NCBI RefSeq assembly: GCF_907164905.1
Contig: NZ_CAJRAF010000002.1
Coordinates: forward strand, 1,426,001 to 1,490,000
DNA from: Dyadobacter sp. CECT 9275
GTDB taxonomy: Bacteria > Bacteroidota > Bacteroidia > Cytophagales > Spirosomataceae
Direction of reading: 5' to 3'
Length of the DNA stretch: 64,000 nt
Within the stretch, counting starts at the first letter, position 1; each line of letters begins with the position of its first letter. A model generated the notes under the pieces. That model was not told where the DNA came from. It saw only the letters and a list, made by a program, of their open reading frames with translations, and searched no databases. The translations under genes and the position numbers were made by a program. Shown here piece by piece: positions 1 to 64,000 of this stretch.

Positions 1-8
1 TGTATAGA

Positions 9-3000
9 TTATTTTTTAACCAAAGTGTATATTTTTCCTTTTTGAGTCTCGAAGGTTATCATAAAACCATTTGAATCAGGTTTTGAAGTGAATTTCGCTT
101 CTTTTACCGACAGATTTACCGGCGTTCGAAGCACACATGTTTCCCCTGTTAATGACTTAACGTTAACCACTGTGGGCAGATTACTTGCCCACTGAATGTC
201 AAGTTCGAATCCGCCCCTTGCTCTCAATCCTTTGACAAATCCATTTTTCCACTGTGATGGCAATGCTGGTAATATGTCTAAAATATATTTATCCGGAGCA
301 TAGCGCTGCATACTTTGTAGTAGAACCTCTGAAATCCCAGACACTGCTCCAAAATTGCCATCGATTTGGAATGGAGGATGTGCATCAAAGAGATTGGGAT
401 AAGTTCCGCCTGCACCAGCCATAATTGTTCTTGTTTGCTCTGTATACCTAAGCTGGTTTGCAAGCAATTGATTAACCTGATCGCCATCTCTTAATCGCGC
501 CCAAAAATTTTCCTTCCATGCAATTGACCAGCCTGTTCCATCATTCCCTCGAATTTTCAAAGACTTCTTCGCAGCCGCAGCTAATTCTGGAGTTCCTATT
601 GCCGTAATTTGATTTCCCGGATGTAGAGCAAAAAGGTGAGATACATGCCTATGCTCCAGATCATCTGAATTCATATCCCAATCTTTCCCCCATTCCATTA
701 ACTGTCCATTACGTCCGATTTGAAGCTTTTTTATTTTATCCCTCGCGGCAGTGACTTGCTTTCTAAACTCCACGTCGATATTCAATACTTCTGCTGCATG
801 GGCAACGTTGTTGAAAAGATCCCAAATAATTGAACGCTCCATCGTATTTCCTTCTGAAACACTCGCTTTTTGTCCATCGTCCGTTATAAAATAATTCTCG
901 GGCGATGTTGACGGTGAAGTAATCAATTCTCCATTTTGGTCCTCTATCATAGTAGCTAAATAGAATTCGGCTGCACCTTTTAAAGTTGGGTAGACTGACT
1001 TTAAATAAGATTTATCTCTCGAAAATGCATAGTGTTCCCAAAGATGCTGACACGCCCATCCACTTCCGCCAGCAAAAACACCCCAAGGTAGTTTAGCACC
1101 CGGACTTGTCCACCCCCAGCCGTTTGTTGTGTAGCCATAATACCATCCTGGTGTATCAGGGCCAAAATAACTTTTGGCAGACTTCGCACCTGCAGTCTGT
1201 AAGCTTTGCGTTTGTTTTATCATTGGCAGGTGAAGTTCCGATAAATTCGCCTGCTCTGAAGGCCAATAATTCATTTGATAATTAATATTGGACTTATAGT
1301 CACACTGCCATGGAAGAGATAAGCCGTCACCCCAGATACCTTGCGAGTTTGATGGCAAGAGGTTGTCCGGCCGGCTTGACGATATGAGAAGGTACCGGCC
1401 ATATTGAAAAAATAATGAAATAAAAGCAGGATCCATGCCGCCATTTCCATAGCTTTTCAGCCGTTCGTCTGTTGGAAGTGCGGCACTTGATGAAGAGCCC
1501 AGGTCCAATTCTACCCTGTTAAAGTACTGTTGATAATCCTTGATGTGATTGCTTAGCAAAACCTTGTAAGGTTTTGCTGCAACTGCTTTCATCTGTTCTG
1601 TAACCTTGGAATGTGGATGTACTCCCTTATAACCCTTTGCATAGTCTAATAGGTAAGAGGTTCCTGCGGTCAAAAATATGGTTGCTTCGTCTGCCTCGCT
1701 TACGATCAATTGATTATCAATAGCCCTTATGGTCCCGCCTTTAGTTTGCACACTTACCTGCACTTCAAAATCAAGTGTTTTCCCTGTGTTACCGGTCATG
1801 ACCAACATGTTAGTCCCCCGCGATACCGTTTGCGAATTTTCCAGTCTTGTGAGATCGAGTGTAAATGTAACACTGCCTTTTCCAGAGCCTTGGATCCTAC
1901 TCACGATGGCCTGATCAGGAGCTGAACTAAATGTTTCTCTACGGTATTCTGTTTGTCCTATCGTGAAACTAACTCCTGATACAGCTCTATTGATATCAAG
2001 CCACCTTTTATAGTTTGAAGCAGTACCTTGAGGCAGGCTGAATTGTAGTGACAGCTCCCCCAATGTTTGATAAGATGCCGAATAGGGAGCTGACGAAGTC
2101 ATATATTCATTCGTTAATTTTTCCGCCAGCTGATAGTTCTGCTCTCTTATTGCTTTTCTTACGTCTGGGAGATGTTTATATGCATCTTTTCTATCTGCAT
2201 CAGGCTGAGGGCTATGAGACCATACTGTAATGTCATTTAGCTGGAGCCGTTCACGATCCGGACCACCGAAGATCATCGCACCCAATCTGCCATTTCCAAT
2301 GGGCAATGCAGTTTCCCACTGTGCTGCGGGACTGCGGTACCAAAGCATATTAGAGGTATCGCCAATATACTCAGCTCCTAGGGCGGATCGAAGTTTTGAT
2401 AACTTATTTTTCCCTCCGGTATGACTCACATACTGCTCAGTATCATTTTCTAATACCCAGTCTACTACCAAACCCGAAACGTTGACATCCTTCTCTAAGT
2501 CCTGTGTAGAAAGGAATTTATGGTGTATTGCAGCTTTTTTTATTCGACCATTCAGAGCATTTTTCCCATCGGAATCCGAGCCAATCCTTAACGGGAAATT
2601 AGTACGAGTAATTTCGGGCAACAGTGTATCTGATGTGGTAGCAACTTCTTCCGAGTTTATGTACAGCTTGAACTTATTTAGTGATTTGCTATATGCGCCA
2701 ACAACCTTTACCCATTGATTCAGCGGAATTGTCTGCAGGCTAAGCAGTTGCTTTTGCCCGGCAGCCATCCAAAGTTTATTGTCGCCTCCTATGCCGAGCG
2801 CATATCCTCCTGAGCCATTATTTGATTGATATTTATCGATGATCCTGGCTCCCGGGCTCTGTTGGTCAGTTAAAAAAATGATGGCTTCAAGGCTAACTTC
2901 ATCAGTCAGATCCATAGCGGGAGTGTGACTGGCTTGCCAAACTCCCTGTTTGGGAGACACTTCAATCCCTTCCTTACTTTCTACTTGAGAAAAGGTATGA

Positions 3001-3053
3001 ATATTGGAAAAAGCCGAAAGAAATATGGCAAAAAGTGAAATACGGACGTACAT
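9..3053 (-). CDS. Glycoside hydrolase family 95 (alpha-L-fucosidase/galactosidase type) with N-terminal LamG-like domain
   Basis: A secreted 1014-residue enzyme that probably removes alpha-L-fucose or related sugars from polysaccharides such as xyloglucan or host glycans. A signal peptide (about residues 1-22) is followed by a concanavalin/LamG-like domain (about 45-205, with repeated sugar-binding style strands) and then the GH95 module beginning at LWYRSPAAQWETALPIGNGR. Family landmarks seen are HRHVSHLFALHPGNQ and GNDGTGWSIAWKENFW in the alpha-barrel and the beta-sandwich C-terminus. GH95 proteins are usually 750-800 residues, so the excess is the LamG domain. The stop lies at the extreme left edge, so the gene is complete. 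The next gene on this strand, an acetylesterase, lies beyond the AT-rich ATPase-TIR segment and may once have been adjacent. Confidence 0.92.
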   Translation of the reverse strand: MYVRISLFAIFLSAFSNIHTFSQVESKEGIEVSPKQGVWQASHTPAMDLTDEVSLEAIIFLTDQQSPGARIIDKYQSNNGSGGYALGIGGDNKLWMAAGQKQLLSLQTIPLNQWVKVVGAYSKSLNKFKLYINSEEVATTSDTLLPEITRTNFPLRIGSDSDGKNALNGRIKKAAIHHKFLSTQDLEKDVNVSGLVVDWVLENDTEQYVSHTGGKNKLSKLRSALGAEYIGDTSNMLWYRSPAAQWETALPIGNGRLGAMIFGGPDRERLQLNDITVWSHSPQPDADRKDAYKHLPDVRKAIREQNYQLAEKLTNEYMTSSAPYSASYQTLGELSLQFSLPQGTASNYKRWLDINRAVSGVSFTIGQTEYRRETFSSAPDQAIVSRIQGSGKGSVTFTLDLTRLENSQTVSRGTNMLVMTGNTGKTLDFEVQVSVQTKGGTIRAIDNQLIVSEADEATIFLTAGTSYLLDYAKGYKGVHPHSKVTEQMKAVAAKPYKVLLSNHIKDYQQYFNRVELDLGSSSSAALPTDERLKSYGNGGMDPAFISLFFQYGRYLLISSSRPDNLLPSNSQGIWGDGLSLPWQCDYKSNINYQMNYWPSEQANLSELHLPMIKQTQSLQTAGAKSAKSYFGPDTPGWYYGYTTNGWGWTSPGAKLPWGVFAGGSGWACQHLWEHYAFSRDKSYLKSVYPTLKGAAEFYLATMIEDQNGELITSPSTSPENYFITDDGQKASVSEGNTMERSIIWDLFNNVAHAAEVLNIDVEFRKQVTAARDKIKKLQIGRNGQLMEWGKDWDMNSDDLEHRHVSHLFALHPGNQITAIGTPELAAAAKKSLKIRGNDGTGWSIAWKENFWARLRDGDQVNQLLANQLRYTEQTRTIMAGAGGTYPNLFDAHPPFQIDGNFGAVSGISEVLLQSMQRYAPDKYILDILPALPSQWKNGFVKGLRARGGFELDIQWASNLPTVVNVKSLTGETCVLRTPVNLSVKEAKFTSKPDSNGFMITFETQKGKIYTLVKK

Positions 3054-3263
3054 ACCGATGACAATTAGATATTACAAAGAAACTCTTGAATTGTATCAAC
3101 ACAAGCGTTTTAATTATCCTGCATGATAAGATATTTTATCATCAAAGTTAAAATATAGCAGATTTCTGATGGTACGGATCGGGTATTATGCAGGCCAGGA
3201 GTGATTTTCGGTTACTTCCAGTACCTAGCAATTCCAGTATAACAATCCTGAGTGTACCGCTGT

Positions 3264-3311
3264 TTGTGTCCTCAAAAGCATCCAGCTTGTTCCTCATTTG
3301 TGAGGACACAA
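3264..3311. repeat. Perfect 11-bp inverted repeat
   Basis: TTGTGTCCTCA at 3264-3274 is repeated inverted as TGAGGACACAA at 3301-3311, spaced by 26 bases. Followed 22 bases later by a second, tighter hairpin. Function unknown; it may be a decayed mobile-element end or a regulatory structure. Confidence 0.6.
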
Positions 3312-3333
3312 GGGAGGGCGTCGGAAAACATTG

Positions 3334-3354
3334 CTGGGCTTCTCCGAAGCCCAG
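3334..3354. repeat. Perfect 9-bp hairpin with 3-base loop
   Basis: CTGGGCTTC at 3334-3342, loop TCC, and GAAGCCCAG at 3346-3354. It has no adjacent T-tract, so it does not look like an intrinsic terminator. It is strikingly GC-rich for this AT-rich stretch. Confidence 0.6.
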
Positions 3355-4098
3355 GTGCGAATCCCCAATTCTGCAGAAAAGGTACCTGCCTTTACGGTCG
3401 CCATGTATTCATTTATGCATCTTGCGTCCCACAAAACTTCAAAAAATAGAGATCAATCTATCTTATCAAGGGCCAGATGGGATGAGCCCCAAAGAAAATC
3501 AGATATTATCAAGAAACAGTTTCTGTCGCTTAATTGAAAATCAGCACTAAACAAGAAGCCGTAGAAACTCCTCAAATGCACAATTCGCACCGTTTTATGT
3601 TAGAAAATAGCCAAACTCTAGGGTAGTGTTCAGAGAACATTACGCACAATGAGGGATCGAGAGGCACAATCCACTTAATTTAGTTTATTGTCCAGTCAGG
3701 AAATGCGTTCAATATTATATAAAACTTATCTAACGGCATTACGTTTCGAGAAAAGATCATTATCTTAGGCCATACTTAACCCTCTTGAGATGACAAACAT
3801 TTTTTTACCTCTAAATTTTTTATATCCTTTAGCCACAACTCTGAAAAACCACTATCAAATAGTAAAAATTCCAACTCTTTTTTGCACAGTTAATACCTGT
3901 GGCAGTAAATCATATTCTTTTTTACAAATAGTACGTTTAGTGAATTCCACAAAGATTTACCTCTGCCGACAGGCAAGCAGTTTTCTTGAGTCTGAAAATG
4001 GTTGGATGAAGAAAAAGCAGAATATGAAAACTTGATAAAGGATGTAGATTTCATCATCTATCAAGTTACTACTTCCAACCTAAATTTCTACACCATAC

Positions 4099-7000
4099 AT
4101 GAAATATTCTCCTTGGTTCGTTGACGCGGACCGAATTCAAATAGGTTATTCAACCACAGGTATTGAAAGTTTTCTTACGAGGACCAATTCGATAAATAAA
4201 TTTCTCTCACCGCAGGAGACTAATAAATATTTTCTGGTCGGCCCAAAAGGACTAGGGAAGACACTACTATTAAAACTAAAATCGCTACAACTTAGAGAAA
4301 AGTCTTACAAAGTCATTCCGGAGTCGACGCTGTGTGAGAAAATTAATGATATCGTAACCAAATTTTCTTATGAATCGATACATGACCTTGAAACAGAAAG
4401 GATGTGGAAAATTATCTGGGAGATTTCACTTTGTTGCTGTATAGCTAGGAATTGTAACGTTTCCTTACCAGAGGAAATATCACGAATTATCGGCTTGGCG
4501 AAGAGTCTCTCTTCAATCTTAAAAATCTTCTTGTCATTAGGAACTAAAAATATTGAAAAACTATATAACAAATTTAACGATACACAATTAAGACCGATCG
4601 TCGACAATTTACATGAGCGTGGAGTTTCACAACTCGCTCTGTTTATCGACAATATTGATGAAGGATTCAGTAGCCACGTCGGTGAAGCTGGAAAGACAAA
4701 TAGTGAAAATACTTACCTTGTATCTGCCGAATTGTGGATAGCAGCCCAAATAGCAATTCTTGGTATTTCCAAAAGGTTAATGCAGGCAAACCCGCATCTT
4801 AAGATATATGTATCAATAAGGAGCGAGGCATTTAACCAAATAGTCGCACAGGAAAAGAAGCAAATTGGTGATTTGTGTACCTTTTTAGAATATTCGAAGG
4901 AGCAGATAAAAGACATCTTTCTTAAAAATATTCGAGAAACGGATTCTGACAATCTTGTTTTTCCATCGGAAAAAGATGCTATAAAATCGTTTCTGGGCTT
5001 TACTGGCATGCCACATCGATTTGTCAGAGATGAGAAAGGTGAGAAGGTTGTAGAAGATGTATTCGATTTCATATATCGGCATACCTTTGGCAGACCTCGT
5101 GAAATCGTAGCAATGGGCGAAAGAATATCGAATATATCTCCAAATGAAAGAAATATGGAAACCATTCACAACGCCATTAATAACGAAAGTTCAGAGTTAT
5201 TCAAGCAGCTTACCTTGGAAATAATTCCTTCATTCGATATAGATATCTTTAGGAAATTTATTAATATAATTAGCAAGAATATATTTAGCCGTCGCACTGC
5301 CGAGATCGCTTATAAGTATTTTGCAGAAAATGAGAAATTTAAACACATATGCTCATACTACTGGAACTTGGGTATTTTGGGGATTGTAAAACAAAATGGG
5401 GCAGATAATAGTCGGCTAATCCAAGCATTCAGACCTGTTGGACAATATTCACTTGCAAAAGACTACGTACCAGAATATAAGTCTTTCTTAATGCATCCGG
5501 CTACATATTCATTAATGGAAGAAGTCTTGTATGACAGGGCAAACTTTTTCAGTTTGGAAAATATTGTAGGTTATGATAATATTTTTATAGAGGCCAGATC
5601 AAATTATAACAGGATACGCTATCATCTTCATTTGGGTATGGGTAGAGATTCATTGTCAATTTTGGTGCCGACGTTGCATAATCATAAAATCTTGGGAATA
5701 GTGATCAATCCCAGTAATAATATCTGGAATGAGCTGTCACTTGTCGAGTATTTTGAATTGAGAGTTGATGAAGATGTTTTCAAATTTAGAGTATATAGAG
5801 ATGAATTTGAGGCTTATCGAAGAGATCAGATTTTTAGAGAATGGATTGATGACAAACAAGCAACTATTTTCTTTACCGGGAACAAAGAGTTAATTAATAA
5901 CATAGCATCAAACGCTTCAGCGATAACCACTACGGATTATGAAGATATAAAATTCTTGGAAACCATTGGTAGTTCGGTGGACAATAATAACAAAATCATA
6001 TATCTGTGCAAACGAACCTTCGATACGGCACGAGAATTAGACTTTAAAAACAAATTATTCCTAATACACCCAAGCTGGAAGCTTCGTAAGGTACTAATAG
6101 ATCGCTATACTCTCTCCAGTAAGAAGTCAGTAAAAAATCAAAACTTGCTCTGCGAAATCGAAGTCGAGGAATATCCAGGAAAACAGGTCTCTCTTTATCA
6201 TGATCAACTTAGCGTTATTCCAAATGGTATTGTTAGGCGCCCCAAGTCGAAGGAGGAATTCGATTTTTATGAGCGTGAATTCCGACTGTTACGGGAAGGT
6301 ATTTATCAATACTATAAGCTACTAAGGCAAAAAGGGTTGATTCGACAAGGAAGCCAGGATTGTTTGCCAAGGCTCAGGTTATTTGCCTCAATACAGATAG
6401 AGGGCTTACTGTCTGGACAAAATCGACAAGTTTTAAACGAAGTATTTGGGAGGGATGATCGACCAAGTATTCGTAAAGAACTGATGAATGAATGTTTGAT
6501 CCACTTTAAGAGGTTGGACGCATTGGAGCAAAGTCGGCTTGGTAACAACGGCCAGTCTGTAAATATTTCCGAACTAAAACGAACCATGGTCCTTCTTTCA
6601 AATGTCGGAATTTATGACTTTGTAAAATTATCAAGAGATTATATTGAAGCTCCTTCCCTTTGTGTAGATGTTTTAAAAGATTTGCAGGTCTATCCAATTA
6701 AGAAGTATTTCAGTACATTTATCTCTTATTCGTTTAGGGACACACAATTCGCTTCAACACTAGCCAATTATCTTATATTGAATGGAGTCAAAGTGGAGAT
6801 GTTCGAAATTGATGACCCAAAGGGAAAGCTTTTGGGCATAATGTCAGAATATGTCAAAAAGAATGAGAAAATGATATTTCTTTCATCTAGAAATTCTTTA
6901 ATAAGCAGTGCTTGTCATTTTGAGCTTAAAACTTGCCGAGAGAAGATCAGTAAGAATTGGAAGGAAATGTTAATCCCAATAAGAATTGATGACTATATCC

Positions 7001-7179
7001 TTGAAATCCAAGAATATGATATTCCATCAGATAAGAGATCTTTATTTTGGGAAAATATAATTTTCATCAAAGAAAACAATGTTCACGACTTTTCTAAACA
7101 TTCGGCTTTGACAGACAAAAAGCTATTTGAGGCGGAAATTCTTGAGAAAATTTTAAATAAATATTTAAAGGCAAAATAA
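4099..7179 (+). CDS. P-loop ATPase fused to a C-terminal TIR domain (candidate anti-phage defence protein)
   Basis: A 1026-residue protein. The N-terminal half is a P-loop NTPase: Walker A GPKGLGKT at residues 48-55 and Walker B-like LALFIDNIDE at 179-188, resembling the Sll1717-type/STAND-like P-loop ATPases. Residues about 480-865 are a region I do not recognise. The C-terminus (about 869-1026) is a TIR domain, with the opening FSTFISYSFRD, the ...KGKLLGIMSEYV helix and CHFELK carrying Glu942 at the position of the TIR NADase catalytic glutamate. By analogy with TIR effectors in Thoeris, CBASS and Avs-like systems it may deplete NAD or signal when the ATPase module senses infection; that is inference. 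No partner gene is visible on either side. The gene is AT-rich compared with its neighbours and flanked by long non-coding stretches, suggesting horizontal acquisition. Start chosen as the ATG just before the conserved N-terminal FVDADRIQIG. Confidence 0.85.
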   Translation: MKYSPWFVDADRIQIGYSTTGIESFLTRTNSINKFLSPQETNKYFLVGPKGLGKTLLLKLKSLQLREKSYKVIPESTLCEKINDIVTKFSYESIHDLETERMWKIIWEISLCCCIARNCNVSLPEEISRIIGLAKSLSSILKIFLSLGTKNIEKLYNKFNDTQLRPIVDNLHERGVSQLALFIDNIDEGFSSHVGEAGKTNSENTYLVSAELWIAAQIAILGISKRLMQANPHLKIYVSIRSEAFNQIVAQEKKQIGDLCTFLEYSKEQIKDIFLKNIRETDSDNLVFPSEKDAIKSFLGFTGMPHRFVRDEKGEKVVEDVFDFIYRHTFGRPREIVAMGERISNISPNERNMETIHNAINNESSELFKQLTLEIIPSFDIDIFRKFINIISKNIFSRRTAEIAYKYFAENEKFKHICSYYWNLGILGIVKQNGADNSRLIQAFRPVGQYSLAKDYVPEYKSFLMHPATYSLMEEVLYDRANFFSLENIVGYDNIFIEARSNYNRIRYHLHLGMGRDSLSILVPTLHNHKILGIVINPSNNIWNELSLVEYFELRVDEDVFKFRVYRDEFEAYRRDQIFREWIDDKQATIFFTGNKELINNIASNASAITTTDYEDIKFLETIGSSVDNNNKIIYLCKRTFDTARELDFKNKLFLIHPSWKLRKVLIDRYTLSSKKSVKNQNLLCEIEVEEYPGKQVSLYHDQLSVIPNGIVRRPKSKEEFDFYEREFRLLREGIYQYYKLLRQKGLIRQGSQDCLPRLRLFASIQIEGLLSGQNRQVLNEVFGRDDRPSIRKELMNECLIHFKRLDALEQSRLGNNGQSVNISELKRTMVLLSNVGIYDFVKLSRDYIEAPSLCVDVLKDLQVYPIKKYFSTFISYSFRDTQFASTLANYLILNGVKVEMFEIDDPKGKLLGIMSEYVKKNEKMIFLSSRNSLISSACHFELKTCREKISKNWKEMLIPIRIDDYILEIQEYDIPSDKRSLFWENIIFIKENNVHDFSKHSALTDKKLFEAEILEKILNKYLKAK

Positions 7180-7756
7180 CGATAGTCGTTACGATTAAAT
7201 TCTATGTAGGACCATCGATATTTCTCAAGACACTATAGCAATTCCATAGCTATCGGTGAAAATTGTCGTGTCCCCCCCGCTCTGCATCCTCAATGCAACT
7301 TGATTCCTTGCCTCATGTTGTTACAGGACCTATGTACGACACTAGTATCGGGTATCAAAACCGCCTATATTATGGTTCAAAACTCTAAATTCATCTTTAC
7401 CATGATTTCTAAAATCTCATAGTTGTCTCGTAATCTCCCTACGACGACACAACGTCCTCAGCCCGATTCGCAAAACACCTTACCCCCGTTTTCATAGTTT
7501 CCAAAACTTACGAATCGATACAATGTGCCGTCTGAGAGGATAAATTTCGGATAACACCTCGCACCTAGCTATTGTTCAATATCTACTTCAGCTGAGTTTA
7601 CTTTGATTTACCATCACGTAACCTATCGTTAATACATAGTAAAAACACTAAGCACAACAAAGCGTCATCAGTCTCTGACCGATCTACAAAAAAACATCCT
7701 ACAACCTTCACCCAAATTTAAAATACCAGCATCAAACCTCCGCTAACCACAAACCC
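7180..7756. other. Non-coding stretch between convergent genes
   Basis: About 580 bases separating the ATPase-TIR gene from the acetylesterase gene. I see no open frame with coding character, no RNA gene and no clear intrinsic terminator. The composition (C-rich top strand, short A-runs) differs from both neighbours, consistent with the right flank of an inserted segment. Confidence 0.5.
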
Positions 7757-9187
7757 TCACTTCGCCGTGGCCCCCACCTCCCACTCATCAGTCCGAAACG
7801 GCCCAACCGGCAAACCTTCACTACTAAAAAGATTCGACATGGCTTTGTTGCTGAAAGAAAACCGCACGGCTACAGGTTTTCTGATCTGTGGATAGGATAC
7901 CACAATACGGTCATTTTGAAGTTTGGCTGTGGCGGGTAAAAAGACTTTGTCTTCTCCTGCCATGTAGAAAGACGTAGGTTCCTGGCCGTCAACGGTTTTA
8001 AAGCCAGCGGGTGCGTTTTCAAAAAACAAAGAGGCTTTGTCGCCTTTTACCTCCATCCGCTTGAAAGCAGGACTTTTATAGACCGCACCCTTTTGCCCAT
8101 ACGTATCGCCCAAAGCATATCGGGCGAGCCGTAAACCTACATCCTTTTTATTTTTTGGGTGTATGTCTTTGATGTTGTCCACCAGATCGCTGATGACGAC
8201 CATACCCGTACCGGGAAGCGTGAGGGACTTCGCCTGCGCTTCGCGTAACAGGGCCGATTCCTGGGGACTTGGGTATGCAAATGGCGCGATCTGTACAAAG
8301 TAGAAGGGAAATTGCTTTTGCCAGTCTTGCCGCCATGCCTCAATCATTTGCGTGAAAAGTTTTGTATAAGTGGATGCCGTGGATACATTACTTTCACCCT
8401 GATACCAGATAGCCCCCGCAATGGGGAAATGTCTGAGCGGGTAAATCATGCTGTTGTAGGCATATCCGGGGGTGGTAGGCCAGGAAGGGTACGGCTTCAA
8501 TTTTCCGGCGGCTGTCTGCAACTCCGGATCTTTGGTCACAACGCTTTCCGGCGCCCATACTTCCGCCGGTGTGCCGCCCCAGCTTGAATTGATAATGCCT
8601 ACCGGAACTTTCAATTTCTCCTGCAGTTCCAGCGCAAAGAAATACCCGACCGCGCTGAAGCCGTCCAAGGATTGCGGACTGCAAACCTTCCAGCTTCCTT
8701 CGATCTGATCCTGCGGTGTCGGAGAAGTAGACTTGGGCACCTGAAACAACCGTAAATTCTGATTCCCGCTGGTGGGCATGGCCTCCAAAATCTGCGGCAC
8801 TTTTTGAATACTGCTCCACTCCATGTTCGACTGCCCGGAGCATATCCACACCTCCCCGATCAGGATATTGTCGAGTATAATCACGTTTTTTCCTCTGAGC
8901 GTAATGGTATGCGGCCCGCCGGCTCCCGGGGTTGGGATTTTGATCTTCCAGCGCGCATCACCGTTACTGACCACCGAATCTGTTTTCATGTTCCAGGAAG
9001 TGGTGACAAATATCTTTTCGCCCGGACTGGCCCAGCCCCAGAGCACTGCATCCGACTTTTGCTGTAGTACCATATTGTTACCCAGAACATTAGGCAGCCG
9101 GATGTCGGCAAAGGCAGGCGATACGAGCAGGGATATAAAAAAAACAACAGAATAAAAAAGGGTATGCGGCGGTCTTGAGCTTTTCAT
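7757..9187 (-). CDS. Sialate O-acetylesterase family protein (SASA/SGNH hydrolase)
   Basis: A 476-residue exported carbohydrate esterase that probably removes acetyl groups from sialic acid or from plant polysaccharides. A signal peptide ends near SPAFA (residue about 27). A beta-sandwich of about 80 residues precedes the SGNH fold, recognised from GEVWICSGQSNMEW (nucleophile serine block) and GAIWYQGESN, both hallmarks of this family, with a late DIHPKNKKDVG block carrying the catalytic His. The length is normal for the Bacteroidota members. It lies on the same strand as the GH95 gene, so the two may act on one glycan, GH95 cleaving sugars after deacetylation; this link is inference from position only. 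Confidence 0.9.
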   Translation of the reverse strand: MKSSRPPHTLFYSVVFFISLLVSPAFADIRLPNVLGNNMVLQQKSDAVLWGWASPGEKIFVTTSWNMKTDSVVSNGDARWKIKIPTPGAGGPHTITLRGKNVIILDNILIGEVWICSGQSNMEWSSIQKVPQILEAMPTSGNQNLRLFQVPKSTSPTPQDQIEGSWKVCSPQSLDGFSAVGYFFALELQEKLKVPVGIINSSWGGTPAEVWAPESVVTKDPELQTAAGKLKPYPSWPTTPGYAYNSMIYPLRHFPIAGAIWYQGESNVSTASTYTKLFTQMIEAWRQDWQKQFPFYFVQIAPFAYPSPQESALLREAQAKSLTLPGTGMVVISDLVDNIKDIHPKNKKDVGLRLARYALGDTYGQKGAVYKSPAFKRMEVKGDKASLFFENAPAGFKTVDGQEPTSFYMAGEDKVFLPATAKLQNDRIVVSYPQIRKPVAVRFSFSNKAMSNLFSSEGLPVGPFRTDEWEVGATAK

Positions 9188-9332
9188 TTTGGATTAAGGG
9201 TTTTTGACTTTCAATAAAAGCTTCCTGCTTGTGATACTTACCCAATTTATGAAGAATTCGGGCATTTTCATCTCCCTCATTTTGCAGCGTGGTACTCCTT
9301 TCTGATCGCGCAGTTTGCAAATTATTGCTGTT

Positions 9333-9354
9333 TTTTCTGCATCGCAGCAGAAAA
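9333..9354. repeat. Stem-loop between divergent genes
   Basis: TTTTCTGC at 9333-9340 pairs with GCAGAAAA at 9347-9354 around a six-base loop. It lies between the divergent acetylesterase and TonB receptor genes. It may be a regulatory or 5' UTR structure; no assignment is possible. Confidence 0.45.
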
Positions 9355-9369
9355 GCTATATATTTGTCA

Positions 9370-9393
9370 TTATTTATAATAAGTCTATTTAAA
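9370..9393 (+). promoter_or_regulatory. Possible Fur-like operator before the siderophore receptor
   Basis: The AT-rich imperfect palindrome TTATTTATAATAAGTCTATT, ending about 10 bases before the receptor ATG, resembles the dyad arrangement of Bacteroidota iron boxes. The downstream genes are iron-uptake type, which makes iron control plausible. The match is by eye and degenerate. Confidence 0.3.
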
Positions 9394-9402
9394 ACTAACG
9401 TA

Positions 9403-11703
9403 ATGAAAATAATTTATGCCCTCGTTTTCACTTTTTTCTCCCTTCAAGTCATTGCCCAGACAGGCACTGTCAAAGGAACAATAACTACCTCTGACGGCAA
9501 ACCAGCAGAATTTGTGAACGTAATCCTGGAAGAAACAGGGAAAGGTACGGTGGTTGATAAAGACGGGAACTATACACTTCATAAAGTTCCAGCCGGATCT
9601 TACACGCTGGTGGCCAGCTTCACCGGACTTGTAACGCAAAAAAGTGAGGTCATTGTTTCCGCAGAACAGACCGTTCAGATCGATTTTACCCTGGTCGAAG
9701 ATAACAGGCAGCTACAGGAAGTACTTGTCAGAGGTACCAGCCGTATGGTAAACAAGGAGAGCGAGACGGTGGCTCGCATGCCGCTTAAAAATCTGGAAAA
9801 TCCGCAAGTATATAATGTGGTAAGCAAGGAACTGCTCAAGGAACAGGTCGTAACGGTGATGACCGACGCGCTCAAAGCAGCGCCGGGTGTAGTAGCCGTT
9901 TCGTTTCCCAGCGGAGGAATTGGTGTAATGTCCCGTGGTTTTGCCACGAATGTAGGCGCCAGAAATGGGCTCCAATCAGACCTGGGCCGTTCCAGTGCGG
10001 ATGTTTCCAATATTGAGCGCATCGAATTTATTAAGGGGCCATCCGGGACTTTATTCGGCTCCTCGATTTCTTCCTTCGGCGGTTTGGTCAACATCGTAAC
10101 CAAAAGGCCAGGCGAGCACTTTTTTGGTAACGTCGGGCTGACGGTTGGAAGTTTCGGACTATCCCGCCTGACGGCCGATATCAGTAGTCCCCTCAACAAT
10201 GAAAAAACAGTGTTCGCTCGAATCAATACAGCAATCCACCGCCAGAATAGCTTCAGCGACTTTGGCCGAGTCAACAGTTTTGCTTTTGCACCGAGTTTGC
10301 TATACAAGGCAAACGAAAAATTGACTGTACTTTTTGATGCGGAGATTTTCAACGCCAACTCGACACGACCTACCTATACCCGGTTCGGGCCGCAAGCAGG
10401 CATTACCAACTACAAGGATATCCCCTTGGATTACAGAAAATCGCTTTACGATAATGATCTGGATTCCAAGACGCAATCTCAAAAATATTTTGTTGAGGCC
10501 AAATATAAGATCAACGAAAACTGGACATCGTCGTCTAACCTTTCGTACGTGAACGAACTTACCGATTACAGCTATCAAACGTATAACACATGGATTACGA
10601 AGGATCGCGTGGCAAGGTATGTCGGCATCTGGGGACCGATTAAAAACACGTACATCAATGCACAGCAGAATTTCGTGGGAAAATTTAACACCGGCGCCGT
10701 AAAACACACATTACTGGCAGGCGTGAACTATACCAATCTGTATGCCAACGGAATGAGCAAGAGCGGCCCCAATTTTGACACCATCAGTGTATCTCAGTCT
10801 TACAAACTCATCACAAAAATTTATACAGATAAATTGCTGCTCTTACCCGAGAGAGTCAGCAGCCGGGGAACCACCAAGAACCAGTACATGGGCGTGTATC
10901 TGTCAGAGGTAGTTAATCTGAGTGATCGCCTGTATGTTATGCTGAGTCTTCGTTTTGACAGGTTTAAACAGGGAGGCACCTCGGCTGAATATGAACAGAA
11001 CTCGGTTTCTCCCAAACTGGGACTGGTGTATCAACTGATTAAAAACAAAGTATCCTTATTTGGGAACTATATGAATGGCTTCCAGAACACCAACCCCCAG
11101 GTAGAACAGCCCGATGGATCTATTCTGAATATCAAACCGCTGTATGCTAACCAGTGGGAAACAGGCCTGAAAACCGAGTGGCTCGACGGAAAGGTGAGTG
11201 CAACGCTGAGTTACTACACCATCAATATTGATAACGCGCTTCGCACGGATGATAGCCGATTTACCACTCAGGACGGAAAACAGCAAAGTAAGGGTATCGA
11301 ACTGGATGTACTCGCAAACCCTGTCAGCGGATTGAATGTGGCCCTGGGATATGGATACAACGAAAACAGGATTGTGAAAGCCACATTGAACCAGGGAAAT
11401 ATAGTCGCCGGAGCACCTCAGAATATAGCCACCTACTGGATCAGTTATAAATTCAGACATCAGATACTGCGGAACCTGGGCGCGGGCATAGGTGGAAATT
11501 ATGCTTCGGACGCCTATTTCAGCGACGCCAACACCGTCACACTACCGTCGTATAGCGTTGTAAACGCGACTCTTTTCTACGAAAATGCCAAATGGAGAAC
11601 AGGTATTAAACTCAATAACATTGGAAATACACATTACTGGGATTCTTACGGTATCTACAACCCGACCCGAAACTTTTCAGTGGACGTGGCTATTAAGTTT
11701 TAG
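9403..11703 (+). CDS. TonB-dependent siderophore receptor with carboxypeptidase-regulatory N-terminal domain
   Basis: Outer-membrane receptor of 766 residues importing an iron-siderophore or a similar ligand using TonB energy. A signal peptide (MKIIYALVFTFFSLQVIAQ) leads to a CarboxypepD_reg-like domain (about residues 22-100), a plug domain (VVTVMTDALKAAPGV ... IERIEFIKGPSGTLFG, the classic plug motif) and a 22-strand barrel ending in an aromatic residue (VDVAIKF). I chose the ATG at 9403 rather than the upstream in-frame start at 9289 because it begins a clean signal peptide. The PepSY protein gene starts six bases after the stop, so the two form an operon. A possible iron box lies just upstream. 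Confidence 0.92.
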   Translation: MKIIYALVFTFFSLQVIAQTGTVKGTITTSDGKPAEFVNVILEETGKGTVVDKDGNYTLHKVPAGSYTLVASFTGLVTQKSEVIVSAEQTVQIDFTLVEDNRQLQEVLVRGTSRMVNKESETVARMPLKNLENPQVYNVVSKELLKEQVVTVMTDALKAAPGVVAVSFPSGGIGVMSRGFATNVGARNGLQSDLGRSSADVSNIERIEFIKGPSGTLFGSSISSFGGLVNIVTKRPGEHFFGNVGLTVGSFGLSRLTADISSPLNNEKTVFARINTAIHRQNSFSDFGRVNSFAFAPSLLYKANEKLTVLFDAEIFNANSTRPTYTRFGPQAGITNYKDIPLDYRKSLYDNDLDSKTQSQKYFVEAKYKINENWTSSSNLSYVNELTDYSYQTYNTWITKDRVARYVGIWGPIKNTYINAQQNFVGKFNTGAVKHTLLAGVNYTNLYANGMSKSGPNFDTISVSQSYKLITKIYTDKLLLLPERVSSRGTTKNQYMGVYLSEVVNLSDRLYVMLSLRFDRFKQGGTSAEYEQNSVSPKLGLVYQLIKNKVSLFGNYMNGFQNTNPQVEQPDGSILNIKPLYANQWETGLKTEWLDGKVSATLSYYTINIDNALRTDDSRFTTQDGKQQSKGIELDVLANPVSGLNVALGYGYNENRIVKATLNQGNIVAGAPQNIATYWISYKFRHQILRNLGAGIGGNYASDAYFSDANTVTLPSYSVVNATLFYENAKWRTGIKLNNIGNTHYWDSYGIYNPTRNFSVDVAIKF

Positions 11704-11709
11704 CAGTAC

Positions 11710-12930
11710 ATGACAATTAAAAAGATCACAGGAAAATTACACCTCTGGCTCGGACTCTCTTCCGGGCTAGTGGTGTTTATCGTGGCCATTACCGGCTGCA
11801 TTTTTACATTCGAGGAAGAACTCTTCGGTGTCTTTCATTCCGAACTGGCCCGTGTTGAGGCTCCATCCGATACCCCAAAAACGCTGCCCGTATCCACTTT
11901 ACAGCATGTGGCTCAAAGGGCATTTGGGGGCAAGGATACGGTGTCATTCGTCAACATTTACCGTGAAAACGACCGCGCCTGGGAGTTTGACGTGTACCGA
12001 TACGACGATAAAAAAACCGCAAACAGCTTCTGGGATCACGCCGGGTTATATTGGAAAAAGGCTTACATCAATCCCTATACCGGAGAATTGAACGGCATCA
12101 TGGATATGAAATATGAGTTCTTCACGGTGGTCCGCTCCATTCATCAGAACCTTTTCCTCAACCCCGACATCGGAAGCCCGATTGTAGGATCGGCAACGAT
12201 CATTTTTATAATCTTACTGTTATCCGGCTTTGCTTTGTGGTGGCCCGTAAACAAAGCTGCTGCACGCCAGCGGTTTGCTTTCCGCTGGAAGAAAACCACC
12301 CGCTGGAAGCGCAAAAATTACGACCTGCACAATATTCTTGGGTTTTACATACTTGTATTTGCCCTTTTTATCGGACTTACAGGAATAGTATGGTCGTTTA
12401 AGTGGTGGGAAAATGTAGTATATACGGTGCTGGACGGGAAAGTAGTACGGTTTAAACTGCCGCAAAATCCTGATAAAACGCCGGCAGGTAACGAACCAAC
12501 CCATTTGTTTGACCAGGTGGTAGCAAGAATTCAAAAAGAGAATCCACGCTATGACCGTATTTTTCTTTCAAAAAACAGATCAACCAATACACTCACTGCG
12601 GGTGCCAACTTTAAGGACAATACCTTGTGGACAGGCTACAACTATTACATGTATAATCTGTCGACAGGTAAGGAATATGGAGGGCTTCTTCAAAAAAACA
12701 AAACCACGGGCCAAAAGTGGCGCAACAGCAATTATGATTTGCACACTGGAAAAACCTTGGGGTACTTGGGTATGACGATTGCTTTTTTTGTTTCACTGAT
12801 CAGCGCTTTATTGCCCCTTACCGGATTTTACATTTGGTGGGGCAGAAGAAATAAAGGCAAGAAAGGACCCGTTCATTCTCCTGAAACGCCTCCCTCCTAC
12901 CAAATGAAAGGCAAAGCAATCATCAAATAA
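11710..12930 (+). CDS. PepSY-associated TM helix protein (iron-regulated membrane protein, PiuB-like)
   Basis: A 406-residue inner-membrane protein with four predicted transmembrane segments: near residues 15-35 (LSSGLVVFIVAITGCIFTF), 150-180, 205-230 (LHNILGFYILVFALFIGLTG) and 350-375. Two periplasmic PepSY-type segments lie between helices. Conserved histidines occur at the start of helices (LHLWLGL, YDLHNILG, YDLHTGKTLGYLG), typical of the PepSY_TM family. Such proteins sit next to siderophore receptors and may help iron release or reduction in the periplasm. It follows the receptor by six bases and is certainly cotranscribed with it. Exact biochemical role is not established for the family. 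Confidence 0.88.
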   Translation: MTIKKITGKLHLWLGLSSGLVVFIVAITGCIFTFEEELFGVFHSELARVEAPSDTPKTLPVSTLQHVAQRAFGGKDTVSFVNIYRENDRAWEFDVYRYDDKKTANSFWDHAGLYWKKAYINPYTGELNGIMDMKYEFFTVVRSIHQNLFLNPDIGSPIVGSATIIFIILLLSGFALWWPVNKAAARQRFAFRWKKTTRWKRKNYDLHNILGFYILVFALFIGLTGIVWSFKWWENVVYTVLDGKVVRFKLPQNPDKTPAGNEPTHLFDQVVARIQKENPRYDRIFLSKNRSTNTLTAGANFKDNTLWTGYNYYMYNLSTGKEYGGLLQKNKTTGQKWRNSNYDLHTGKTLGYLGMTIAFFVSLISALLPLTGFYIWWGRRNKGKKGPVHSPETPPSYQMKGKAIIK

Positions 12931-12963
12931 TCAGGCTATTAAGTGAAAGACATAGAGAGTTTT

Positions 12964-12993
12964 GCCTCCGTTTGTATCCTCACAAACGGAGGG
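12964..12993 (+). terminator. Stem-loop after the iron-uptake operon
   Basis: CCTCCGTTTGT at 12965-12975 pairs perfectly with ACAAACGGAGG at 12982-12992 around a six-base loop, 34 bases after the PepSY stop. There is no strong T-tract, so it may be a weak or Rho-assisted terminator or an mRNA-stabilising hairpin. Confidence 0.5.
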
Positions 12994-13057
12994 CACTAAT
13001 GGTGACGGGTGGTGACACTCGAACGCAGTCTGGAGTCATTAAACCCAGCCGGCACAG

Positions 13058-13948
13058 TTAATTGAGCAGCTGCTTTTTGAAAAAAACAGGTGTAGTCCCC
13101 ACCTCCTTTTTAAACAGCCTTGTGAAGTACGAAAGATTTTCAAACCCCAGGGCATAGGCAATCTCCGAAACCGAAGTTGCTTCTGATTTGAGCCGGTTTT
13201 TAGCTTCAGATATCAGATAGATGTGGATGTGCTCCAGTGCGGTCTTTCCGGTTTCCTGTTTCAAAACATCGGTCAGGTATCCGGGGGAGATATGTAACTT
13301 CTCGGCCAAATAATGAACCGACGGAAGTCCTTTACTGGTCAGGAAACCGGCTGTAACATACCTGTCCATCTCTTCGGCAAACCTGGTGGCAGTTCTGCCG
13401 GATATTTCTGAACGATTCATAAATTGACGTTTATAGAACCGCTGAGCGTATTTCAGCAGTGTGTCCAGATTGGCCAGTATAATTTCGCGGCTATATTCAT
13501 CCTGATTATTGCTATACTCCATTTCAATTTTTCGGTATAACTCCCAGATCGTTACTTCTTCCTTTGGGGAAAGGTGAAGGGCCTCATTGGTTTCATAATC
13601 GAAGTAGTGGTATTTTTTAATGTCGTTGTGCAGAATGTGTCCGTTCAAAAAATCTTCGTGGACAAAGATGAGAAATCCATCTTCCTCCAAATCCAGATTT
13701 TTCATTTGAATGATCTGACGTGGCCTGACAAACATCATTGATCCGCAATCGTGATCATACCTGGTGCGGCCATACAGTATGACGCCCGATTTCAGTTTTT
13801 TGAACCCAATCATATAAAAATCGCTGGTGAACTCCCGGTCGCCCAGCGTACAGGCTCCGTTGCATTGATAAATACTGAACAACGGGTTCTCATTGAGCGT
13901 AAAACCATTGTCCCGGTGCAATTCGCTCAGATTTTTATAGTGTTTCAT
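13058..13948 (-). CDS. AraC family transcriptional regulator
   Basis: A 296-residue regulator with an N-terminal sensing domain (about 1-185, cupin-like) and a C-terminal AraC double helix-turn-helix (about 195-295). The first HTH contains LPSVHYLAEKLHISPGYLTD; the second contains SVSEIAYALGFENLSYFTRLFKK, followed by the typical G-T-T-P-xx-F ending. It probably controls the upstream SDR gene and itself. I chose the ATG at 13948 (MKHYKNL): farther-upstream in-frame starts at 13954 and 13969 exist, but the 13969 one falls inside a perfect inverted repeat that looks like an operator. Both AraC-SDR genes are on the minus strand, SDR first. Confidence 0.88.
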   Translation of the reverse strand: MKHYKNLSELHRDNGFTLNENPLFSIYQCNGACTLGDREFTSDFYMIGFKKLKSGVILYGRTRYDHDCGSMMFVRPRQIIQMKNLDLEEDGFLIFVHEDFLNGHILHNDIKKYHYFDYETNEALHLSPKEEVTIWELYRKIEMEYSNNQDEYSREIILANLDTLLKYAQRFYKRQFMNRSEISGRTATRFAEEMDRYVTAGFLTSKGLPSVHYLAEKLHISPGYLTDVLKQETGKTALEHIHIYLISEAKNRLKSEATSVSEIAYALGFENLSYFTRLFKKEVGTTPVFFKKQLLN

Positions 13949-13958
13949 ATCCATAACA

Positions 13959-14001
13959 TTGTAACACAATCTGAGCGCTTATTCGCCAGATTGTGTTACA
14001 A
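13959..14001. promoter_or_regulatory. Perfect 15-bp inverted repeat between SDR and AraC genes
   Basis: TTGTAACACAATCTG at 13959-13973 is exactly repeated in inverse at 13987-14001, with a 13-base spacer. It sits just upstream of the AraC start (13948) and after the SDR stop (14024). It lacks a T-tract in the minus direction, so an operator for the AraC protein or an mRNA hairpin is more likely than a terminator for the SDR gene. Confidence 0.6.
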
Positions 14002-14023
14002 TTTTTTAAGTTGTTCAGGTGGA

Positions 14024-14842
14024 TCAATGCCCATGCGCCTCTACGGCCACTTCTTTCCAGGCTTCAAATTCGGCCAGGCGTTCGCCGTAAACCTGCTTCA
14101 CACCAGAATAGGCGATTTTACCAAGCAGAAAGTGAAGGGGAGGATTTTCCGAATCAATCAATTGCAAAACGGCGTTGGTGGTCGCTTCCGGGTTTCCCCA
14201 GCTATCAGGAGTGGCACCCTCAAAGAATGCCTTTTTGACCGGTGCATAGGCCTCAATTGGTTCTGCCTGCACAGCAGACGCTCCGGACCAGTCCGTTGAG
14301 AAACCATTTGGCTCTACCAAACTGACATGGATACCAAAGCCTTTGACCTCACTTGCCAGTGTCTCACTTAATCCGTTTACGGCATATTTGGAGGCGTTGT
14401 AAATCCCCAAAACTGGTAGCGTAACCAATCCCAAAAAGCTGGAAACCTGGATGATGTGCCCGCTTTTCTGCGCTCTCATGATCGGAACAACCGCCTGAGT
14501 AAGCCAAAGGAGCCCGAAGAAGTTCGTTTCCATCTGATCCCTGGCCTGTTGTTCGGTTGTTTCTTCAATGGCACCAAACAAACCAAAACCGGCATTATTG
14601 ATCAGAACATCAATACGTCCAAAATGTTTATTGGCTTTCTCTACCGCCGCAAAGCCTGCTTCGCGGTCATTTACATCCAGTTGGATGGGCAGGACCGCCT
14701 CGCCATATCCGGCAATAAGGTCTGCGAGGTCATCTATGTTTCTGGCTGTTGCGGCCACTTTATCACCGCGTTCTAAAAGTGCTTTTGCCCAAAGTTTACC
14801 AAAGCCCCGTGAGGCACCGGTAATGAAAATTATTTTTGACAT
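14024..14842 (-). CDS. Short-chain dehydrogenase/reductase (SDR)
   Basis: A 272-residue classical SDR oxidoreductase of unknown substrate. The Rossmann nucleotide motif TGASRGFGK (residues about 7-15) suggests NADP(H), NNAGFG is present, and the catalytic S...YxxxK is seen as VSSFLGLVTLPVLGIYNASK, giving Ser, Tyr and Lys. I chose MSKIIFITG at 14842, since the 27 extra upstream residues precede the first beta-strand and look non-coding. In Bacteroidota such SDRs are very often paired with an AraC regulator, as here. The local role is unknown. Confidence 0.9.
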   Translation of the reverse strand: MSKIIFITGASRGFGKLWAKALLERGDKVAATARNIDDLADLIAGYGEAVLPIQLDVNDREAGFAAVEKANKHFGRIDVLINNAGFGLFGAIEETTEQQARDQMETNFFGLLWLTQAVVPIMRAQKSGHIIQVSSFLGLVTLPVLGIYNASKYAVNGLSETLASEVKGFGIHVSLVEPNGFSTDWSGASAVQAEPIEAYAPVKKAFFEGATPDSWGNPEATTNAVLQLIDSENPPLHFLLGKIAYSGVKQVYGERLAEFEAWKEVAVEAHGH

Positions 14843-15028
14843 GATATTGTGTTTTTTAATACACCACAAAGGTATTGCGGGCAGCGGTGGCGCGTTTAAC
14901 ACAAAATCAGGGTTTGTTGACACATTTCGAGGGTGGTGTGGTTAATTGGCCCATGTCCTCACCCTGGCCGTCAACCTAAGACACAGATCTGCGGCCGATT
15001 CACGAAAACAAAAAGAGCGCCTTCAACC

Positions 15029-16222
15029 TTACAGAACGATACTGAACTGGTCGGCCAGAGAGGGTTCAGGCTCGGTATCATACCTGAAACGGCTCACTTG
15101 CGGAATGGTATAGTACTTACCTCCTAGCGTTAACCGGCCGTTATTTCTTTCGATATTGATTTTCAAAAACCCGTGTTGATCATCGCAATACTTTTCCAGC
15201 CGCACACCTTCAAATTCAGGTTTTTCCGAAGTGAAATTCAGATCATTTTTCAAAGCAACCGCGTGCAATTCATCATAACCTCCAGCACCTGCTACAATAA
15301 AGGGAACGGACTTTCCGTCGGTATAATGCCTTGTAAAACGCTGATAGTTATGAACATGTCCACTAAAAACTACGTCAGGACGAACGCCAGTTTCTGCAAA
15401 AACACTTTCCAGTAAGTTTATCATCGGCAAACTCGAACCATGGTTGATATCTGCCGAATAAGGCGAATGGTGAATGCAAAGAATCAGTGCTTTATCTGGT
15501 CGTTCACGGCCAGCTGTGATCAGTTCCTCAGCCAGCCAGCTGCGTTGCTCCGATGTTACAATCCCAAATTTTGGAACATTGCTGTGTATGCCGATGATGT
15601 TTGCAAGGGGCGCTTTGAGTGTCCAGTAAATATTGGGCTGCTGCTGGCTTTTTCTTTGTGCATTTCCGCTAAAAGGGACTATCCGCGATTCTGTATCACA
15701 GAAAACGGCCTTAAATGCATCCAGACTGTCATACCCTGTTTCGCTTTCCGGATTCACATCACTGTCGTGGTTTCCTGCAATGGCAAATATCGGGGCAGGG
15801 TAATGCTGATAAGGTTCAAAAAATTGTTTCTGGTACTGCGAAGCTTCTCCATGGTTGTAAACTATATCCCCGAGATGATACAAAAACTGCGGATGCGTTT
15901 CGTCGCTGGCAGAAGGCTGGTACTGACTTTCCATGGCCGCAACCACATGTCGGATGAACCCCGGATTCCTTATACTTCCTGTGTCACCCAAAATATGGAA
16001 TGTCATCTTTTCCTTTTCTGGCAAAGGTAAAATATCCGCTAAATTCAAATGGTAAGGATAAGTACCTGTGGGTTTGGGCAAGGAGCGGAATTTAAAACTG
16101 TCGTCCGGCTGATTTTTCTTAAAAACCGGTGTCTCATACTTTAGAGCATCCCGCTGCCTTTTATGCTTTTCTGCTTTTTCCATACATCCACTAGCCGAAA
16201 CAATACGAAAAAGTTCCTGCAA
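15029..16222 (-). CDS. Metallophosphoesterase (purple acid phosphatase/calcineurin-like), probable lipoprotein
   Basis: A phosphoesterase of about 385-397 residues with the calcineurin-like metal ligands: HILGDTG, YHLGDIVYN, AIAGNHD, CIHHSPYS and SGHVHNYQ, i.e. the D-x-H / GD / GNHD / H / GHxH set (the first motif is GDTG rather than DxH). The substrate is unknown. The start is uncertain: ATG at 16183, TTG at 16222. Upstream of 16222 the same frame stays open to a TGA at 16271-16273 and reads KRLFLSVELLVCSLL, then SASGC, which looks like a lipoprotein signal with lipobox. The nearest ATG that would begin it (16274) is in another frame, one base off, so a start-region frameshift or a non-ATG start is possible. 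Confidence 0.85.
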   Translation of the reverse strand: MQELFRIVSASGCMEKAEKHKRQRDALKYETPVFKKNQPDDSFKFRSLPKPTGTYPYHLNLADILPLPEKEKMTFHILGDTGSIRNPGFIRHVVAAMESQYQPSASDETHPQFLYHLGDIVYNHGEASQYQKQFFEPYQHYPAPIFAIAGNHDSDVNPESETGYDSLDAFKAVFCDTESRIVPFSGNAQRKSQQQPNIYWTLKAPLANIIGIHSNVPKFGIVTSEQRSWLAEELITAGRERPDKALILCIHHSPYSADINHGSSLPMINLLESVFAETGVRPDVVFSGHVHNYQRFTRHYTDGKSVPFIVAGAGGYDELHAVALKNDLNFTSEKPEFEGVRLEKYCDDQHGFLKINIERNNGRLTLGGKYYTIPQVSRFRYDTEPEPSLADQFSIVL

Positions 16223-16337
16223 AAGACTGCAAACCAGCAGTTCAACTGATAAAAACAGCCTCTTGAAACTTCATTATTAGAAAGGCAATATTTTTTCTAC
16301 AAAAAACGCTTCCGCTGTCAGTATTTGCCGACCTACC

Positions 16338-16376
16338 CGATGCCGTGGCCCGTGTCTTCACGGGGCCACGACATCG
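16338..16376. repeat. Long GC-rich hairpin (REP-like)
   Basis: CGATGCCGTGGCCCGTG at 16338-16354 pairs with CACGGGGCCACGACATCG at 16359-16376 with a single-base bulge and one mismatch, around a TCTT loop. There is no T-tract on either strand. This has the shape of a repetitive extragenic palindrome or a transcript-stabilising structure. Confidence 0.55.
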
Positions 16377-16456
16377 CCCTCAATAACCAGTATTTAAATC
16401 CGCGGAATCAGGTTTTAAATGAGGCTTTGCCAAACTTAAAATTCCTTGGATGACCT

Positions 16457-16500
16457 GCGATATTCCTTTCGGTAGAGCACCAGGCACTTGATTTTGTCAG
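16457..16500 (-). repeat. Diverged dispersed repeat, copy 1
   Basis: About three quarters of the 44 bases match 18829-18872, including an uninterrupted TTGATTTTGTCAG. On the minus strand both copies encode the pattern D-K-I-K-x-L-x-L near a stop codon (DTADKIKCLVLYRKEYRRS here), so they may be leftover 3' ends of a repeated gene such as a transposase. Confidence 0.4.
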
Positions 16501-16633
16501 CTGTATCCTTCACCCTTGCCAGTGTCTTCACAGGCTACCAGGGAGCCATGGTACAAACTATTGAGCTTAAGCTCTATAAAAGCGGAAATATATCTGATAC
16601 GTCAAATGAAGGTATAGTTATTAGTCCCATTTT

Positions 16634-17179
16634 TTAATGATTTTTTTCCGATTCCCTTTTAAGCGCATTAAGCCAATATTCAATGGACCTATCGAGGCTA
16701 AGTTGAAATTTGCTTTGTAATAGCCTTACCAGCCAGCCTTCCATACTTTCATCTACATGTATGGTTGTCCGATCATTTTCTTCTGTGAAATACCAGGTGT
16801 GTATGGCAAAAGCACCGAAAGCAGGACCAGACCAACCCACCATTTTATTGGTTTCTACTGTTTGCAGGGTTGAGGTAATCGTTAAACCGTTGCTTTTCCA
16901 GTCGAAAGAGGTGCCAACTTGAAATGCACCGTTAATTTTAGGAGCTACAATTTCGTGCTGCCATTTATCCCAGTGATCCACATCGCTGAAAATTCGATAT
17001 ACTTTTTCAATAGGCGCATTGATTACGATGCTCTTTCTTGTGATTACGGGTGCATCAAGATGGATGGTTTTCGAGGTTTTGTAACTGCTGCAATATTCCA
17101 ATCCAAACACCCCTGAGGCTGTTATTGCCAACAGGGAGAAAATGGATACTAATGTATTTTGTACGCTTTTGCTTTTCAT
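16634..17179 (-). CDS. SRPBCC (START-like/polyketide cyclase) family protein with N-terminal membrane anchor or signal
   Basis: A 181-residue protein with a hydrophobic N-terminus (about residues 10-30) and an SRPBCC lipid- or ligand-binding domain (about 45-175) recognised by VINAPIEKVYRIFSDVDHW and KMVGWSGPAFGAF ... TTIHVDESMEG. These domains bind hydrophobic ligands; the ligand here is unknown. The gene starts five bases after the NAD(P)H oxidoreductase stop, so the two are an operon, downstream of a (broken) AraC gene. Export or anchoring is inferred from the hydrophobic leader. Confidence 0.82.
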   Translation of the reverse strand: MKSKSVQNTLVSIFSLLAITASGVFGLEYCSSYKTSKTIHLDAPVITRKSIVINAPIEKVYRIFSDVDHWDKWQHEIVAPKINGAFQVGTSFDWKSNGLTITSTLQTVETNKMVGWSGPAFGAFAIHTWYFTEENDRTTIHVDESMEGWLVRLLQSKFQLSLDRSIEYWLNALKRESEKNH

Positions 17180-17184
17180 TGCTG

Positions 17185-17760
17185 TTAGTTTTTAAAGACG
17201 GCGCTAACCTGATTTGTCCAATTTGCCTTACTTTCTGGTGTTGGCCTGTCTGCTTTGTCAAAAAAGAAATGCCGGTTGATCGTAAGTCCACAATAAGAGA
17301 AAATGCCTTTGTCGGATGTCAGCGACAATGCCTTGTCCATTCCAATGGACTCATATTCGGCATTGGATTTTCCCTGCGTATTGATGATGGTGGTCAACTT
17401 TCCAGTGAGTAATCCTTTTTGAATGCCTTGGTCATAACGGTAAGCAAAACCATAACTGAAGACCCGATCGATATAACCTTTCATGATAGCTGGCATTCCC
17501 GTCCACCAGATGGGATAAATAAAGGTGAGGTGGTCTGCCCAGGAAATGTAATCCTGCTCGACTTTAACATCGTCTGCAACCGTTCCCAGCCGTTGTCCGT
17601 TCATATCTTCCTGGGAAAGAACCGGGTTGAAATTGAACTGATACAAATCCCTGACTTCTATTTCGTGATTTTCAGTTTGCAGACTCTCTATTACGGTCTG
17701 CATCAGGTGATGGTTCAGGCTTCCGATGTTGGGATGCGCATAGATGATTAGATGTTTCAT
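17185..17760 (-). CDS. NAD(P)H-dependent oxidoreductase, flavodoxin-like quinone reductase type
   Basis: A 191-residue cytoplasmic flavoenzyme of the NQO1/KefF/ModaB flavodoxin-like-fold family. Evidence is the opening HLIIYAHPNIGSLNHHLMQ (FMN phosphate-binding loop), the WADHLTFIYPIWWTGMPAIM block and the GLLTGKLTTIINTQG strand. It probably reduces quinones or electrophiles with NAD(P)H. It is followed at five bases by the SRPBCC gene and preceded at 78 bases by an AraC regulator on the same strand, which suggests a small redox-stress locus; that role is inference. Confidence 0.88.
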   Translation of the reverse strand: MKHLIIYAHPNIGSLNHHLMQTVIESLQTENHEIEVRDLYQFNFNPVLSQEDMNGQRLGTVADDVKVEQDYISWADHLTFIYPIWWTGMPAIMKGYIDRVFSYGFAYRYDQGIQKGLLTGKLTTIINTQGKSNAEYESIGMDKALSLTSDKGIFSYCGLTINRHFFFDKADRPTPESKANWTNQVSAVFKN

Positions 17761-17838
17761 TGTCCTGTCTTTTTAAATTTGATAGGACAAAAATATCGGG
17801 GCGCAACGGCCAAAAATTGTAAGAAAACGAAAACGACA

Positions 17839-18699
17839 CTATTCCGCCTTCGCGATGCAGATATCTTGCTGAAATTTAAGATACTTTGTCGGACTGATCT
17901 TGATGTAGTGTTTAAAATCGTGGATCAGCTGACTTTGGTCGTAGTAACCTCATTCACCAACAATTTCAAACCAGTCGATCTTTGCAGATTTGGAAGTGAT
18001 ATGTTCTATCAGTTCAATGGTTTTCAGGAACCTTTGATAGCGGCCGATTTCTTTGGCAGTGTATCCAAAGGTTTTCTTATGATTGAGCTGAATATTTCTT
18101 TCGGTTTGATTTTGCTGGTTTGCAATACATTTTATTGGATTCTTCCTTTCCTCTTTAAAGCTTGCCAACTGTGCTGCAATGGCATTTCTATGCTTCAGAT
18201 ATGGTTTGCAGAATTCCAGAATATAGTTTACCCTGTCGTTCACATCCTCAATTTTGTTGAGCTGTGTCCATAAAAACGTGAAGCAATTTTCATCTGATAA
18301 ATCATCGGGATCAACCGGCAGATGTTCCGAAACCGAGGCATTTCCGAAGAAACGGTAAAAAGCATCATCTTTAAAATTCGCAACCAGAATTTGTGAATTG
18401 GGGGGCAACGAATAATCAAACGCCTGCTTGATGGGGCCAAGCACCAGACATCTGTCAACACGGACCTCTGTATTTTGCTTAGAATGCAAGATGGGTTGCA
18501 CACCAAAACTGAATATTAAAATCGTTTGAAACGAGGGGAGAAACGTTTTGGTAATGACATCAGCGGATTTATTCCCCGCAGAATAAAAATGGGTAAAAAC
18601 GTCTTCGTAATCTTTGGGAACAGCTACTCTCAGACTTGTGTATTCACCTTGTTTTTGTTGCATTTTTCGGATATCACCATTTTGGTGTTGATCAGTCAT
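17839..18699 (-). pseudogene. AraC family regulator interrupted by an in-frame TGA
   Basis: The reading frame from 18699 stops at a TGA (17950-17952) after 249 codons, in the middle of the DNA-binding domain. The same frame continues without a shift for 36 more codons to a TAG at 17839-17841, and those codons read GYYDQSQLIHDFKHY then ISPTKYLKF, exactly the second recognition helix and ending of an AraC protein. Upstream is the first HTH (YTAKEIGRYQRFLKTIELIE). The TGA replaces one residue just before the conserved G-Y-Y-D-Q. No indel is needed, so this is a point nonsense change, a sequencing error, or readthrough. The N-terminal about 170 residues are the usual unconserved sensor region. 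Without the second HTH the protein would probably not bind DNA normally. It would regulate the oxidoreductase/SRPBCC genes just downstream. Confidence 0.85.
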
Positions 18700-18828
18700 A
18701 ATCTATGATTACTCAAATCATCAGCTTGACAGGATAAATATACTATTTTAGGCGAATGCTTTAATACGATGAAAAAACATTAATCATAAGCAACAGTTTT
18801 TTCATCGTTTCCTAAGCTGACGTAATCA

Positions 18829-18872
18829 GTGATATTCCACTGAAGACAGCGCCAGGAATTTGATTTTGTCAG
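18829..18872 (-). repeat. Diverged dispersed repeat, copy 2
   Basis: Partner of 16457-16500. On the minus strand it encodes DKIKFLALSSVEYH next to a stop, again a C-terminal-like coding remnant. The flanks do not match. It lies in the space after the ABC-F gene. Confidence 0.4.
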
Positions 18873-18934
18873 GTATGTAAAGCCACAGACCACCACATAA
18901 TAGCCTGCGTGGTGGACTATGGTAGTAAAACAAT

Positions 18935-20572
18935 CTACTTCGCCAGCTGCAAATCCGCAATACTCTTGATCCGATTCCGTTCCAGAAAAGCATCAATGGT
19001 CTCAAAATGCTCGATGACGCGTTTGTCTTTGAACTCGAATACCTTTTGGGATAAGCCCTGTAGGAAATCACGGTCGTGGGAGACCAGCACCAGCGTACCA
19101 TCGAAGTTTCGGAGTGCTTCTTTCAATACATCCTTGGATTTTAAATCGAGGTGGTTGGTAGGTTCATCCAGAATCAACAGGTTCACAGGTTCCAGTAGCA
19201 GTTTCACCATGGCAAGGCGCGTTTTTTCTCCACCGGACAATACACTCACTTTTTTGTCGATATCTTCTCCCTGAAACATAAAGGCACCCAGAATGTTTTT
19301 GATCTGCGTACGTACATCTCCTTCTGCAACCTCGTCCACCGTCTGAAAAATCGTCAGATTAGGATCCAGCAGCGATGCCTGATTTTGCGCAAAGTACCCG
19401 ACCTTCACATTATGCCCCAGCTGGCAGGTTCCCTCCACGTCAATCTGCCCCATGATCGCCTTGATCATCGTGGACTTCCCTTCACCGTTCCGGCCTACAA
19501 ACGATACCTTTTCCCCTCTGGAAATGGACATGCTCGCATGCTTAAACACAACCTGGTCGCCGTAGGATTTGGATACATCCTTCACCGTCACCGGATAGTC
19601 ACCAGACCGTGGCGAGGGCGGGAAACGAAGTTTCAGGGCCGAATTATCGATTTCATCGATTTCGATAATTTCCAGTTTCTCTAGCATACGCTCACGGGAA
19701 GAGACCTGGTTGGTTTTGGAGTAGGTTCCGCGGAAGCGTTCAATAAACTGCATGTTATCGGCAATCATTTTCTGCTGTTCCTGGTACGCTTTCACCTGAT
19801 GCGCCCTGCGCTCTTCCCGTAATACCAGGTAATGCGAATAGTTGGCCTTGTAGTCGTATATACGGCCCATGGTCACTTCAATCGTGCGGTTGGTTATGTT
19901 GTCGATGAAGGCACGGTCGTGAGAAATCACCATCACGGCATTGGCTTTATTTACCAAAAAATCTTCCAGCCATATAACGGACTCGATGTCGATATGGTTG
20001 GTAGGCTCATCCAGCAAAATAAGGTCCGGCTTTTGCAGCAATATTTTGGCAAGCTCAATACGCATTCGCCATCCTCCGCTGAACTCCCTGGTTTGTCGTT
20101 GGAAATCTTCGGGCCTGAATCCCAGTCCTTTCAAGGCCTTCTCCACCTCTGCATCATAATTAACCTCTTCCAGCTGATAATATTTTTCACCCAGTTCAGT
20201 AACCTGTTCGATGATCGCCATATATTCATCGCTGTCATAGTCTGTACGGGTTTCGAGCTCAAGATTCAGTTTTTCCATTTCGGCACGCATTTCAAAAACC
20301 TGTTTGAATGCTTTGGCAGCTTCTTCAAAAACTGTACAGTTATCTTCGGTGAGTAAATGTTGGGGCAAATAAGCGATCACGGCATCTTTGGGTGCGCGCA
20401 CATGTCCACGATTGGCTTTTTGCTCCCCCGCAATGATCTTCATCATAGTGGATTTCCCCGCGCCGTTCTTCCCCATCAGGGCAATTTTATCAGTGGGATT
20501 GATCACGAAGGAAACTTCGCTAAACAGGACAGAACCGCTGAATTCGACGGCCAGATTTTCAACTGTAATCAT
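18935..20572 (-). CDS. ABC-F family ATPase (Uup/EttA-like translation factor)
   Basis: A 545-residue soluble ABC-F protein with two ATPase cassettes and no membrane segment. Cassette 1 has Walker A GKNGAGKST (about residues 35-43), signature FSGGWRMRI, and Walker B LILLDEPTNHID; cassette 2 has GRNGEGKST, LSGGEKTRL and LLILDEPTNHLD. Between them is the ABC-F linker, rich in charged residues (REERRAHQVKAYQEQQKM). ABC-F factors act at the ribosome E site to resolve stalled translation, some giving antibiotic resistance. The subfamily cannot be set by eye. Monocistronic in appearance; a weak stem (18890-18896 with 18909-18915) lies after the stop. Confidence 0.92.
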   Translation of the reverse strand: MITVENLAVEFSGSVLFSEVSFVINPTDKIALMGKNGAGKSTMMKIIAGEQKANRGHVRAPKDAVIAYLPQHLLTEDNCTVFEEAAKAFKQVFEMRAEMEKLNLELETRTDYDSDEYMAIIEQVTELGEKYYQLEEVNYDAEVEKALKGLGFRPEDFQRQTREFSGGWRMRIELAKILLQKPDLILLDEPTNHIDIESVIWLEDFLVNKANAVMVISHDRAFIDNITNRTIEVTMGRIYDYKANYSHYLVLREERRAHQVKAYQEQQKMIADNMQFIERFRGTYSKTNQVSSRERMLEKLEIIEIDEIDNSALKLRFPPSPRSGDYPVTVKDVSKSYGDQVVFKHASMSISRGEKVSFVGRNGEGKSTMIKAIMGQIDVEGTCQLGHNVKVGYFAQNQASLLDPNLTIFQTVDEVAEGDVRTQIKNILGAFMFQGEDIDKKVSVLSGGEKTRLAMVKLLLEPVNLLILDEPTNHLDLKSKDVLKEALRNFDGTLVLVSHDRDFLQGLSQKVFEFKDKRVIEHFETIDAFLERNRIKSIADLQLAK

Positions 20573-20670
20573 CTTCTCGTTTTTTGAAGCCGCAAAAGGT
20601 AGGATGACACTTCTTTTCCGCTCCCCGTTCTTTTGCAGATATTGAAATAATCGACGTATATCAGAAAAAC

Positions 20671-20704
20671 AAAAAGCCTGTAAATCAAATATTTACAGGC
20701 TTTT
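20671..20704 (-). terminator. Intrinsic terminator after tRNA-Asp
   Basis: AAAAAGCCTGTAAAT and ATTTACAGGCTTTT form a near-perfect 14-bp stem around CAAAT, ending in a T-tract on the minus strand directly downstream of the tRNA. It is symmetric and may also act on the plus strand. Confidence 0.8.
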
Positions 20705-20729
20705 AAAAGTACTTTAATATTACTTCCGG

Positions 20730-20803
20730 CGGTCTGGACGGGACTCGAACCCGCGACCCCATGCGTGACAGGCATGTATTCTAACCAGCTGAACTACCAA
20801 ACC
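20730..20803 (-). tRNA. tRNA-Asp (GTC anticodon)
   Basis: On the minus strand, acceptor GGTTTGG pairs with CCAGACC (with one G-U), the D-arm carries TTCAGCTGGTTAGAA, the anticodon loop reads CCTGTCACG (GTC, Asp) and the T-arm reads GGGTTCGAGTCCC. The discriminator is G, and CCA is not encoded. The 74-base length is standard. Confidence 0.95.
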
Positions 20804-20963
20804 GTTTCATTTTTACCATCGTTATGGTGAAAACGTGGTGCAAAACTAGTATTATTATTTTCCATTGCAATAACCTTTCCTCTAAAATTGTTATTTTATT
20901 TGCAGGTAAAATCATGATCATTGATAAAAAAACTGATTATGAAACAGTTGTAATTTTCTCAAA

Positions 20964-22064
20964 ATGCAAAAAATTAAAGATATTCTTACCAGTCTGGAAT
21001 CTCTGGCACCACCGTCTTACCAGGAAAATTATGATAACGCGGGGCTGATCGTAGGTGATAAACATGCAATTGTGACCGGAGTACTGATCACACTGGATGT
21101 TACCGAAGCGGTGGTGCAGGAAGCGGTTTCAAAAAAATGCAATCTGATCATTGCGCACCATCCTATTGTTTTCAAAGGATTAAAAAAACTGACAGGCAGC
21201 AACTATGTAGAGCGCACCGTACTGGCTGCGATTAAAAATGACGTGGCGATCTACGCCATCCATACCAATCTGGATCATGTATTGAAAGGTGTGAACAGTA
21301 AGATCGCAGAGAAGATTGGACTGAAAAACATAAAAATACTGGCTCCTAAAAAAAACATTCTGCAAAAGCTGGTGACCTTCGTACCCACCGAAAATAGCGA
21401 AAGCGTATTAGAAGCCTTGTTTAATGCTGGTGCCGGAGAAATTGGCGCTTATAAAAACTGCAGCTTTTCAACAACCGGAACCGGCACGTTTCTGCCCGGA
21501 GAAGCGGCCAACCCGGCCGTTGGTACCATTGGCAAACGCGAAGATGTAAGGGAAAACCGCCTGGAAGTTATATTTCCCTCGCATTTAGGGAGAAAAATTC
21601 TGACGGTACTGAAAGCCGTCCATCCCTATGAAGAGGTTGCCTATTACCTTCAGGAACTTGAAAATGAAAACCAGGAAGTAGGCGCCGGAATGGTAGGGGA
21701 GCTTGAACACGACATGCAGCATGAAGATTTCCTCCAACTGCTGCGCAGCAACATGCAACTCCGGGTGATCAGGCACACTGCCCCTGTGACCGGGCCCATC
21801 AGACGTGTGGCAGTATGTGGAGGGGCCGGAAGTTTTCTGCTACCCCTGGCGATCGGCTCGGGAGCCGATGTTTTTATTACAGCGGATTATAAGTATCACG
21901 AATTTTTTGATGCCGATCAGCAGATTATGATTTGTGACATTGGCCATTATGAAAGTGAAGTATTTACGAAAGATTTACTATATGACTATTTATCAGGAAT
22001 TTTTAGTAATTTCGCACTCTGTTTGTCGGAAATCAATACCAATCCTGTTCATTACTTCTTGTAA
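20964..22064 (+). CDS. Nif3-like dinuclear metal-centre hexameric protein (GTP cyclohydrolase I type 2 homologue family)
   Basis: A 366-residue member of the NIF3/YbgI family. Family features are the N-terminal PPSYQENYDNAGLIVG, the metal-ligand block NLIIAHHPIVFKGLK, AIHTNLDHVLKGVN and the C-terminal GHYESEVFTKDLL, which supply the two-metal site. Between the halves is a PII/CutA-like insert (about residues 130-230), typical of the long family form. The molecular activity of the family is not settled. It is followed by a zinc-ribbon coiled-coil protein; this Nif3/zinc-ribbon gene pair is conserved in many bacteria. Start chosen at the ATG in the AT-rich leader. Confidence 0.9.
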   Translation: MQKIKDILTSLESLAPPSYQENYDNAGLIVGDKHAIVTGVLITLDVTEAVVQEAVSKKCNLIIAHHPIVFKGLKKLTGSNYVERTVLAAIKNDVAIYAIHTNLDHVLKGVNSKIAEKIGLKNIKILAPKKNILQKLVTFVPTENSESVLEALFNAGAGEIGAYKNCSFSTTGTGTFLPGEAANPAVGTIGKREDVRENRLEVIFPSHLGRKILTVLKAVHPYEEVAYYLQELENENQEVGAGMVGELEHDMQHEDFLQLLRSNMQLRVIRHTAPVTGPIRRVAVCGGAGSFLLPLAIGSGADVFITADYKYHEFFDADQQIMICDIGHYESEVFTKDLLYDYLSGIFSNFALCLSEINTNPVHYFL

Positions 22065-22154
22065 AACGTTATCGGATCACTGGTTTTCAGCAGAAGAACA
22101 CAGCTTTAAGTTTTCATCAAATACGCATTGAAACAAGTCCATATAAAGACATAC

Positions 22155-22901
22155 ATGGAAAACACAATCGCACAAAAATTAGACGCTCTCCTGAAACTTC
22201 AGGAAATTGATTCAAGCCTGGATGAAATTCGTAAAACCCGCGGAGATCTTCCCGAAGAGGTAAGAGACCTGGAAGACGAAATCGCCGGAATAGAAACGCG
22301 GTTGAGCAAGTTTAAAAGTGAAATCAGCAATCTTAACGCTGAAATTGATAATTTTAAAAACTCACAGAAAGATGGTGAAAAGCTGATCAAAAAGTACAAA
22401 GATCAGCAGATGAACGTACGAAACAACCGTGAGTACGACGCTATCACCAAGGAAATTGAACTTCAGGAACTGGATATGCAGCTGGCCGACAAGAAAATTA
22501 ACGAAGCCCGTGCACGTATCCGCCTGATAGAAGAGGATGCCAACCGGGCGGATGCTTCACTGAATGACAGAAACGAAGACCTTAAAGCCAAAAAAGGTGA
22601 GCTGTCTGTTATCACCAGCGAGAGTGAAGCTGAAGAGCAGGAATTGTTGAGCGAAAGGGAAAAACATGTTAAGAAAATTGAGGAGCGTCTGCTGAAATCA
22701 TATCAGAAAATACGTGATAACTCCATGAACGGCCTTGCCGTAGTAAACGTGTCACGTGGTGCATGTGGCGGATGTTTCAGCATTGTGCCTCCACAACGCC
22801 AGGCGGATATCCGTGAAAGAAAAAAACTGATCGTATGTGAACACTGCGGAAGAATACTGGCAGACGTTGAAAGCGTTGAACCGGTGCATCAGCGCAGGTA
22901 G
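22155..22901 (+). CDS. C4-type zinc ribbon coiled-coil protein
   Basis: A 248-residue protein consisting of a long antiparallel coiled coil (about residues 5-185, rich in E/K/L heptads) and a C-terminal zinc ribbon formed by CGGCFSIVPPQ and CEHCGRIL (four cysteines in two C-x-x-C pairs). Homologues bind nucleic acid or act as chaperone-like factors; the function is undefined. I start at MENTIAQK (22155) because the nine preceding residues from 22128 do not look like part of the coiled coil. It follows the Nif3-like gene by 90 bases and is closed by an intrinsic terminator. Confidence 0.88.
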   Translation: MENTIAQKLDALLKLQEIDSSLDEIRKTRGDLPEEVRDLEDEIAGIETRLSKFKSEISNLNAEIDNFKNSQKDGEKLIKKYKDQQMNVRNNREYDAITKEIELQELDMQLADKKINEARARIRLIEEDANRADASLNDRNEDLKAKKGELSVITSESEAEEQELLSEREKHVKKIEERLLKSYQKIRDNSMNGLAVVNVSRGACGGCFSIVPPQRQADIRERKKLIVCEHCGRILADVESVEPVHQRR

Positions 22902-22924
22902 TACTACGAGAAAATACAAAAACG

Positions 22925-22952
22925 AGGTTGTCCTGAAGGGCAACCTTTTTTT
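22925..22952 (+). terminator. Intrinsic terminator
   Basis: AGGTTGTCC pairs with GGGCAACCT (one G-U) around TGAA and is followed by seven Ts, 23 bases after the zinc-ribbon gene stop. Confidence 0.85.
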
Positions 22953-22980
22953 ATACATTACACGCTTACACATCAATTGA

Positions 22981-24534
22981 TTGACGGTTTATATTAAAAG
23001 CTGCCGGATTGTTAGGCCATACCTCAGACCGTTGCTGCTGTTATGGTTTCTAATTTCAGGTATTTTATCCCTGGCAAATCCTCCCATGTTCGGGGCTGGG
23101 GAGAAGTACCATGTTGAATTTACGCCGGAGCTTCAGCGCGCCTATTTCGAGATCCAAAAACTCCGCATTCAGTCGGCCCGGCAAATTATCGACGAAGTAC
23201 GTCCGCAGCATAAGGAGAATGCTTTTATAGCCTACCTGGATAACTATGCCGATCTGCATTATCTGCTGATTTCCGAAGACAAAAAATCCTATCAGCTTTT
23301 ATTGAAAAAAGAAGACCTGCGCCTGGATGAGATCAATAAGCTGCCGGATCAATCACCTTATAAACGCTTCTTCCTGGGAGAGATCCGTTTGCATTGGGCG
23401 TTTGCCAAAATAAAGTTCGGAAACGAAATCAGCGGAGCCTGGGATATTGTGAAAGCTTACCGTTTGCTGGCAGAGAATCAAAGGAAATTTCCAAATTTCA
23501 GGCCCACCTTAAAAACGCTGGGTTTGCTGCACATCCTGATAGGATCAGCGCCTGACCAGTATACCTGGGTCACAAAAATCCTTGGTCTGAAAGGTGATAT
23601 CGGAATGGGTGTCGAAGAGATCAGAACCGTCATCCGCGATGAACCTTTTTTCAGGCAAGAGGCACAGCTGATTGACCTGCTGATCCACGCCTATACCCTA
23701 AAACTATCCGAAACTCAGTTAAACAAAGTAAAACAGCTTCCCAGGGAGCAGCCTGACAACCTGCTTCTGCATTTCTTTGCTACAACTATTTTAATGAAAG
23801 AGAGCAAAAGTGAAGAGGCGCAATGGTACCTGAACCACGCCCCGGAAGGGCCGAATTACATCTCCTTCCCGTTTCTGGAATACCTCAAGGGCGAGATCAT
23901 GCTTCAGAAGGGAAATTACAAAGAGGCGGCTGATTTTTACACGCTGTTCCTGAAAAAGTACAAAGGATTTAATTATATCAAGGATACCCATCTGAAGCTT
24001 TTTATGTGCTACTGGCTCACTGGTAATGACTCCGCGGGACTTACCTATCTCAACCGGGTCGACAAAGAGGGAAGCAGTGTACTCGAAGCCGATAAATTTG
24101 CCACACAGGTTGCCGCAGATTACAAAGCCGGGAAAATAACACCACGCCAAAAAATACTCTACAAAGCACGTTACGCTTCTGACGGCGGATACCTGGACGA
24201 GGCCTGGGAGATGCTCTCAACAGTTACGGAGAGTTCCTTTAACACCACGTATGACAAGGCCGAATTTAATTATCGCAAAGGAAGGATTTTACAAAAAAAC
24301 AACCGTACCGACGCTGCCACCATAAGCTATCAGAGAACATTGCTGCTCGCGACGGGATCATCCGCAGGATTCGGGGCTTCATCGGCTCTTCAGCTGGGAT
24401 ATATTTTTATGGAGAAAAAAGAAAATACAAAGGCAGCAGGTTATTTTCAAAAGGCTATCTCTTACAAAAACCATGAACACAAAAACAGTATTGACAACAA
24501 AGCCCGAGCCGCTCTGACAGAGCTTGGCCGGTAA
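22981..24534 (+). CDS. Tetratricopeptide-repeat protein, exported
   Basis: A 517-residue protein with a hydrophobic leader (about residues 15-33, LLLLWFLISGILSLANP) and predominantly helical TPR-like repeats through the rest, including FEIQKLRIQSARQIIDEV, ILMKESKSEEAQWYLNHAP, KGNYKEAADFYTLFLKKY and a final KKENTKAAGYFQKAISY. No catalytic domain is seen. It probably works in the periplasm as a protein-interaction scaffold. The first codon is a TTG; the true start could differ slightly but must keep the signal. It starts after the zinc-ribbon terminator, and RadC follows. Confidence 0.8.
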   Translation: MTVYIKSCRIVRPYLRPLLLLWFLISGILSLANPPMFGAGEKYHVEFTPELQRAYFEIQKLRIQSARQIIDEVRPQHKENAFIAYLDNYADLHYLLISEDKKSYQLLLKKEDLRLDEINKLPDQSPYKRFFLGEIRLHWAFAKIKFGNEISGAWDIVKAYRLLAENQRKFPNFRPTLKTLGLLHILIGSAPDQYTWVTKILGLKGDIGMGVEEIRTVIRDEPFFRQEAQLIDLLIHAYTLKLSETQLNKVKQLPREQPDNLLLHFFATTILMKESKSEEAQWYLNHAPEGPNYISFPFLEYLKGEIMLQKGNYKEAADFYTLFLKKYKGFNYIKDTHLKLFMCYWLTGNDSAGLTYLNRVDKEGSSVLEADKFATQVAADYKAGKITPRQKILYKARYASDGGYLDEAWEMLSTVTESSFNTTYDKAEFNYRKGRILQKNNRTDAATISYQRTLLLATGSSAGFGASSALQLGYIFMEKKENTKAAGYFQKAISYKNHEHKNSIDNKARAALTELGR

Positions 24535-24629
24535 GGACTGCCTTTCCTTCATCTCAGGACCGAAGCCGGCAATACTTTTTCCGCAAGATGCCGTCTCACT
24601 GGTATACATTACTTTGAACTGCTCCTGTC

Positions 24630-25337
24630 ATGCCGGAAATTTATCCCAATACAAGAAAAATCCTTAGCTGGGCCGAAGAAGACCGCCCCAGAGAAAAACT
24701 CCTTTTAAAAGGCCGGACCGCCCTGTCCGATGCCGAACTGATAGCCATCCTGATTGGCTCTGGCACGGCTGACCTCACAGCGGTTGACGTTGCTAAGGAA
24801 ATCATGCATTCGGTGGATAATAACATCAATCTGCTCGCCAGGCAGAGCCTCAAAGATCTGATGAAAATCAAGGGCATTGGTGAGGCCAAAGCCATCACCA
24901 TTATGGCTGCTCTGGAACTGGGACGCCGCAGAAAAGACAGTTTTCAGGACAGGAAAGTAAAAATTAACCAGTCGTCCGTGGTATATGATGAAATGAAACC
25001 CTACCTCCAGGACAAACTGCTGGAAGAATTCTGGATAATCCTGCTCAATAAAGCATGCGAGGCAATCCGTATTTTACAAGTAAGCATCGGCGGCCTGGGA
25101 GGAACCATTGCAGATACCCGGGTGATTTTCAAGCTGGCTATAGAAAACCTTGCGCATTCAATCATCCTGGTTCACAATCACCCGTCCGGACAACTGTATC
25201 CAAGTCCTCAGGACATCAGCCTGACAAACGATATCGTGAAAGCAGGCAAAGTGATGGATATTCCCATTATGGATCACCTCATCTATACGGATAACGGTTA
25301 TTACAGTTTCCGGGATGCGGACAAACTACCAGTCTAA
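24630..25337 (+). CDS. radC: RadC/JAB domain protein (UPF0758)
   Basis: A 235-residue protein with an N-terminal helix-hairpin-helix-like UPF0758 part (SDAELIAILIGSGT, LMKIKGIGEAKAITI) and a JAB1/MPN metalloprotease-fold domain (about 110-235) with VHNHPSGQLYPSPQD as the metal-binding HxH..D motif. Despite the name, a role in repair is doubtful; the family's true function is unclear. Its stop overlaps by four bases with the convergent lipoprotein gene. Confidence 0.92.
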   Translation: MPEIYPNTRKILSWAEEDRPREKLLLKGRTALSDAELIAILIGSGTADLTAVDVAKEIMHSVDNNINLLARQSLKDLMKIKGIGEAKAITIMAALELGRRRKDSFQDRKVKINQSSVVYDEMKPYLQDKLLEEFWIILLNKACEAIRILQVSIGGLGGTIADTRVIFKLAIENLAHSIILVHNHPSGQLYPSPQDISLTNDIVKAGKVMDIPIMDHLIYTDNGYYSFRDADKLPV

Positions 25338-26149
25338 AAAATCAGGTCTTTTTTCACCACACCATCCAGTTCGGCATAGGGTATCAAAAATTCGATTGGC
25401 CCACGGGCATACGCCGCTATCTCGTAAGGATTATAATAAAAGAGGACCCCGGTGCGGGTAAAAGTAAAATTGGCAGGAAGAAAAAACTTATGATTTACCA
25501 GAAAATATCCTGCTTCCTCCAGATTGGCATTTTCACCAATTTTTTCCACCTCCCTGAATTTCTTCTCTACCTTTTCCAGCAAAGAAATGGTATCCGAAAC
25601 AAAAGAAAGGATATTCAGTTCACTCCCTTCAACGGCATCAAAAACATGGTTGGACCGGAAAGTATTAGGGTGCGCTCCGCCTGTGAAAGCATAATGATCC
25701 AGCTTGTAGAGCAACAGTTTTGGCGTCACCATCACGGTATCACCTGTTACTTCCACTTCCCAGCATCCGGGTGCATCGGGAAAGTCGCGCTTGAAATCGC
25801 GATAATTTTTATCAAATACCTCAAAAGCACCTTTCACGCTTTTCATAGCAGCCGGTGTTTCGGCAATACTTGCGGAGTCGGCATGGGAATTAATCCGGTC
25901 GATTATCTTGGCGGCAATCTGGGTATTAATTTTTCTGGCGGCGGCAATTGTATCTTCCGCTTCCCAGATATCTATCCGTACCTGGGCACCCGCATTTGAT
26001 GTAGTGTCGCAGGAGCCATAGCTTTCGCGCTGGATTTTGCCTTTTTTAAAACCTGAAAACAACTTCGCTTCCTCTTTTTCTGTGGATTGACCACAACCAA
26101 ACATAAGAAGCCCTACACCTGCTACAACACCAACGATCCAAATGCGCAT
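25334..26149 (-). CDS. DUF3298/DUF4163 (RsiV-like) lipoprotein
   Basis: A 271-residue lipoprotein with lipobox LLMFGC near residue 19. The body has the DUF4163 part (about 60-160) and the DUF3298 domain (about 165-260) with TGGAHPNTFRSNHVFD, the characteristic G-G-A-H motif. RsiV-like proteins bind lysozyme in some Gram-positives; here it is a likely cell-envelope protein of unknown ligand. It begins 33 bases after the response-regulator stop, so it may be part of the same transcript. Confidence 0.8.
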   Translation of the reverse strand: MRIWIVGVVAGVGLLMFGCGQSTEKEEAKLFSGFKKGKIQRESYGSCDTTSNAGAQVRIDIWEAEDTIAAARKINTQIAAKIIDRINSHADSASIAETPAAMKSVKGAFEVFDKNYRDFKRDFPDAPGCWEVEVTGDTVMVTPKLLLYKLDHYAFTGGAHPNTFRSNHVFDAVEGSELNILSFVSDTISLLEKVEKKFREVEKIGENANLEEAGYFLVNHKFFLPANFTFTRTGVLFYYNPYEIAAYARGPIEFLIPYAELDGVVKKDLIF

Positions 26150-26182
26150 AACGTTTTTTTAATCTCTTCCTCCGATTCCAAT

Positions 26183-26917
26183 CTATAGACTCATCAGTTC
26201 CTTAAACCGGATTGCCTGACGACGCGAAATTTCAATTTTATCTCCGCCCTGCAAAGTAACTAGTAATCCACCACTAAACCATGGCTCAATTTTCTCAATC
26301 CAGTGTAAATTTATAATATGTTTGCGGTTCGCCCTGAAATAGGTGTTTGAATCAAGCCTTTCTTCAAGGTTATTCAGAGATTTTAGTACCAGCGGTTTCT
26401 GATCATCAAAATGCAGCCTGACATAGTTGCCCATGGATTCAAACAGACGGATCTTACCCAGTTTTACAAACCAGCATTTTTCACCATCCTTGACAAATAC
26501 CTGATCATTTTCTCCCAAAATTTTCTCGGCACGATCATTGGCCGTTACCGACACTTCAGGATGGATCTGACTTTCCTCAATCCGATGAATGGCGTCTTTA
26601 AGACGTTCTACATCAATAGGTTTCAACAAATAATCCAGCGCATTGTATTCAAATGCCTTGATGGCGTACTCATCGTAAGCCGTTGTGAAAATTACTTCCG
26701 GGCTTTTTCCCTCAATGGATGAAAGCAGCTCGAAACCATTTTTACCCGGCATCTGGATATCCAGAAACAGGAGTTCGGGCTGGAGTTCATCAATAAGTAC
26801 CAGGGCCTCGTCGGCATTGGCGGCCTCACCCACAATTTCAATTTTGGTATAGGGCTCAAGAAGTCTTTTCAGTTCATTACGTGCTAAACGTTCGTCGTCA
26901 ACAATCAGTGTTCTCAT
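26183..26917 (-). CDS. LytTR response regulator
   Basis: A 244-residue DNA-binding response regulator. The receiver domain (about 1-120) has acidic residues near the start (VDDERLARNEL), phosphoacceptor Asp in LLFLDIQMPGKNG, and a conserved Lys in YLLKPIDVERLKD. The LytTR domain (about 145-244) shows FVKLGKIRLFESMGNYVRLH and the FRANRKHIINLHWIEKI signature. It is the partner of the upstream sensor kinase, 75 bases before it on the same strand. Confidence 0.93.
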   Translation of the reverse strand: MRTLIVDDERLARNELKRLLEPYTKIEIVGEAANADEALVLIDELQPELLFLDIQMPGKNGFELLSSIEGKSPEVIFTTAYDEYAIKAFEYNALDYLLKPIDVERLKDAIHRIEESQIHPEVSVTANDRAEKILGENDQVFVKDGEKCWFVKLGKIRLFESMGNYVRLHFDDQKPLVLKSLNNLEERLDSNTYFRANRKHIINLHWIEKIEPWFSGGLLVTLQGGDKIEISRRQAIRFKELMSL

Positions 26918-26992
26918 GGCGGTCGGAAAATATATAAATGGTGCTTTTTATTTGATCAAATTAGTAAAGATGATTTTATTCCTTTAAGAAAC

Positions 26993-28090
26993 CTATGCTA
27001 GTTCCTGCTGTGTCCCTCCAAGCATGCTCTCGGAAAGCATCGGGATCCGCACTTCGGCACAAACCACATTTTCCTCATCCTGAAATACTCTGAAAGATGC
27101 CCCTTTTCCGTAAAGGATCGATAACCGCTCTGCAGTATTTTTGAGCCCTACCCCACCCGATTCGGTTTTCCCCAGATTTCCTGAGTTCCTGATCCGGATC
27201 ACCAGTATTTCGTCTACCACCTCAGACTTTACCTCAATAAAGCCGCCTCCCATCACCTTGCTCACACCATGTTTTATACCGTTTTCCACCAACGTCTGAA
27301 GCATCATGGGGGGTATTTGCCAGTAGATAGCCTGCGGATTGGTTATAAGCTTGTACTGAAGCCTTTCTTCATAACGTACCTTTTCCAGCTCCAGGTAATC
27401 CTCCACAGTCTTCAGTTCTTCCTGCAGGTCCACGGTTTTTCGGCGATCGGCCAGCAGCGAATTTCGTAAAATATTGGATAACTGCGTAATACTCAGCTGT
27501 GCTTTTGACGGATCTTCCAGCACCAGCGCCCTGATACTGTTGAGCGCATTGAAAGTAAAATGCGGATTTAACTGTGAGCGGAGCACCTTTGCCTCCGTCT
27601 CCCGCATGGACATCTTAAGCATAATTTTCTCATAACCAGCCATGCGCGTCTGTTCCACATAATGGTATACCGTATAGGATAAAATCCAGGAAAGCAGGTT
27701 CTTGCACCAGTTGGAATAGTATCCCCAGAAAACCAGCGGCTGATGTAAGAGATTATTCTGGAGGGTTTCCCTGTCCAGCGGCTGGTTAACCATCGCCATG
27801 ATGAGCCCAAGCCCCAGTACCGACACAATCACTCTCAGCGCAAGCCGGGGCAATGGCAAAGAAGACCAGTTCCATTTCCGGATTACCAGCCGGTAAACAT
27901 GCGTGAGCGTAATGGCAAGGAAAATATTGGCCAGGGCCGAATAAAAAGAAGTTCGTTCAAAGCCGTATTCCAGGGTAAAGGGTATAAATTCAAACATGAT
28001 GAGCAACGTCCATCCCAGTACCTGAAGGGTCCAGTAAACTTTCTTTTTGGACATCATGCTTATTCCGCTTATATACTGATTAATGGACAA
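26993..28090 (-). CDS. LytS/YehU-type sensor histidine kinase
   Basis: A membrane sensor kinase of about 353-365 residues. Four transmembrane helices occupy about residues 20-160. The His_kinase domain has LNPHFTFNALNSIRAL with the phosphoacceptor His, and the HATPase part has MMLQTLVENGIKHGV and GVGLKNTAERL (N and G boxes). The start is either 28090 or ATG at 28057 (MMSKKKVYW); the shorter form places the first helix nearer the N-terminus. It forms an operon with the LytTR regulator. Confidence 0.9.
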   Translation of the reverse strand: MSINQYISGISMMSKKKVYWTLQVLGWTLLIMFEFIPFTLEYGFERTSFYSALANIFLAITLTHVYRLVIRKWNWSSLPLPRLALRVIVSVLGLGLIMAMVNQPLDRETLQNNLLHQPLVFWGYYSNWCKNLLSWILSYTVYHYVEQTRMAGYEKIMLKMSMRETEAKVLRSQLNPHFTFNALNSIRALVLEDPSKAQLSITQLSNILRNSLLADRRKTVDLQEELKTVEDYLELEKVRYEERLQYKLITNPQAIYWQIPPMMLQTLVENGIKHGVSKVMGGGFIEVKSEVVDEILVIRIRNSGNLGKTESGGVGLKNTAERLSILYGKGASFRVFQDEENVVCAEVRIPMLSESMLGGTQQELA

Positions 28091-28100
28091 AAGTATATAG

Positions 28101-28141
28101 GCAACTCCTCTACCAGATGGCTATTACACCAAAGGAGTTGC
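28101..28141. repeat. 9-bp inverted repeat upstream of the kinase gene
   Basis: GCAACTCCT (28101-28109) is inverted as AGGAGTTGC (28133-28141), 23 bases apart, between the phosphatase stop and the sensor-kinase start on the minus strand. It may be a transcriptional hairpin or an operator. Confidence 0.45.
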
Positions 28142-28158
28142 TTGTACATGAGCGGTAT

Positions 28159-28803
28159 TTATAGTGTTTGAGGAATTTCCAGCGAAAGAAGATGCGTGAT
28201 ATCATTGGATATCTCAAGATCAAACTGGCCCTTGTCGTACGAATAATTGATTTTGTATAAACAAAGATTGCTATGTTCATAATCATCCATCCGCACCAAC
28301 GGCTGGTTAAACAAAATCGTGAGGAAAACACGCATGGCCCGTCCGTGCATGGCCACCAGGATATTCCTCTCATGCGGCCTGGACAGGATGGTTTCAATTA
28401 CCGGTATCTGCCTGTTGCGTACATCTACGGGGCTTTCACCTTCTTCCGCAGCCAGATGTACCTCCCCATTCCGCCATGCCGTAACCAGCTCGCGGTAGTA
28501 ATTGCTGTCGCCGGTATTTGGTTCCTTTCCCTCGCGCACGCCCCATGAAATTTCATTCAGTCCGGCATAACTTTCGTGTGGTATCCCCTGTCTTAAAAAA
28601 CCCCTCACCGACTGGTGTGTCCGCAGTAAATCGGAGGTGTAGATCTTATCAAAAGGGACATGCTGATAGGCATTGAAAAACGCTTCGGCCTGCGCCTCAC
28701 CCCATTCATTCAACGGGGCATTCACTCCACTGCCTTGTACAACACCCCTACGATTCAAATCGGTTTCTCCATGACGGATAAGGTATATAGACTTTCTTTT
28801 CAA
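28159..28803 (-). CDS. Histidine phosphatase family protein
   Basis: A 214-residue phosphoglycerate-mutase-like phosphatase. The catalytic opening is IYLIRHGETDLNRRG, carrying the RHG histidine, with a late MHGRAMRVFLTILF block containing the second histidine, and the acid in SWGVREGKEP. The substrate cannot be told from sequence; homologues act on small phosphate esters or cobalamin/nucleotide intermediates. It diverges from the hotdog thioesterase gene. Confidence 0.9.
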   Translation of the reverse strand: MKRKSIYLIRHGETDLNRRGVVQGSGVNAPLNEWGEAQAEAFFNAYQHVPFDKIYTSDLLRTHQSVRGFLRQGIPHESYAGLNEISWGVREGKEPNTGDSNYYRELVTAWRNGEVHLAAEEGESPVDVRNRQIPVIETILSRPHERNILVAMHGRAMRVFLTILFNQPLVRMDDYEHSNLCLYKINYSYDKGQFDLEISNDITHLLSLEIPQTL

Positions 28804-28887
28804 AATATTGTATTATTTAAATATTAATTTTGCAAATACCTTGTTTTTGATTAATATAGCCGGTACAAATTTATACAATTTTTAGGT

Positions 28888-29313
28888 ATGTTTACAAATT
28901 TCATTTCGATAGATCAGCTGCAAGCCTTTGGTAACAACAGCATTGCAGAACACTTAGGAATAGAGTTTACCGAGATTGGGGAGGACTACCTGATGGCCAG
29001 AATGCCGGTGGACCATCGCACCCACCAGCCCTTTGGGATACTCCACGGAGGCGCGTCTGTAGTGCTGGCAGAAACGCTGGGAAGTATCGCCTCCTATCTC
29101 TGTCTGGATAAATCTGCTCAAAAAAATGCGGTTGGTTTGGAAATAAATGCCAACCATTTACGTCCTGTCAGGGAAGGATTCGTATATGGGAAAGTCACAC
29201 CCATCCACATTGGAAGAAGTACGCATATCTGGGATATAAAAATAACGAATGAAGAAAATAAGCTCGTTTGTATCAGCCGCCTCACAGTGGCTATTGTAGA
29301 TGCAAACCGATAG
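28888..29313 (+). CDS. Hotdog thioesterase, probable 1,4-dihydroxy-2-naphthoyl-CoA hydrolase
   Basis: A 141-residue PaaI-type hotdog thioesterase. The family motif HQPFGILHGGASVVLAETLG carries the catalytic Glu and the HGG loop. Being only 54 bases ahead of isochorismate synthase makes a role in menaquinone synthesis likely: it would hydrolyse DHNA-CoA to DHNA (MenI activity). That assignment is inference from context; the fold and motif are direct. Confidence 0.85.
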   Translation: MFTNFISIDQLQAFGNNSIAEHLGIEFTEIGEDYLMARMPVDHRTHQPFGILHGGASVVLAETLGSIASYLCLDKSAQKNAVGLEINANHLRPVREGFVYGKVTPIHIGRSTHIWDIKITNEENKLVCISRLTVAIVDANR

Positions 29314-29367
29314 CCGTAATTTGCATGGAATTAGAAAGAGCACCAGTAATTTCAGGACAAACTAAAA

Positions 29368-30612
29368 ATGGTTTCAGTTAAGGAGGAAAAGCAAGTATCG
29401 GACCTGGTATTGCTTCAGGCCGAGGATATATGGGAGGCATTGGTGTCGTTAGGATACCCGGGTGCCATATGGAAACTGCCGCACACAAGGGACATAAAAT
29501 TACTGATTTCCATTCGTGACGGCATCAAACAATGCCAGCCGGATATCGAAAAACTTTCCCCGGGATTCATGCTGAGCCCGTTTCACTGGGAAGAAACCGA
29601 AAATGTGAGTTTCATGGAAGGTGATATTATCATCACTTTTTCGGAAACCGGCATGCTGCAGAATATTGATAACCATATCGGAGAGGAGCACCCTGGATTT
29701 AAGAAACTGATCCGAACGGCCCTCGCAGGCATTGGCAGACGGAGCAAGTCAGAGGGAATAAACCATTTTATGCTACCCGGGTCGGAAGATCCTGATGCAA
29801 GAGAGCGTTTCAAACGTACCGTAGAACTTGCAGTGGCCGCCATCCGGCAAAATCACTTTCATAAGGTAGTATTGTCAAGAACAAAAGAGCTTGATATTGA
29901 CAATAATTTTCAGCCGATAACCGCATTCCAAAAGCTGGCGGGGGTATATCCCCATGCCTTTGTGTCGCTGGTTAATTTACCAGAAAATAACGAGCTCTGG
30001 CTGGGAGCAACGCCGGAACTGCTGGTTCAGCAAAAATCTGGAGGAGAATTCAAAACCATGTCGCTGGCCGGAACACAGCCTGCTAAAAATGAAAATGGTG
30101 TGGTTGTGCCCAAGTACGATATCCGCTGGGGAGAAAAAGAGATTGAGGAACAGGCACTTGTGAGCAGGTATATTGTAGAATGTTTCAAGAAGATCAGGTT
30201 AAGAGAATATAAGGAAACAGGCCCCAAGACAGTACTGGCAGGAAACCTTTACCATCTGAGAACTGATTTTGAAGTGGATTCCCACGCCCTTCATTTCCCG
30301 GAACTACCTTCCGTGATGCTTCGGCTACTCCACCCTACTTCGGCGGTATGCGGTACGCCCAAAACGGCAAGTCTGCGGTTTATTACAGACATTGAAGGCT
30401 ACGACCGGTCGTTTTACAGCGGCTTCCTGGGCCCGGTTCAGATTGAGGGGGACTCAAATATTTTTGTAAATCTGAGGACGGTACGGTTAAAAGATAAAAA
30501 GGCCACTTTCTACGCCGGGGCGGGTATAACCGAAGATTCCATCCCCGAAAAAGAGTGGGAAGAGACCGAAATGAAAATTGATACCTTGCTGCAGGTGATC
30601 ACAAAATCGTAA
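29368..30612 (+). CDS. menF: Isochorismate synthase (menaquinone biosynthesis)
   Basis: A 414-residue chorismate-utilising enzyme converting chorismate to isochorismate, the first step of menaquinone synthesis. Landmarks are HKVVLSRTKEL, the LWLGATPELL block, MSLAGTQPAK, LYHLRTDFEV, LHPTSAVCGTPK and the metal-binding FYSGFLGPVQ. There is no separate siderophore cluster nearby, and the thioesterase just upstream fits the menaquinone pathway. The N-terminal about 120 residues are the variable part of the family. Confidence 0.92.
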   Translation: MVSVKEEKQVSDLVLLQAEDIWEALVSLGYPGAIWKLPHTRDIKLLISIRDGIKQCQPDIEKLSPGFMLSPFHWEETENVSFMEGDIIITFSETGMLQNIDNHIGEEHPGFKKLIRTALAGIGRRSKSEGINHFMLPGSEDPDARERFKRTVELAVAAIRQNHFHKVVLSRTKELDIDNNFQPITAFQKLAGVYPHAFVSLVNLPENNELWLGATPELLVQQKSGGEFKTMSLAGTQPAKNENGVVVPKYDIRWGEKEIEEQALVSRYIVECFKKIRLREYKETGPKTVLAGNLYHLRTDFEVDSHALHFPELPSVMLRLLHPTSAVCGTPKTASLRFITDIEGYDRSFYSGFLGPVQIEGDSNIFVNLRTVRLKDKKATFYAGAGITEDSIPEKEWEETEMKIDTLLQVITKS

Positions 30613-30742
30613 ATTTTGAAAGAGCCGATTAAACTTTTAAAGTAGAAAAGCATCTTAGATGTTTTAGATATATTGACAGCCCGTGCGTGTGGAACAACCC
30701 GCATCGCTAACCTAACAAGATCCGGAATTTTTTCTCGCCTCT

Positions 30743-31852
30743 ATGAATCTGAATGTTTCAATAAATAAATCTGCAGCCTTAGGCCGACTGTCATTCACCC
30801 ATACCATTTCTTTTCTCATCCTTACGGGTACGTTGCTCGCTCAATGGGGCTGTAAGGAAAAAAAAGACACATTTCAGCAAAAGAACACCGGCCCCACAAC
30901 GGTTGATGTGATTGTGGCCAAATCCGAAAAAATCGGAGACCACGTGGAAGTAAATGGTACTGTGGTGGCCAATGAGTTTGCGGAGCTCAGGCCCGAAGTA
31001 AGCGGTTTGCTTACTTTTTTAAATGTTCCCGAAGGACAGATCGTCAAAAAAGGTACAGTAATTGCAAAAATAAACAGTGCGGATCTGGCAGCTCAGCTCA
31101 ACAAACTTAAGGTGCAGTTACAGCTGGCGGAAACGACTGAGAGCCGTTTAAAAAAACTCATTGAAATCAACGGTGTAAACCAGGCCGACTATGACGCTGC
31201 CGTTAACTCGGTGAATACCATCCAGGCAGATATTCGTTATTACCAGGCACTTATTGATAAAACAATTGTAAAAGCTCCTTTCACAGGAATGGTTGGTTTA
31301 AGGAAAGTGAGTGCAGGAGCCTACCTTACGTCTGGCAGTGTAATCGCTACGATGCAACAACTGAATCAGTTAAGAATTGACTTTACGGTTCCTGAGGTAT
31401 ATCAGCGCTATGTAAAAAAGGGCGGAAGCGTTGAGGTAAATCTGGATCCGAACGGGCAGAGCACGCAACCGGCGCGGATCATCGCAACAGAACCGCTGGT
31501 GGACCAAAGTACCAGAAATATTACGGTAAGAGCCGTTCTGGGAAATGTGAATACAAGTCCGGGCTCGTTTGCCAAAGTATACCTGAATGCGGGTGCTGAA
31601 AAAAGTGCGATTCTGGTACCTACCAACTGCATTATCCCGGAAGCAAAAAGCAAGAAAATCGTAACGGTTAAAGACGGTAAGGCAGCATTTGTTGTGGTAG
31701 AAACGGGCGATCGGCAGGAAGATTATGTGGAGATAACCAATGGACTTTCCCAGGGAGATACCGTGGTGGTTTCAGGTGTACTGTTCACCAGGCCCGATGC
31801 ACCAGTGAAGATCAGAAACGTGAGAAGTGTAAAAGTGGTACAGGCGAAATAA
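30743..31852 (+). CDS. RND efflux periplasmic adaptor (membrane fusion protein), lipoprotein
   Basis: A 369-residue adaptor with a hydrophobic leader and lipobox-like AQWGC (about residue 36), so probably lipid-anchored. The barrel-sandwich/lipoyl domain flanks a short alpha-hairpin (AQLNKLKVQLQLAETTESRL), with the characteristic KAPFTGMVGLRKVSAGAYL lipoyl half and then a beta-barrel domain. It bridges the inner-membrane pump and the TolC-like channel. It is first of a three-gene operon: gap 35 bases to the pump. Confidence 0.93.
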   Translation: MNLNVSINKSAALGRLSFTHTISFLILTGTLLAQWGCKEKKDTFQQKNTGPTTVDVIVAKSEKIGDHVEVNGTVVANEFAELRPEVSGLLTFLNVPEGQIVKKGTVIAKINSADLAAQLNKLKVQLQLAETTESRLKKLIEINGVNQADYDAAVNSVNTIQADIRYYQALIDKTIVKAPFTGMVGLRKVSAGAYLTSGSVIATMQQLNQLRIDFTVPEVYQRYVKKGGSVEVNLDPNGQSTQPARIIATEPLVDQSTRNITVRAVLGNVNTSPGSFAKVYLNAGAEKSAILVPTNCIIPEAKSKKIVTVKDGKAAFVVVETGDRQEDYVEITNGLSQGDTVVVSGVLFTRPDAPVKIRNVRSVKVVQAK

Positions 31853-31887
31853 AACCTGCATATCTACCCGATATTGAATTCCAACTT

Positions 31888-34800
31888 ATGAATATATCAG
31901 AATTATCACTCAAAAGGCCGGTGCTTGCGGTTGTGATGAACCTGCTCGTCATCCTGTTCGGGGTGGTAGGTTATAATTTTTTATCACTCCGGGATTACCC
32001 TGCCATTGATCCACCGATTGTTAACGTAAGGACAAGTTACGTGGGTGCCAACGCGGACATTATAGAAAGCCAGATCACCGAACCGCTGGAGAAGAGCATC
32101 AACGGGATACCCGGAGTAAAAAGTATCAGTTCGTCCAGCCAGATCGGGTCCAGCAATATTACGGTAGAATTCAACCTCGAGGCTGATCTCGAAGCCGCCG
32201 CAAACGACGTGCGCGATAAGGTGAGCCAGGCGCAGCGGAACCTACCACAGGATATAGACGCTCCGCCCGTTGTGAGTAAAGCAGATGCCAACGGAGATTT
32301 TATTCTGATGCTTGCCGTACAAAGCCCTTCAAAAGGACTTCTTGAACTAAGTGATTATGCGGAAAATGTACTGCAACAGAGCCTACAGACTATTAACGGC
32401 GTGAGCTCTATCAACATATTCGGGCAGAAAAGGTATGCCATGCGGATCTGGCTCGATCCCGACAAAATGAGCGCCTACAATATTTCCTTTAATGATATCA
32501 GCAATACCCTGAATGCCGAAAACGTGGAGCTTCCGGCAGGTAAGATTTACGGTGCCAATACCGAGCTCACCATCCGAACGATGGGAAGGCTTAAAACCGA
32601 AAAAGAATTCAACGACCTGGTGATCAAGGACGATAGTACCGGGATAGTGAGGCTCAGCAATGTGGCCAAGGTGGAACTCGGTCCCGAAAACGAAGAACAG
32701 AGCTGGAAATACAACGGGGTGTATGCCGTTGGCCTCGCCGTTATTCCCCAGCCTGGTGCCAACTACATTGAAATATCGGACGAGTTTAACAAACGTCTGG
32801 CCGAAATTCAGAAGTCCAACAAATCAGATATTACTTTCAATGTACTGATCGATAACACGAGACTGGTGCGGCAGTCGCTGGAAGAGGTAGAAGAAACCCT
32901 CATGATCTCTTTCGGGCTGGTGGTTATCGTGATCCTGTTTTTCTTCCGCAATCTGCTGGTTGCAGTCCGCCCCCTGATTGATATTCCCATATCACTGGTT
33001 GCAACGTTTTTTATCATGTACATTTTCGGCTTCTCCGTCAATATCCTTACGCTGCTGGGTATTGTACTGGCAACAGGCCTGGTGGTGGACGACGGGATTG
33101 TAGTAACCGAGAACATTTTCCGAAAATTGGAAATGGGGCTGCCTATCCGAAAGGCCGCACTGGAAGGTAGCAAAGAAATTTTCTTCGCTGTTATTTCCAC
33201 GTCGTTGACACTGGCTGTGGTTTTCCTCCCGGTTATTTTTCTGGAAGGTTTTGTGGGCAGTTTGTTCCGGGAATTTGGAATTGTGGTTGCATCCGCCGTT
33301 CTCATTTCCGCATTTGTTTCGCTCACCATTACACCTGTACTGAACGTAGTGCTGAACAGGAAAAATACAGGCCATGGCAAGTTTTACAACATGACCGAAC
33401 CCTTTTTCACAGGGATGGAAAATGGCTACAGCCGCACATTAAGGGGATTTATGAAAGTACGATGGTTTGCCTGGGTACTGGTATTGATTTGCGGAGGGAT
33501 TATCTGGTATACCTATAAAAACCTTCAGACGGAACTCGCTCCTATGGAAGACAGAAACAGCATCCGGTTTTCAATGACGGCCCCCGAAGGAACCAGTTTC
33601 GATCAGATGCAGCGCATTACGGACCAGGTATCCAACTACCTGAACGACTCCATCCCCGAAAAATCTTTTACATTTTCTGCGACGCCGGGTTTTGGCGGTA
33701 GTGGTGTAAATACTGCCTTTGGACGTATTGGGCTCGTACCTGCGCAGGAAAGGAAACGAAGCCAGAACGACATTGCTCAGGCCGTCAGTAAAAAACTTCC
33801 TGAATTTAACGATGCCCGGATTTTTGCAACACAGGAACAAACCATTGCGGTTGGAAGCGGTTCAAGAGGAGCTTTGCCCGTAGGATTTATCCTTCAAAAT
33901 CTCGATTTCAATAAACTGAGCGAGGTACTTCCCCGCTTTCTTGAAGAAGCCCGAAAAGACCCTACTTTCCAGAATGTGGATGTTAACCTGAAATTTAACA
34001 AACCGGAAGTTCAGCTCACCATAGACCGTCTCAAAGCCAAAGACCTGGGACTTTCCACGACCGACATTGCAGGTACCATTCAAGCTGCTTTTAGCGGAAG
34101 ACGGCTGGCATACTTTATCATGAACGGCCAACAGTATCAGGTAATCGGCCAGGTAGAGCGCTCGGAGCGGAACAAACCCGGGGATATAGAAAAGCTGTAT
34201 GTCCGCAACAGCCGTGGTGAAAATATCCCGGTATCAGCGGTAACACACCTTGCGGAGGAGAGTGGCCCTCCGACCATTTATCACTATAACCGTTATAAAA
34301 GCGCTACGGTATCTGCGTCGCTGACAGAAGGCAAAACCATCGGAGACGGTGTAGCGGCCATGCGTGCCATTGCAAACCGCCTGCTGGACGAAAGTTTTCA
34401 GACCTCCCTCAGCGGCCCATCCCGGGATTTCGAAGAAAGCTCCTCCAATACTAGTTTTGCGTTTGGGTTAGCCCTTCTGCTTGTGTATCTGGTACTGGCA
34501 GGCCAGTTCGAGAGCTTCACTGACCCTTTTATTATCATGATCACCGTTCCGCTGGCCCTGGCGGGTGCGCTGCTGAGCTTGTACATTTTTGGGCTGACGA
34601 TCAACATATTCTCTCAGATAGGGATGATCATGCTGATAGGTCTCGTAACAAAAAACGGAATTTTGATCGTTGAATTTGCTAACCAGAAACGGGAACAAGG
34701 TATGGAACGGCTTGAAGCAGCAATTGAATCAGCCACCCAAAGGTTACGCCCTATCCTGATGACCAGCCTTGCCACTGCATTTGGCGCCTTGCCCATCGCC

Positions 34801-34977
34801 CTGAGCCTGGGTGCCGCTGCTACCAGCCGTGTTCCGTTGGGCGTTGTGATTGTGGGTGGGCTGATGTTTTCATTGATCCTCACACTATTTGTAATTCCTG
34901 CCGTTTACACATTTATCTCACCCAAAAAACATAAGGTTACGGAAGAAGAAAAAATGGCAGAAGAACTTGCTGCTTAA
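31888..34977 (+). CDS. RND multidrug efflux permease (AcrB/MexB family)
   Basis: A 1029-residue inner-membrane proton-driven pump. It has the first TM helix RPVLAVVMNLLVILFGVVGY, a periplasmic docking/porter part, a central bundle including GLVVDDGIVVTENIFRKLE (the TM4 Asp pair used for proton relay), and the mirror-image second half with GLVTKNGILIVEFANQ. Length and duplicated layout are standard. The substrate range is not readable from sequence. It lies between the adaptor and the TolC-like gene. Confidence 0.95.
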   Translation: MNISELSLKRPVLAVVMNLLVILFGVVGYNFLSLRDYPAIDPPIVNVRTSYVGANADIIESQITEPLEKSINGIPGVKSISSSSQIGSSNITVEFNLEADLEAAANDVRDKVSQAQRNLPQDIDAPPVVSKADANGDFILMLAVQSPSKGLLELSDYAENVLQQSLQTINGVSSINIFGQKRYAMRIWLDPDKMSAYNISFNDISNTLNAENVELPAGKIYGANTELTIRTMGRLKTEKEFNDLVIKDDSTGIVRLSNVAKVELGPENEEQSWKYNGVYAVGLAVIPQPGANYIEISDEFNKRLAEIQKSNKSDITFNVLIDNTRLVRQSLEEVEETLMISFGLVVIVILFFFRNLLVAVRPLIDIPISLVATFFIMYIFGFSVNILTLLGIVLATGLVVDDGIVVTENIFRKLEMGLPIRKAALEGSKEIFFAVISTSLTLAVVFLPVIFLEGFVGSLFREFGIVVASAVLISAFVSLTITPVLNVVLNRKNTGHGKFYNMTEPFFTGMENGYSRTLRGFMKVRWFAWVLVLICGGIIWYTYKNLQTELAPMEDRNSIRFSMTAPEGTSFDQMQRITDQVSNYLNDSIPEKSFTFSATPGFGGSGVNTAFGRIGLVPAQERKRSQNDIAQAVSKKLPEFNDARIFATQEQTIAVGSGSRGALPVGFILQNLDFNKLSEVLPRFLEEARKDPTFQNVDVNLKFNKPEVQLTIDRLKAKDLGLSTTDIAGTIQAAFSGRRLAYFIMNGQQYQVIGQVERSERNKPGDIEKLYVRNSRGENIPVSAVTHLAEESGPPTIYHYNRYKSATVSASLTEGKTIGDGVAAMRAIANRLLDESFQTSLSGPSRDFEESSSNTSFAFGLALLLVYLVLAGQFESFTDPFIIMITVPLALAGALLSLYIFGLTINIFSQIGMIMLIGLVTKNGILIVEFANQKREQGMERLEAAIESATQRLRPILMTSLATAFGALPIALSLGAAATSRVPLGVVIVGGLMFSLILTLFVIPAVYTFISPKKHKVTEEEKMAEELAA

Positions 34978-35019
34978 CTCCTGAAAATTTATCCGGTATA
35001 TTTCAACTATTGGTTTCAC

Positions 35020-36348
35020 ATGAACCCGTTTAAGAACTTTAAGTACAACATAAGAATTTGTTTTATCATCTTTCTTCCGTCCGGGGTGATCGCTCAGAAT
35101 AGTACTGATACGCTCCGGATTACGCTGGACGAGGCCATCTCCATTACCCTGAAAAACAGTTACGAAATTCAGATTGCCAAAAATAATGTGGAAGCCAATA
35201 CCCTGCTGAATAATTACGGAGTAGCAGGGGGGTTGCCGGTTGTTTCGGCAGCATTGGCCAATACCGAACAAATTACCAAAGTAAAGCAAAAGCTAACCGA
35301 CGGGACGGAGATCAACCGAAATAATGCGGCCGGTAACAATACACAGGCTAATGTTACGGCCGGTATTTTGCTTTACAACGGCGGCCGGGTGGTAGCAACA
35401 AAGAAAAGATTATCCGAACTGCAGACCCAAAGCGCACAATACTTAAACTCACAGATTCAAAATACCATATCACTGGTAATGACCAGCTATTATGATGTGG
35501 TTCGCCAGCAGAGTTATCTGAACACCGTGAAGACGTCCATTGAAGCCTCCCGGAAAAGGCTGGAAATATTAGAAGTAAGAAAAGTGGCCGGAATGGCTAA
35601 TAATGCCGATATTTTCCAGGCACAGATTGATCTCAATACCCTGAATCAGACTTATCTGGATCAGCAGATGGTAGCCAATGTTGCCAAAACCGAACTATTG
35701 AAAATACTGACACTGGATCCTAAATCTCAGATTGCCATCCGGGATACCATCGTGGTAGATAACAATCTGGCCATCGGGCCGATCCTCGAAAGAGTTAGCC
35801 AGAATCCCGATGTACTGGCAGCCGAAACGCAGGTACGGATCAATGAGCTTATTGTGAAAGAGACAGCCGCACTGCGTTATCCCACGCTGAGGTTTAACAT
35901 GGCTTACAATTATTCGCGGAACCAGACGGCAGCTGGTTTTACACTGCTCAACCAAACATCGGGCCCCAATGCGGGACTTACACTGGCCGTCCCGCTCTAC
36001 AACGGCTCTGCCTTCAAGCGCCAGAAACAGGTTGCTGAAATCAACACCGCCAACGCCCGGCTTCAGAAAGATGTGATCGTCAGGGATTACAATTCAGGAA
36101 TCGTTAAAATGCATCAGACCTACCTAAGTTCGCTGGAACAACTGGAAGTACAGAAAGAAAATTACCGGCTCAGCAAGCAGCTCCTGGACCTGACCCTGCA
36201 GCGTTTTCAGTTAATACAAGCCACCATTATAGATGTACGGGAAGCACAGCGTAGTTTTGAAGATTCTGGATATCGGCTGGTGAATCTTAATTATGCCGCC
36301 AAAGCCGCAGAAATTGAATTAAAGCGGCTGAGTTATTCGCTTCAGTAA
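35020..36348 (+). CDS. TolC-family outer-membrane efflux channel
   Basis: A 442-residue protein with a signal peptide (to about VIAQN), and two repeated OEP domains rich in long alpha-helices (TLDEAISITLKNSYEIQIAK and the matching second half with SGIVKMHQTYLSSLEQLEV). It supplies the outer-membrane exit for the RND pump. It is the last gene of the operon, closed by a strong terminator 16 bases on. Confidence 0.93.
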   Translation: MNPFKNFKYNIRICFIIFLPSGVIAQNSTDTLRITLDEAISITLKNSYEIQIAKNNVEANTLLNNYGVAGGLPVVSAALANTEQITKVKQKLTDGTEINRNNAAGNNTQANVTAGILLYNGGRVVATKKRLSELQTQSAQYLNSQIQNTISLVMTSYYDVVRQQSYLNTVKTSIEASRKRLEILEVRKVAGMANNADIFQAQIDLNTLNQTYLDQQMVANVAKTELLKILTLDPKSQIAIRDTIVVDNNLAIGPILERVSQNPDVLAAETQVRINELIVKETAALRYPTLRFNMAYNYSRNQTAAGFTLLNQTSGPNAGLTLAVPLYNGSAFKRQKQVAEINTANARLQKDVIVRDYNSGIVKMHQTYLSSLEQLEVQKENYRLSKQLLDLTLQRFQLIQATIIDVREAQRSFEDSGYRLVNLNYAAKAAEIELKRLSYSLQ

Positions 36349-36364
36349 TGACCTGCTATTGATA

Positions 36365-36399
36365 AAATACCCCGGGACCTGCACCCGGGGTATTTTTTT
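36365..36399 (+). terminator. Strong intrinsic terminator of the RND operon
   Basis: AAATACCCCGGG (36365-36376) pairs perfectly with CCCGGGGTATTT (36384-36395) around ACCTGCA, followed by a T-run. It closes the adaptor-pump-channel transcript. Confidence 0.92.
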
Positions 36400-36572
36400 G
36401 ATGGGTACCCTAAAACGAAAAACCTCGGATAGCTCTGTCCTTCTGGCATATCTTTTTACAGAAAATTTATGCACACTTTTAAACTTTGTTAACCCGGCGT
36501 TGTCACAGACCCGTATTGCCAGCCACACAACCCGTTCAATTGTTATAAAACCCCTAACTGATCAAAGCTGTT

Positions 36573-38978
36573 ATGAAAGAATTGCTGGTGATATTATGCC
36601 TGCTGACACTCCATGCCCACCGTTCTCTGGCCCAAGAAGAGCCTTTGGCAAAATACCCTGTAACCGGCACCTTAACCGAGGCCGGAAACAACAAACCCCT
36701 GCTCTTTGCCAATGTGGCTTTGTTTTCAGCAGATTCCGTTTTGGTGGCCGGCGTTACTTCTGACGAAAACGGAAAATTTTCCATACCCACCCCCGTCGGC
36801 TCCTATTACCTGAAAATCACGTATGTTGCTATGGCCGACAAGCTGGTATCCGGTATTCATGTTGTAAATCAATCTGTTAACCTGGGAATCATCGCTATCA
36901 AGCCTTCGGCAACGGTTCTGGAGGAACTTGTGGTAAGAGGCGAAAAAAGCCAGATGGAACTCGAACTCGACAAAAGGGTATTTAACGTTGGGAAAGACTT
37001 GAGTAACGTGGGCAGTAATGCGTCTGATATCCTTAACAACGTACCTTCGGTGACGGTGGATGTAGAAGGGAAAGTAGCGTTGAGAGGAAGCCAGAATGTA
37101 CGGATTCTGATCGATGGGAAACAATCCGGTATGGTCGGAATGAATCCGGCAGAAGCATTAAGGCAGATCCCCGGCGACCTTATCGAAAGTATAGAAGTGA
37201 TCACCAACCCGTCGTCCAGGTACGATGCCGAAGGGGAAGTAGGTATCCTGAATATAGTCATGAAGAAAAATGTCCGTTACGGGCTCAACGGCTCGTTCAT
37301 GGCTACGGCGGGCTACCCGGCAAATTTCGGAGGTTCATTTAACATCAATTTCAGAAAGAAGAAAACGAACCTGATCGCCAGTTACGGGCTGATGTACCGC
37401 GAAGGGCCTGGTCGCGGCAATTCCCGCCAGGAATATAACAGCGCTGACACCAGTTTTGTCTACGAACAAACCAACCATCGCAACCGCGGCGGGCTGTCCA
37501 ACAATCTCATGCTGGGCATGGATTATTTTATCAATAATTTCAATACCCTTACCACAACATTCTCCATCAGAAAATCAAAAAACAATAATAATTCCAGACT
37601 GGAATACCGTGATTTCGATTTTAACAATACCCTTACCGAAACGGTGATCCGGACCGAAAAAGAAACAGAACCCCGGACCAATTTTGAAGCAGCGCTTAAT
37701 TACAAAAAGACGTTCGAAAGAAAAGGTCAGAGCCTGTCGGTGGACGCCAAGTATATCCTGAGCGATGAAACCGAATCATCCAAATACAACCAGTATACCT
37801 TCAACGAAGCGGATGGCCTGCGGCAAAGATCTTACAACACGGAAGACGAGAAAAATTTTCTGATACAGGCCGATTACGTGTACCCTTTCGGGAAAGAGGG
37901 CAGAATTGAAACAGGTTTAAAAAGTTCGATCCGTTTGCTGGATAATGATTTCTCGGTTCACCAGCAAAACCCTGAACTGAACTGGCAGATACTACCTCAA
38001 TTTGACAACTACCTTGCGTATAACGAAAAAATACACGCAGTTTACCTGATGGCCAGCAATCAGTTTAATAAGTTTTTTATCCAGGCTGGTTTAAGAGGCG
38101 AGTACTCGGACATACTTACCGAATTAAAGAAAACACAGGAGAAAAAGCACAGGCAGTATTTCAATCTTTTCCCCAGCGTGCATTTGTCTTATAAGCTGCA
38201 GGACGATCAGACTGTACAGCTCAGTTATAGTTACAGGTTAAGCCGGCCGGGGTTCCGAGACCTTTTACCCTTTTCTAATTTTAGTGATTCTCGCGTTTTC
38301 AGAGCAGGAAATCCACTCCTTAACCCAGAATATACGCACTCCTTCGAGGCGGGGCATTTGCTCAATATGAACAAAGGAACCTTGCTTTCAAGCATCTATT
38401 ACAGGCACCGGCTCGGCGTAGTGGAAAATATCACCTCGGTAGACTCCAGCGGGTTCACCCGCCTTACGCCCATTAACCTCTCCACCGGGAATTCCTATGG
38501 TTTTGAATTTACCTTTACTTATGATCCCCTACCCTGGTGGAAATGGAATGCAAATGCCAATATTTTCAGGGCAATGAATGAAGGGTTTTATAACGACAAA
38601 TTATACAAAAGCGATACCTATACCTGGACAGGTCGGGTGGCATCACGTATGTCGATTGCCAAACTGATGGATTTTCAGGCTTCCGTAAACTACCGAGCAC
38701 CGCGCAAAACCACACAGGGACGCGACCTGGCCACCTACGCCATTGACCTGGGATTATCGAAAGATGTTCTACAGGGCAAAGCTACCGTTACCCTGAGCGT
38801 CCGTGATCTGCTCAATACGCAGAAAAGACGCAGCGTAGTCGAGTCTGCCGGGTACTATTCCAGATCCGACTTCCTGTGGCGTTCACGTCAGTTTCTGGTC
38901 ACGTTCGCCTATCGGCTCAACAGATCCAAAGAGAAGGCCAAAAGTGATTCCCGTAGCGACTTCGGTGAAGAAGAATGA
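36573..38978 (+). CDS. Outer-membrane beta-barrel receptor (OMP_b-brl_3) with carboxypeptidase-regulatory domain
   Basis: An 801-residue TonB-dependent-receptor-like protein. A signal peptide (about residues 1-21) precedes a CarboxypepD_reg-like domain (about 25-110), a plug (VGSNASDILNNVPSVTVDVEGKV begins the region) and the OMP_b-brl_3 barrel (about 370-790), with aromatic strands such as FNLFPSVHLSYKLQDDQTVQ. This type is abundant in Bacteroidota; the ligand is unknown. The final residues are unusually acidic and charged (SRSDFGEEE). It is preceded by the RND terminator, so it is a separate transcript. Confidence 0.88.
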   Translation: MKELLVILCLLTLHAHRSLAQEEPLAKYPVTGTLTEAGNNKPLLFANVALFSADSVLVAGVTSDENGKFSIPTPVGSYYLKITYVAMADKLVSGIHVVNQSVNLGIIAIKPSATVLEELVVRGEKSQMELELDKRVFNVGKDLSNVGSNASDILNNVPSVTVDVEGKVALRGSQNVRILIDGKQSGMVGMNPAEALRQIPGDLIESIEVITNPSSRYDAEGEVGILNIVMKKNVRYGLNGSFMATAGYPANFGGSFNINFRKKKTNLIASYGLMYREGPGRGNSRQEYNSADTSFVYEQTNHRNRGGLSNNLMLGMDYFINNFNTLTTTFSIRKSKNNNNSRLEYRDFDFNNTLTETVIRTEKETEPRTNFEAALNYKKTFERKGQSLSVDAKYILSDETESSKYNQYTFNEADGLRQRSYNTEDEKNFLIQADYVYPFGKEGRIETGLKSSIRLLDNDFSVHQQNPELNWQILPQFDNYLAYNEKIHAVYLMASNQFNKFFIQAGLRGEYSDILTELKKTQEKKHRQYFNLFPSVHLSYKLQDDQTVQLSYSYRLSRPGFRDLLPFSNFSDSRVFRAGNPLLNPEYTHSFEAGHLLNMNKGTLLSSIYYRHRLGVVENITSVDSSGFTRLTPINLSTGNSYGFEFTFTYDPLPWWKWNANANIFRAMNEGFYNDKLYKSDTYTWTGRVASRMSIAKLMDFQASVNYRAPRKTTQGRDLATYAIDLGLSKDVLQGKATVTLSVRDLLNTQKRRSVVESAGYYSRSDFLWRSRQFLVTFAYRLNRSKEKAKSDSRSDFGEEE

Positions 38979-39031
38979 TATTGTAACTCCGAAACTGGTA
39001 TCTTTGCTGCTCAACTAAAATTAAAGCAGGG

Positions 39032-39871
39032 ATGCTCTTTATTGGAAAATACAATTACCTCACGATACAACGTGTCACCAGTGTCGGATTATTTTTAAGT
39101 GATGTGGAAGGCGAAGAGGTACTGTTGCCGAACCAGTATTTGACCGACGACATGAAACTGGATGATACGATAAGGGTATTTGTTTACAATGATTCGGAGG
39201 ATCGCCCTGTTGCTACCACCCAAACACCTAAAATTGTCCGGAATGAGTTTGCATTCCTGGAGGTAACGGATGTATCCGAACACGGAGCTTTTCTGGACTG
39301 GGGATTATTAAAGGACCTCTTTGTTCCTTTCCGTGAACAAAGTACACCCATGCAGGTGGGAGAATGGCACGTGGTGTTTCTCTACCTCGACCAGAAATCT
39401 TCCAGGCTCATCGCTTCTACTAAAATTGATCGCTTCCTTGAAAATGACCGCCTGACGGTGAAAGAAGGAGATGAAGTGGATGCGCTGATCTGGCAAAAAA
39501 CGGATCTTGGATACAACGCCATCATCAACCAATACCATAAGGGACTGATTTATAACAATGAGGTATTTAAAGACCTCAAGATCGGGGATACGGTAAAGGG
39601 GTATGTCAAGAAAATAAGAGAAGAAAACAAACTGGATATCAGCCTCCAGAAGCAGGGTTACGTTGCCGTTGAACCCAATGCCCGGAAAATCCTTGACCTC
39701 CTGAAAAAGGAAGGCGGATTTCTGAACCTGTCGGACAATAGCTCACCTGATGAAATTTATGCGCGCCTTGAAATGAGTAAAAAGCTATTTAAAAAAGCCA
39801 TCGGCGGGTTGTATAAACAGGGACAGATCATGATTTCTGATAAGGGGATTCGTCTGGTTAACGAAGACTGA
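39032..39871 (+). CDS. S1-domain RNA-binding protein, CvfB/YitL-like
   Basis: A 279-residue protein with tandem S1-like OB folds (about residues 5-65, 70-140 and 145-215, e.g. EVDALIWQKTDLGYNAIIN, DTVKGYVKKIREENKLDISL) and a C-terminal winged helix (SPDEIYARLEMSKKLFKKAIGGLY). CvfB homologues bind RNA and influence virulence or translation in Gram-positive bacteria. It is probably cytoplasmic. It converges with the amidohydrolase genes across a bidirectional terminator. Confidence 0.9.
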   Translation: MLFIGKYNYLTIQRVTSVGLFLSDVEGEEVLLPNQYLTDDMKLDDTIRVFVYNDSEDRPVATTQTPKIVRNEFAFLEVTDVSEHGAFLDWGLLKDLFVPFREQSTPMQVGEWHVVFLYLDQKSSRLIASTKIDRFLENDRLTVKEGDEVDALIWQKTDLGYNAIINQYHKGLIYNNEVFKDLKIGDTVKGYVKKIREENKLDISLQKQGYVAVEPNARKILDLLKKEGGFLNLSDNSSPDEIYARLEMSKKLFKKAIGGLYKQGQIMISDKGIRLVNED

Positions 39872-39890
39872 TACGGTTTAAGATCTCCAC

Positions 39891-39937
39891 AAAAAAGCGG
39901 ACTGTTTCTTCCTTGAAGACCAACAGCCCGCTTTTTA
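39891..39937. terminator. Bidirectional terminator
   Basis: AAAAAGCGGACTGTT pairs with AACAGCCCGCTTTTT (one mismatch) across a 15-base loop, with A- and T-tracts on both sides. It serves both the CvfB-like gene and the convergent amidohydrolase gene. Confidence 0.8.
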
Positions 39938-39950
39938 TCATTCAGAACTA

Positions 39951-41276
39951 TTATTTTGCCTGGTATTTTTCCTTATATTTCTGATACAGGCGTTTTTGTT
40001 TGTCATCCAGGTTTACCTTACCTCCTTTGATGTAAATCATTTTAACGTTGTTTCCTCGCATATCCAGGATATCTCCTTCGGATACTATAAGCGAAGCATG
40101 TTTTCCCTTTTCCAATGTTCCAACGAGGCGGTCGGCTCCGAGGATTTCGGCAGCATTTTTGGTTACGAATTGCAGTGCCTCTTCTGGTGTTACCTCGCTG
40201 AATCCAGATGAAGTTCCGGCCATAAAAGCAAGATTTCGGGTACGCCACCATTCGTCCGCATAGGCAATAGCCACCTTAACGCCGGCCTTATGTAATATCC
40301 CTGGAAGTTCGTAAGGCAGGTAAACATTCTCGTCCGGCGATCCCGGCAAACGGTGCGTTGGATTGAGAATGACCGGTATCTTATTGTCTTTCAAAAATCC
40401 TGTAACCTTAAAGGCTTCATTTCCTCCTACAATAACCACCTTTTTAATACCAAATTCTTTGGCCAGACCGATTGATTCTATGATATCCTTTGCATATCCG
40501 GCACGGATATACAAGTTGCCAGTTCCGTTTAATATTCCCTTCATGGCCTCCATCCTCACATTAACGGTTTTGGGGTTCTCTGTTTCGGCATAAGCCCTGG
40601 CATCGCGAAAAGTCTGCCTGAGCTCGTCAATCACAGCCTGCCTCTTTTCATTTCTTTTGATAGAAAATGAAAAATCCTCGGCATTAAAAGTATTGGCCAG
40701 AAACGGCGGCCAGTTGATCCAGACGCCATCATCCTTTTTGAGCACAGCATCTTCCCAATTCCATCCGTCCGTATAAAATGCGGAAGAAGTACCTGAAATG
40801 ATCCCCCCTTGCGGGACGGCCTGTGAAACCACTATCCCGTTAGCCCGAAGCGTTGGAATTACCTCGGAATCGGTATCATAAGCCACCAGGGACCGAATAT
40901 GCGGGTTAATTTCCCCCACTTCGCTGAAATCCAGTGTAGCCCGCACCGAAGCAACCTCCTGCAACCCGACTGTGGTATTAAGAGAAATAATGCCTGGAAA
41001 AATGTGCATGCCTTTTACCTCTATCACCTCCGTACCGGCTAGCTTTACATCAGCAGTGGCTCCCACAGCAGTAATAATCCCATTGTCAAAACTGATGGCG
41101 CCGTTGCTAATGACCTGTCCGTTACCTACATGTATAGTTGCGCCCATCAGGGTAATGGGCCTTACCTGTGCCCGGGCAGGAGCAGGGTTTTGCGCTTGTA
41201 TGGAAGATGATGCCAACAAGGTCATCAGCAGGCTGCCATATATGTTTTTGGAAAATATGTAAGTTATGTTTTTCAT
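39951..41276 (-). CDS. Amidohydrolase-like protein lacking the HxH metal motif
   Basis: An exported 441-residue amidohydrolase-fold protein. A signal peptide (MKNITYIFSKNIYGSLLMTL) fits the ATG at 41276; an in-frame ATG at 41318 overlaps the upstream stop in ATGA style and may also couple translation. Where active enzymes have the first HxH ligand pair after PG(L/I)ID, this protein reads MHIFPGIISLNTTVGLQEV, with no histidines, so the metal site is incomplete. Later strands (NKIPVILNPTHRLPG and EALQFVTKNAAEILG) keep the fold. It may be a non-catalytic partner of the larger upstream amidohydrolase. Confidence 0.85.
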   Translation of the reverse strand: MKNITYIFSKNIYGSLLMTLLASSSIQAQNPAPARAQVRPITLMGATIHVGNGQVISNGAISFDNGIITAVGATADVKLAGTEVIEVKGMHIFPGIISLNTTVGLQEVASVRATLDFSEVGEINPHIRSLVAYDTDSEVIPTLRANGIVVSQAVPQGGIISGTSSAFYTDGWNWEDAVLKKDDGVWINWPPFLANTFNAEDFSFSIKRNEKRQAVIDELRQTFRDARAYAETENPKTVNVRMEAMKGILNGTGNLYIRAGYAKDIIESIGLAKEFGIKKVVIVGGNEAFKVTGFLKDNKIPVILNPTHRLPGSPDENVYLPYELPGILHKAGVKVAIAYADEWWRTRNLAFMAGTSSGFSEVTPEEALQFVTKNAAEILGADRLVGTLEKGKHASLIVSEGDILDMRGNNVKMIYIKGGKVNLDDKQKRLYQKYKEKYQAK

Positions 41277-41314
41277 TTTGATTAGTTTAAAACAGAGAAA
41301 ATCGCTCAATACCC

Positions 41315-44300
41315 TCATTCACCCTCCGCATGCGCTGAGTGAACACCTACAATATCCTCGCAATGCCACATTTTAGGCTGACTTGTCTGAGGCTTTTGCG
41401 TTGGTTTCCCGTCCGCCTTTTCTCCCAGCATTTTCTGGACAATCCTCTCCTTTTCCCTGGCGATAGCTACCTGTTTGGCCTGATCAAGTTTGCGGTCAAA
41501 ATAGATAGCCCCTTCCACCATCGTAAAGTCAGGACGGGCATATATGGAAAGCGGGTGTGCATTCCATAGTACCAGGTCCGCATCTTTTCCTTCTTTCACA
41601 CTTCCCATCCGGTTGTCAATGTGAAGCAGTTTTGCAGGATTAAGCGTTACCATTTTCCAGGCCTCCTGTTCGGGAACACCCCCGTAGGTCACCGTTTTAG
41701 CCGCTTCCTGATTGAGCCTCCTGGCCATTTCGGCGTCGTCAGAGTTTATCGCCACGGTAATTCCCTCGTGGTACATCAAGGCCGCATTGTAGGGAATTGC
41801 TTCCTTTACTTCCATTTTATAAGCCCACCAATCCGCAAAAGTGGAACCGCCTATCCCGCGTTTGGCCATTTTATCGGCCATCTTATATCCTTCCAGAATA
41901 TGGGTAAACGTGTTGACTTTAAATTTGAGAGAATCGGCCACATGCATTAGCATATTTATTTCCGACTGCACATAGGAATGGCAGGTTATATTCCTTTCGC
42001 CTGCAAGAATTTCGGAAAGAGCTTCCAGTTCCAGATCACGGCGTGGAATCCTGGCTCCATTTTTCCTGCCAGGACCGTTGTAGTTTTTCCAGCTTTGTGC
42101 ATACTCTTTTGCTCTCAGGAAATGATCAAAGTATACCTGCTCAACGCCCATCCGCGTCTGCGGAAAACGGATACGGGCTAAATCACCCCAATTGGATTGT
42201 TTAACATTTTCACCTAATGCAAATTTTATTGTTTTCACGTCGGGCACCAAAAGGTCGGAAATCCCCCCACCCCATTTTAGTTTGATAAGCGCACTTTGCC
42301 CGCCGATGGCATTGGCAGAACCGTGTAGCAGATGTGAAGCGGTTACCCCACCGGCCAACTGACGGTAAATGTTAACATCGTCAGGATTGATCACATCACT
42401 CATTCTTACCTCCGCTGAGCTCGTCTGCCCGCCTTCGTTGACAGCAAACAAGGCTATATGGGAATGTTCGTCTATGATACCGCTCGTGAGGTGTTTACCG
42501 GTGCCGTCTATGGTTCGTCCGCCTGCCGGTAGCTGCAGGCCCTTTCCTACTTTTGATATTTTCCCTTTTTGAACCAGTACATCAGCATTTTGCAGGATAC
42601 CTTCCCGCTCATTCGTCCACACTGTCGCGTTTTTCACCAGAATGGTTTCGGCCACTGGCAATTGTTCGTTTCCGAAACCCGTAAAGGGGTATACGATACT
42701 ACCGGTTTCCCTAGACATTTTTGTGATGGTATCTTTACGGGTGGTGGCCTGGTACTGATCAGTCAGGGTGGCTGTCCAGGAAACCGCCGTGCCATCAGGT
42801 AGGATACCTTCTCCTGCCAGTCCGGCTGGAGTTGTCCAACCGGTAAGTCGGGTTGTTTCATTCGTTTTCTTATTCGCCCGATAAGTCAGCGTTATAAGAT
42901 TGTTGGCCAGAATGGCTTTGGGTGTAATTTTTAGCGTATCAAGAATAATTTTGTATTCCGGTTTTTCAACATTTCCTGTCACTTCAAGTCTTCCTCCCGC
43001 CTGCCCGTTGACTGTCAGCGAATAAGTCCCGCGAATATCCGGCGCATCCAGCTGTACGTTTATAAACTTTTTCCCCTGCACCCAGTTTTCATAGATGATA
43101 TTATCTGCACTGAACAGATCTGTTGAGGTGATCAGAAAATTAGCGACATAACCCGCTTTCAGGCTCCCGAGCTGATGATCGGCTTTGATGAGCCGGGCAG
43201 GTATGGTTGTCAGCGCCTCCAGTGCCTTTTCTTTGGATAAGCCGTAGTCAATGGCTACACGGAGATTCTTCCAGAAATCAGCGGTGTTCTTCAGAAGAGC
43301 TGTTGTGATGGCAAAGGGAATATCAGCTCCGGCAATTTTTGCTATATTCCCGGGAGCGAGCTCCCAGTGTTTCAGTTGCGCAACCGTCACCACATCGGCG
43401 TCCCAGGGGTCTGTTACGTCATACGCATCGGGAAAATTAACCGGTACTATCAGAGAAGCCCGGGTGGCCTTTATCTCAGCCAGCCGCTGATATTCATCTC
43501 CACCTCCGCGAATAATGTATTGAACGCCCATTTCATCTCCAATTTTATCTGCTCTTAACAAACTGAATTTATCCTGGGTCTCAAAAAATGCAGGTAAGGT
43601 CCTGATCTGGTTAAATGCTTCCAGTGAAAGATTCATTTCGCCCGTTTTATCCGTTTTGGAATACCAGTCCGCGTCGTAGTAGGTCTGACGCAGAAGAGCT
43701 GCCACGCCCATGACAGACAATGGGTATGTTTGTGTGGAAGTACCTTTACTGAATGAAAAATGTGAGGATGCTCTCCCGTTGATCAGCGCTTTATTGGCCG
43801 GTTCGTCGGTGAGTGATACCAGCGCTCCGTTACCCCGCACGATCCCATCATGGGCATGAACCAACACTGCACCAAATCCTAATTTGCGGAGGCTTTCGCC
43901 TTTTTTGGGATCGGGACTAAATAATTTACTGGCATCCGTTTCAGGTTGTATGGCCTGGTTCCAGCCAAATGCGCCCTTTTTACCAGATTCCAGCTGTGGA
44001 GCCTGCCTCCCGGTTGCCCGGTTGTCTCTCTTTACCTCGGGCAAGCCATAATCTGAATCCAGGTCAATGAGCGACGGGTATATATATTTTCCTTTGAGAT
44101 CTGTTACAACGGTACCGGCGGGAATTTTCACCTGCTTCCCCACTTCCAGGATAATGCCATTTTCAATAAGCAGAGTTCCGTTACTAATGGTTGTTTTCGG
44201 GTCCGTTATGATGCTGGCATTGATGAAAGCATAACGTCCGGGCCGCTCGTCGTAAGCTCCGTTTCTGGGAAATGTTTCTTGCCCGTAGCACAGGCTGCCC

Positions 44301-44341
44301 AGCATTATACCAGCGACTAACGTTGATAATTGTTTGTACAT
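41315..44341 (-). CDS. Tandem amidohydrolase protein (imidazolonepropionase-like)
   Basis: A 1008-residue exported protein with a signal peptide ending near CYGQE. It contains two amidohydrolase modules. The first (about 35-440) is degenerate: the expected HxH site reads YIYPSLIDLDSDYGLPE. The second (about 560-980) is intact: SGIIDEHSHIALFAVNEG (HxH), later NITCHSYVQSEI and NTFTHILEGYKMADKM histidines, VAINSDDAEMARRL (catalytic Asp) and the C-terminal MGSVKEGKDADLVLWN. It probably hydrolyses a cyclic amide or peptide-like substrate in the periplasm. Its stop overlaps the downstream partner gene's alternative ATG. Confidence 0.88.
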   Translation of the reverse strand: MYKQLSTLVAGIMLGSLCYGQETFPRNGAYDERPGRYAFINASIITDPKTTISNGTLLIENGIILEVGKQVKIPAGTVVTDLKGKYIYPSLIDLDSDYGLPEVKRDNRATGRQAPQLESGKKGAFGWNQAIQPETDASKLFSPDPKKGESLRKLGFGAVLVHAHDGIVRGNGALVSLTDEPANKALINGRASSHFSFSKGTSTQTYPLSVMGVAALLRQTYYDADWYSKTDKTGEMNLSLEAFNQIRTLPAFFETQDKFSLLRADKIGDEMGVQYIIRGGGDEYQRLAEIKATRASLIVPVNFPDAYDVTDPWDADVVTVAQLKHWELAPGNIAKIAGADIPFAITTALLKNTADFWKNLRVAIDYGLSKEKALEALTTIPARLIKADHQLGSLKAGYVANFLITSTDLFSADNIIYENWVQGKKFINVQLDAPDIRGTYSLTVNGQAGGRLEVTGNVEKPEYKIILDTLKITPKAILANNLITLTYRANKKTNETTRLTGWTTPAGLAGEGILPDGTAVSWTATLTDQYQATTRKDTITKMSRETGSIVYPFTGFGNEQLPVAETILVKNATVWTNEREGILQNADVLVQKGKISKVGKGLQLPAGGRTIDGTGKHLTSGIIDEHSHIALFAVNEGGQTSSAEVRMSDVINPDDVNIYRQLAGGVTASHLLHGSANAIGGQSALIKLKWGGGISDLLVPDVKTIKFALGENVKQSNWGDLARIRFPQTRMGVEQVYFDHFLRAKEYAQSWKNYNGPGRKNGARIPRRDLELEALSEILAGERNITCHSYVQSEINMLMHVADSLKFKVNTFTHILEGYKMADKMAKRGIGGSTFADWWAYKMEVKEAIPYNAALMYHEGITVAINSDDAEMARRLNQEAAKTVTYGGVPEQEAWKMVTLNPAKLLHIDNRMGSVKEGKDADLVLWNAHPLSIYARPDFTMVEGAIYFDRKLDQAKQVAIAREKERIVQKMLGEKADGKPTQKPQTSQPKMWHCEDIVGVHSAHAEGE

Positions 44342-44511
44342 GTGTTTTTGTTAATTTGACCAGATAGCAAATTACAATATAATGGAATTTGACCAAAAAC
44401 TTGCCTGATACAGATTTCAAGAGTAGTATCCGGCAATTTTTACCGTGGATTTTTATATTGGAATGATTTTTCACATCTTGTCTGACTTATTCACTATGAC
44501 GCAGTTCAATC

Positions 44512-44799
44512 ATGACGCTTGATGAATTCACAGCATCGTTAGACAATTCCCGTCCTCCAAAGGATATCCCTGTTTTGCTTGAAGCACTTTGGTATGATGG
44601 AAAGGGGGACTGGGAGGCGGCGCACAACATTGCTCAAAGTAAGGAAGGTACCCGTTCTTACGACAGATTACATGCCTATTTGCACCGGGTGGAAGGAGAT
44701 ACCTGGAATGCCGGATACTGGTATCGCCGGGCCGGTGCCGATGTTTTCAAAGGGTCATTAAAGGAAGAATGGCTGGTACTGGTGAAGGAATTTCTCTAA
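44512..44799 (+). CDS. Small conserved-type hypothetical protein
   Basis: A 95-residue, probably cytoplasmic protein with no signal or transmembrane segment. It is rich in tryptophan and tyrosine and predicted helical (LEALWYDGKGDWEAAHNIAQ and NAGYWYRRAGADVF), a pattern seen in conserved hypothetical proteins of Bacteroidota. I do not recognise a function. It stands just before the palindrome array, on the same strand as the SatD gene, but the array separates them. Confidence 0.7.
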   Translation: MTLDEFTASLDNSRPPKDIPVLLEALWYDGKGDWEAAHNIAQSKEGTRSYDRLHAYLHRVEGDTWNAGYWYRRAGADVFKGSLKEEWLVLVKEFL

Positions 44800-44803
44800 A
44801 ATC

Positions 44804-44941
44804 ATATTAGGCTTTTACCTTATATTTTCAAACTATAAGGCATTTAACTTATATTGACAAATTATAAGGTTTTTACCTTATACTAATGTATTATAAGGCA
44901 TTTGCCTTATATTTGACAATTATAAGGCAAAAAGCTTATAT
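44804..44941 (+). promoter_or_regulatory. Array of five palindromic operators in 28-29 bp register
   Basis: Five 22-23 bp copies of a palindrome of the type ATTATAAGG-C/T-nnnnn-CCTTATA start at 44804, 44833, 44861, 44890 and 44919, with six- to eight-base AT-rich spacers. The first has TTAGG in place of TAAGG and the fifth an altered right arm (GCTTATAT). The last copy ends two bases before the SatD ATG. A TATATTTG at 44908-44915 matches the Bacteroidota -7 element, so copies 4 and 5 would overlap the promoter. Register and symmetry indicate cooperative binding of a dimeric regulator, plausibly the SatD protein's own HTH. Confidence 0.8.
44908..44915 (+). promoter_or_regulatory. Candidate -7 promoter element for the SatD gene
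   Basis: TATATTTG fits TAnnTTTG of Bacteroidota promoters and lies about 28 bases before the ATG, straddling operator copies 4 and 5. No obvious TTTG -33 element is present. Confidence 0.4.
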
Positions 44942-44942
44942 C

Positions 44943-45587
44943 ATGAAAATTTACTCAGCCGTTATTAATGCGGACATTGTCAATTCAACGTACTTTTCCC
45001 CTGAGATTACTTCCAAATGGCTGGAAGGATTGATTACCCTATTAAAAGCAAATCAGGACCTGAAATGGGCATTGCCTCCTGAGATCTACCGTGGTGACAG
45101 CTTTCAGGGTGTTTTGGAAAATGCGGGCCAGGCTTTAAAAGCCGCTATTCTTGCACGGGCATACCTCCGTTCAAAAAAATACAATCAAACGGAAACCGAT
45201 ATCAGGGTAGCAATTGGAATAGGCGGAATTGAAAAGCTGACCGACCGCCCCGGTACTTCCGACGGCGAGGCGTTCCGGTTATCCGGGTATCTGGCCGATC
45301 GGATCAAACAGCAAAAAGCAAAAATTGGCATTGCACTTCCCAGCCCGTCACAGCCCCTTTCGGCAGTAATGGATGTACTGGAAACGCTGGTGGAAAACTG
45401 GACGGCCCCTCAGAGCGAGGTAATCACCGGTTTGCTGAATAATGAAACGGTAAGCCTGATAGCAGAGCGACTAAAAATAAGTCAATCTGCTGTAAGTCAA
45501 CGAATCAATGCCTCAAAATGGTGGGCAGCGGACCACCTTATCCAAACTTTCCCAGACCACATTCACCTTTATACACACCAGCTATGA
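44943..45587 (+). CDS. SatD-family protein: cyclase-like domain plus C-terminal HTH
   Basis: A 214-residue protein of the SatD family. Residues 1-130 resemble a class III nucleotidyl cyclase homology domain: AVINADIVNST with Asp11, RGDSFQG with Asp52 (41 residues apart, the spacing of the two metal Asps), DIRVAIGIGG, and GTSDGEAFRLSGYLADR. The residues usually stabilising the transition state (N-x-x-x-R) appear as R and Y, so it may be a degenerate ligand sensor rather than an active cyclase. Residues about 168-190 (ETVSLIAERLKISQSAVSQR) are a helix-turn-helix. I start at 44943 (MKIYSAV); the upstream in-frame ATG at 44886 lies inside the operator array. Its stop overlaps the DUF3307 start as ATGA. 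Probably autoregulated. Confidence 0.82.
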   Translation: MKIYSAVINADIVNSTYFSPEITSKWLEGLITLLKANQDLKWALPPEIYRGDSFQGVLENAGQALKAAILARAYLRSKKYNQTETDIRVAIGIGGIEKLTDRPGTSDGEAFRLSGYLADRIKQQKAKIGIALPSPSQPLSAVMDVLETLVENWTAPQSEVITGLLNNETVSLIAERLKISQSAVSQRINASKWWAADHLIQTFPDHIHLYTHQL

Positions 45588-46168
45588 TCGAATTTTTAGC
45601 GCTTATCACCGCACATATACTGGCTGATTTCTATTGGCAGCCGACACGCTGGGTGATGGATAAAAAGGGAAGTACCGCATGGTTCATTGCCGACCAGGTT
45701 CTTCACCTGATTTCGATCATCTTCATTTCATTAATACTGACTTCCAAAATTGAAATTGGCATAGATCAGCTCAAAGCATGGTACCAAACACCACGTAACC
45801 TGGCGATCATTTCGGGGGTTTTACTTTGTCTTTCACCAGTATCTTTTCTGGTGGGAATGCTCACAAGGCCGTGGCGGGACGAACTTGAAAGGCTAGTACC
45901 AAATGCGGACGATAACCTTGCCAACGCCGGGCGCTGGATAGGGATGTCTGAAAGGCTGCTGATTTTTGTATTTGTGCTCATCAACCAGTTTTCCGCCATC
46001 GGGTTTCTGATCGCGGCAAAATCACTTTTGAGATATAACGATAAAACAACATCCGGCGACATTCCTCCCGCTTACATCAGCAAAAAATCGGAGTACATAC
46101 TCGTAGGCACGCTGATGAGTTATACCTGTTCCATCGCCATTGCGCTGATCATAAAAATGGTGAATTAA
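45584..46168 (+). CDS. DUF3307 membrane protein
   Basis: A 194-residue integral membrane protein with about four or five hydrophobic segments (near residues 3-20, 42-60, 75-95, 120-142 and 168-190). The N-terminus MIEFLALITAHILADFYWQP is the family signature with its conserved H...AD...Q. The ATG overlaps the SatD stop, so translation is coupled. Function unknown; the pair looks like a cytoplasmic sensor/regulator with a membrane partner. Confidence 0.85.
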   Translation: MIEFLALITAHILADFYWQPTRWVMDKKGSTAWFIADQVLHLISIIFISLILTSKIEIGIDQLKAWYQTPRNLAIISGVLLCLSPVSFLVGMLTRPWRDELERLVPNADDNLANAGRWIGMSERLLIFVFVLINQFSAIGFLIAAKSLLRYNDKTTSGDIPPAYISKKSEYILVGTLMSYTCSIAIALIIKMVN

Positions 46169-46230
46169 ATTTTGATTAAGGATTTAAACCTTGGGACAGG
46201 TCTTTACTCTAACCCGGGAATCTTTAAACA

Positions 46231-46596
46231 ATGAATATCATGAAGAAAGGATTGATCGCCATACTGATGGCCTTTGCAAGTATTACCGCGTTTGCGCAGC
46301 GCCAGGACTCCAACATGACCGTGGAGCAAAGAGCAGAAAACCAGACCAAAAGACTTACTGAAAGCCTGCAACTTACCGCCGATCAGCAAAAGCAGGTTTA
46401 TGCGCTGAACCTGGATCGTGCCAAGAAAATGGAAGAAATGAGAAACTCGCAAACGCAGGATCGTGAGGCTATGCGCGCATCCATGCAGACATTTAATACG
46501 GAGCTTGGCAAAGTGTTAACACCTGAACAACAGGAAAAGTACAAAGCTTTGCAGGAAGAAAGAAGGAACAGAGGCGGTGGCGGCCGTGGAAATTAA
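46231..46596 (+). CDS. Small periplasmic DUF4890/Spy-like protein
   Basis: A 121-residue exported protein: signal peptide (AILMAFASITAFAQ), then a charged helical body with SLQLTADQQKQVYAL and LGKVLTPEQQEKYKAL, the repeated L-T-x-x-Q motif of Spy/CpxP-like chaperone proteins, ending in a glycine-arginine tail (RNRGGGGRGN). It may be a periplasmic stress chaperone. Start could be ATG 46231 or the ATG at 46240 (MKKGL). Confidence 0.78.
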   Translation: MNIMKKGLIAILMAFASITAFAQRQDSNMTVEQRAENQTKRLTESLQLTADQQKQVYALNLDRAKKMEEMRNSQTQDREAMRASMQTFNTELGKVLTPEQQEKYKALQEERRNRGGGGRGN

Positions 46597-46735
46597 GTTG
46601 AGAGTTCACAATTGTGATTTGTGATTGGCTATCTGGCTGATTGGACATATCGGCGTATAACAAAACAATTATGAATTGGGGAATTCACCCACGCGCATGA
46701 AAGTCGTTTAAATAGAGACCAACCTATCAAACGAC

Positions 46736-47959
46736 ATGGCAGTAGTAGAATTCCCCCAGCTCATAGCCCGAGGTTGTGGCCTGGACGTACACAAAGATAC
46801 AGTAGTTGCTTCGATCAAAGGAACTGGAATCAAGGAAGAAACCCGGACCTTCGCCACGTTCACCAAAGATCTGGAAGAGTTGTTGCAATGGCTTGAGGAC
46901 CACCAGATTACCCATATTGCTATGGAGAGTACCGGCGTTTACTGGCGGCCTGTATATTATGTTTTGGAAGGCAGCTTTGAGATTATTTTGGTTAATGCCC
47001 GTCATATCAAGAATGTTCCCGGCCATAAAACCGATAAAAAGGATTCTGAATGGATCGCTAAACTACTTTTGAGTGGTCTTCTCCGGCATAGTTTTGTCCC
47101 CGAAAGCTGGGTGCGAGAGCTAAGAACATTGCTGCGACACCGTAAAAAGCTGGTCAATGAGCGCAGCAGGGAAAAGAATCGCTTACAAAATATCTTAGAG
47201 GATGCCAACATTAAGCTCGGCAGCGTGGTCAGCGATGTGTTTTCCAAAACCGGGCAGGGGATTATAGATTTGTTATTGGCCGGTGTTACCGATCCTGTTG
47301 TGTTATCAAACCAGGCCAAAGGTTCGCTGGTGAACAAAAAGCAAGCTTTGCAGCAAGCACTTTACGGCCGCTTCTGTGAACGCCACCGTTTTATGTTGAG
47401 CTTGATTATCCAGACGATGCATGCCTTAGACGAGCTCATCAGCCAGCTTGACCAGCAGATAGAACTTTGCCTGGCCGATAAGCAGGCCGAGCTCGCATTG
47501 CTACAAACCATCCCGGGTGTGTCAAGGCAATCAGCTATTGGTATCGTATCAGAAATCGGTCTGGATATGTCCCAGTTTCTCTCTGACAAACACCTGGCTT
47601 CCTGGGCCGGGGTCTGCCCGGGAAATAACGAGAGTGCGGGTAAAGTAAGGTCAGCAAGGATAACCCACGGAAATACCTATTTGAAAACCACATTGATCGA
47701 AGCTTCCTGGGCTGCCAGCCATACCCTGAACACTTTCTTGTCATTCAAGTACCACAAACTGGCGCAGAGGCGAGGAAAGAAAAAGGCGGCAATGGCTATC
47801 GCCCATCAGATACTAACAGCTGCATACCATATCCTTCGGGATAAACTACCTTACAAGGAACCAACCCTGAAAGCTGAAATCCTGATCGAAAGAAGGAAAG
47901 CTGAAATCCAACGGTTGGAAAACCGGGTGAGAAAGTTGAAAATATTAGCGTCCCAATAG
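46736..47959 (+). CDS. IS110-family transposase/recombinase
   Basis: A 407-residue enzyme catalysing RNA-guided recombination of the element. The N-terminal RuvC-like DEDD domain has Asp17 (CGLDVHKD), Glu64 (IAMESTGVYW), Asp100 and Asp103 (HKTDKKDSEWIA). The C-terminal Transposase_20 domain has the catalytic serine candidate Ser300 in CPGNNESAGK. A coiled-coil hinge (about 130-160 and 225-250) lies between. All key residues are intact and the frame is open, so the element may be active. Confidence 0.95.
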   Translation: MAVVEFPQLIARGCGLDVHKDTVVASIKGTGIKEETRTFATFTKDLEELLQWLEDHQITHIAMESTGVYWRPVYYVLEGSFEIILVNARHIKNVPGHKTDKKDSEWIAKLLLSGLLRHSFVPESWVRELRTLLRHRKKLVNERSREKNRLQNILEDANIKLGSVVSDVFSKTGQGIIDLLLAGVTDPVVLSNQAKGSLVNKKQALQQALYGRFCERHRFMLSLIIQTMHALDELISQLDQQIELCLADKQAELALLQTIPGVSRQSAIGIVSEIGLDMSQFLSDKHLASWAGVCPGNNESAGKVRSARITHGNTYLKTTLIEASWAASHTLNTFLSFKYHKLAQRRGKKKAAMAIAHQILTAAYHILRDKLPYKEPTLKAEILIERRKAEIQRLENRVRKLKILASQ

Positions 47960-48022
47960 AAAGGTCGAGGCTTTTTTTGGTGGACTATACCCCGTTAACA
48001 AAACTGATAACAGACGCTAAGC

Positions 48023-48115
48023 ACCCACAGCTGTTGCCATTGAGCACGTAGAAAAAATTTTCCTCTAAGAGGAAAATCGCTTAGATCGATCTGCGATCTT
48101 GGGATTGCTGTGGGT
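48023..48115 (+). ncRNA. Structured 3' non-coding region, candidate IS110 bridge RNA segment
   Basis: After the transposase stop, ACCCACAGC (48023-48031) pairs perfectly with GCTGTGGGT (48107-48115). Enclosed are a perfect 9-bp hairpin ATTTTCCTC/GAGGAAAAT (48057-48077) and a 6-bp hairpin AGATCG/CGATCT (48083-48099). Multi-helix non-coding ends of IS110/IS1111 elements encode bridge RNA, so this is a good candidate for part of one. It could alternatively be a host RNA left beside the element. Confidence 0.45.
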
Positions 48116-48142
48116 ATTCGGGTTCAGAAGAGACTTTCAGAA

Positions 48143-48172
48143 AAAAAAGAGACACTTCCATGTCTCTTTTTT
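48143..48172 (-). terminator. Bidirectional intrinsic terminator of prfC
   Basis: AAAAAAGAGACA (48143-48154) pairs perfectly with TGTCTCTTTTTT (48161-48172) around CTTCCA. It begins directly after the prfC stop on the minus strand and also has a T-tract on the plus strand, so it could end the IS transcript as well. Confidence 0.9.
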
Positions 48173-48177
48173 GCATT

Positions 48178-49773
48178 CTAATAAGGTACTTCCGTCTTAA
48201 ATTCCGATGTGAAGTGGAAATGAATAGCGGGATTATTTTCCCTGTTCATCCGGATCATCCATTCGGATTCCGCCAGGAAAACAGGATTTTTGTCTTTATC
48301 ATACGCGATCTGATTACCTTTCAGCCTGACAAACTGGTCCATTGCCGGTTTCTCATCGGCAGTAAGCCAGCAGGCACGGGAAATGTTCATGGGTACCCAA
48401 CGGCATTTTGCACCATATTCATGCTCGAGGCGGTATTGAATGACGTCAAACTGAAGCTCTCCCACGGTGCCCACGATTTTCCTGTTTCCCAGGTCCAGCG
48501 TAAAAAGCTGTGCCACACCTTCGTCTGTTAGCTGCTGGATACCTTTCTCCAGCTGCTTGGATTTCATAGGGTCCAGGTTAATCAGTTCTTTGAAAATTTC
48601 GGGAGAAAAACTCGGTATCCCTGAAAAATTCATGATCTCCCCCTCTGTCAACGTATCTCCAATCTTGAAACTGCCGGTATCATATAATCCGACCACATCA
48701 CCCGGAAAACCTTCATCCAGTACGCTTTTATCCGATGCCATGAAGGTGAACGGACTTGAAAACCGGATTTCCTTATTCAGGCGGACGTGTTTATAAAATT
48801 TGCCCCGTTCAAATTTTCCCGAACATATCCTTAAAAAGGCGATACGGTCGCGGTGGCGGGGGTCAAGATTGGCATGTATTTTAAAAACAAAACCGGTAAA
48901 CTTCGGCTCTGTCGGATATACTTCCCGCACGTCGGTGGGGCGAGGCTGAGGAACAGGCGAAATTTCACAGAAAGTATCCAGCAACTCTTTGATACCGAAG
49001 TTATTAATGGCACTTCCGAAAAACACCGGTGCCAGTTCTCCCTTCTGATAGGCGTCCTGTGAGAATCCGTCATAAACACCTTCCACCAGTTCCACATCTT
49101 CCAGTAACTGAAGCGCGTCGCGCTCTCCCACCAGGTTTGCCAGCCCGTCGTCATCCAGGCTTATCTTGGCTACATCTCTTTCTATTTTGGTTTTATTGAT
49201 CTTAAAAAAGTATAACATCTGTTCATACAAGCTGTATACTCCTTTAAATTCAACACCCATGTTAATGGGCCATGTAAGCGGACGCACCCTGATCCCAAGC
49301 TTGGTTTCAAGCTCATCCAGAAGCTCAAACGGATTACGTCCTTCCCTGTCGAGCTTATTGACAAACACAATAACCGGTGTATTACGCATCCGGCAAACTT
49401 CCATGAGCCGTTCCGTTTGCTCCTCCACACCTTTTACGCAGTCGATCACCAGAATAACACTATCCACCGCTGTAAGCGTCCGGTAGGTATCCTCGGCAAA
49501 ATCCTTGTGCCCAGGTGTATCCAGGATATTGATCAGCAGATCCCGGTACTCAAAGGTCATTACAGAAGTAGCAACAGAAATCCCTCTCTGTTTCTCAATT
49601 TCCATAAAATCGGATGTTGCCGTTTTCTTGATTTTGTTGGACTTCACCGCTCCGGCAGTCTGAATCGCTCCTCCGAAAAGAAGTAATTTCTCAGTCAGGG
49701 TAGTTTTTCCTGCATCCGGGTGGCTGATGATCGCAAAGGTGCGGCGCTTTTTTATTTCCTCTAAATTACTCAT
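48178..49773 (-). CDS. prfC: Peptide chain release factor 3
   Basis: A 531-residue GTPase that recycles RF1/RF2 from the ribosome after termination. G1 is SHPDAGKTT, switch/G2 has [11 protein letters not shown]3 is DTPGHKDF, G4 is FVNKLDREG, then domains II and III follow ([15 protein letters not shown] near the end). Length is normal. It stands alone on the minus strand with its own terminator. Confidence 0.96.
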
Positions 49774-49894
49774 ACATGTTGGCTATTCATACTCCTTATG
49801 CTGCGTTCTGAGCGGTTATCTTGCAGATTAACAAAACTTGTAACGCGGGTGGTATGACCTGCTTTTTAAAAATTTGCACAAAGATACGAATAAA

Positions 49895-49921
49895 CAAAAG
49901 CCGCCCCTAACCGGAACGGCT
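49895..49921 (-). terminator. Intrinsic terminator of ppa
   Basis: On the minus strand AGCCG and CGGCT pair around a GC-rich loop and lead into TTTTGTTT. It falls between the ppa stop and the prfC start. Confidence 0.65.
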
Positions 49922-49956
49922 CAAATTCATTATATCTTAACCAGTTAATTTTCAGA

Positions 49957-50568
49957 TCAATAAAAGGAATGTTTGTAATCTTCAACCGATGTGCGTATCA
50001 CTTCATGTGCTTCTTCGCGCCCGTAAACGTTTGTAATTTCGATATGCGCTTTCTCACCCGGCAGATTTTTATAGGTAAGGAAATAATGTTTCAAACGCTC
50101 CACGATCCCATCGGGCAGCTCGCTGAGGTCACTGTACTGCCCATAAATTCCATCCCCTTTCAATACGGCAATAATCTTGTCGTCGGCCTCTCCTCCGTCC
50201 AGCAAACGGATACCACCGATCGGTTTTGCCTCACACATGATATCCCCGTGTGATATGAATTTTTCGCACAGCACCAGGATATCAAGCGGATCACCGTCAC
50301 CTTCGGTTACCTCCCTTCCCGAGCGCTCACGCGCGAGTTGGGCTATTTTCTCTGCACAATACGTTTTAGGTATAAACCCATACAAAGCCGGAACAATATT
50401 CGAATATTTTTGAGGACGGTCAATTTTCAGATAGCCCGTTACCTTATCTATTTCGTATTTAACTGTATCAGTTGGAACAATCTCAATAAATGCTGTCACC
50501 AGTTCCGGTGCGTTTTCTCCCATTGGAATGCCGTGCCAGGGATGGGCTTTGTGTACGTTAGCGATCAT
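49957..50568 (-). CDS. ppa: Inorganic pyrophosphatase (family I)
   Basis: A 203-residue enzyme hydrolysing pyrophosphate to phosphate, driving biosynthetic reactions. The signature DGDPLDILVL (three metal Asps) is present, with EIDKVTGYLKIDRPQ and the GGEADDKIIAV block. It is on the minus strand, near prfC but transcribed separately. Confidence 0.94.
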   Translation of the reverse strand: MIANVHKAHPWHGIPMGENAPELVTAFIEIVPTDTVKYEIDKVTGYLKIDRPQKYSNIVPALYGFIPKTYCAEKIAQLARERSGREVTEGDGDPLDILVLCEKFISHGDIMCEAKPIGGIRLLDGGEADDKIIAVLKGDGIYGQYSDLSELPDGIVERLKHYFLTYKNLPGEKAHIEITNVYGREEAHEVIRTSVEDYKHSFY

Positions 50569-50622
50569 TATTTGCGTAATAGGTAAATTACTTTGGTTCT
50601 TAATTTTAAATCATACCGGATT

Positions 50623-51597
50623 TTAATTGCCCACGGTGTCTGAAACAACGTAGTCGCCGGTTTTGGATATGGATTGTTTCACAAACAATTCTCCCAGAAA
50701 TCCTGCCAGAAAAAGTTGTGACCCCACCATGATCGACACCAGCGCCAGGAAGAACAACGGATTTTCGGTTACATTCCGATATACTTCATGAGATATATAA
50801 ATTTTATATATCTTGGAACCAATGAGCCACATGGCTATAACACTTCCAAGGAAAAACATCAACGTGCCAAGACTTCCGAAAAGATGCATGGGACGCCGTC
50901 CAAACTTATTAACAAAGGCTATTGAAAGCAAATCGAGAAAGCCAAAAATAAATCTTTCCAGGCCAAATTTGGTATATCCGTACTTTCTTGCCCTGTGCTG
51001 AACCACCTTCTCTCCTATCTTCGCAAACCCGTTCCATTTGGCTATTACAGGAATATACCGGTGCATTTCTCCATAAATCGTAATATTTTTAACTACCTCT
51101 TTACGGTAGGCTTTTAGCCCGCAGTTGAAGTCGTGTAGAGATACTCCGGAAATACTTCGGGTAGCGGCATTAAAGATTTTGGTAGGTATCGTTTTGGTGA
51201 TCGGGTCATATCTTTTCTTTTTCCAGCCCGATACCAGGTCAAATTTTTCCTCCCTGATCATCCGGTAAAGTGCCGGAATTTCATCCGGACTGTCCTGCAA
51301 GTCCGCATCCATAGTAATCAGTACCTCCCCGGTTGCCGCCTGAAAACCTGTCTGCAAAGCTGCTGTTTTACCATAATTTCTGACGAAACGAAAACCACGG
51401 ATATGAGGGTTGACCGCCGACAGTTCCCTGATCACATTCCACGACTGGTCCTTGCTGCCATCATCCACAAAAAGGATTTCGTAGGAAAATTGATTTTCAA
51501 TCATTACACGCTCAATCCACTCGCTTAGTTCAGGCAACGACTCCTCCTCGTTATAAAGAGGAATTAACACGGATATCTGTATGGGATTGTCTGTCAT
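50623..51597 (-). CDS. Family 2 glycosyltransferase, polyprenyl-phosphate type
   Basis: A 324-residue membrane GT2 enzyme (DPM1/GtrB-like) that probably transfers a sugar from a nucleotide donor to undecaprenyl phosphate. It has SVLIPLYNEEESLPEL, FVDDGSKDQSW, ITMDADLQDSPDEI (DxD metal site) and VSGWKKKRYDP, with two C-terminal transmembrane helices (about 245-275 and 290-315). I start at MTDNPIQ because the preceding 22 residues do not match the family. The tRNA methyltransferase gene upstream ends 62 bases before this start. Confidence 0.9.
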   Translation of the reverse strand: MTDNPIQISVLIPLYNEEESLPELSEWIERVMIENQFSYEILFVDDGSKDQSWNVIRELSAVNPHIRGFRFVRNYGKTAALQTGFQAATGEVLITMDADLQDSPDEIPALYRMIREEKFDLVSGWKKKRYDPITKTIPTKIFNAATRSISGVSLHDFNCGLKAYRKEVVKNITIYGEMHRYIPVIAKWNGFAKIGEKVVQHRARKYGYTKFGLERFIFGFLDLLSIAFVNKFGRRPMHLFGSLGTLMFFLGSVIAMWLIGSKIYKIYISHEVYRNVTENPLFFLALVSIMVGSQLFLAGFLGELFVKQSISKTGDYVVSDTVGN

Positions 51598-51659
51598 GAA
51601 ATAATGAATGTTCTTAATACCTGGTCTGGATTCGGGTGCAAAGTTCGGCTTTTTCCTGA

Positions 51660-52382
51660 TCAAAATATCAAATAAAACGGTTCAAGTAATTGCCTGAATT
51701 CACGGGTATATACTCTTTCCTGAAAATTATATACAGATAATTCATTACTAATGAATTCCTTGCATTCATTTCCACCATACCGGATGGTCAGAATCCGGCG
51801 GAAAGGTTTTTTGCCGGGGTCATGTTTCAGTATTAAATTATCGACCAGAACCCATCCTTTGTTTTCAGCTTTACGTAAAAAAAGACCTGCTTCTTCCACA
51901 GGTAATAGTACGTGCGCCTTTCCGTGGGGAGTGATTAACCGTGTCATCGCTTCTAAAAGCGCATCAAATGACAGTGTTTCCGCATGGTGAGCCCCGTTCT
52001 TCTTTTCCGAGGGGGAGCGTAAGTCGGACTGAAAGAACGGAGGATTGGTAATAATACAGTCGTACCGGTCATCCGGCTGAAACTCCTGAATAGCCGCTTG
52101 GTAAATGGAAATCCTGTGCCCGAATGGGCTGGCGCTTACATTTTCCCTCGCCTGCTCAGCTGCCTCCGGGTCCAGCTCCACAGCATCAATCAGTATCTTT
52201 TCATTCCGTTGTGCAGCCATCAAGGACAGCAGGCCAGTACCTGCGCCTATATCCAGCATTCTTTTCACATGCTCAATTCCAGCCCAGGCACCCAGTACGC
52301 AGGCATCTGTGCAGACTTTCATGGCACATTTTTCCTGAAAAACTGTGAATTGTTTGAAACGAAAGAATGAGTTTCCGGCCAT
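51660..52382 (-). CDS. tRNA1(Val) (adenine(37)-N6)-methyltransferase-like (YfiC family)
   Basis: A 240-residue SAM-dependent N6-adenine methyltransferase. Motif I is MLDIGAGTGLLSLMAAQR and the catalytic motif is CIITNPPFF (NPPY type). The opening NSFFRFKQFTVFQEKCAMKV is typical of the YfiC/TrmN6 family, which methylates A37 of tRNA-Val. The exact substrate here is inferred from the family. Confidence 0.87.
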   Translation of the reverse strand: MAGNSFFRFKQFTVFQEKCAMKVCTDACVLGAWAGIEHVKRMLDIGAGTGLLSLMAAQRNEKILIDAVELDPEAAEQARENVSASPFGHRISIYQAAIQEFQPDDRYDCIITNPPFFQSDLRSPSEKKNGAHHAETLSFDALLEAMTRLITPHGKAHVLLPVEEAGLFLRKAENKGWVLVDNLILKHDPGKKPFRRILTIRYGGNECKEFISNELSVYNFQERVYTREFRQLLEPFYLIF

Positions 52383-52391
52383 GCCTGTTAA

Positions 52392-53030
52392 TTATTTTCT
52401 GCCAAAGTCCGCCGGATTTTCACCCCAGTATTCTGTTTCCCATTTCAGGATTTTGTTGGGAAAGGAATTGGTTGCCAGCCAGCGTTCCGCCCTCTGGAGC
52501 ATTTCGAAGACGGGTTTGTTACGTGGTGTCAATTCCAGTTTGGTATTGGCATGTTTCTTTTTCACCCAGCTGATGGCCGTCCGGGAGTCCGAATAAATGG
52601 GCAAATCACTTTCCTTTTTTTGTAGATAGGCCAGTCCGTGCACAATGGCCAGGAATTCGCCAATATTGTTGGTGGCATCCTTGAACGGTCCCTGTAAAAA
52701 AATCCTGACACCGGTTGCCAGGTATACTCCCTGGTATTCCATGTCTCCGGTGGCCGTGTTCCAGGCTGCATCCACAGCTATGCTGTTTTTGATCGGTTTA
52801 CCTATACTGGCCGGCACCACTTTCATGCTCTGCTTTTGTGCGGCCTCTTTCTTGGCTACAAATTCCCAGTAATTACGCTGAATAGCGGCTTCGGCTTCCT
52901 GAAGGGAATCAAATGACTTAAACTGTGCATCGTCAAAACCCTTTATCTGCGCTTCACATTCCCGCCAGTCGGTAAAAATCCCTGTTTGCCGCCCCTGCCA
53001 GACCACATAAAATTTTGTCTTTTTTGCCAT
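52392..53030 (-). CDS. Ribonuclease H with viroplasmin-like N-terminal domain
   Basis: A 212-residue protein removing RNA from RNA-DNA hybrids. The N-terminal viroplasmin/RNH1_N domain (about 1-48) shows KFYVVWQGRQTGIFTDW. The RNase H domain shows IAVDAAWNTATG (first Asp), NNIGEFLAIVHGL (Glu), IYSDSRTAISW (Asp) and a last Asp near the end. The ATG overlaps the pepT stop by one base (TAATG), so the two are translationally coupled. Confidence 0.9.
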   Translation of the reverse strand: MAKKTKFYVVWQGRQTGIFTDWRECEAQIKGFDDAQFKSFDSLQEAEAAIQRNYWEFVAKKEAAQKQSMKVVPASIGKPIKNSIAVDAAWNTATGDMEYQGVYLATGVRIFLQGPFKDATNNIGEFLAIVHGLAYLQKKESDLPIYSDSRTAISWVKKKHANTKLELTPRNKPVFEMLQRAERWLATNSFPNKILKWETEYWGENPADFGRK

Positions 53031-54265
53031 TACGCTTTCTCTTCCCAAACCTGACACAGACTGACTATTACTTCAACTGCTTTTTCCATATCCTGAACCG
53101 AAACCCATTCGAGCCGGGAATGAAAGGCATGTTCTCCTGCAAAAATATTCGGGCAGGGCAATCCCATGAAAGATAGCCTGGATCCATCCGTCCCGCCTCT
53201 GATACTCCGTTGGACGGGATTTAAACCCACCCTTTCCATCGCTTCAAGGGCATTCCCGATCACCTGCGGGTGCTGATCAAGAATTTTCTTCATATTACGG
53301 TACTGCTCGGTCAGCTTTATCTCGGCAGTTGAACCAGGATATTGTTTTAAAACGGTTTCGGTTATATTTTTCAGAAGTTCCTCTTTTTCTTTTAAGCCCA
53401 CTTCCGTAAAATCCCTGATAATAAAGTCCAGCGTGGCCTTTTCCTGGATTCCCTCCATAAAAACGGGATGAATAAAACCTTCCTTCTCTTCGGTCGTTTC
53501 AGGCGAAAGGGCTGTTTTGGGTAGTGAAGCAAGAATATCCGCACCAATTTTCAATGCATTTTCAAGTTTCCCTTTGCCATACCCGGGATGCGTGCTTACT
53601 CCATAAATGGTGATCCTGAGCCCATCCGCAGAAAAAGTCTCGTCCTCCAGTGTTCCCACCGCTTCTCCGTCAACCGTATAGCCATATTCAGCTCCAAGTT
53701 TCAAGAGGTCAACTTTTTCGGTCCCCCGGCCTACCTCCTCATCAGGTGTGAAGAGTATTTTGATAACGCCGTGTCTGATATCCTTGTGGGACATAAGATA
53801 GTCCGCCGCCGCCATAATCTCAGCAACACCCGCTTTGTTATCCGCTCCTAACAATGTAGAACCGCTGGCGGTCACAATATCATTCCCGATCTGCTGATCC
53901 AGGTCGTGTAATTCCGAAATGCGCAGAACCTGGCTGGGATCATCCGGCAAAACAATATCAGCCCCGTCCCAATTACGGTGCACAATAGGTTTAACATTAG
54001 CCCCGGAGACGTCAGGAGAGGTGTCCACATGAGAGCAAAAACAAATTACCGGAATTCCCGCCTTCTCCGATGTAGCAGGAATAGTGGCATATACATAACC
54101 ATGCTCGTCCAGATGCGCATCACGGATCCCAAGCTCCTGCAATTCCGTAACCAGAAGATTACTCAGGTCACGCTGTTTGGATGTACTTGGAAAACTTTCT
54201 GAATGAGGGTCCGACTGGGTATCGATCCGGACGTAACGAAGAAAACGGTCGAGAACAGACGACAT
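53030..54265 (-). CDS. pepT: Peptidase T (tripeptide aminopeptidase)
   Basis: A 411-residue M20B zinc aminopeptidase cleaving N-terminal residues from tripeptides. Metal-site motifs are FCSHVDTSPDV, LGADNKAGVAEI, TPDEEVGRGTE and AGEHAFHSRLEWV. Length and motif order are as in E. coli PepT. It forms an operon with the RNase H gene. Confidence 0.94.
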   Translation of the reverse strand: MSSVLDRFLRYVRIDTQSDPHSESFPSTSKQRDLSNLLVTELQELGIRDAHLDEHGYVYATIPATSEKAGIPVICFCSHVDTSPDVSGANVKPIVHRNWDGADIVLPDDPSQVLRISELHDLDQQIGNDIVTASGSTLLGADNKAGVAEIMAAADYLMSHKDIRHGVIKILFTPDEEVGRGTEKVDLLKLGAEYGYTVDGEAVGTLEDETFSADGLRITIYGVSTHPGYGKGKLENALKIGADILASLPKTALSPETTEEKEGFIHPVFMEGIQEKATLDFIIRDFTEVGLKEKEELLKNITETVLKQYPGSTAEIKLTEQYRNMKKILDQHPQVIGNALEAMERVGLNPVQRSIRGGTDGSRLSFMGLPCPNIFAGEHAFHSRLEWVSVQDMEKAVEVIVSLCQVWEEKA

Positions 54266-54305
54266 TGTTTTACAGATTTACTTCTTCTAAAAAACTAAAT
54301 TGATA

Positions 54306-54770
54306 CTATCCGATTATCCCTGAAAGATCTGCCGGCGAATAGTTAATATTCTTGAGCGTTTTATCATCCGCCGTCCGGTAAACCAGGTATTTCCCGTTAT
54401 CCTCTCTGAAATAACATTCGGTACCCTTTGCCTGATAATGTGCCACCGTTGCCTCCGCCTCTTCCACCGAATTACAGGCCTTTGACATGTTGGAGCGCTG
54501 TACCTCATCAAAAAGAGCTCTGAATTTCTCCCCGAGACCAAATTCCAGCACGGCTCCGGATAGGACATACTGGAGATCACAGAGAGCGTCCGCTATTTCT
54601 ACGATATCTTTTTCCAGAATGGCAACTTCCAGTTCTTTCAATTCCTCGGCCAGCAGGGCAACCCGAAGGCGGCTGCGTTCCTCAGAAGGAATAGTTGGGG
54701 TATCAAGAATGGGATGTTTGAATGTGCGGTGAAATTCCGCTACCTGATTAAGGCTGTCAAGTTGCTGCAT
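54306..54770 (-). CDS. MazG-like nucleotide pyrophosphohydrolase
   Basis: A 154-residue all-alpha NTP pyrophosphohydrolase (PRA-PH/MazG-like). The active-site pattern is seen in LLAEELKELEVAILEKD and VEIADALCDLQYVLSG (E-x-x-E ... E-x-x-D type). The C-terminal third (AKGTECYFREDNGKYLV) is typical of a subgroup found in phages and bacteria. It probably hydrolyses damaged or modified (d)NTPs; the substrate is unknown. Confidence 0.82.
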   Translation of the reverse strand: MQQLDSLNQVAEFHRTFKHPILDTPTIPSEERSRLRVALLAEELKELEVAILEKDIVEIADALCDLQYVLSGAVLEFGLGEKFRALFDEVQRSNMSKACNSVEEAEATVAHYQAKGTECYFREDNGKYLVYRTADDKTLKNINYSPADLSGIIG

Positions 54771-54823
54771 AAATAATGGAAAGAATGAACACAGGGCAGA
54801 TATATCTATACAAGACCCTTTGC

Positions 54824-55396
54824 TTAGGCGATTAAGATATTAGTTTTAAATAATTTGACTGCAATGGCTAGCAGAATGATGCCGAAAACTTTTCTGAGAA
54901 TATCAATACCTCCCTGTCCGAGTTTTTTTTCAATCCAGTTGGAAGATTTCAGGACAAGGTATACAAAGATAAGGTTCAGCAAAACGCCGACAAGGATATT
55001 CTGTATTTCATAGGCCGACCGAAGTGCCAGCAGGGTTGTCATGGTTCCGGCTCCCGCGATAATCGGAAACGCGATGGGCACGATAGATGCACTGCTGCTT
55101 TCCAGTTGGTCGTGCTTAAATATATTATGCCCTAAAATCATTTCAAGGCCCAGCAAAAACAGGATGATGGCTCCGGCAATGGCAAAGGAAGCAACGTCCA
55201 CACCGAACAGATTGAGCAGCCTCTCGCCCAGAAAGAGGAACAGAACCATAATAAATCCTGCCACCAAGGTCGCTTTTTCAGATTCAATATGCCCCAGCTT
55301 ACGCCTGAAATCAACAATGACGGGTATAGAGCCGAGAGCGTCTATAACCGAAAAAAGTATGAGCGTTACCGAAATTATTTCTTTAAAATTAAACAT
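54824..55396 (-). CDS. MarC family inner-membrane protein
   Basis: A 190-residue protein with six transmembrane segments, beginning MFNFKEIISVTLILFSVIDALGSIPV, with the AFPIIAGAGTMTTLLALRS block typical of the family. The ATG at 55396 starts the first helix; 34 residues more from 55498 would be unsupported. Function unknown; the old link to multiple antibiotic resistance was withdrawn. Confidence 0.88.
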   Translation of the reverse strand: MFNFKEIISVTLILFSVIDALGSIPVIVDFRRKLGHIESEKATLVAGFIMVLFLFLGERLLNLFGVDVASFAIAGAIILFLLGLEMILGHNIFKHDQLESSSASIVPIAFPIIAGAGTMTTLLALRSAYEIQNILVGVLLNLIFVYLVLKSSNWIEKKLGQGGIDILRKVFGIILLAIAVKLFKTNILIA

Positions 55397-55494
55397 GTTC
55401 CCAGCTTTCGGATAATGGTGCAAAGTTGAAGAAAACCGCTTGCATACCCAAAAGTATTTTACTGCAATCACCTGATCAGACGATGAAGGCGGCA

Positions 55495-56208
55495 TCACGA
55501 AGCATTACCGGGAAGAAAGTTGAGAAAGTTATTGAACTGTTTCTGATATTTCTCTTCATCAATTTTATAGAAGTAAGCACCTTTCTTGGAATACCCCCGC
55601 TGTTTTTCGTCCAGTTTGATCAAAAGATTGGTTGACAACAATTTACGGCTAAAATTCCGTTTATCCAGCTCGGTTCCGAAAATGGCTTCATATAACTTCT
55701 GCAACTGGGGAATGGTGAATTTTTCGGGCAAAAGCTCAAATCCAATGGGATGCTGCGAAGCTTTGTATCTTAAATGCTGAATGGCCCGCTCCACCATCAT
55801 CCCGTGATCAAATAACAGCGGTGGAAGCTCCTGCATGGAAAACCACTGGGCCTCATAACTTTTGGATATTTTGTTGTCATAATCGTCCACGTTAATGAGG
55901 GCGAAGTAGGCTACGGAAACGGTTCGTTCTACCGGATCCCGCTGTGGTGCTCCGAAAGTGTAAAGCTGTTCGAGGTAAATGTCTGATAAGGTCGTCAGCT
56001 CATACAAGATACGGGAGGATGCTTCCTCCAGGCTTTCTTCCGGCTGCACCCAACCGCCCATCAACGACCATGTGTTTTGTTCATTTTCAATCCCACGCTT
56101 CACCAGCAGCAATTTCAATTCTTCCCCGTCGAAACCGAAAATAATGGAATCGAGGGCAACAAGGCATTTTGTTTGGGTTTCGTATTGTTGTAATATATCT
56201 AAGCGCAC
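55495..56208 (-). CDS. Nudix-fold transcriptional regulator (NrtR/AraR-like), probably non-hydrolytic
   Basis: A 237-residue protein with an N-terminal Nudix domain and a C-terminal winged helix (FGTELDKRNFSRKLLSTN). The Nudix box GX5EX7REUXEEXGU reads G..E..R-I-L-Y-E-L: Arg66 and Glu70 stay, but the catalytic Glu67 and Glu71 are Ile and Leu. This pattern is known from NrtR-type regulators, which bind ADP-ribose or sugars, e.g. AraR of Bacteroides. The regulated genes are not evident nearby. Confidence 0.85.
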   Translation of the reverse strand: MRLDILQQYETQTKCLVALDSIIFGFDGEELKLLLVKRGIENEQNTWSLMGGWVQPEESLEEASSRILYELTTLSDIYLEQLYTFGAPQRDPVERTVSVAYFALINVDDYDNKISKSYEAQWFSMQELPPLLFDHGMMVERAIQHLRYKASQHPIGFELLPEKFTIPQLQKLYEAIFGTELDKRNFSRKLLSTNLLIKLDEKQRGYSKKGAYFYKIDEEKYQKQFNNFLNFLPGNAS

Positions 56209-56370
56209 AACTTCGGTATAGAGAAGTGGGTAATCGAATAAAAAAATTGCTGATAGCGTACCTTTGTTTCCCTATTCACTTAATTGAAACCGCAAAATGA
56301 ATGGTTCCGGAACGATGAAAACAAAGCCGACAGATTAATATTAAAACCCGTTTCACTTTAATACTACTCA

Positions 56371-57426
56371 TCAGACCACGGTGGCAGAATGGAAAAATGT
56401 CGTTAGCGCTGTTACGTCCGCAGAGGTAATTGCCGGGAAATTGGCTACCCTGAAAGTATTCTCCTTCCAGGAGCCATATCCGTTTCCAAGCACAATCCCC
56501 GCACTTTTTGCAGCAGACTTAATGGTACTCAGCCGCTGTCCTTCCGCCTTAATAGCCAAAACGGTATCCGACCTGACTGCATCATTTTCAATTAATGGGG
56601 CAAAACCAACATTTTCAAAAAAGGAGTATAGGTCCTTCGCTCTCTGTTTGATTTCCTCCGAAACTTCGGCTATGGAAGGCACCTGCTCCAATACCCTTCC
56701 CAGCAAATAAATACCCAGAGAATTGGGAGTATAGGGCGTCTGCTGTTTCAAAAAATTATCCCGGATAAAAAGAAAACTATTGTAATGGGCAGCTTCTCCC
56801 ATTTCCTTGGCCTGCGAAATGGCTGCCGGGGAAACCACCATCACCCCCATGCCGGGTGGTAGCCCAAAGCATTTCTGAACAGAAGCATACCAGATATCTC
56901 CATCGGTCCAGGGTAAGGCAACACCGGCCATAGAAGAAGTAGCATCTACGGCGATGAGATTACCCGTTTTTAATCTCAGTTCTTTAAAAAATGCATCAGG
57001 GATTACGGTTCCGTTGGAGGTTTCGTTGTGGGTAATGCAAATTATTTCATTTGCCGATAATTCCTTTGCGAAATCGGTGGCAGGTAGCTCATTACAATCA
57101 AAATACCGCCCACTTACACCCGTCCGGAGCTTGCGGGTGTACTCCATCCACTTTTCACCAAAAGCGCCGTTATACACATGAAAACCGGATATCATAAATG
57201 ATTGAGCTATGATCTCCCAGCATTCCGTAGCAGAAGAAACAAAATAGACTTCATAATCTTCCGGAATAGCCAGTTTGCTTTTCAATATTTTGATGGTTCC
57301 CGCTAACATTTGCATAAATGGCTCACTGCGGTGATTCACACTCAGAATACCACTTTGATAAGCGTCCCGAAGATAAGTTTCAATCTGCGGATAAACCTTG
57401 GACGGACCGGGATAAAAGGTAATCAT
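56371..57426 (-). CDS. Class V aminotransferase (SerC/alanine-glyoxylate type)
   Basis: A 351-residue PLP-dependent enzyme with the SerC-like opening ITFYPGPSKVYPQIE, VNHRSEPFMQML, and the PLP-lysine block SVQKCFGLPPGMG (Lys before CFG). Asp in AVDATSSMAG would bind the pyridine nitrogen. It may be a phosphoserine or 2-aminoethylphosphonate-type aminotransferase; the exact substrate is not readable. A separate serA neighbour is absent. Confidence 0.8.
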   Translation of the reverse strand: MITFYPGPSKVYPQIETYLRDAYQSGILSVNHRSEPFMQMLAGTIKILKSKLAIPEDYEVYFVSSATECWEIIAQSFMISGFHVYNGAFGEKWMEYTRKLRTGVSGRYFDCNELPATDFAKELSANEIICITHNETSNGTVIPDAFFKELRLKTGNLIAVDATSSMAGVALPWTDGDIWYASVQKCFGLPPGMGVMVVSPAAISQAKEMGEAAHYNSFLFIRDNFLKQQTPYTPNSLGIYLLGRVLEQVPSIAEVSEEIKQRAKDLYSFFENVGFAPLIENDAVRSDTVLAIKAEGQRLSTIKSAAKSAGIVLGNGYGSWKENTFRVANFPAITSADVTALTTFFHSATVV

Positions 57427-57503
57427 AACTCAGGTTTTATAATAACAAAATACAAAAGGCTCCTTTCAGAGCCCTGGGATGATAAGGATACCAAATTCCT
57501 GGT

Positions 57504-58420
57504 CTAGCGCTCCAAAGCGTTGCGCATAGACGATACATAATCTGCGGTAACCCCGGCGGCCAGCGCGATCTGATCATCTTTTAAATCTGATATTCTAATA
57601 AGGTTTTTGATCACTTCGTCACGACTTTTTTTCTCTCCGATTTCGATACCTCTTTTAATTCCTTTCTCTTCAATTCTTTCCAGTGTGTTCATAATTGTAT
57701 CCTTGACATTAAATGACAATAGATCTAATATTTCTTCAATTTTGTGCTCATCGAGCCCCCGTTCCCAAACAAGTAAACTACCAGATTGCTCTGCAGATTC
57801 TTAGGGGCCTGCTCCGTTAAAAGCAGAATTTTTAATGCATTCTGTTCCAGCCAGTCCTTTTGAAAACTATGTTTCAACGCCAACAATGACGCAACCAGAA
57901 AATTATTATTCAGGGATTCTACCTGCTCACCTGGTATCTCACCCAAGTTATTGTAAATATAATCGAAGTCGGGGATAAATTGATCCCATGCCTGAAACCT
58001 GGTTTTAAATAGTCCCGAAAGTTTCTGATACGGCCACTTTCCTTTCCCATGATAAAGCAGTACCGGGATAATCACCGATAACTTTTCCTTGTTCTGAATC
58101 TGCTTCTGCAATCCCGAAAAAATATAGTGACCAATCTGCGCAGGCGTATTTTTATCTGGGTAACTTTTATGTTCAAGGAGCAGGCTAACCTTTACTTCTT
58201 CTTTTTTATCCGTGCTCAGACAATTGTAGACAATATCGGACATTGACTTTTTGAGCTCATCGGAAAGATAGGTATCCGTAACCTGCGTCAATGAGGAAAG
58301 GTCTAGCTTCTCCGATACTGAAAGTGGCAGGTAATTTTGAAAATAATCAATAGCGATCTCTTTATCAGATAAGATAGCACGAATAAAATGATCATGAATG
58401 GAAGTGTGCGGCCTGCTCAT
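57504..58420 (-). pseudogene. Rpn-family nuclease (Transposase_31/PD-(D/E)XK), split by a frameshift
   Basis: The frame from MSRPHTSIHDHF (58420) has the Rpn nuclease core, with LLLEHKSYPDKNTPAQIGHYI and VIIPVLLYHGKGKW, but ends early at KLKKY (stop 57725-57727). The -1 frame continues as WERGLDEHKIEEILDLLS into the open frame to 57504 (IEEKGIKRGIEIGEKKSRD). Removing one T from a TTTT run near 57767-57769 explains the break. Rpn proteins are RecA-independent recombination-promoting nucleases, often decaying. A sequencing error in a homopolymer is possible. Confidence 0.82.
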
Positions 58421-58436
58421 TTTATAAATTATGACG

Positions 58437-58469
58437 AAAAAAAAGAGCCTGAACGTTACCGCCAGGCTC
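58437..58469 (-). terminator. Intrinsic terminator of dapA
   Basis: On the minus strand GAGCCTG (58463-58469 complement) pairs with CAGGCTC around an 11-base loop, followed by eight Ts. It lies 27 bases after the dapA stop, before the Rpn gene. Confidence 0.9.
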
Positions 58470-58495
58470 CTTATGAATACCAATTACTGTTGATG

Positions 58496-59386
58496 TCACA
58501 TAAATCCTTCCCGGATCATCGCTTTTTCCAATTTTTCACCCAGTTCCTGGGTAGCTTTTAGCAAGGGTAAACGCACGGCGCTACTGCATATTCCCTTGAT
58601 TTCCAGACATTTTTTAATTCCAACTGGATTTGACTCGATATACAGGAGTGTATCAAATTCAAGAAAAGCAAGCTGCAACCGCGCGGCCTCTTTAAAATTT
58701 CCTTCCAGTGCGGACCACGTAAGATCCGTAAATTCCTTGGGGAAAGCATTGGCAATCACCGAAATGACACCATGCCAGCCTACGCTTACCATGGTAGTCA
58801 CCAGATTGTCATCACCGGAAAGCAAAAGAAAATCTTCCGGTGCCCGGGCAGCCAGCTCCATGCTTTGTTCCATACTTCCGCCGGCGTCTTTGATACCAAT
58901 GATGTTAGGGTGAGCCGCCAGGGTGATAATCGTATCCGCCTTCATGTTGGTAACGGTCCTTCCAGGAACGTTGTAGAGCAACACAGGAACGGGGCTTGCA
59001 TCCGCAATTGCCGTAAAATGTGCTATGATGCCTTCCTGCGTGGGTTTGTTATAATAAGGACAGACAGAAAGTATGGCGTCAACGCCCGTAAAATCTGTTT
59101 TTTTTATGGAATCAATAACTGCTTTAGTATTATTCCCGCCTATACCATAAACAATTGGTAGCGACTTATAATTATGCTTGATTGTGAACGCAAGTGTCTC
59201 TGCCTTTTCTTCCGAAGTTACCGTCGGCGACTCCCCTGTAGTGCCCTGCACAACAAGAAAATCAACATCTCCTTCCGATACCAGGTCTATCAGTTTTTTC
59301 AGACCTGCGTAGTCAACTTCATTTTGTTCATCAAAGGGTGTAATCAGTGCAGCGCCAACTCCTTTGAAACGTTCGTCCAATGGCAT
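58496..59386 (-). CDS. dapA: 4-hydroxy-tetrahydrodipicolinate synthase
   Basis: A 296-residue TIM-barrel aldolase making the first committed lysine/diaminopimelate intermediate from aspartate semialdehyde and pyruvate. Motifs are VVQGTTGESPTV, LLYNVPGRTVTN (Tyr of the active-site triad) and IGIKDAGG with the Schiff-base lysine. Length is standard. Its own terminator follows. Confidence 0.95.
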   Translation of the reverse strand: MPLDERFKGVGAALITPFDEQNEVDYAGLKKLIDLVSEGDVDFLVVQGTTGESPTVTSEEKAETLAFTIKHNYKSLPIVYGIGGNNTKAVIDSIKKTDFTGVDAILSVCPYYNKPTQEGIIAHFTAIADASPVPVLLYNVPGRTVTNMKADTIITLAAHPNIIGIKDAGGSMEQSMELAARAPEDFLLLSGDDNLVTTMVSVGWHGVISVIANAFPKEFTDLTWSALEGNFKEAARLQLAFLEFDTLLYIESNPVGIKKCLEIKGICSSAVRLPLLKATQELGEKLEKAMIREGFM

Positions 59387-59534
59387 TATTCCTATATTAA
59401 TGTTTGATATTAAAACGCAAAGTTAACTAAGTAAATGATCTTATAAAGGTAAGAAACGTGGATCAGTACCTATTTTTTAATACACATCTGATTTACAGGA
59501 AGATACCTATAAAACTTGTACCTTACCCTTTGAT

Positions 59535-61622
59535 TCAGACTTGTATCATCTCCAGAAATTCCGCTTCAGAAATGATCGTTACACCAAGTTTCCGCGCCTT
59601 TTCAAGTTTGGCAGGCCCCATGTTGGCTCCAGCCAGCAGATAATTCAGTTTACCTGATACGCCGCTTAAGACTTTGCCGCCGTTGACTTCGATTTTATCT
59701 TTCAGATCATCCCTTTCAAAATTCTCGAATACGCCCGAAATTACAAATGTCTTTCCTTCCAATACATTACTCTCAATTTCAACCGGCTTTTCATCGCTTT
59801 CCATCTGAACACCTGCCACGCGAAGCCTTTCAATCAACTGCTGGTTCTCGGGTACACTGAAATAGGATTCGATACTCTGCGCTATTCTCCCCCCTATTTC
59901 CGGGACGGCAATCAGCTGTTCATAGGTGGCAGATCTGATCGCGTCAATTGATTTGAAATATGCAGCTAGTTTTTCAGCCACGGTAGCACCCACAAACCGT
60001 ATACCCAGTGCAAAGAGTACATTCTTAAAGGGTACCGTTTTGGACAATGCTATACCATTCAGGATATTTTCAACTGTCTTTTCCCGGAAACTTATCTTCT
60101 TAATTTTCCCTGTTTCTTCGTTCAGGATATTTTTCTCAAGACCCAGCAGCTTTTCGTAGGTAAGATCATATAAATCAGCCGGTGTCATCACCATTCCCAG
60201 GTCAAACAACAGCTCTATTTTCCCTTCGCCAAGACTTTCAATATTCATGGCCTTTCTGTGGATAAAATGCTCAATACGGCCTTTCAGCTGCGGCGGACAG
60301 TGGCTGTCATTAGGACAAAAAAACGCTACTTCTCCTTCATTTCTCTGCAGCGCAGAGCCGCATTCGGGACATGTTACCGGGAAAACAATGGGCTCCGTAG
60401 GAAATAATGCTCTCTGGGATACGTCCACTCCGGTTATTTTCGGAATAATCTCTCCACTTTTTTCCACAAAAACAGTATCTCCAACCCGTATATCCAGTCG
60501 TTCCAGCTCGTTAGCATTGTGCAGGGTGGCCCTTTTCACCTGCGTGCCAGACAAATGCACACCTCGCACTTTATTGTAAGTCATATCTCTTTCGGTGATA
60601 TCACTCAGGTTAGCTACCGGAGTTACAGCACCCGTCCGTCCTACCTGGTAATTTACGGAGCGTAAAATAGCGGGCTTATTTTCGGCCTTGTATTTGAAAG
60701 CAATTGCCCAGCGCGGGCTTTTGGCAGTAAAACCAAGTTCCCTTTGCTGCTCAAACGAATTGATCTTGACAACGATACCATCGGTTGCCAATGGAAGAGT
60801 ACCCCTTTTGTCTTCCCACTCATGAATAAATGCAATGACCTCGTCTATAGTCTGTACCTTACGCCATCCGGGGGAGATGTTAAACCCCCAGCCCTTCAAA
60901 GCCAGCAAACTTTCCTCATGCGAAGCAAAAACTTCCTTCTCACTCAAAAAAGAATAAATGTAACAATCCAGTCCGCGCCTTGCGGTTTCTCCCGAATCCT
61001 GCAATTTAAAAGAGCCTGACGCTGCATTTCTGGGATTGGCATAAAGATTTTCCCCCAGCGACTCCATCTCGGCATTGAGTTTCTGGAAGGAACTCAGCGG
61101 CATAAAACCTTCACCCCTGATTTCAAAAATCGCAGGAAGCGTGTCCGATTTCACACGCAGCGGCAAAGAGCGGATCGTCTTAATATTGTTGGTAATTTCA
61201 TCTCCACGGGTCCCGTCTCCCCGGGTTACTCCCCGAACGAGCACACCGTTTTCGTAGGTAAAACTGAGGGAAATACCGTCAAATTTCAGTTCGCAGATAT
61301 ATTCATAGGCCTCACCGTCCAGGCCACGGCGGACCCTATCGTCGAAATTCCGCAGTTCCTGCTCATTATAGGTATTGTCCAGTGATAACATCGGGAAACG
61401 ATGGTATACCGTATTGAAATTTTTAGTGATCGTTCCACCCACCCGCTGCGTGGGCGAATCCGGCAGGCGGTACTCGGGGTGTTTGTCTTCGAGCTCTTTC
61501 AGCTCAGCCAGCAGCTGATCGAAGTCAAAATCCGATATTTCAGAGATACTGTCCTGGTAATACTTTGAGTTGTAGTATTCTATCTTTTGGCTTAGTTGCT
61601 GTATTTTTTGCACGGGTGTCAT
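59535..61622 (-). CDS. ligA: NAD-dependent DNA ligase
   Basis: A 695-residue ligase sealing nicks in replication. The adenylation lysine is in YICELKFDGISLSF (KxDG), then OB fold, a four-Cys zinc finger (CPECGSALQ ... CPNDSHCPP), HhH repeats (ALGIRFVGATVAEKLA, VPEIGGRIAQSI) and a C-terminal BRCT domain (LEGKTFVISGVFENFERDDL). Complete and normal in size. Divergent from the Uma2 gene. Confidence 0.96.
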   Translation of the reverse strand: MTPVQKIQQLSQKIEYYNSKYYQDSISEISDFDFDQLLAELKELEDKHPEYRLPDSPTQRVGGTITKNFNTVYHRFPMLSLDNTYNEQELRNFDDRVRRGLDGEAYEYICELKFDGISLSFTYENGVLVRGVTRGDGTRGDEITNNIKTIRSLPLRVKSDTLPAIFEIRGEGFMPLSSFQKLNAEMESLGENLYANPRNAASGSFKLQDSGETARRGLDCYIYSFLSEKEVFASHEESLLALKGWGFNISPGWRKVQTIDEVIAFIHEWEDKRGTLPLATDGIVVKINSFEQQRELGFTAKSPRWAIAFKYKAENKPAILRSVNYQVGRTGAVTPVANLSDITERDMTYNKVRGVHLSGTQVKRATLHNANELERLDIRVGDTVFVEKSGEIIPKITGVDVSQRALFPTEPIVFPVTCPECGSALQRNEGEVAFFCPNDSHCPPQLKGRIEHFIHRKAMNIESLGEGKIELLFDLGMVMTPADLYDLTYEKLLGLEKNILNEETGKIKKISFREKTVENILNGIALSKTVPFKNVLFALGIRFVGATVAEKLAAYFKSIDAIRSATYEQLIAVPEIGGRIAQSIESYFSVPENQQLIERLRVAGVQMESDEKPVEIESNVLEGKTFVISGVFENFERDDLKDKIEVNGGKVLSGVSGKLNYLLAGANMGPAKLEKARKLGVTIISEAEFLEMIQV

Positions 61623-61814
61623 CGTTCAGGCAGAATTTCGGTAAATCTTTTGGCTCGGCTTGGGCACAGATTATGGGGTAGGTACCACCAAATCTGCTTT
61701 AAACCGAAGTCAAAATTAATGTTAATTATAAATATTAAAACGGTCGCCCATTTCTTTGGCAGCAGTTCTCTTTCACAAAATTTACGTATTTTTAATAAAA
61801 AAACGATCAGACCA

Positions 61815-62339
61815 ATGCTTGGTAACGCACAAACGGCTTTGCAGGAATGGGACCTGACTCAAATCATCAACGGCAAAGAAATCACATCCCCAAGTCCTAA
61901 AATTTATCATCAGAAAATATCCAGAAAACTCCAGAGATTACTGGAGCAGTATGTTGAAAAACATGATCTGGGAGAGATTTACAATGCTCCTCTTGATGTT
62001 ATTCTTGAAGAAAATGTTAATCGCCTTCAGCCCGACCTGATTTTTGTAAGCCATGCCAACCGGGACATCATTCAGGACTGGCTGCGGGGCGTCCCCGATC
62101 TTCTTGTAGAAATTGTCTCTAAAAGTACGTTTCAGTTAGATACCAAAGAGAAAAAGGAAATTTATGAAAAGTACGGCGTGAAGGAATACTGGATTGTGTT
62201 TCCCGAATTTAAAAAGATAGAAGTATACCAGTTGACAAAAAACGGATATATCCTTTTTAACGCTGCTACCGGAACCGAAAACCTGAAGTCCAATATGCTG
62301 GCAGGGTTAACTTTCCCTGCCAGCATCATCTTTGAATAA
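61815..62339 (+). CDS. Uma2-family PD-(D/E)XK endonuclease-like protein
   Basis: A 174-residue protein of the Uma2/DUF820 family. The restriction-like core shows IYNAPLDVILEENVNRLQPDL, then VPDLLVEIVSKST (D...E-x-V-S) and YGVKEYWIVFPEFKKIEVY. I chose ATG 61815, since the longer frame from 61596 overlaps ligA's start region and lacks family similarity there. Function in the cell is not known; the family is widespread in Cyanobacteria and Bacteroidota. Confidence 0.82.
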   Translation: MLGNAQTALQEWDLTQIINGKEITSPSPKIYHQKISRKLQRLLEQYVEKHDLGEIYNAPLDVILEENVNRLQPDLIFVSHANRDIIQDWLRGVPDLLVEIVSKSTFQLDTKEKKEIYEKYGVKEYWIVFPEFKKIEVYQLTKNGYILFNAATGTENLKSNMLAGLTFPASIIFE

Positions 62340-62345
62340 ACGAAT

Positions 62346-64000
62346 CTACTTCTTAGGTCCGCTGATCACCCCCAGGTAACGGCCCATCCAGTAGGGCAAC
62401 AAAAAACTATCTCCCGCACTTAACTCACTGATACCGTTGGTTTCGCGATCCAGTTTAAACAGGTTCCGGTTGTGTTTCAGCTCCGGACGTTCATCTGGCG
62501 GAAGTACTGTTTTAGTAGTTTGTCCCCGAAAATTGGGCTCTGTAAATTCAATATCTTTCCTGTGGCTGTTTCTGACCTGCCACTCTATCATATCCAGCGG
62601 AAACTCTTTGAGATACCACACCGTCTCGGCAAGGTCAAATTCTTTGGCGCCGGTCATGGCGTAACACAGGTTCCATAATCCATCCCGTTCCGGACGTTCC
62701 AGTTCCCAGTGCTGCTGAATAGCCGTTTTATATTTCGCCTTCAGATTTTTGTCAAAAGCATACGGATACAAACACCAGTAAGCAAGAAAATACATTTCAT
62801 CGTCGGAGTGATTCCAGCCCTCCGAGAGCATTTTGGCCCAGTCGTCAGCCCCCGGCTGTGCTTTCCCGATCTCGGCCATCGGCCTGAGCAGGTTCTCCAT
62901 ATAACCATGTTTTTCGATCAGCTCAAAGGCCTTTTGCTTGTAAATTTCTTTTCCGGTAAAATGATATGCCGTCTGCAAGAAACCGATGATATTGGAAGAA
63001 TTCAGCTTGCGGTCACCCACGTTTTTGGGGAAGCCATTCACATAATCTGGATGCCATTTGCCCCAAAGGGTAGGTTTCCCGTCAAAATCAATGAGATACC
63101 AGTCATTTTTAATGATATTGGTCATCAGTTCGTCAATGTGTTTGATGGCCCGCTGCTTCACCTCTCCATCCATCAATTCGGCCATCAGGGTCAGGGTAAA
63201 CATCTGCCCCACCGTCTGGTCACTGCTGGTTGTTCCGCGCCAGTCCCACTCTTCGTCTTTGGCGTGCACCCATCCATTGTGCATGCCCCCGTCCCATGGC
63301 TTGTCCGAAAACCGGTGGTAACCCCTCCTTTCGAAACCACGGGCAAAATATCCCTTCATATCCGTAATTTCAAACAGCCGCTCCATGGCTTCAAAGGAGT
63401 CGAGGCAATTCTGCAATGCTTCCTTGCTTCCCGTCGCCTTATACCTGAAAAGCTGGCTCACCAGATACATGGACGTCCAGAGATTATCGCTATCGCGCTG
63501 TCCCATTTCGAAGGTCGAAAGATCGCCATGTTTAAGCGTAGATACGTCGCAGTTGAAACCATAACGGATGTGGCGCATCCTCACCTGTTTTTCATAGACC
63601 AGGGCTTTTTCTTCCAGGGTCATCGGGTCAAAATGAATTTCTCCCAATCCCTTGTCGGTCAGTACCAAAACCTGCTTTCCTTCTCCTTCTGAGATGTGGA
63701 TGACGTTATTTCCGGGAAGCCAGCGCTCTCCATAGTAATAATTAAAAACGCCATCTTTCCGAAGCATAAATGCACCCAGTGCAGAACCAAACCACACATT
63801 TCCATGCGCGACAGCTATGGTGGTTATGTCGGTAACGGGGAGTTTATCCCGTAAAGGAGTGGCAACCTTAAAGGTTCCGGCCTCCAGAACCAGGTATCCC
63901 TTTTTAGTACCTATGTATATTTTATCACCGCTCACATCAAAGCAGGTAAGTCCGCTACTTTCAAAAACCGTTTTCAGCTGCTTTTCAGGTATGGAAAAAG
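62346..64000 (-). CDS. Propeller/alpha-toroid protein, 5' end outside the window
   Basis: The frame is open to the window edge, so the N-terminus is missing. The visible start has beta-propeller-type repeats (SGDKIYIGTKKGYLVLEAG, AVAHGNVWFGSALGAFMLR, EGKQVLVLTDKGLGEIHF). From about 200 residues in, it is a helical toroid-like domain with CLDSFEAMERLFEITDMKGY, WAKMLSEGWNHSDDEMY and ending in LLPYWMGRYLGVI. The helical part resembles (alpha/alpha)6 glycoside-hydrolase or lyase folds, but no catalytic family is identified. Confidence 0.7.
   Translation of the reverse strand, partial: FSIPEKQLKTVFESSGLTCFDVSGDKIYIGTKKGYLVLEAGTFKVATPLRDKLPVTDITTIAVAHGNVWFGSALGAFMLRKDGVFNYYYGERWLPGNNVIHISEGEGKQVLVLTDKGLGEIHFDPMTLEEKALVYEKQVRMRHIRYGFNCDVSTLKHGDLSTFEMGQRDSDNLWTSMYLVSQLFRYKATGSKEALQNCLDSFEAMERLFEITDMKGYFARGFERRGYHRFSDKPWDGGMHNGWVHAKDEEWDWRGTTSSDQTVGQMFTLTLMAELMDGEVKQRAIKHIDELMTNIIKNDWYLIDFDGKPTLWGKWHPDYVNGFPKNVGDRKLNSSNIIGFLQTAYHFTGKEIYKQKAFELIEKHGYMENLLRPMAEIGKAQPGADDWAKMLSEGWNHSDDEMYFLAYWCLYPYAFDKNLKAKYKTAIQQHWELERPERDGLWNLCYAMTGAKEFDLAETVWYLKEFPLDMIEWQVRNSHRKDIEFTEPNFRGQTTKTVLPPDERPELKHNRNLFKLDRETNGISELSAGDSFLLPYWMGRYLGVISGPKK

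Follow-up and report, generated by a model that had tools for sequence, protein, structure and literature searches.

Gene and domain structure of P0001

In the window, by which we mean the whole 64,000 bp stretch of Dyadobacter sp. CECT 9275 DNA that was analysed, an intact ORF on the plus strand (4099..7179) encodes a protein of 1026 aa, P0001, which is built of a Sll1717-type P-loop ATPase (aa 24–445), a middle region and a C-terminal TIR domain (aa 874–965). All features given below lie on the same strand. Ten full-length relatives with 30–53% identity were found, so the ORF is not due to chance, and the domain layout is kept in all 11 proteins. The ATPase-TIR fusion of the original prediction was confirmed, with the frame intact and the motifs GPKGLGKT, LALFIDNIDE and CHFELK where it had placed them. 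An inverted repeat (4029..4067; 16 nt arms, 88% complementary, 7 nt loop) is situated 31 bp upstream of the start codon and may be due to chance; an Rfam scan of window positions 1–12000 gave no match at the gathering score, and scans for promoters and terminators gave results no better than chance level.

The ATPase and its relatives

The ATPase part, together with a following stretch that by eye resembles a winged helix (aa 24–445, 4168..5433), matches the NCBIfam model NF047389 "P-loop ATPase, Sll1717 family" with 83.2 bits (E 2.1e-23) against a curated cut-off of 75, which makes P0001 a member of this family. The cut-off is passed by six of the 11 proteins (P0001, P0002, P0003, P0006, P0007 and P0010), while P0009 stays under it at 61.9 bits and no match was reported for P0004 and P0005 (E ≤ 1) or for P0008 and P0011 (E ≤ 0.01). 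The Walker A motif GPKGLGKT (aa 48–55, 4240..4263) has P49, K50, G51, G53, K54 and T55 invariant in all 11, as are D184, N185, D187 and E188 of the Walker B motif LALFIDNIDE (aa 179–188, 4633..4662) and R332, P333 and R334 of the sequence GRPRE (aa 331–335, 5089..5103), which by eye we liken to the GxP motif found in STAND ATPases. Pfam STAND models were matched in part of the family, nSTAND3 in 5/11 members (best E 0.0027) and ATPase_2 in 5/11 (best E 0.0011), the scores of P0001 for both being under the Pfam cut-off.

Sll1717 is a barely studied ATPase family, and its name was not found in the literature searched. Among 296 genomes 11 matches to NF047389 above the cut-off were found, eight of them in open frames of 498–554 aa, which are too short for the ATPase-middle-TIR layout although the ATPase is the same. 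Related ATPases are joined to other effectors: TIR, kinase-TIR, SEFIR (known by annotation) and phosphoesterase, the latter in P0014, where an ATPase of the same type is combined with a phosphoesterase resembling an anti-phage one (DS9_1, E 2.1e-8, far under the model cut-off). At one locus, L168, a fusion of TIR and Sll1717 adjoins a ThsB-like gene; in a set of ten further loci whose Sll1717 ATPases pass the cut-off, only L168 showed defence genes, the remaining nine having ordinary or recombinase-like neighbours by eye.

Two described types of defence protein can be compared with P0001. In bSEFIR a TIR-like domain and a P-loop ATPase occur in one protein, and the L168 fusion matches the PADLOC bSEFIR model (E 2.8e-8), whereas P0001 gave no match to it at E ≤ 10 and carries its TIR at the opposite end; we know of no dehydrogenase-like part in bSEFIR. 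Avs and other STAND NTPase defence proteins are single large proteins with an ATPase switch and an interchangeable effector. Neither P0001 (at E ≤ 10) nor the other members matched Avs in PADLOC, the library of which presumably includes the Avs models, and P0001 differs in having its effector C-terminal and no recognised repeat sensor.

The TIR domain

The Pfam-matched part of the TIR domain (aa 874–965, 6718..6993) matches TIR_2, PF13676, with 38.7 bits (E 1.6e-9) against a gathering cut-off of 28, identifying it as a TIR domain, and the same model matches all 11 members at E ≤ 5 (best 9.3e-17). Glu942 in CHFELK (6922..6924) lies where TIR NADases carry their catalytic glutamate. The original prediction had pointed to this residue and had named its replacement in most homologues as a reason to abandon the idea; it is invariant in 11/11. 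The TIR of P0001 is a likely NADase.

When the family TIR profile was compared with the PDB, 21 sequences were matched, all animal or plant TIRs with Toll-like receptors first (TLR6 TIR, 1.8e-8), and no bacterial NADase structure was among them. Toll-like receptor TIRs act as scaffolds, and as these and MyD88 are the closest solved TIRs by sequence and the genome contains two other TIR_2 genes, the domain could be a non-enzymatic adaptor gathering other TIR proteins. Such an adaptor would not need Glu942, and the invariance of this residue makes the idea highly improbable.

In PADLOC the members matched ThsB-type TIR models and a SAVED-TIR model; apart from one member that weakly matched PDC-S66 (E 0.013), nothing beyond the TIR corresponded to a described defence protein, in agreement with the earlier suggestion that the protein is undescribed. 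The best matches, in 10/11 members, were to models of the signalling ThsB type (best 9.5e-9), and in P0008 the stretch around the TIR matches the Thoeris type III protein ThcB4 (E 9.3e-6), so that the domain might instead, as in Thoeris, produce a signal nucleotide (cyclic ADP-ribose type) that acts on an effector encoded at another site of the genome, without killing by loss of NAD. This we consider rather unlikely: P0001 matches the ThsB type weakly (E 0.0015) and over the TIR alone, the match of P0008 to ThcB4 is far under the cut-off, and the gene has no conserved adjoining partner. While the TIR domains of ThsB and ThcB4 are related to that of P0001, Thoeris is described as requiring a second effector gene, ThsA (PMC11204291), and no effector of this type is conserved beside the P0001-type genes at the window or at the two other loci with known surroundings, L002 and L003, which sets P0001 apart from Thoeris. 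Another parallel is the element-borne SpbK of Bacillus ICEBs1, like P0001 a single-gene TIR protein with a conserved catalytic Glu; it is a NADase whose conserved TIR glutamate is required for defence, and it is described as a protein of 267 aa with an N-terminal domain, a linker and a TIR, a build without the ATPase and dehydrogenase-like parts of P0001 (PMC11984713).

The middle region and a sister family

The middle of P0001 (aa about 486–846, 5554..6636) gave no match of note in Pfam, PADLOC or NCBIfam, and for P0001 alone it is indeed, as first described, unrecognised. It becomes recognisable through a sister family of four proteins (P0012 type), which have the same ATPase as P0001 without a TIR and a C-terminal half that is mannitol-1-phosphate-dehydrogenase-like and homologous to the P0001 middle. 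A profile of the 11 middles finds the sister middles in 4/4 cases with 79–94 bits, the best sequence not known as related scoring 5.4 bits. With a profile of 14 mannitol-1-phosphate dehydrogenases the four sister proteins in turn take ranks 1–4 of 339 (27.7, 26.5, 18.6 and 11.9 bits; best decoy 2.1), the control regions L169–L178 serving as decoys in both searches, and all four keep HFGxGxxG, EN, DRI and KxxxxNxxH in this order.

Other comparisons of the sister family gave less. A single E. coli MtlD aligned with its profile in hhalign at P 1.1e-4 over 25 columns only and in HMMER scored 3.9 bits, exceeded by 1/500 shuffles (7.2); the sister profile had no PDB match at E ≤ 5, and profile-profile comparison with 60 dehydrogenases of the UxaB/UxuB type gave P 0.0026 over 113 columns with a probability of 11.5%. 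A broader dehydrogenase profile (14 + 60 enzymes) was therefore built, with which P0030 and P0031 were scarcely above the decoys (7.5 and 8.8 versus 6.5 bits). Matches to PF01232 and NF002651 were under their cut-offs, the latter model being matched by only one of the four sister proteins. P0029 showed a chance-looking match to CsdE (E 7.5e-4), and relatives of E. coli MtlD were absent at E ≤ 1e-20 from 395 genomes of the phylum.

The TIR proteins themselves had no direct match clearly over noise to the dehydrogenase profiles, PF01232 / M1PDH included, and comparing profiles of the middle and of UxaB/UxuB-type dehydrogenases gave a negative result, so the link to the dehydrogenases is a two-step one. 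An alternative is that the middle belongs to another kind of Rossmann-like domain and that its resemblance to polyol dehydrogenases is convergent or mis-chained via P0012. The missing direct and PDB matches, the sub-cut-off Pfam and NCBIfam hits, the CsdE match and the near-decoy scores of P0030 and P0031 all fit this; the decoy-calibrated searches at both steps and the correct succession of the four motifs in every sister protein argue against it, and we regard it as quite unlikely.

In all 11 TIR proteins the dehydrogenase motifs, DR apart, are lost (GxGxxG, Glu-Asn and KxxxxNxxH). The NAD-binding glycine loop, HFGVGNLGRG in P0012, reads HLGMGRDSLS in P0001 (aa 511–520, 5629..5658); an alignment by eye puts K638-R639 (6010..6015) where active polyol dehydrogenases have Glu-Asn, the role of the Asn being described in PMC6623548; and, again aligned by eye, F728, E733 and Y736 (within aa 720–736, 6256..6306) stand in place of the Lys, Asn and His of the catalytic motif KxxxxNxxH (PMC4022671). 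The middle thus differs from mannitol-1-phosphate 5-dehydrogenase, a polyol-specific long-chain dehydrogenase whose fold it probably has, judging from the P0012 family, in its replaced glycine loop, catalytic Asn and motif residues and in being embedded in a 1026 aa protein. As the active-site motifs are missing, the TIR proteins are not classed as polyol-specific long-chain dehydrogenase enzymes. With the motifs intact in the sister family and lost here, what separates the ATPase switch from the TIR seems to be a dead polyol dehydrogenase. The original prediction had the fusion right and overlooked this degenerate part.

Distribution and surroundings of the gene

The protein is rare and scattered, being found in 1/395 genomes of the class. 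When ORFs of at least 80 aa from the first 17.2 kb of the window (33), L002 (49) and L003 (33) were compared at E ≤ 1e-3, the window had only the gene itself in common with either of the other loci, and L002 and L003 additionally shared only matches to one L003 recombinase ORF. No partner gene is hence conserved across the three loci, as the original prediction had it. The GC content is low at all three. Known defence genes were recognised neither adjoining the window copy (by eye) nor beside L002 and L003 (nine neighbours scanned with Pfam, the rest by eye); the association of homologues with defence genes, proposed earlier as a check, was found only at some distant ATPase relatives and at the nearest TIR found when 36 further genomes from the genus were searched; this TIR is flanked by hsdS and hsdR and has McrBC-like genes close by. 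The genes next to the window copy are not conserved among the searched genomes of the genus (the best GH95-like match elsewhere has 45% identity; one neighbouring esterase has a 71% orthologue in G012 in differing surroundings), and insertion ends could therefore not be placed by empty-site comparison.

Recombinases near L002 and L003, the low GC and the rare, scattered occurrence would also suit a protein serving a carrying mobile element, by exclusion of rival elements or plasmids, instead of phage defence. This seems unlikely, since the ORFs of window positions 1–14000 include none that by eye is recognisable as a recombinase gene, no relatives were found in 50,697 phage records or in a pattern-limited scan of viral contigs, and 72,556 plasmids gave only two matches, both partial and to the ATPase. 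A cellular regulator sensing the NAD or sugar-phosphate state via the dehydrogenase-like middle is very unlikely, even though the middle seems descended from an NAD-dependent enzyme fold and several Sll1717 ATPases have neighbours that look ordinary by eye: the middle has lost its NAD loop and catalytic residues, and such sparse occurrence in the class and a foreign base composition ill suit a housekeeping role.

Proposed function

With a probability of roughly 0.6, P0001 is a single-gene, horizontally spread abortive-infection protein in which the ATPase and pseudo-dehydrogenase would sense infection and gate the response and the TIR would destroy NAD. The N-terminal STAND-like ATPase would be an ATP-dependent switch and the middle a regulatory or ligand- or phage-protein-binding part between switch and effector. 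Triggering would lead to assembly of the protein, bringing the C-terminal TIR domains together, and the assembled TIRs would cleave NAD via Glu942 and halt the cell before phage release, a partner gene being dispensable. Of this, the order of the domains, the homologies (for the middle in two steps), the kept ATPase motifs and Glu942, the lost dehydrogenase motifs and the lack of a conserved neighbour are observed; assembly driven by ATP, the trigger, cleavage of NAD, arrest of the cell and phages as the target are inferred. Counted in support were the layout, Walker motifs and Glu942 kept in 11/11 proteins, the need for the conserved glutamate in SpbK defence, the two homology steps of the middle and the loss of its dehydrogenase motifs, the absence of shared neighbours, the low GC at 3/3 loci with recombinases at two of them, the interchangeable effectors on the same ATPase type and the hsdS-hsdR setting of the nearest TIR in the genus. 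Counted against were the lack of recognised defence genes at the window (by eye), L002 and L003 and at nine of the ten further Sll1717 loci, the two-step nature of the dehydrogenase link and the exclusively animal and plant PDB matches of the TIR profile.

More tentatively, and on balance doubtful, an ancestral ATPase-dehydrogenase defence protein, of the kind that survives in the P0012 family with its active-site motifs intact, may have had a polyol dehydrogenase as effector and later gained the TIR, which would have taken over the killing while the old effector decayed into a sensor or gate. To our knowledge a polyol dehydrogenase is not an effector in any described defence system.

P0001 is a rare, self-contained protein that probably represents a new build of phage-defence protein. 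What is new here is the homology of its middle to the mannitol-1-phosphate-dehydrogenase-like half of the sister family, and with it an unusual, presumably regulatory domain. The middle thereby gains a testable identity, and the ties of Sll1717 ATPases to TIR, SEFIR, kinase-TIR, phosphoesterase and possibly cyclase-like partners give the interchangeable-effector pattern of conflict systems. A seemingly dead dehydrogenase adjoining a likely NADase raises the question whether an NAD-binding enzyme has been turned into the gate of an NAD-destroying one, and the sister family, with its dehydrogenase motifs intact, could disclose a new effector chemistry.

Setting and distribution of the focal gene

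The frame at 4099-7179 (plus strand) is free of stops and encodes a protein of 1026 aa (P0001), in which, as the original prediction held, an ATPase and a TIR domain are fused: the NCBIfam model for the Sll1717 P-loop ATPase matches residues 24-445 above its curated cut-off and Pfam TIR_2 matches residues 874-965. The gene is present in a single copy in the 7.2-Mb genome, which contains two further TIR_2 genes. Its base composition is foreign relative to the surroundings (GC 0.356 against 0.448 for the window), and the copies in Fibrella (0.304, locus 0.457) and Winogradskyella (0.293, locus 0.328) are likewise lower than their loci. On the minus strand lie a large glycoside-hydrolase-like gene (9-3053), ~1 kb away, and a sialate-esterase-like gene (7757-9187), ~0.6 kb away, both named by eye, and two inverted repeats are found upstream of the focal gene at 3264-3311 (arms 93% complementary) and 4029-4067 (arms 88%).

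From 5.8 billion proteins a word-limited search retrieved 28 matches, query included, among them ten full-length relatives (30–53% identity), P0012-P0014, where the alignment covers the ATPase or the ATPase plus part of the middle, and 14 kinase-TIR proteins with the ATPase at the C-terminus. A pattern scan of 84,980 species genomes revealed 20 loci, two of them full length (Fibrella forsythiae and Winogradskyella haliclonae), the only match at E≤1e-30 among 395 genomes of the class was the window's own genome, and nine of 59 relatives searched gave a match, eight only from residue 802 on, around the TIR. The full-length protein is therefore rare and scattered. Of 296 genomes from the phylum, nine contain Sll1717 ATPases above cut-off, the own genome counted.

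Probable relationship of the middle region to dehydrogenases

The region between the two domains had been described as unrecognised, which stands as far as domain matches to P0001 itself are concerned, these being limited to the ATPase and the TIR, but it can be related through a sister family. The four proteins P0012, P0029, P0030 and P0031 lack a TIR domain and carry the same ATPase, followed by a C-terminal half related to the middle of the TIR family (P0001 and its ten full-length relatives). A profile of the 11 TIR-family middles matches all four at 79–94 bits. Beyond family and sister proteins, the highest-scoring of its 347 targets are a split ATPase relative with 7.7 bits, a neighbouring ORF with 5.4 and a reversed middle with 5.0; the 303 ORF decoys contain two family loci copies (485.8 and 441.0 bits) as well as further ATPase relatives. 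Conversely, the four-sequence sister profile matches 11/11 middles at 30.6–57.1 bits, followed by six real dehydrogenases (12.5 to 5.0 bits) and the top reversed sequence (4.9), and alignment of the two regions by hhalign gave E 5e-17. The split relative, from Saprospiraceae (L004:9992-12055), consists of two ORFs, the second of which weakly matches the middle.

P0012 matches Pfam Mannitol_dh (PF01232) with E 6.7e-4 over profile positions 4–190 of 199 (20.1 bits, under the cut-off of 27) and the NCBIfam mannitol-1-phosphate 5-dehydrogenase model nearly over its full length (2–355 of 368, E 9.2e-4; 18.4 bits, far under the cut-off of 269). PF01232 was also matched by P0029 (1.1e-3) and P0031 (0.077), no match being reported for P0030, while the NCBIfam model matched none of these three. 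Since P0029 gives a chance-looking match to CsdE with E 7.5e-4 over 37 residues, E values near 1e-3 are by themselves no proof of homology.

A profile was built from 14 dehydrogenases (nine annotated as mannitol-1-phosphate dehydrogenase, three unannotated ones that are 37–64% identical to the enzyme of E. coli, one "mannitol dehydrogenase family" and one "hypothetical") and run against 339 sequences, namely 18 targets, their 18 reversals and 303 ORFs of at least 300 aa from fetched loci. The sister proteins took ranks 1–4 (27.7, 26.5, 18.6 and 11.9 bits), followed by P0011 of the TIR family (3.1) and the top decoy (2.1). They kept these ranks with a broader profile including 60 UxaB/UxuB-type proteins, where P0031 (8.8) and P0030 (7.5) were barely above L168, a TIR-ATPase locus (6.5), and a reversal (5.9). 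When the 14 and the sister four were combined in one profile, just two of 11 TIR-family middles, P0011 (6.9) and P0010 (5.9), exceeded the top decoy (3.8), both with the correct co-linear stretch, and the link between TIR proteins and dehydrogenases is therefore a two-step one.

Polyol dehydrogenases share a GxGxxG cofactor motif, a catalytic Asn adjoining Glu and KxxxxNxxH (PMC4022671, PMC6623548). These motifs together with DRI occur in identical order in E. coli MtlD and all four sister proteins, with variation at the Arg following the glycines in P0030 and P0031; these four may represent a system of their own whose effector is a dehydrogenase. In 11/11 proteins of the TIR family HFGxGxxGRG is changed to H-x-G-x-x-(R/K)-D, Glu-Asn is replaced by two of K/R/Q, and Lys, Asn and His by F/Q/N, Glu and Tyr (the latter two placements aligned by eye), leaving the Asp-Arg of DRI as the sole part kept. 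The middle thus appears to be a pseudo-enzyme. It has conserved residues of its own, D517, E733, G734 and Y736 being invariant and R516 replaced by Lys in P0010, which may make up a new binding site.

A maximum-likelihood tree built from 30 ATPase domains places the 11 TIR proteins on one branch (support 90/91, less than the mark of 95) and the sister four on another (99/100), both falling with three others into an 18-row group (95/94) in which their mutual order has no clear support; several end branches of the tree are long. As the intact motifs match those of free enzymes, the simplest reading is that both groups descend from a protein with an active dehydrogenase.

Neighbourhoods of relatives

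The original prediction called for a look for homologues beside defence genes; such genes were recognised at some loci, but not at nine of the ten other above-cut-off Sll1717 loci read by eye. At the exception, L168, the Sll1717 ATPase (122.8 bits) is preceded by a TIR at its N-terminus (E 1.7e-5, just under the Pfam cut-off); the row (L168:3782-7979, genome G123) consists of a ThsB-like gene (PADLOC E 3.2e-62), a weaker one (6.1e-7), a small ORF and the fusion, and possibly represents a Thoeris-like locus that includes an ATPase. At L006 (9995-12070) the ATPase gene, whose end weakly resembles a cyclase (LipJ model, E 3.7e-4, far under cut-off), is separated by one gene from a gene for a type IIG restriction enzyme (E 5.3e-40). 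Across 36 other genomes of the genus, the TIR most similar to the one here (E 6.4e-43) is part of a pentapeptide-repeat protein (L067:11759-13120, minus strand, genome G026) whose gene sits in a type I restriction locus, between hsdS and hsdR, with hsdM and a McrBC-like pair nearby.

In the Fibrella locus serine recombinases lie on both sides, and a dATP/dGTP pyrophosphohydrolase-like gene (L002:6783-7379, minus strand; PF04447, E 1.4e-14) is situated amid the recombinases. At the Winogradskyella locus a tyrosine recombinase (PF00589) lies upstream and another is recognisable by eye; an unclassified gene for a 269-aa protein follows 43 bp downstream.

Other partners of the ATPase are a phosphoesterase in P0014 (PF00149, E 8.9e-9) resembling DS9_1 (E 2.1e-8, though its 33.4 bits fall far short of that model's 420-bit cut-off), an annotated SEFIR in a Butyrivibrio plasmid protein (ATPase E 3e-10), DUF4062 at L018 (E 8.7e-10) and a deoxyribosyltransferase-like start at L159 (E 4.8e-5, under cut-off). 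By eye, L005, L007 and L010 also show cyclase-like C-termini, L006 alone having a (weak) model match. In Undibacterium the ATPase protein occurs in two tandem copies (L011:9986-14252), with TnsA/TnsB-type-looking genes downstream, by eye.

Proposed function of the ATPase and TIR domains

Invariant in 11/11 TIR-family proteins are P49, K50, G51, G53, K54 and T55 of Walker A, D184, N185, D187 and E188, R241, and R332, P333 and R334. The only PADLOC model matching P0001 is a ThsB-type TIR (E 0.0015). A search of the PDB with the family TIR profile yielded 21 sequences at E≤0.01. All of them are TIRs of animals or plants, with Toll-like receptors on top (TLR6, 1.8e-8), MyD88 and a metazoan TIR-STING among the others and plant RPS4, RPV1 and RUN1 as weaker matches. 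As bacterial TIRs are absent among these 21, the solved neighbours do not decide between an enzyme and a non-enzymatic adaptor. Glu942, predicted to be retained, is invariant in 11/11 members and so not replaced in most homologues, and in SpbK defence is lost once the conserved TIR glutamate is changed (PMC11984713); that the TIR serves as an adaptor is considered very improbable.

No mention of Sll1717, nor any paper combining "mannitol dehydrogenase", "TIR domain" and "phage", was found in the open-access PMC literature searched, and a mannitol term was absent from the ten papers listed of 789 that a broader search matched. Work of the Kaur type on NTP-dependent conflict systems describes TIR and calcineurin-type effectors (PMC7159879); in it "mannitol" is absent and "dehydrogenase" occurs twice, both in references.

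Anatomy aside, each step of the mechanism proposed here is inferred. In the best supported version, with a probability of roughly 0.6, the ATPase would gate assembly of the protein, the TIR would kill by NADase action with no partner gene, and the putative pseudo-dehydrogenase would act as the sensor or gate.
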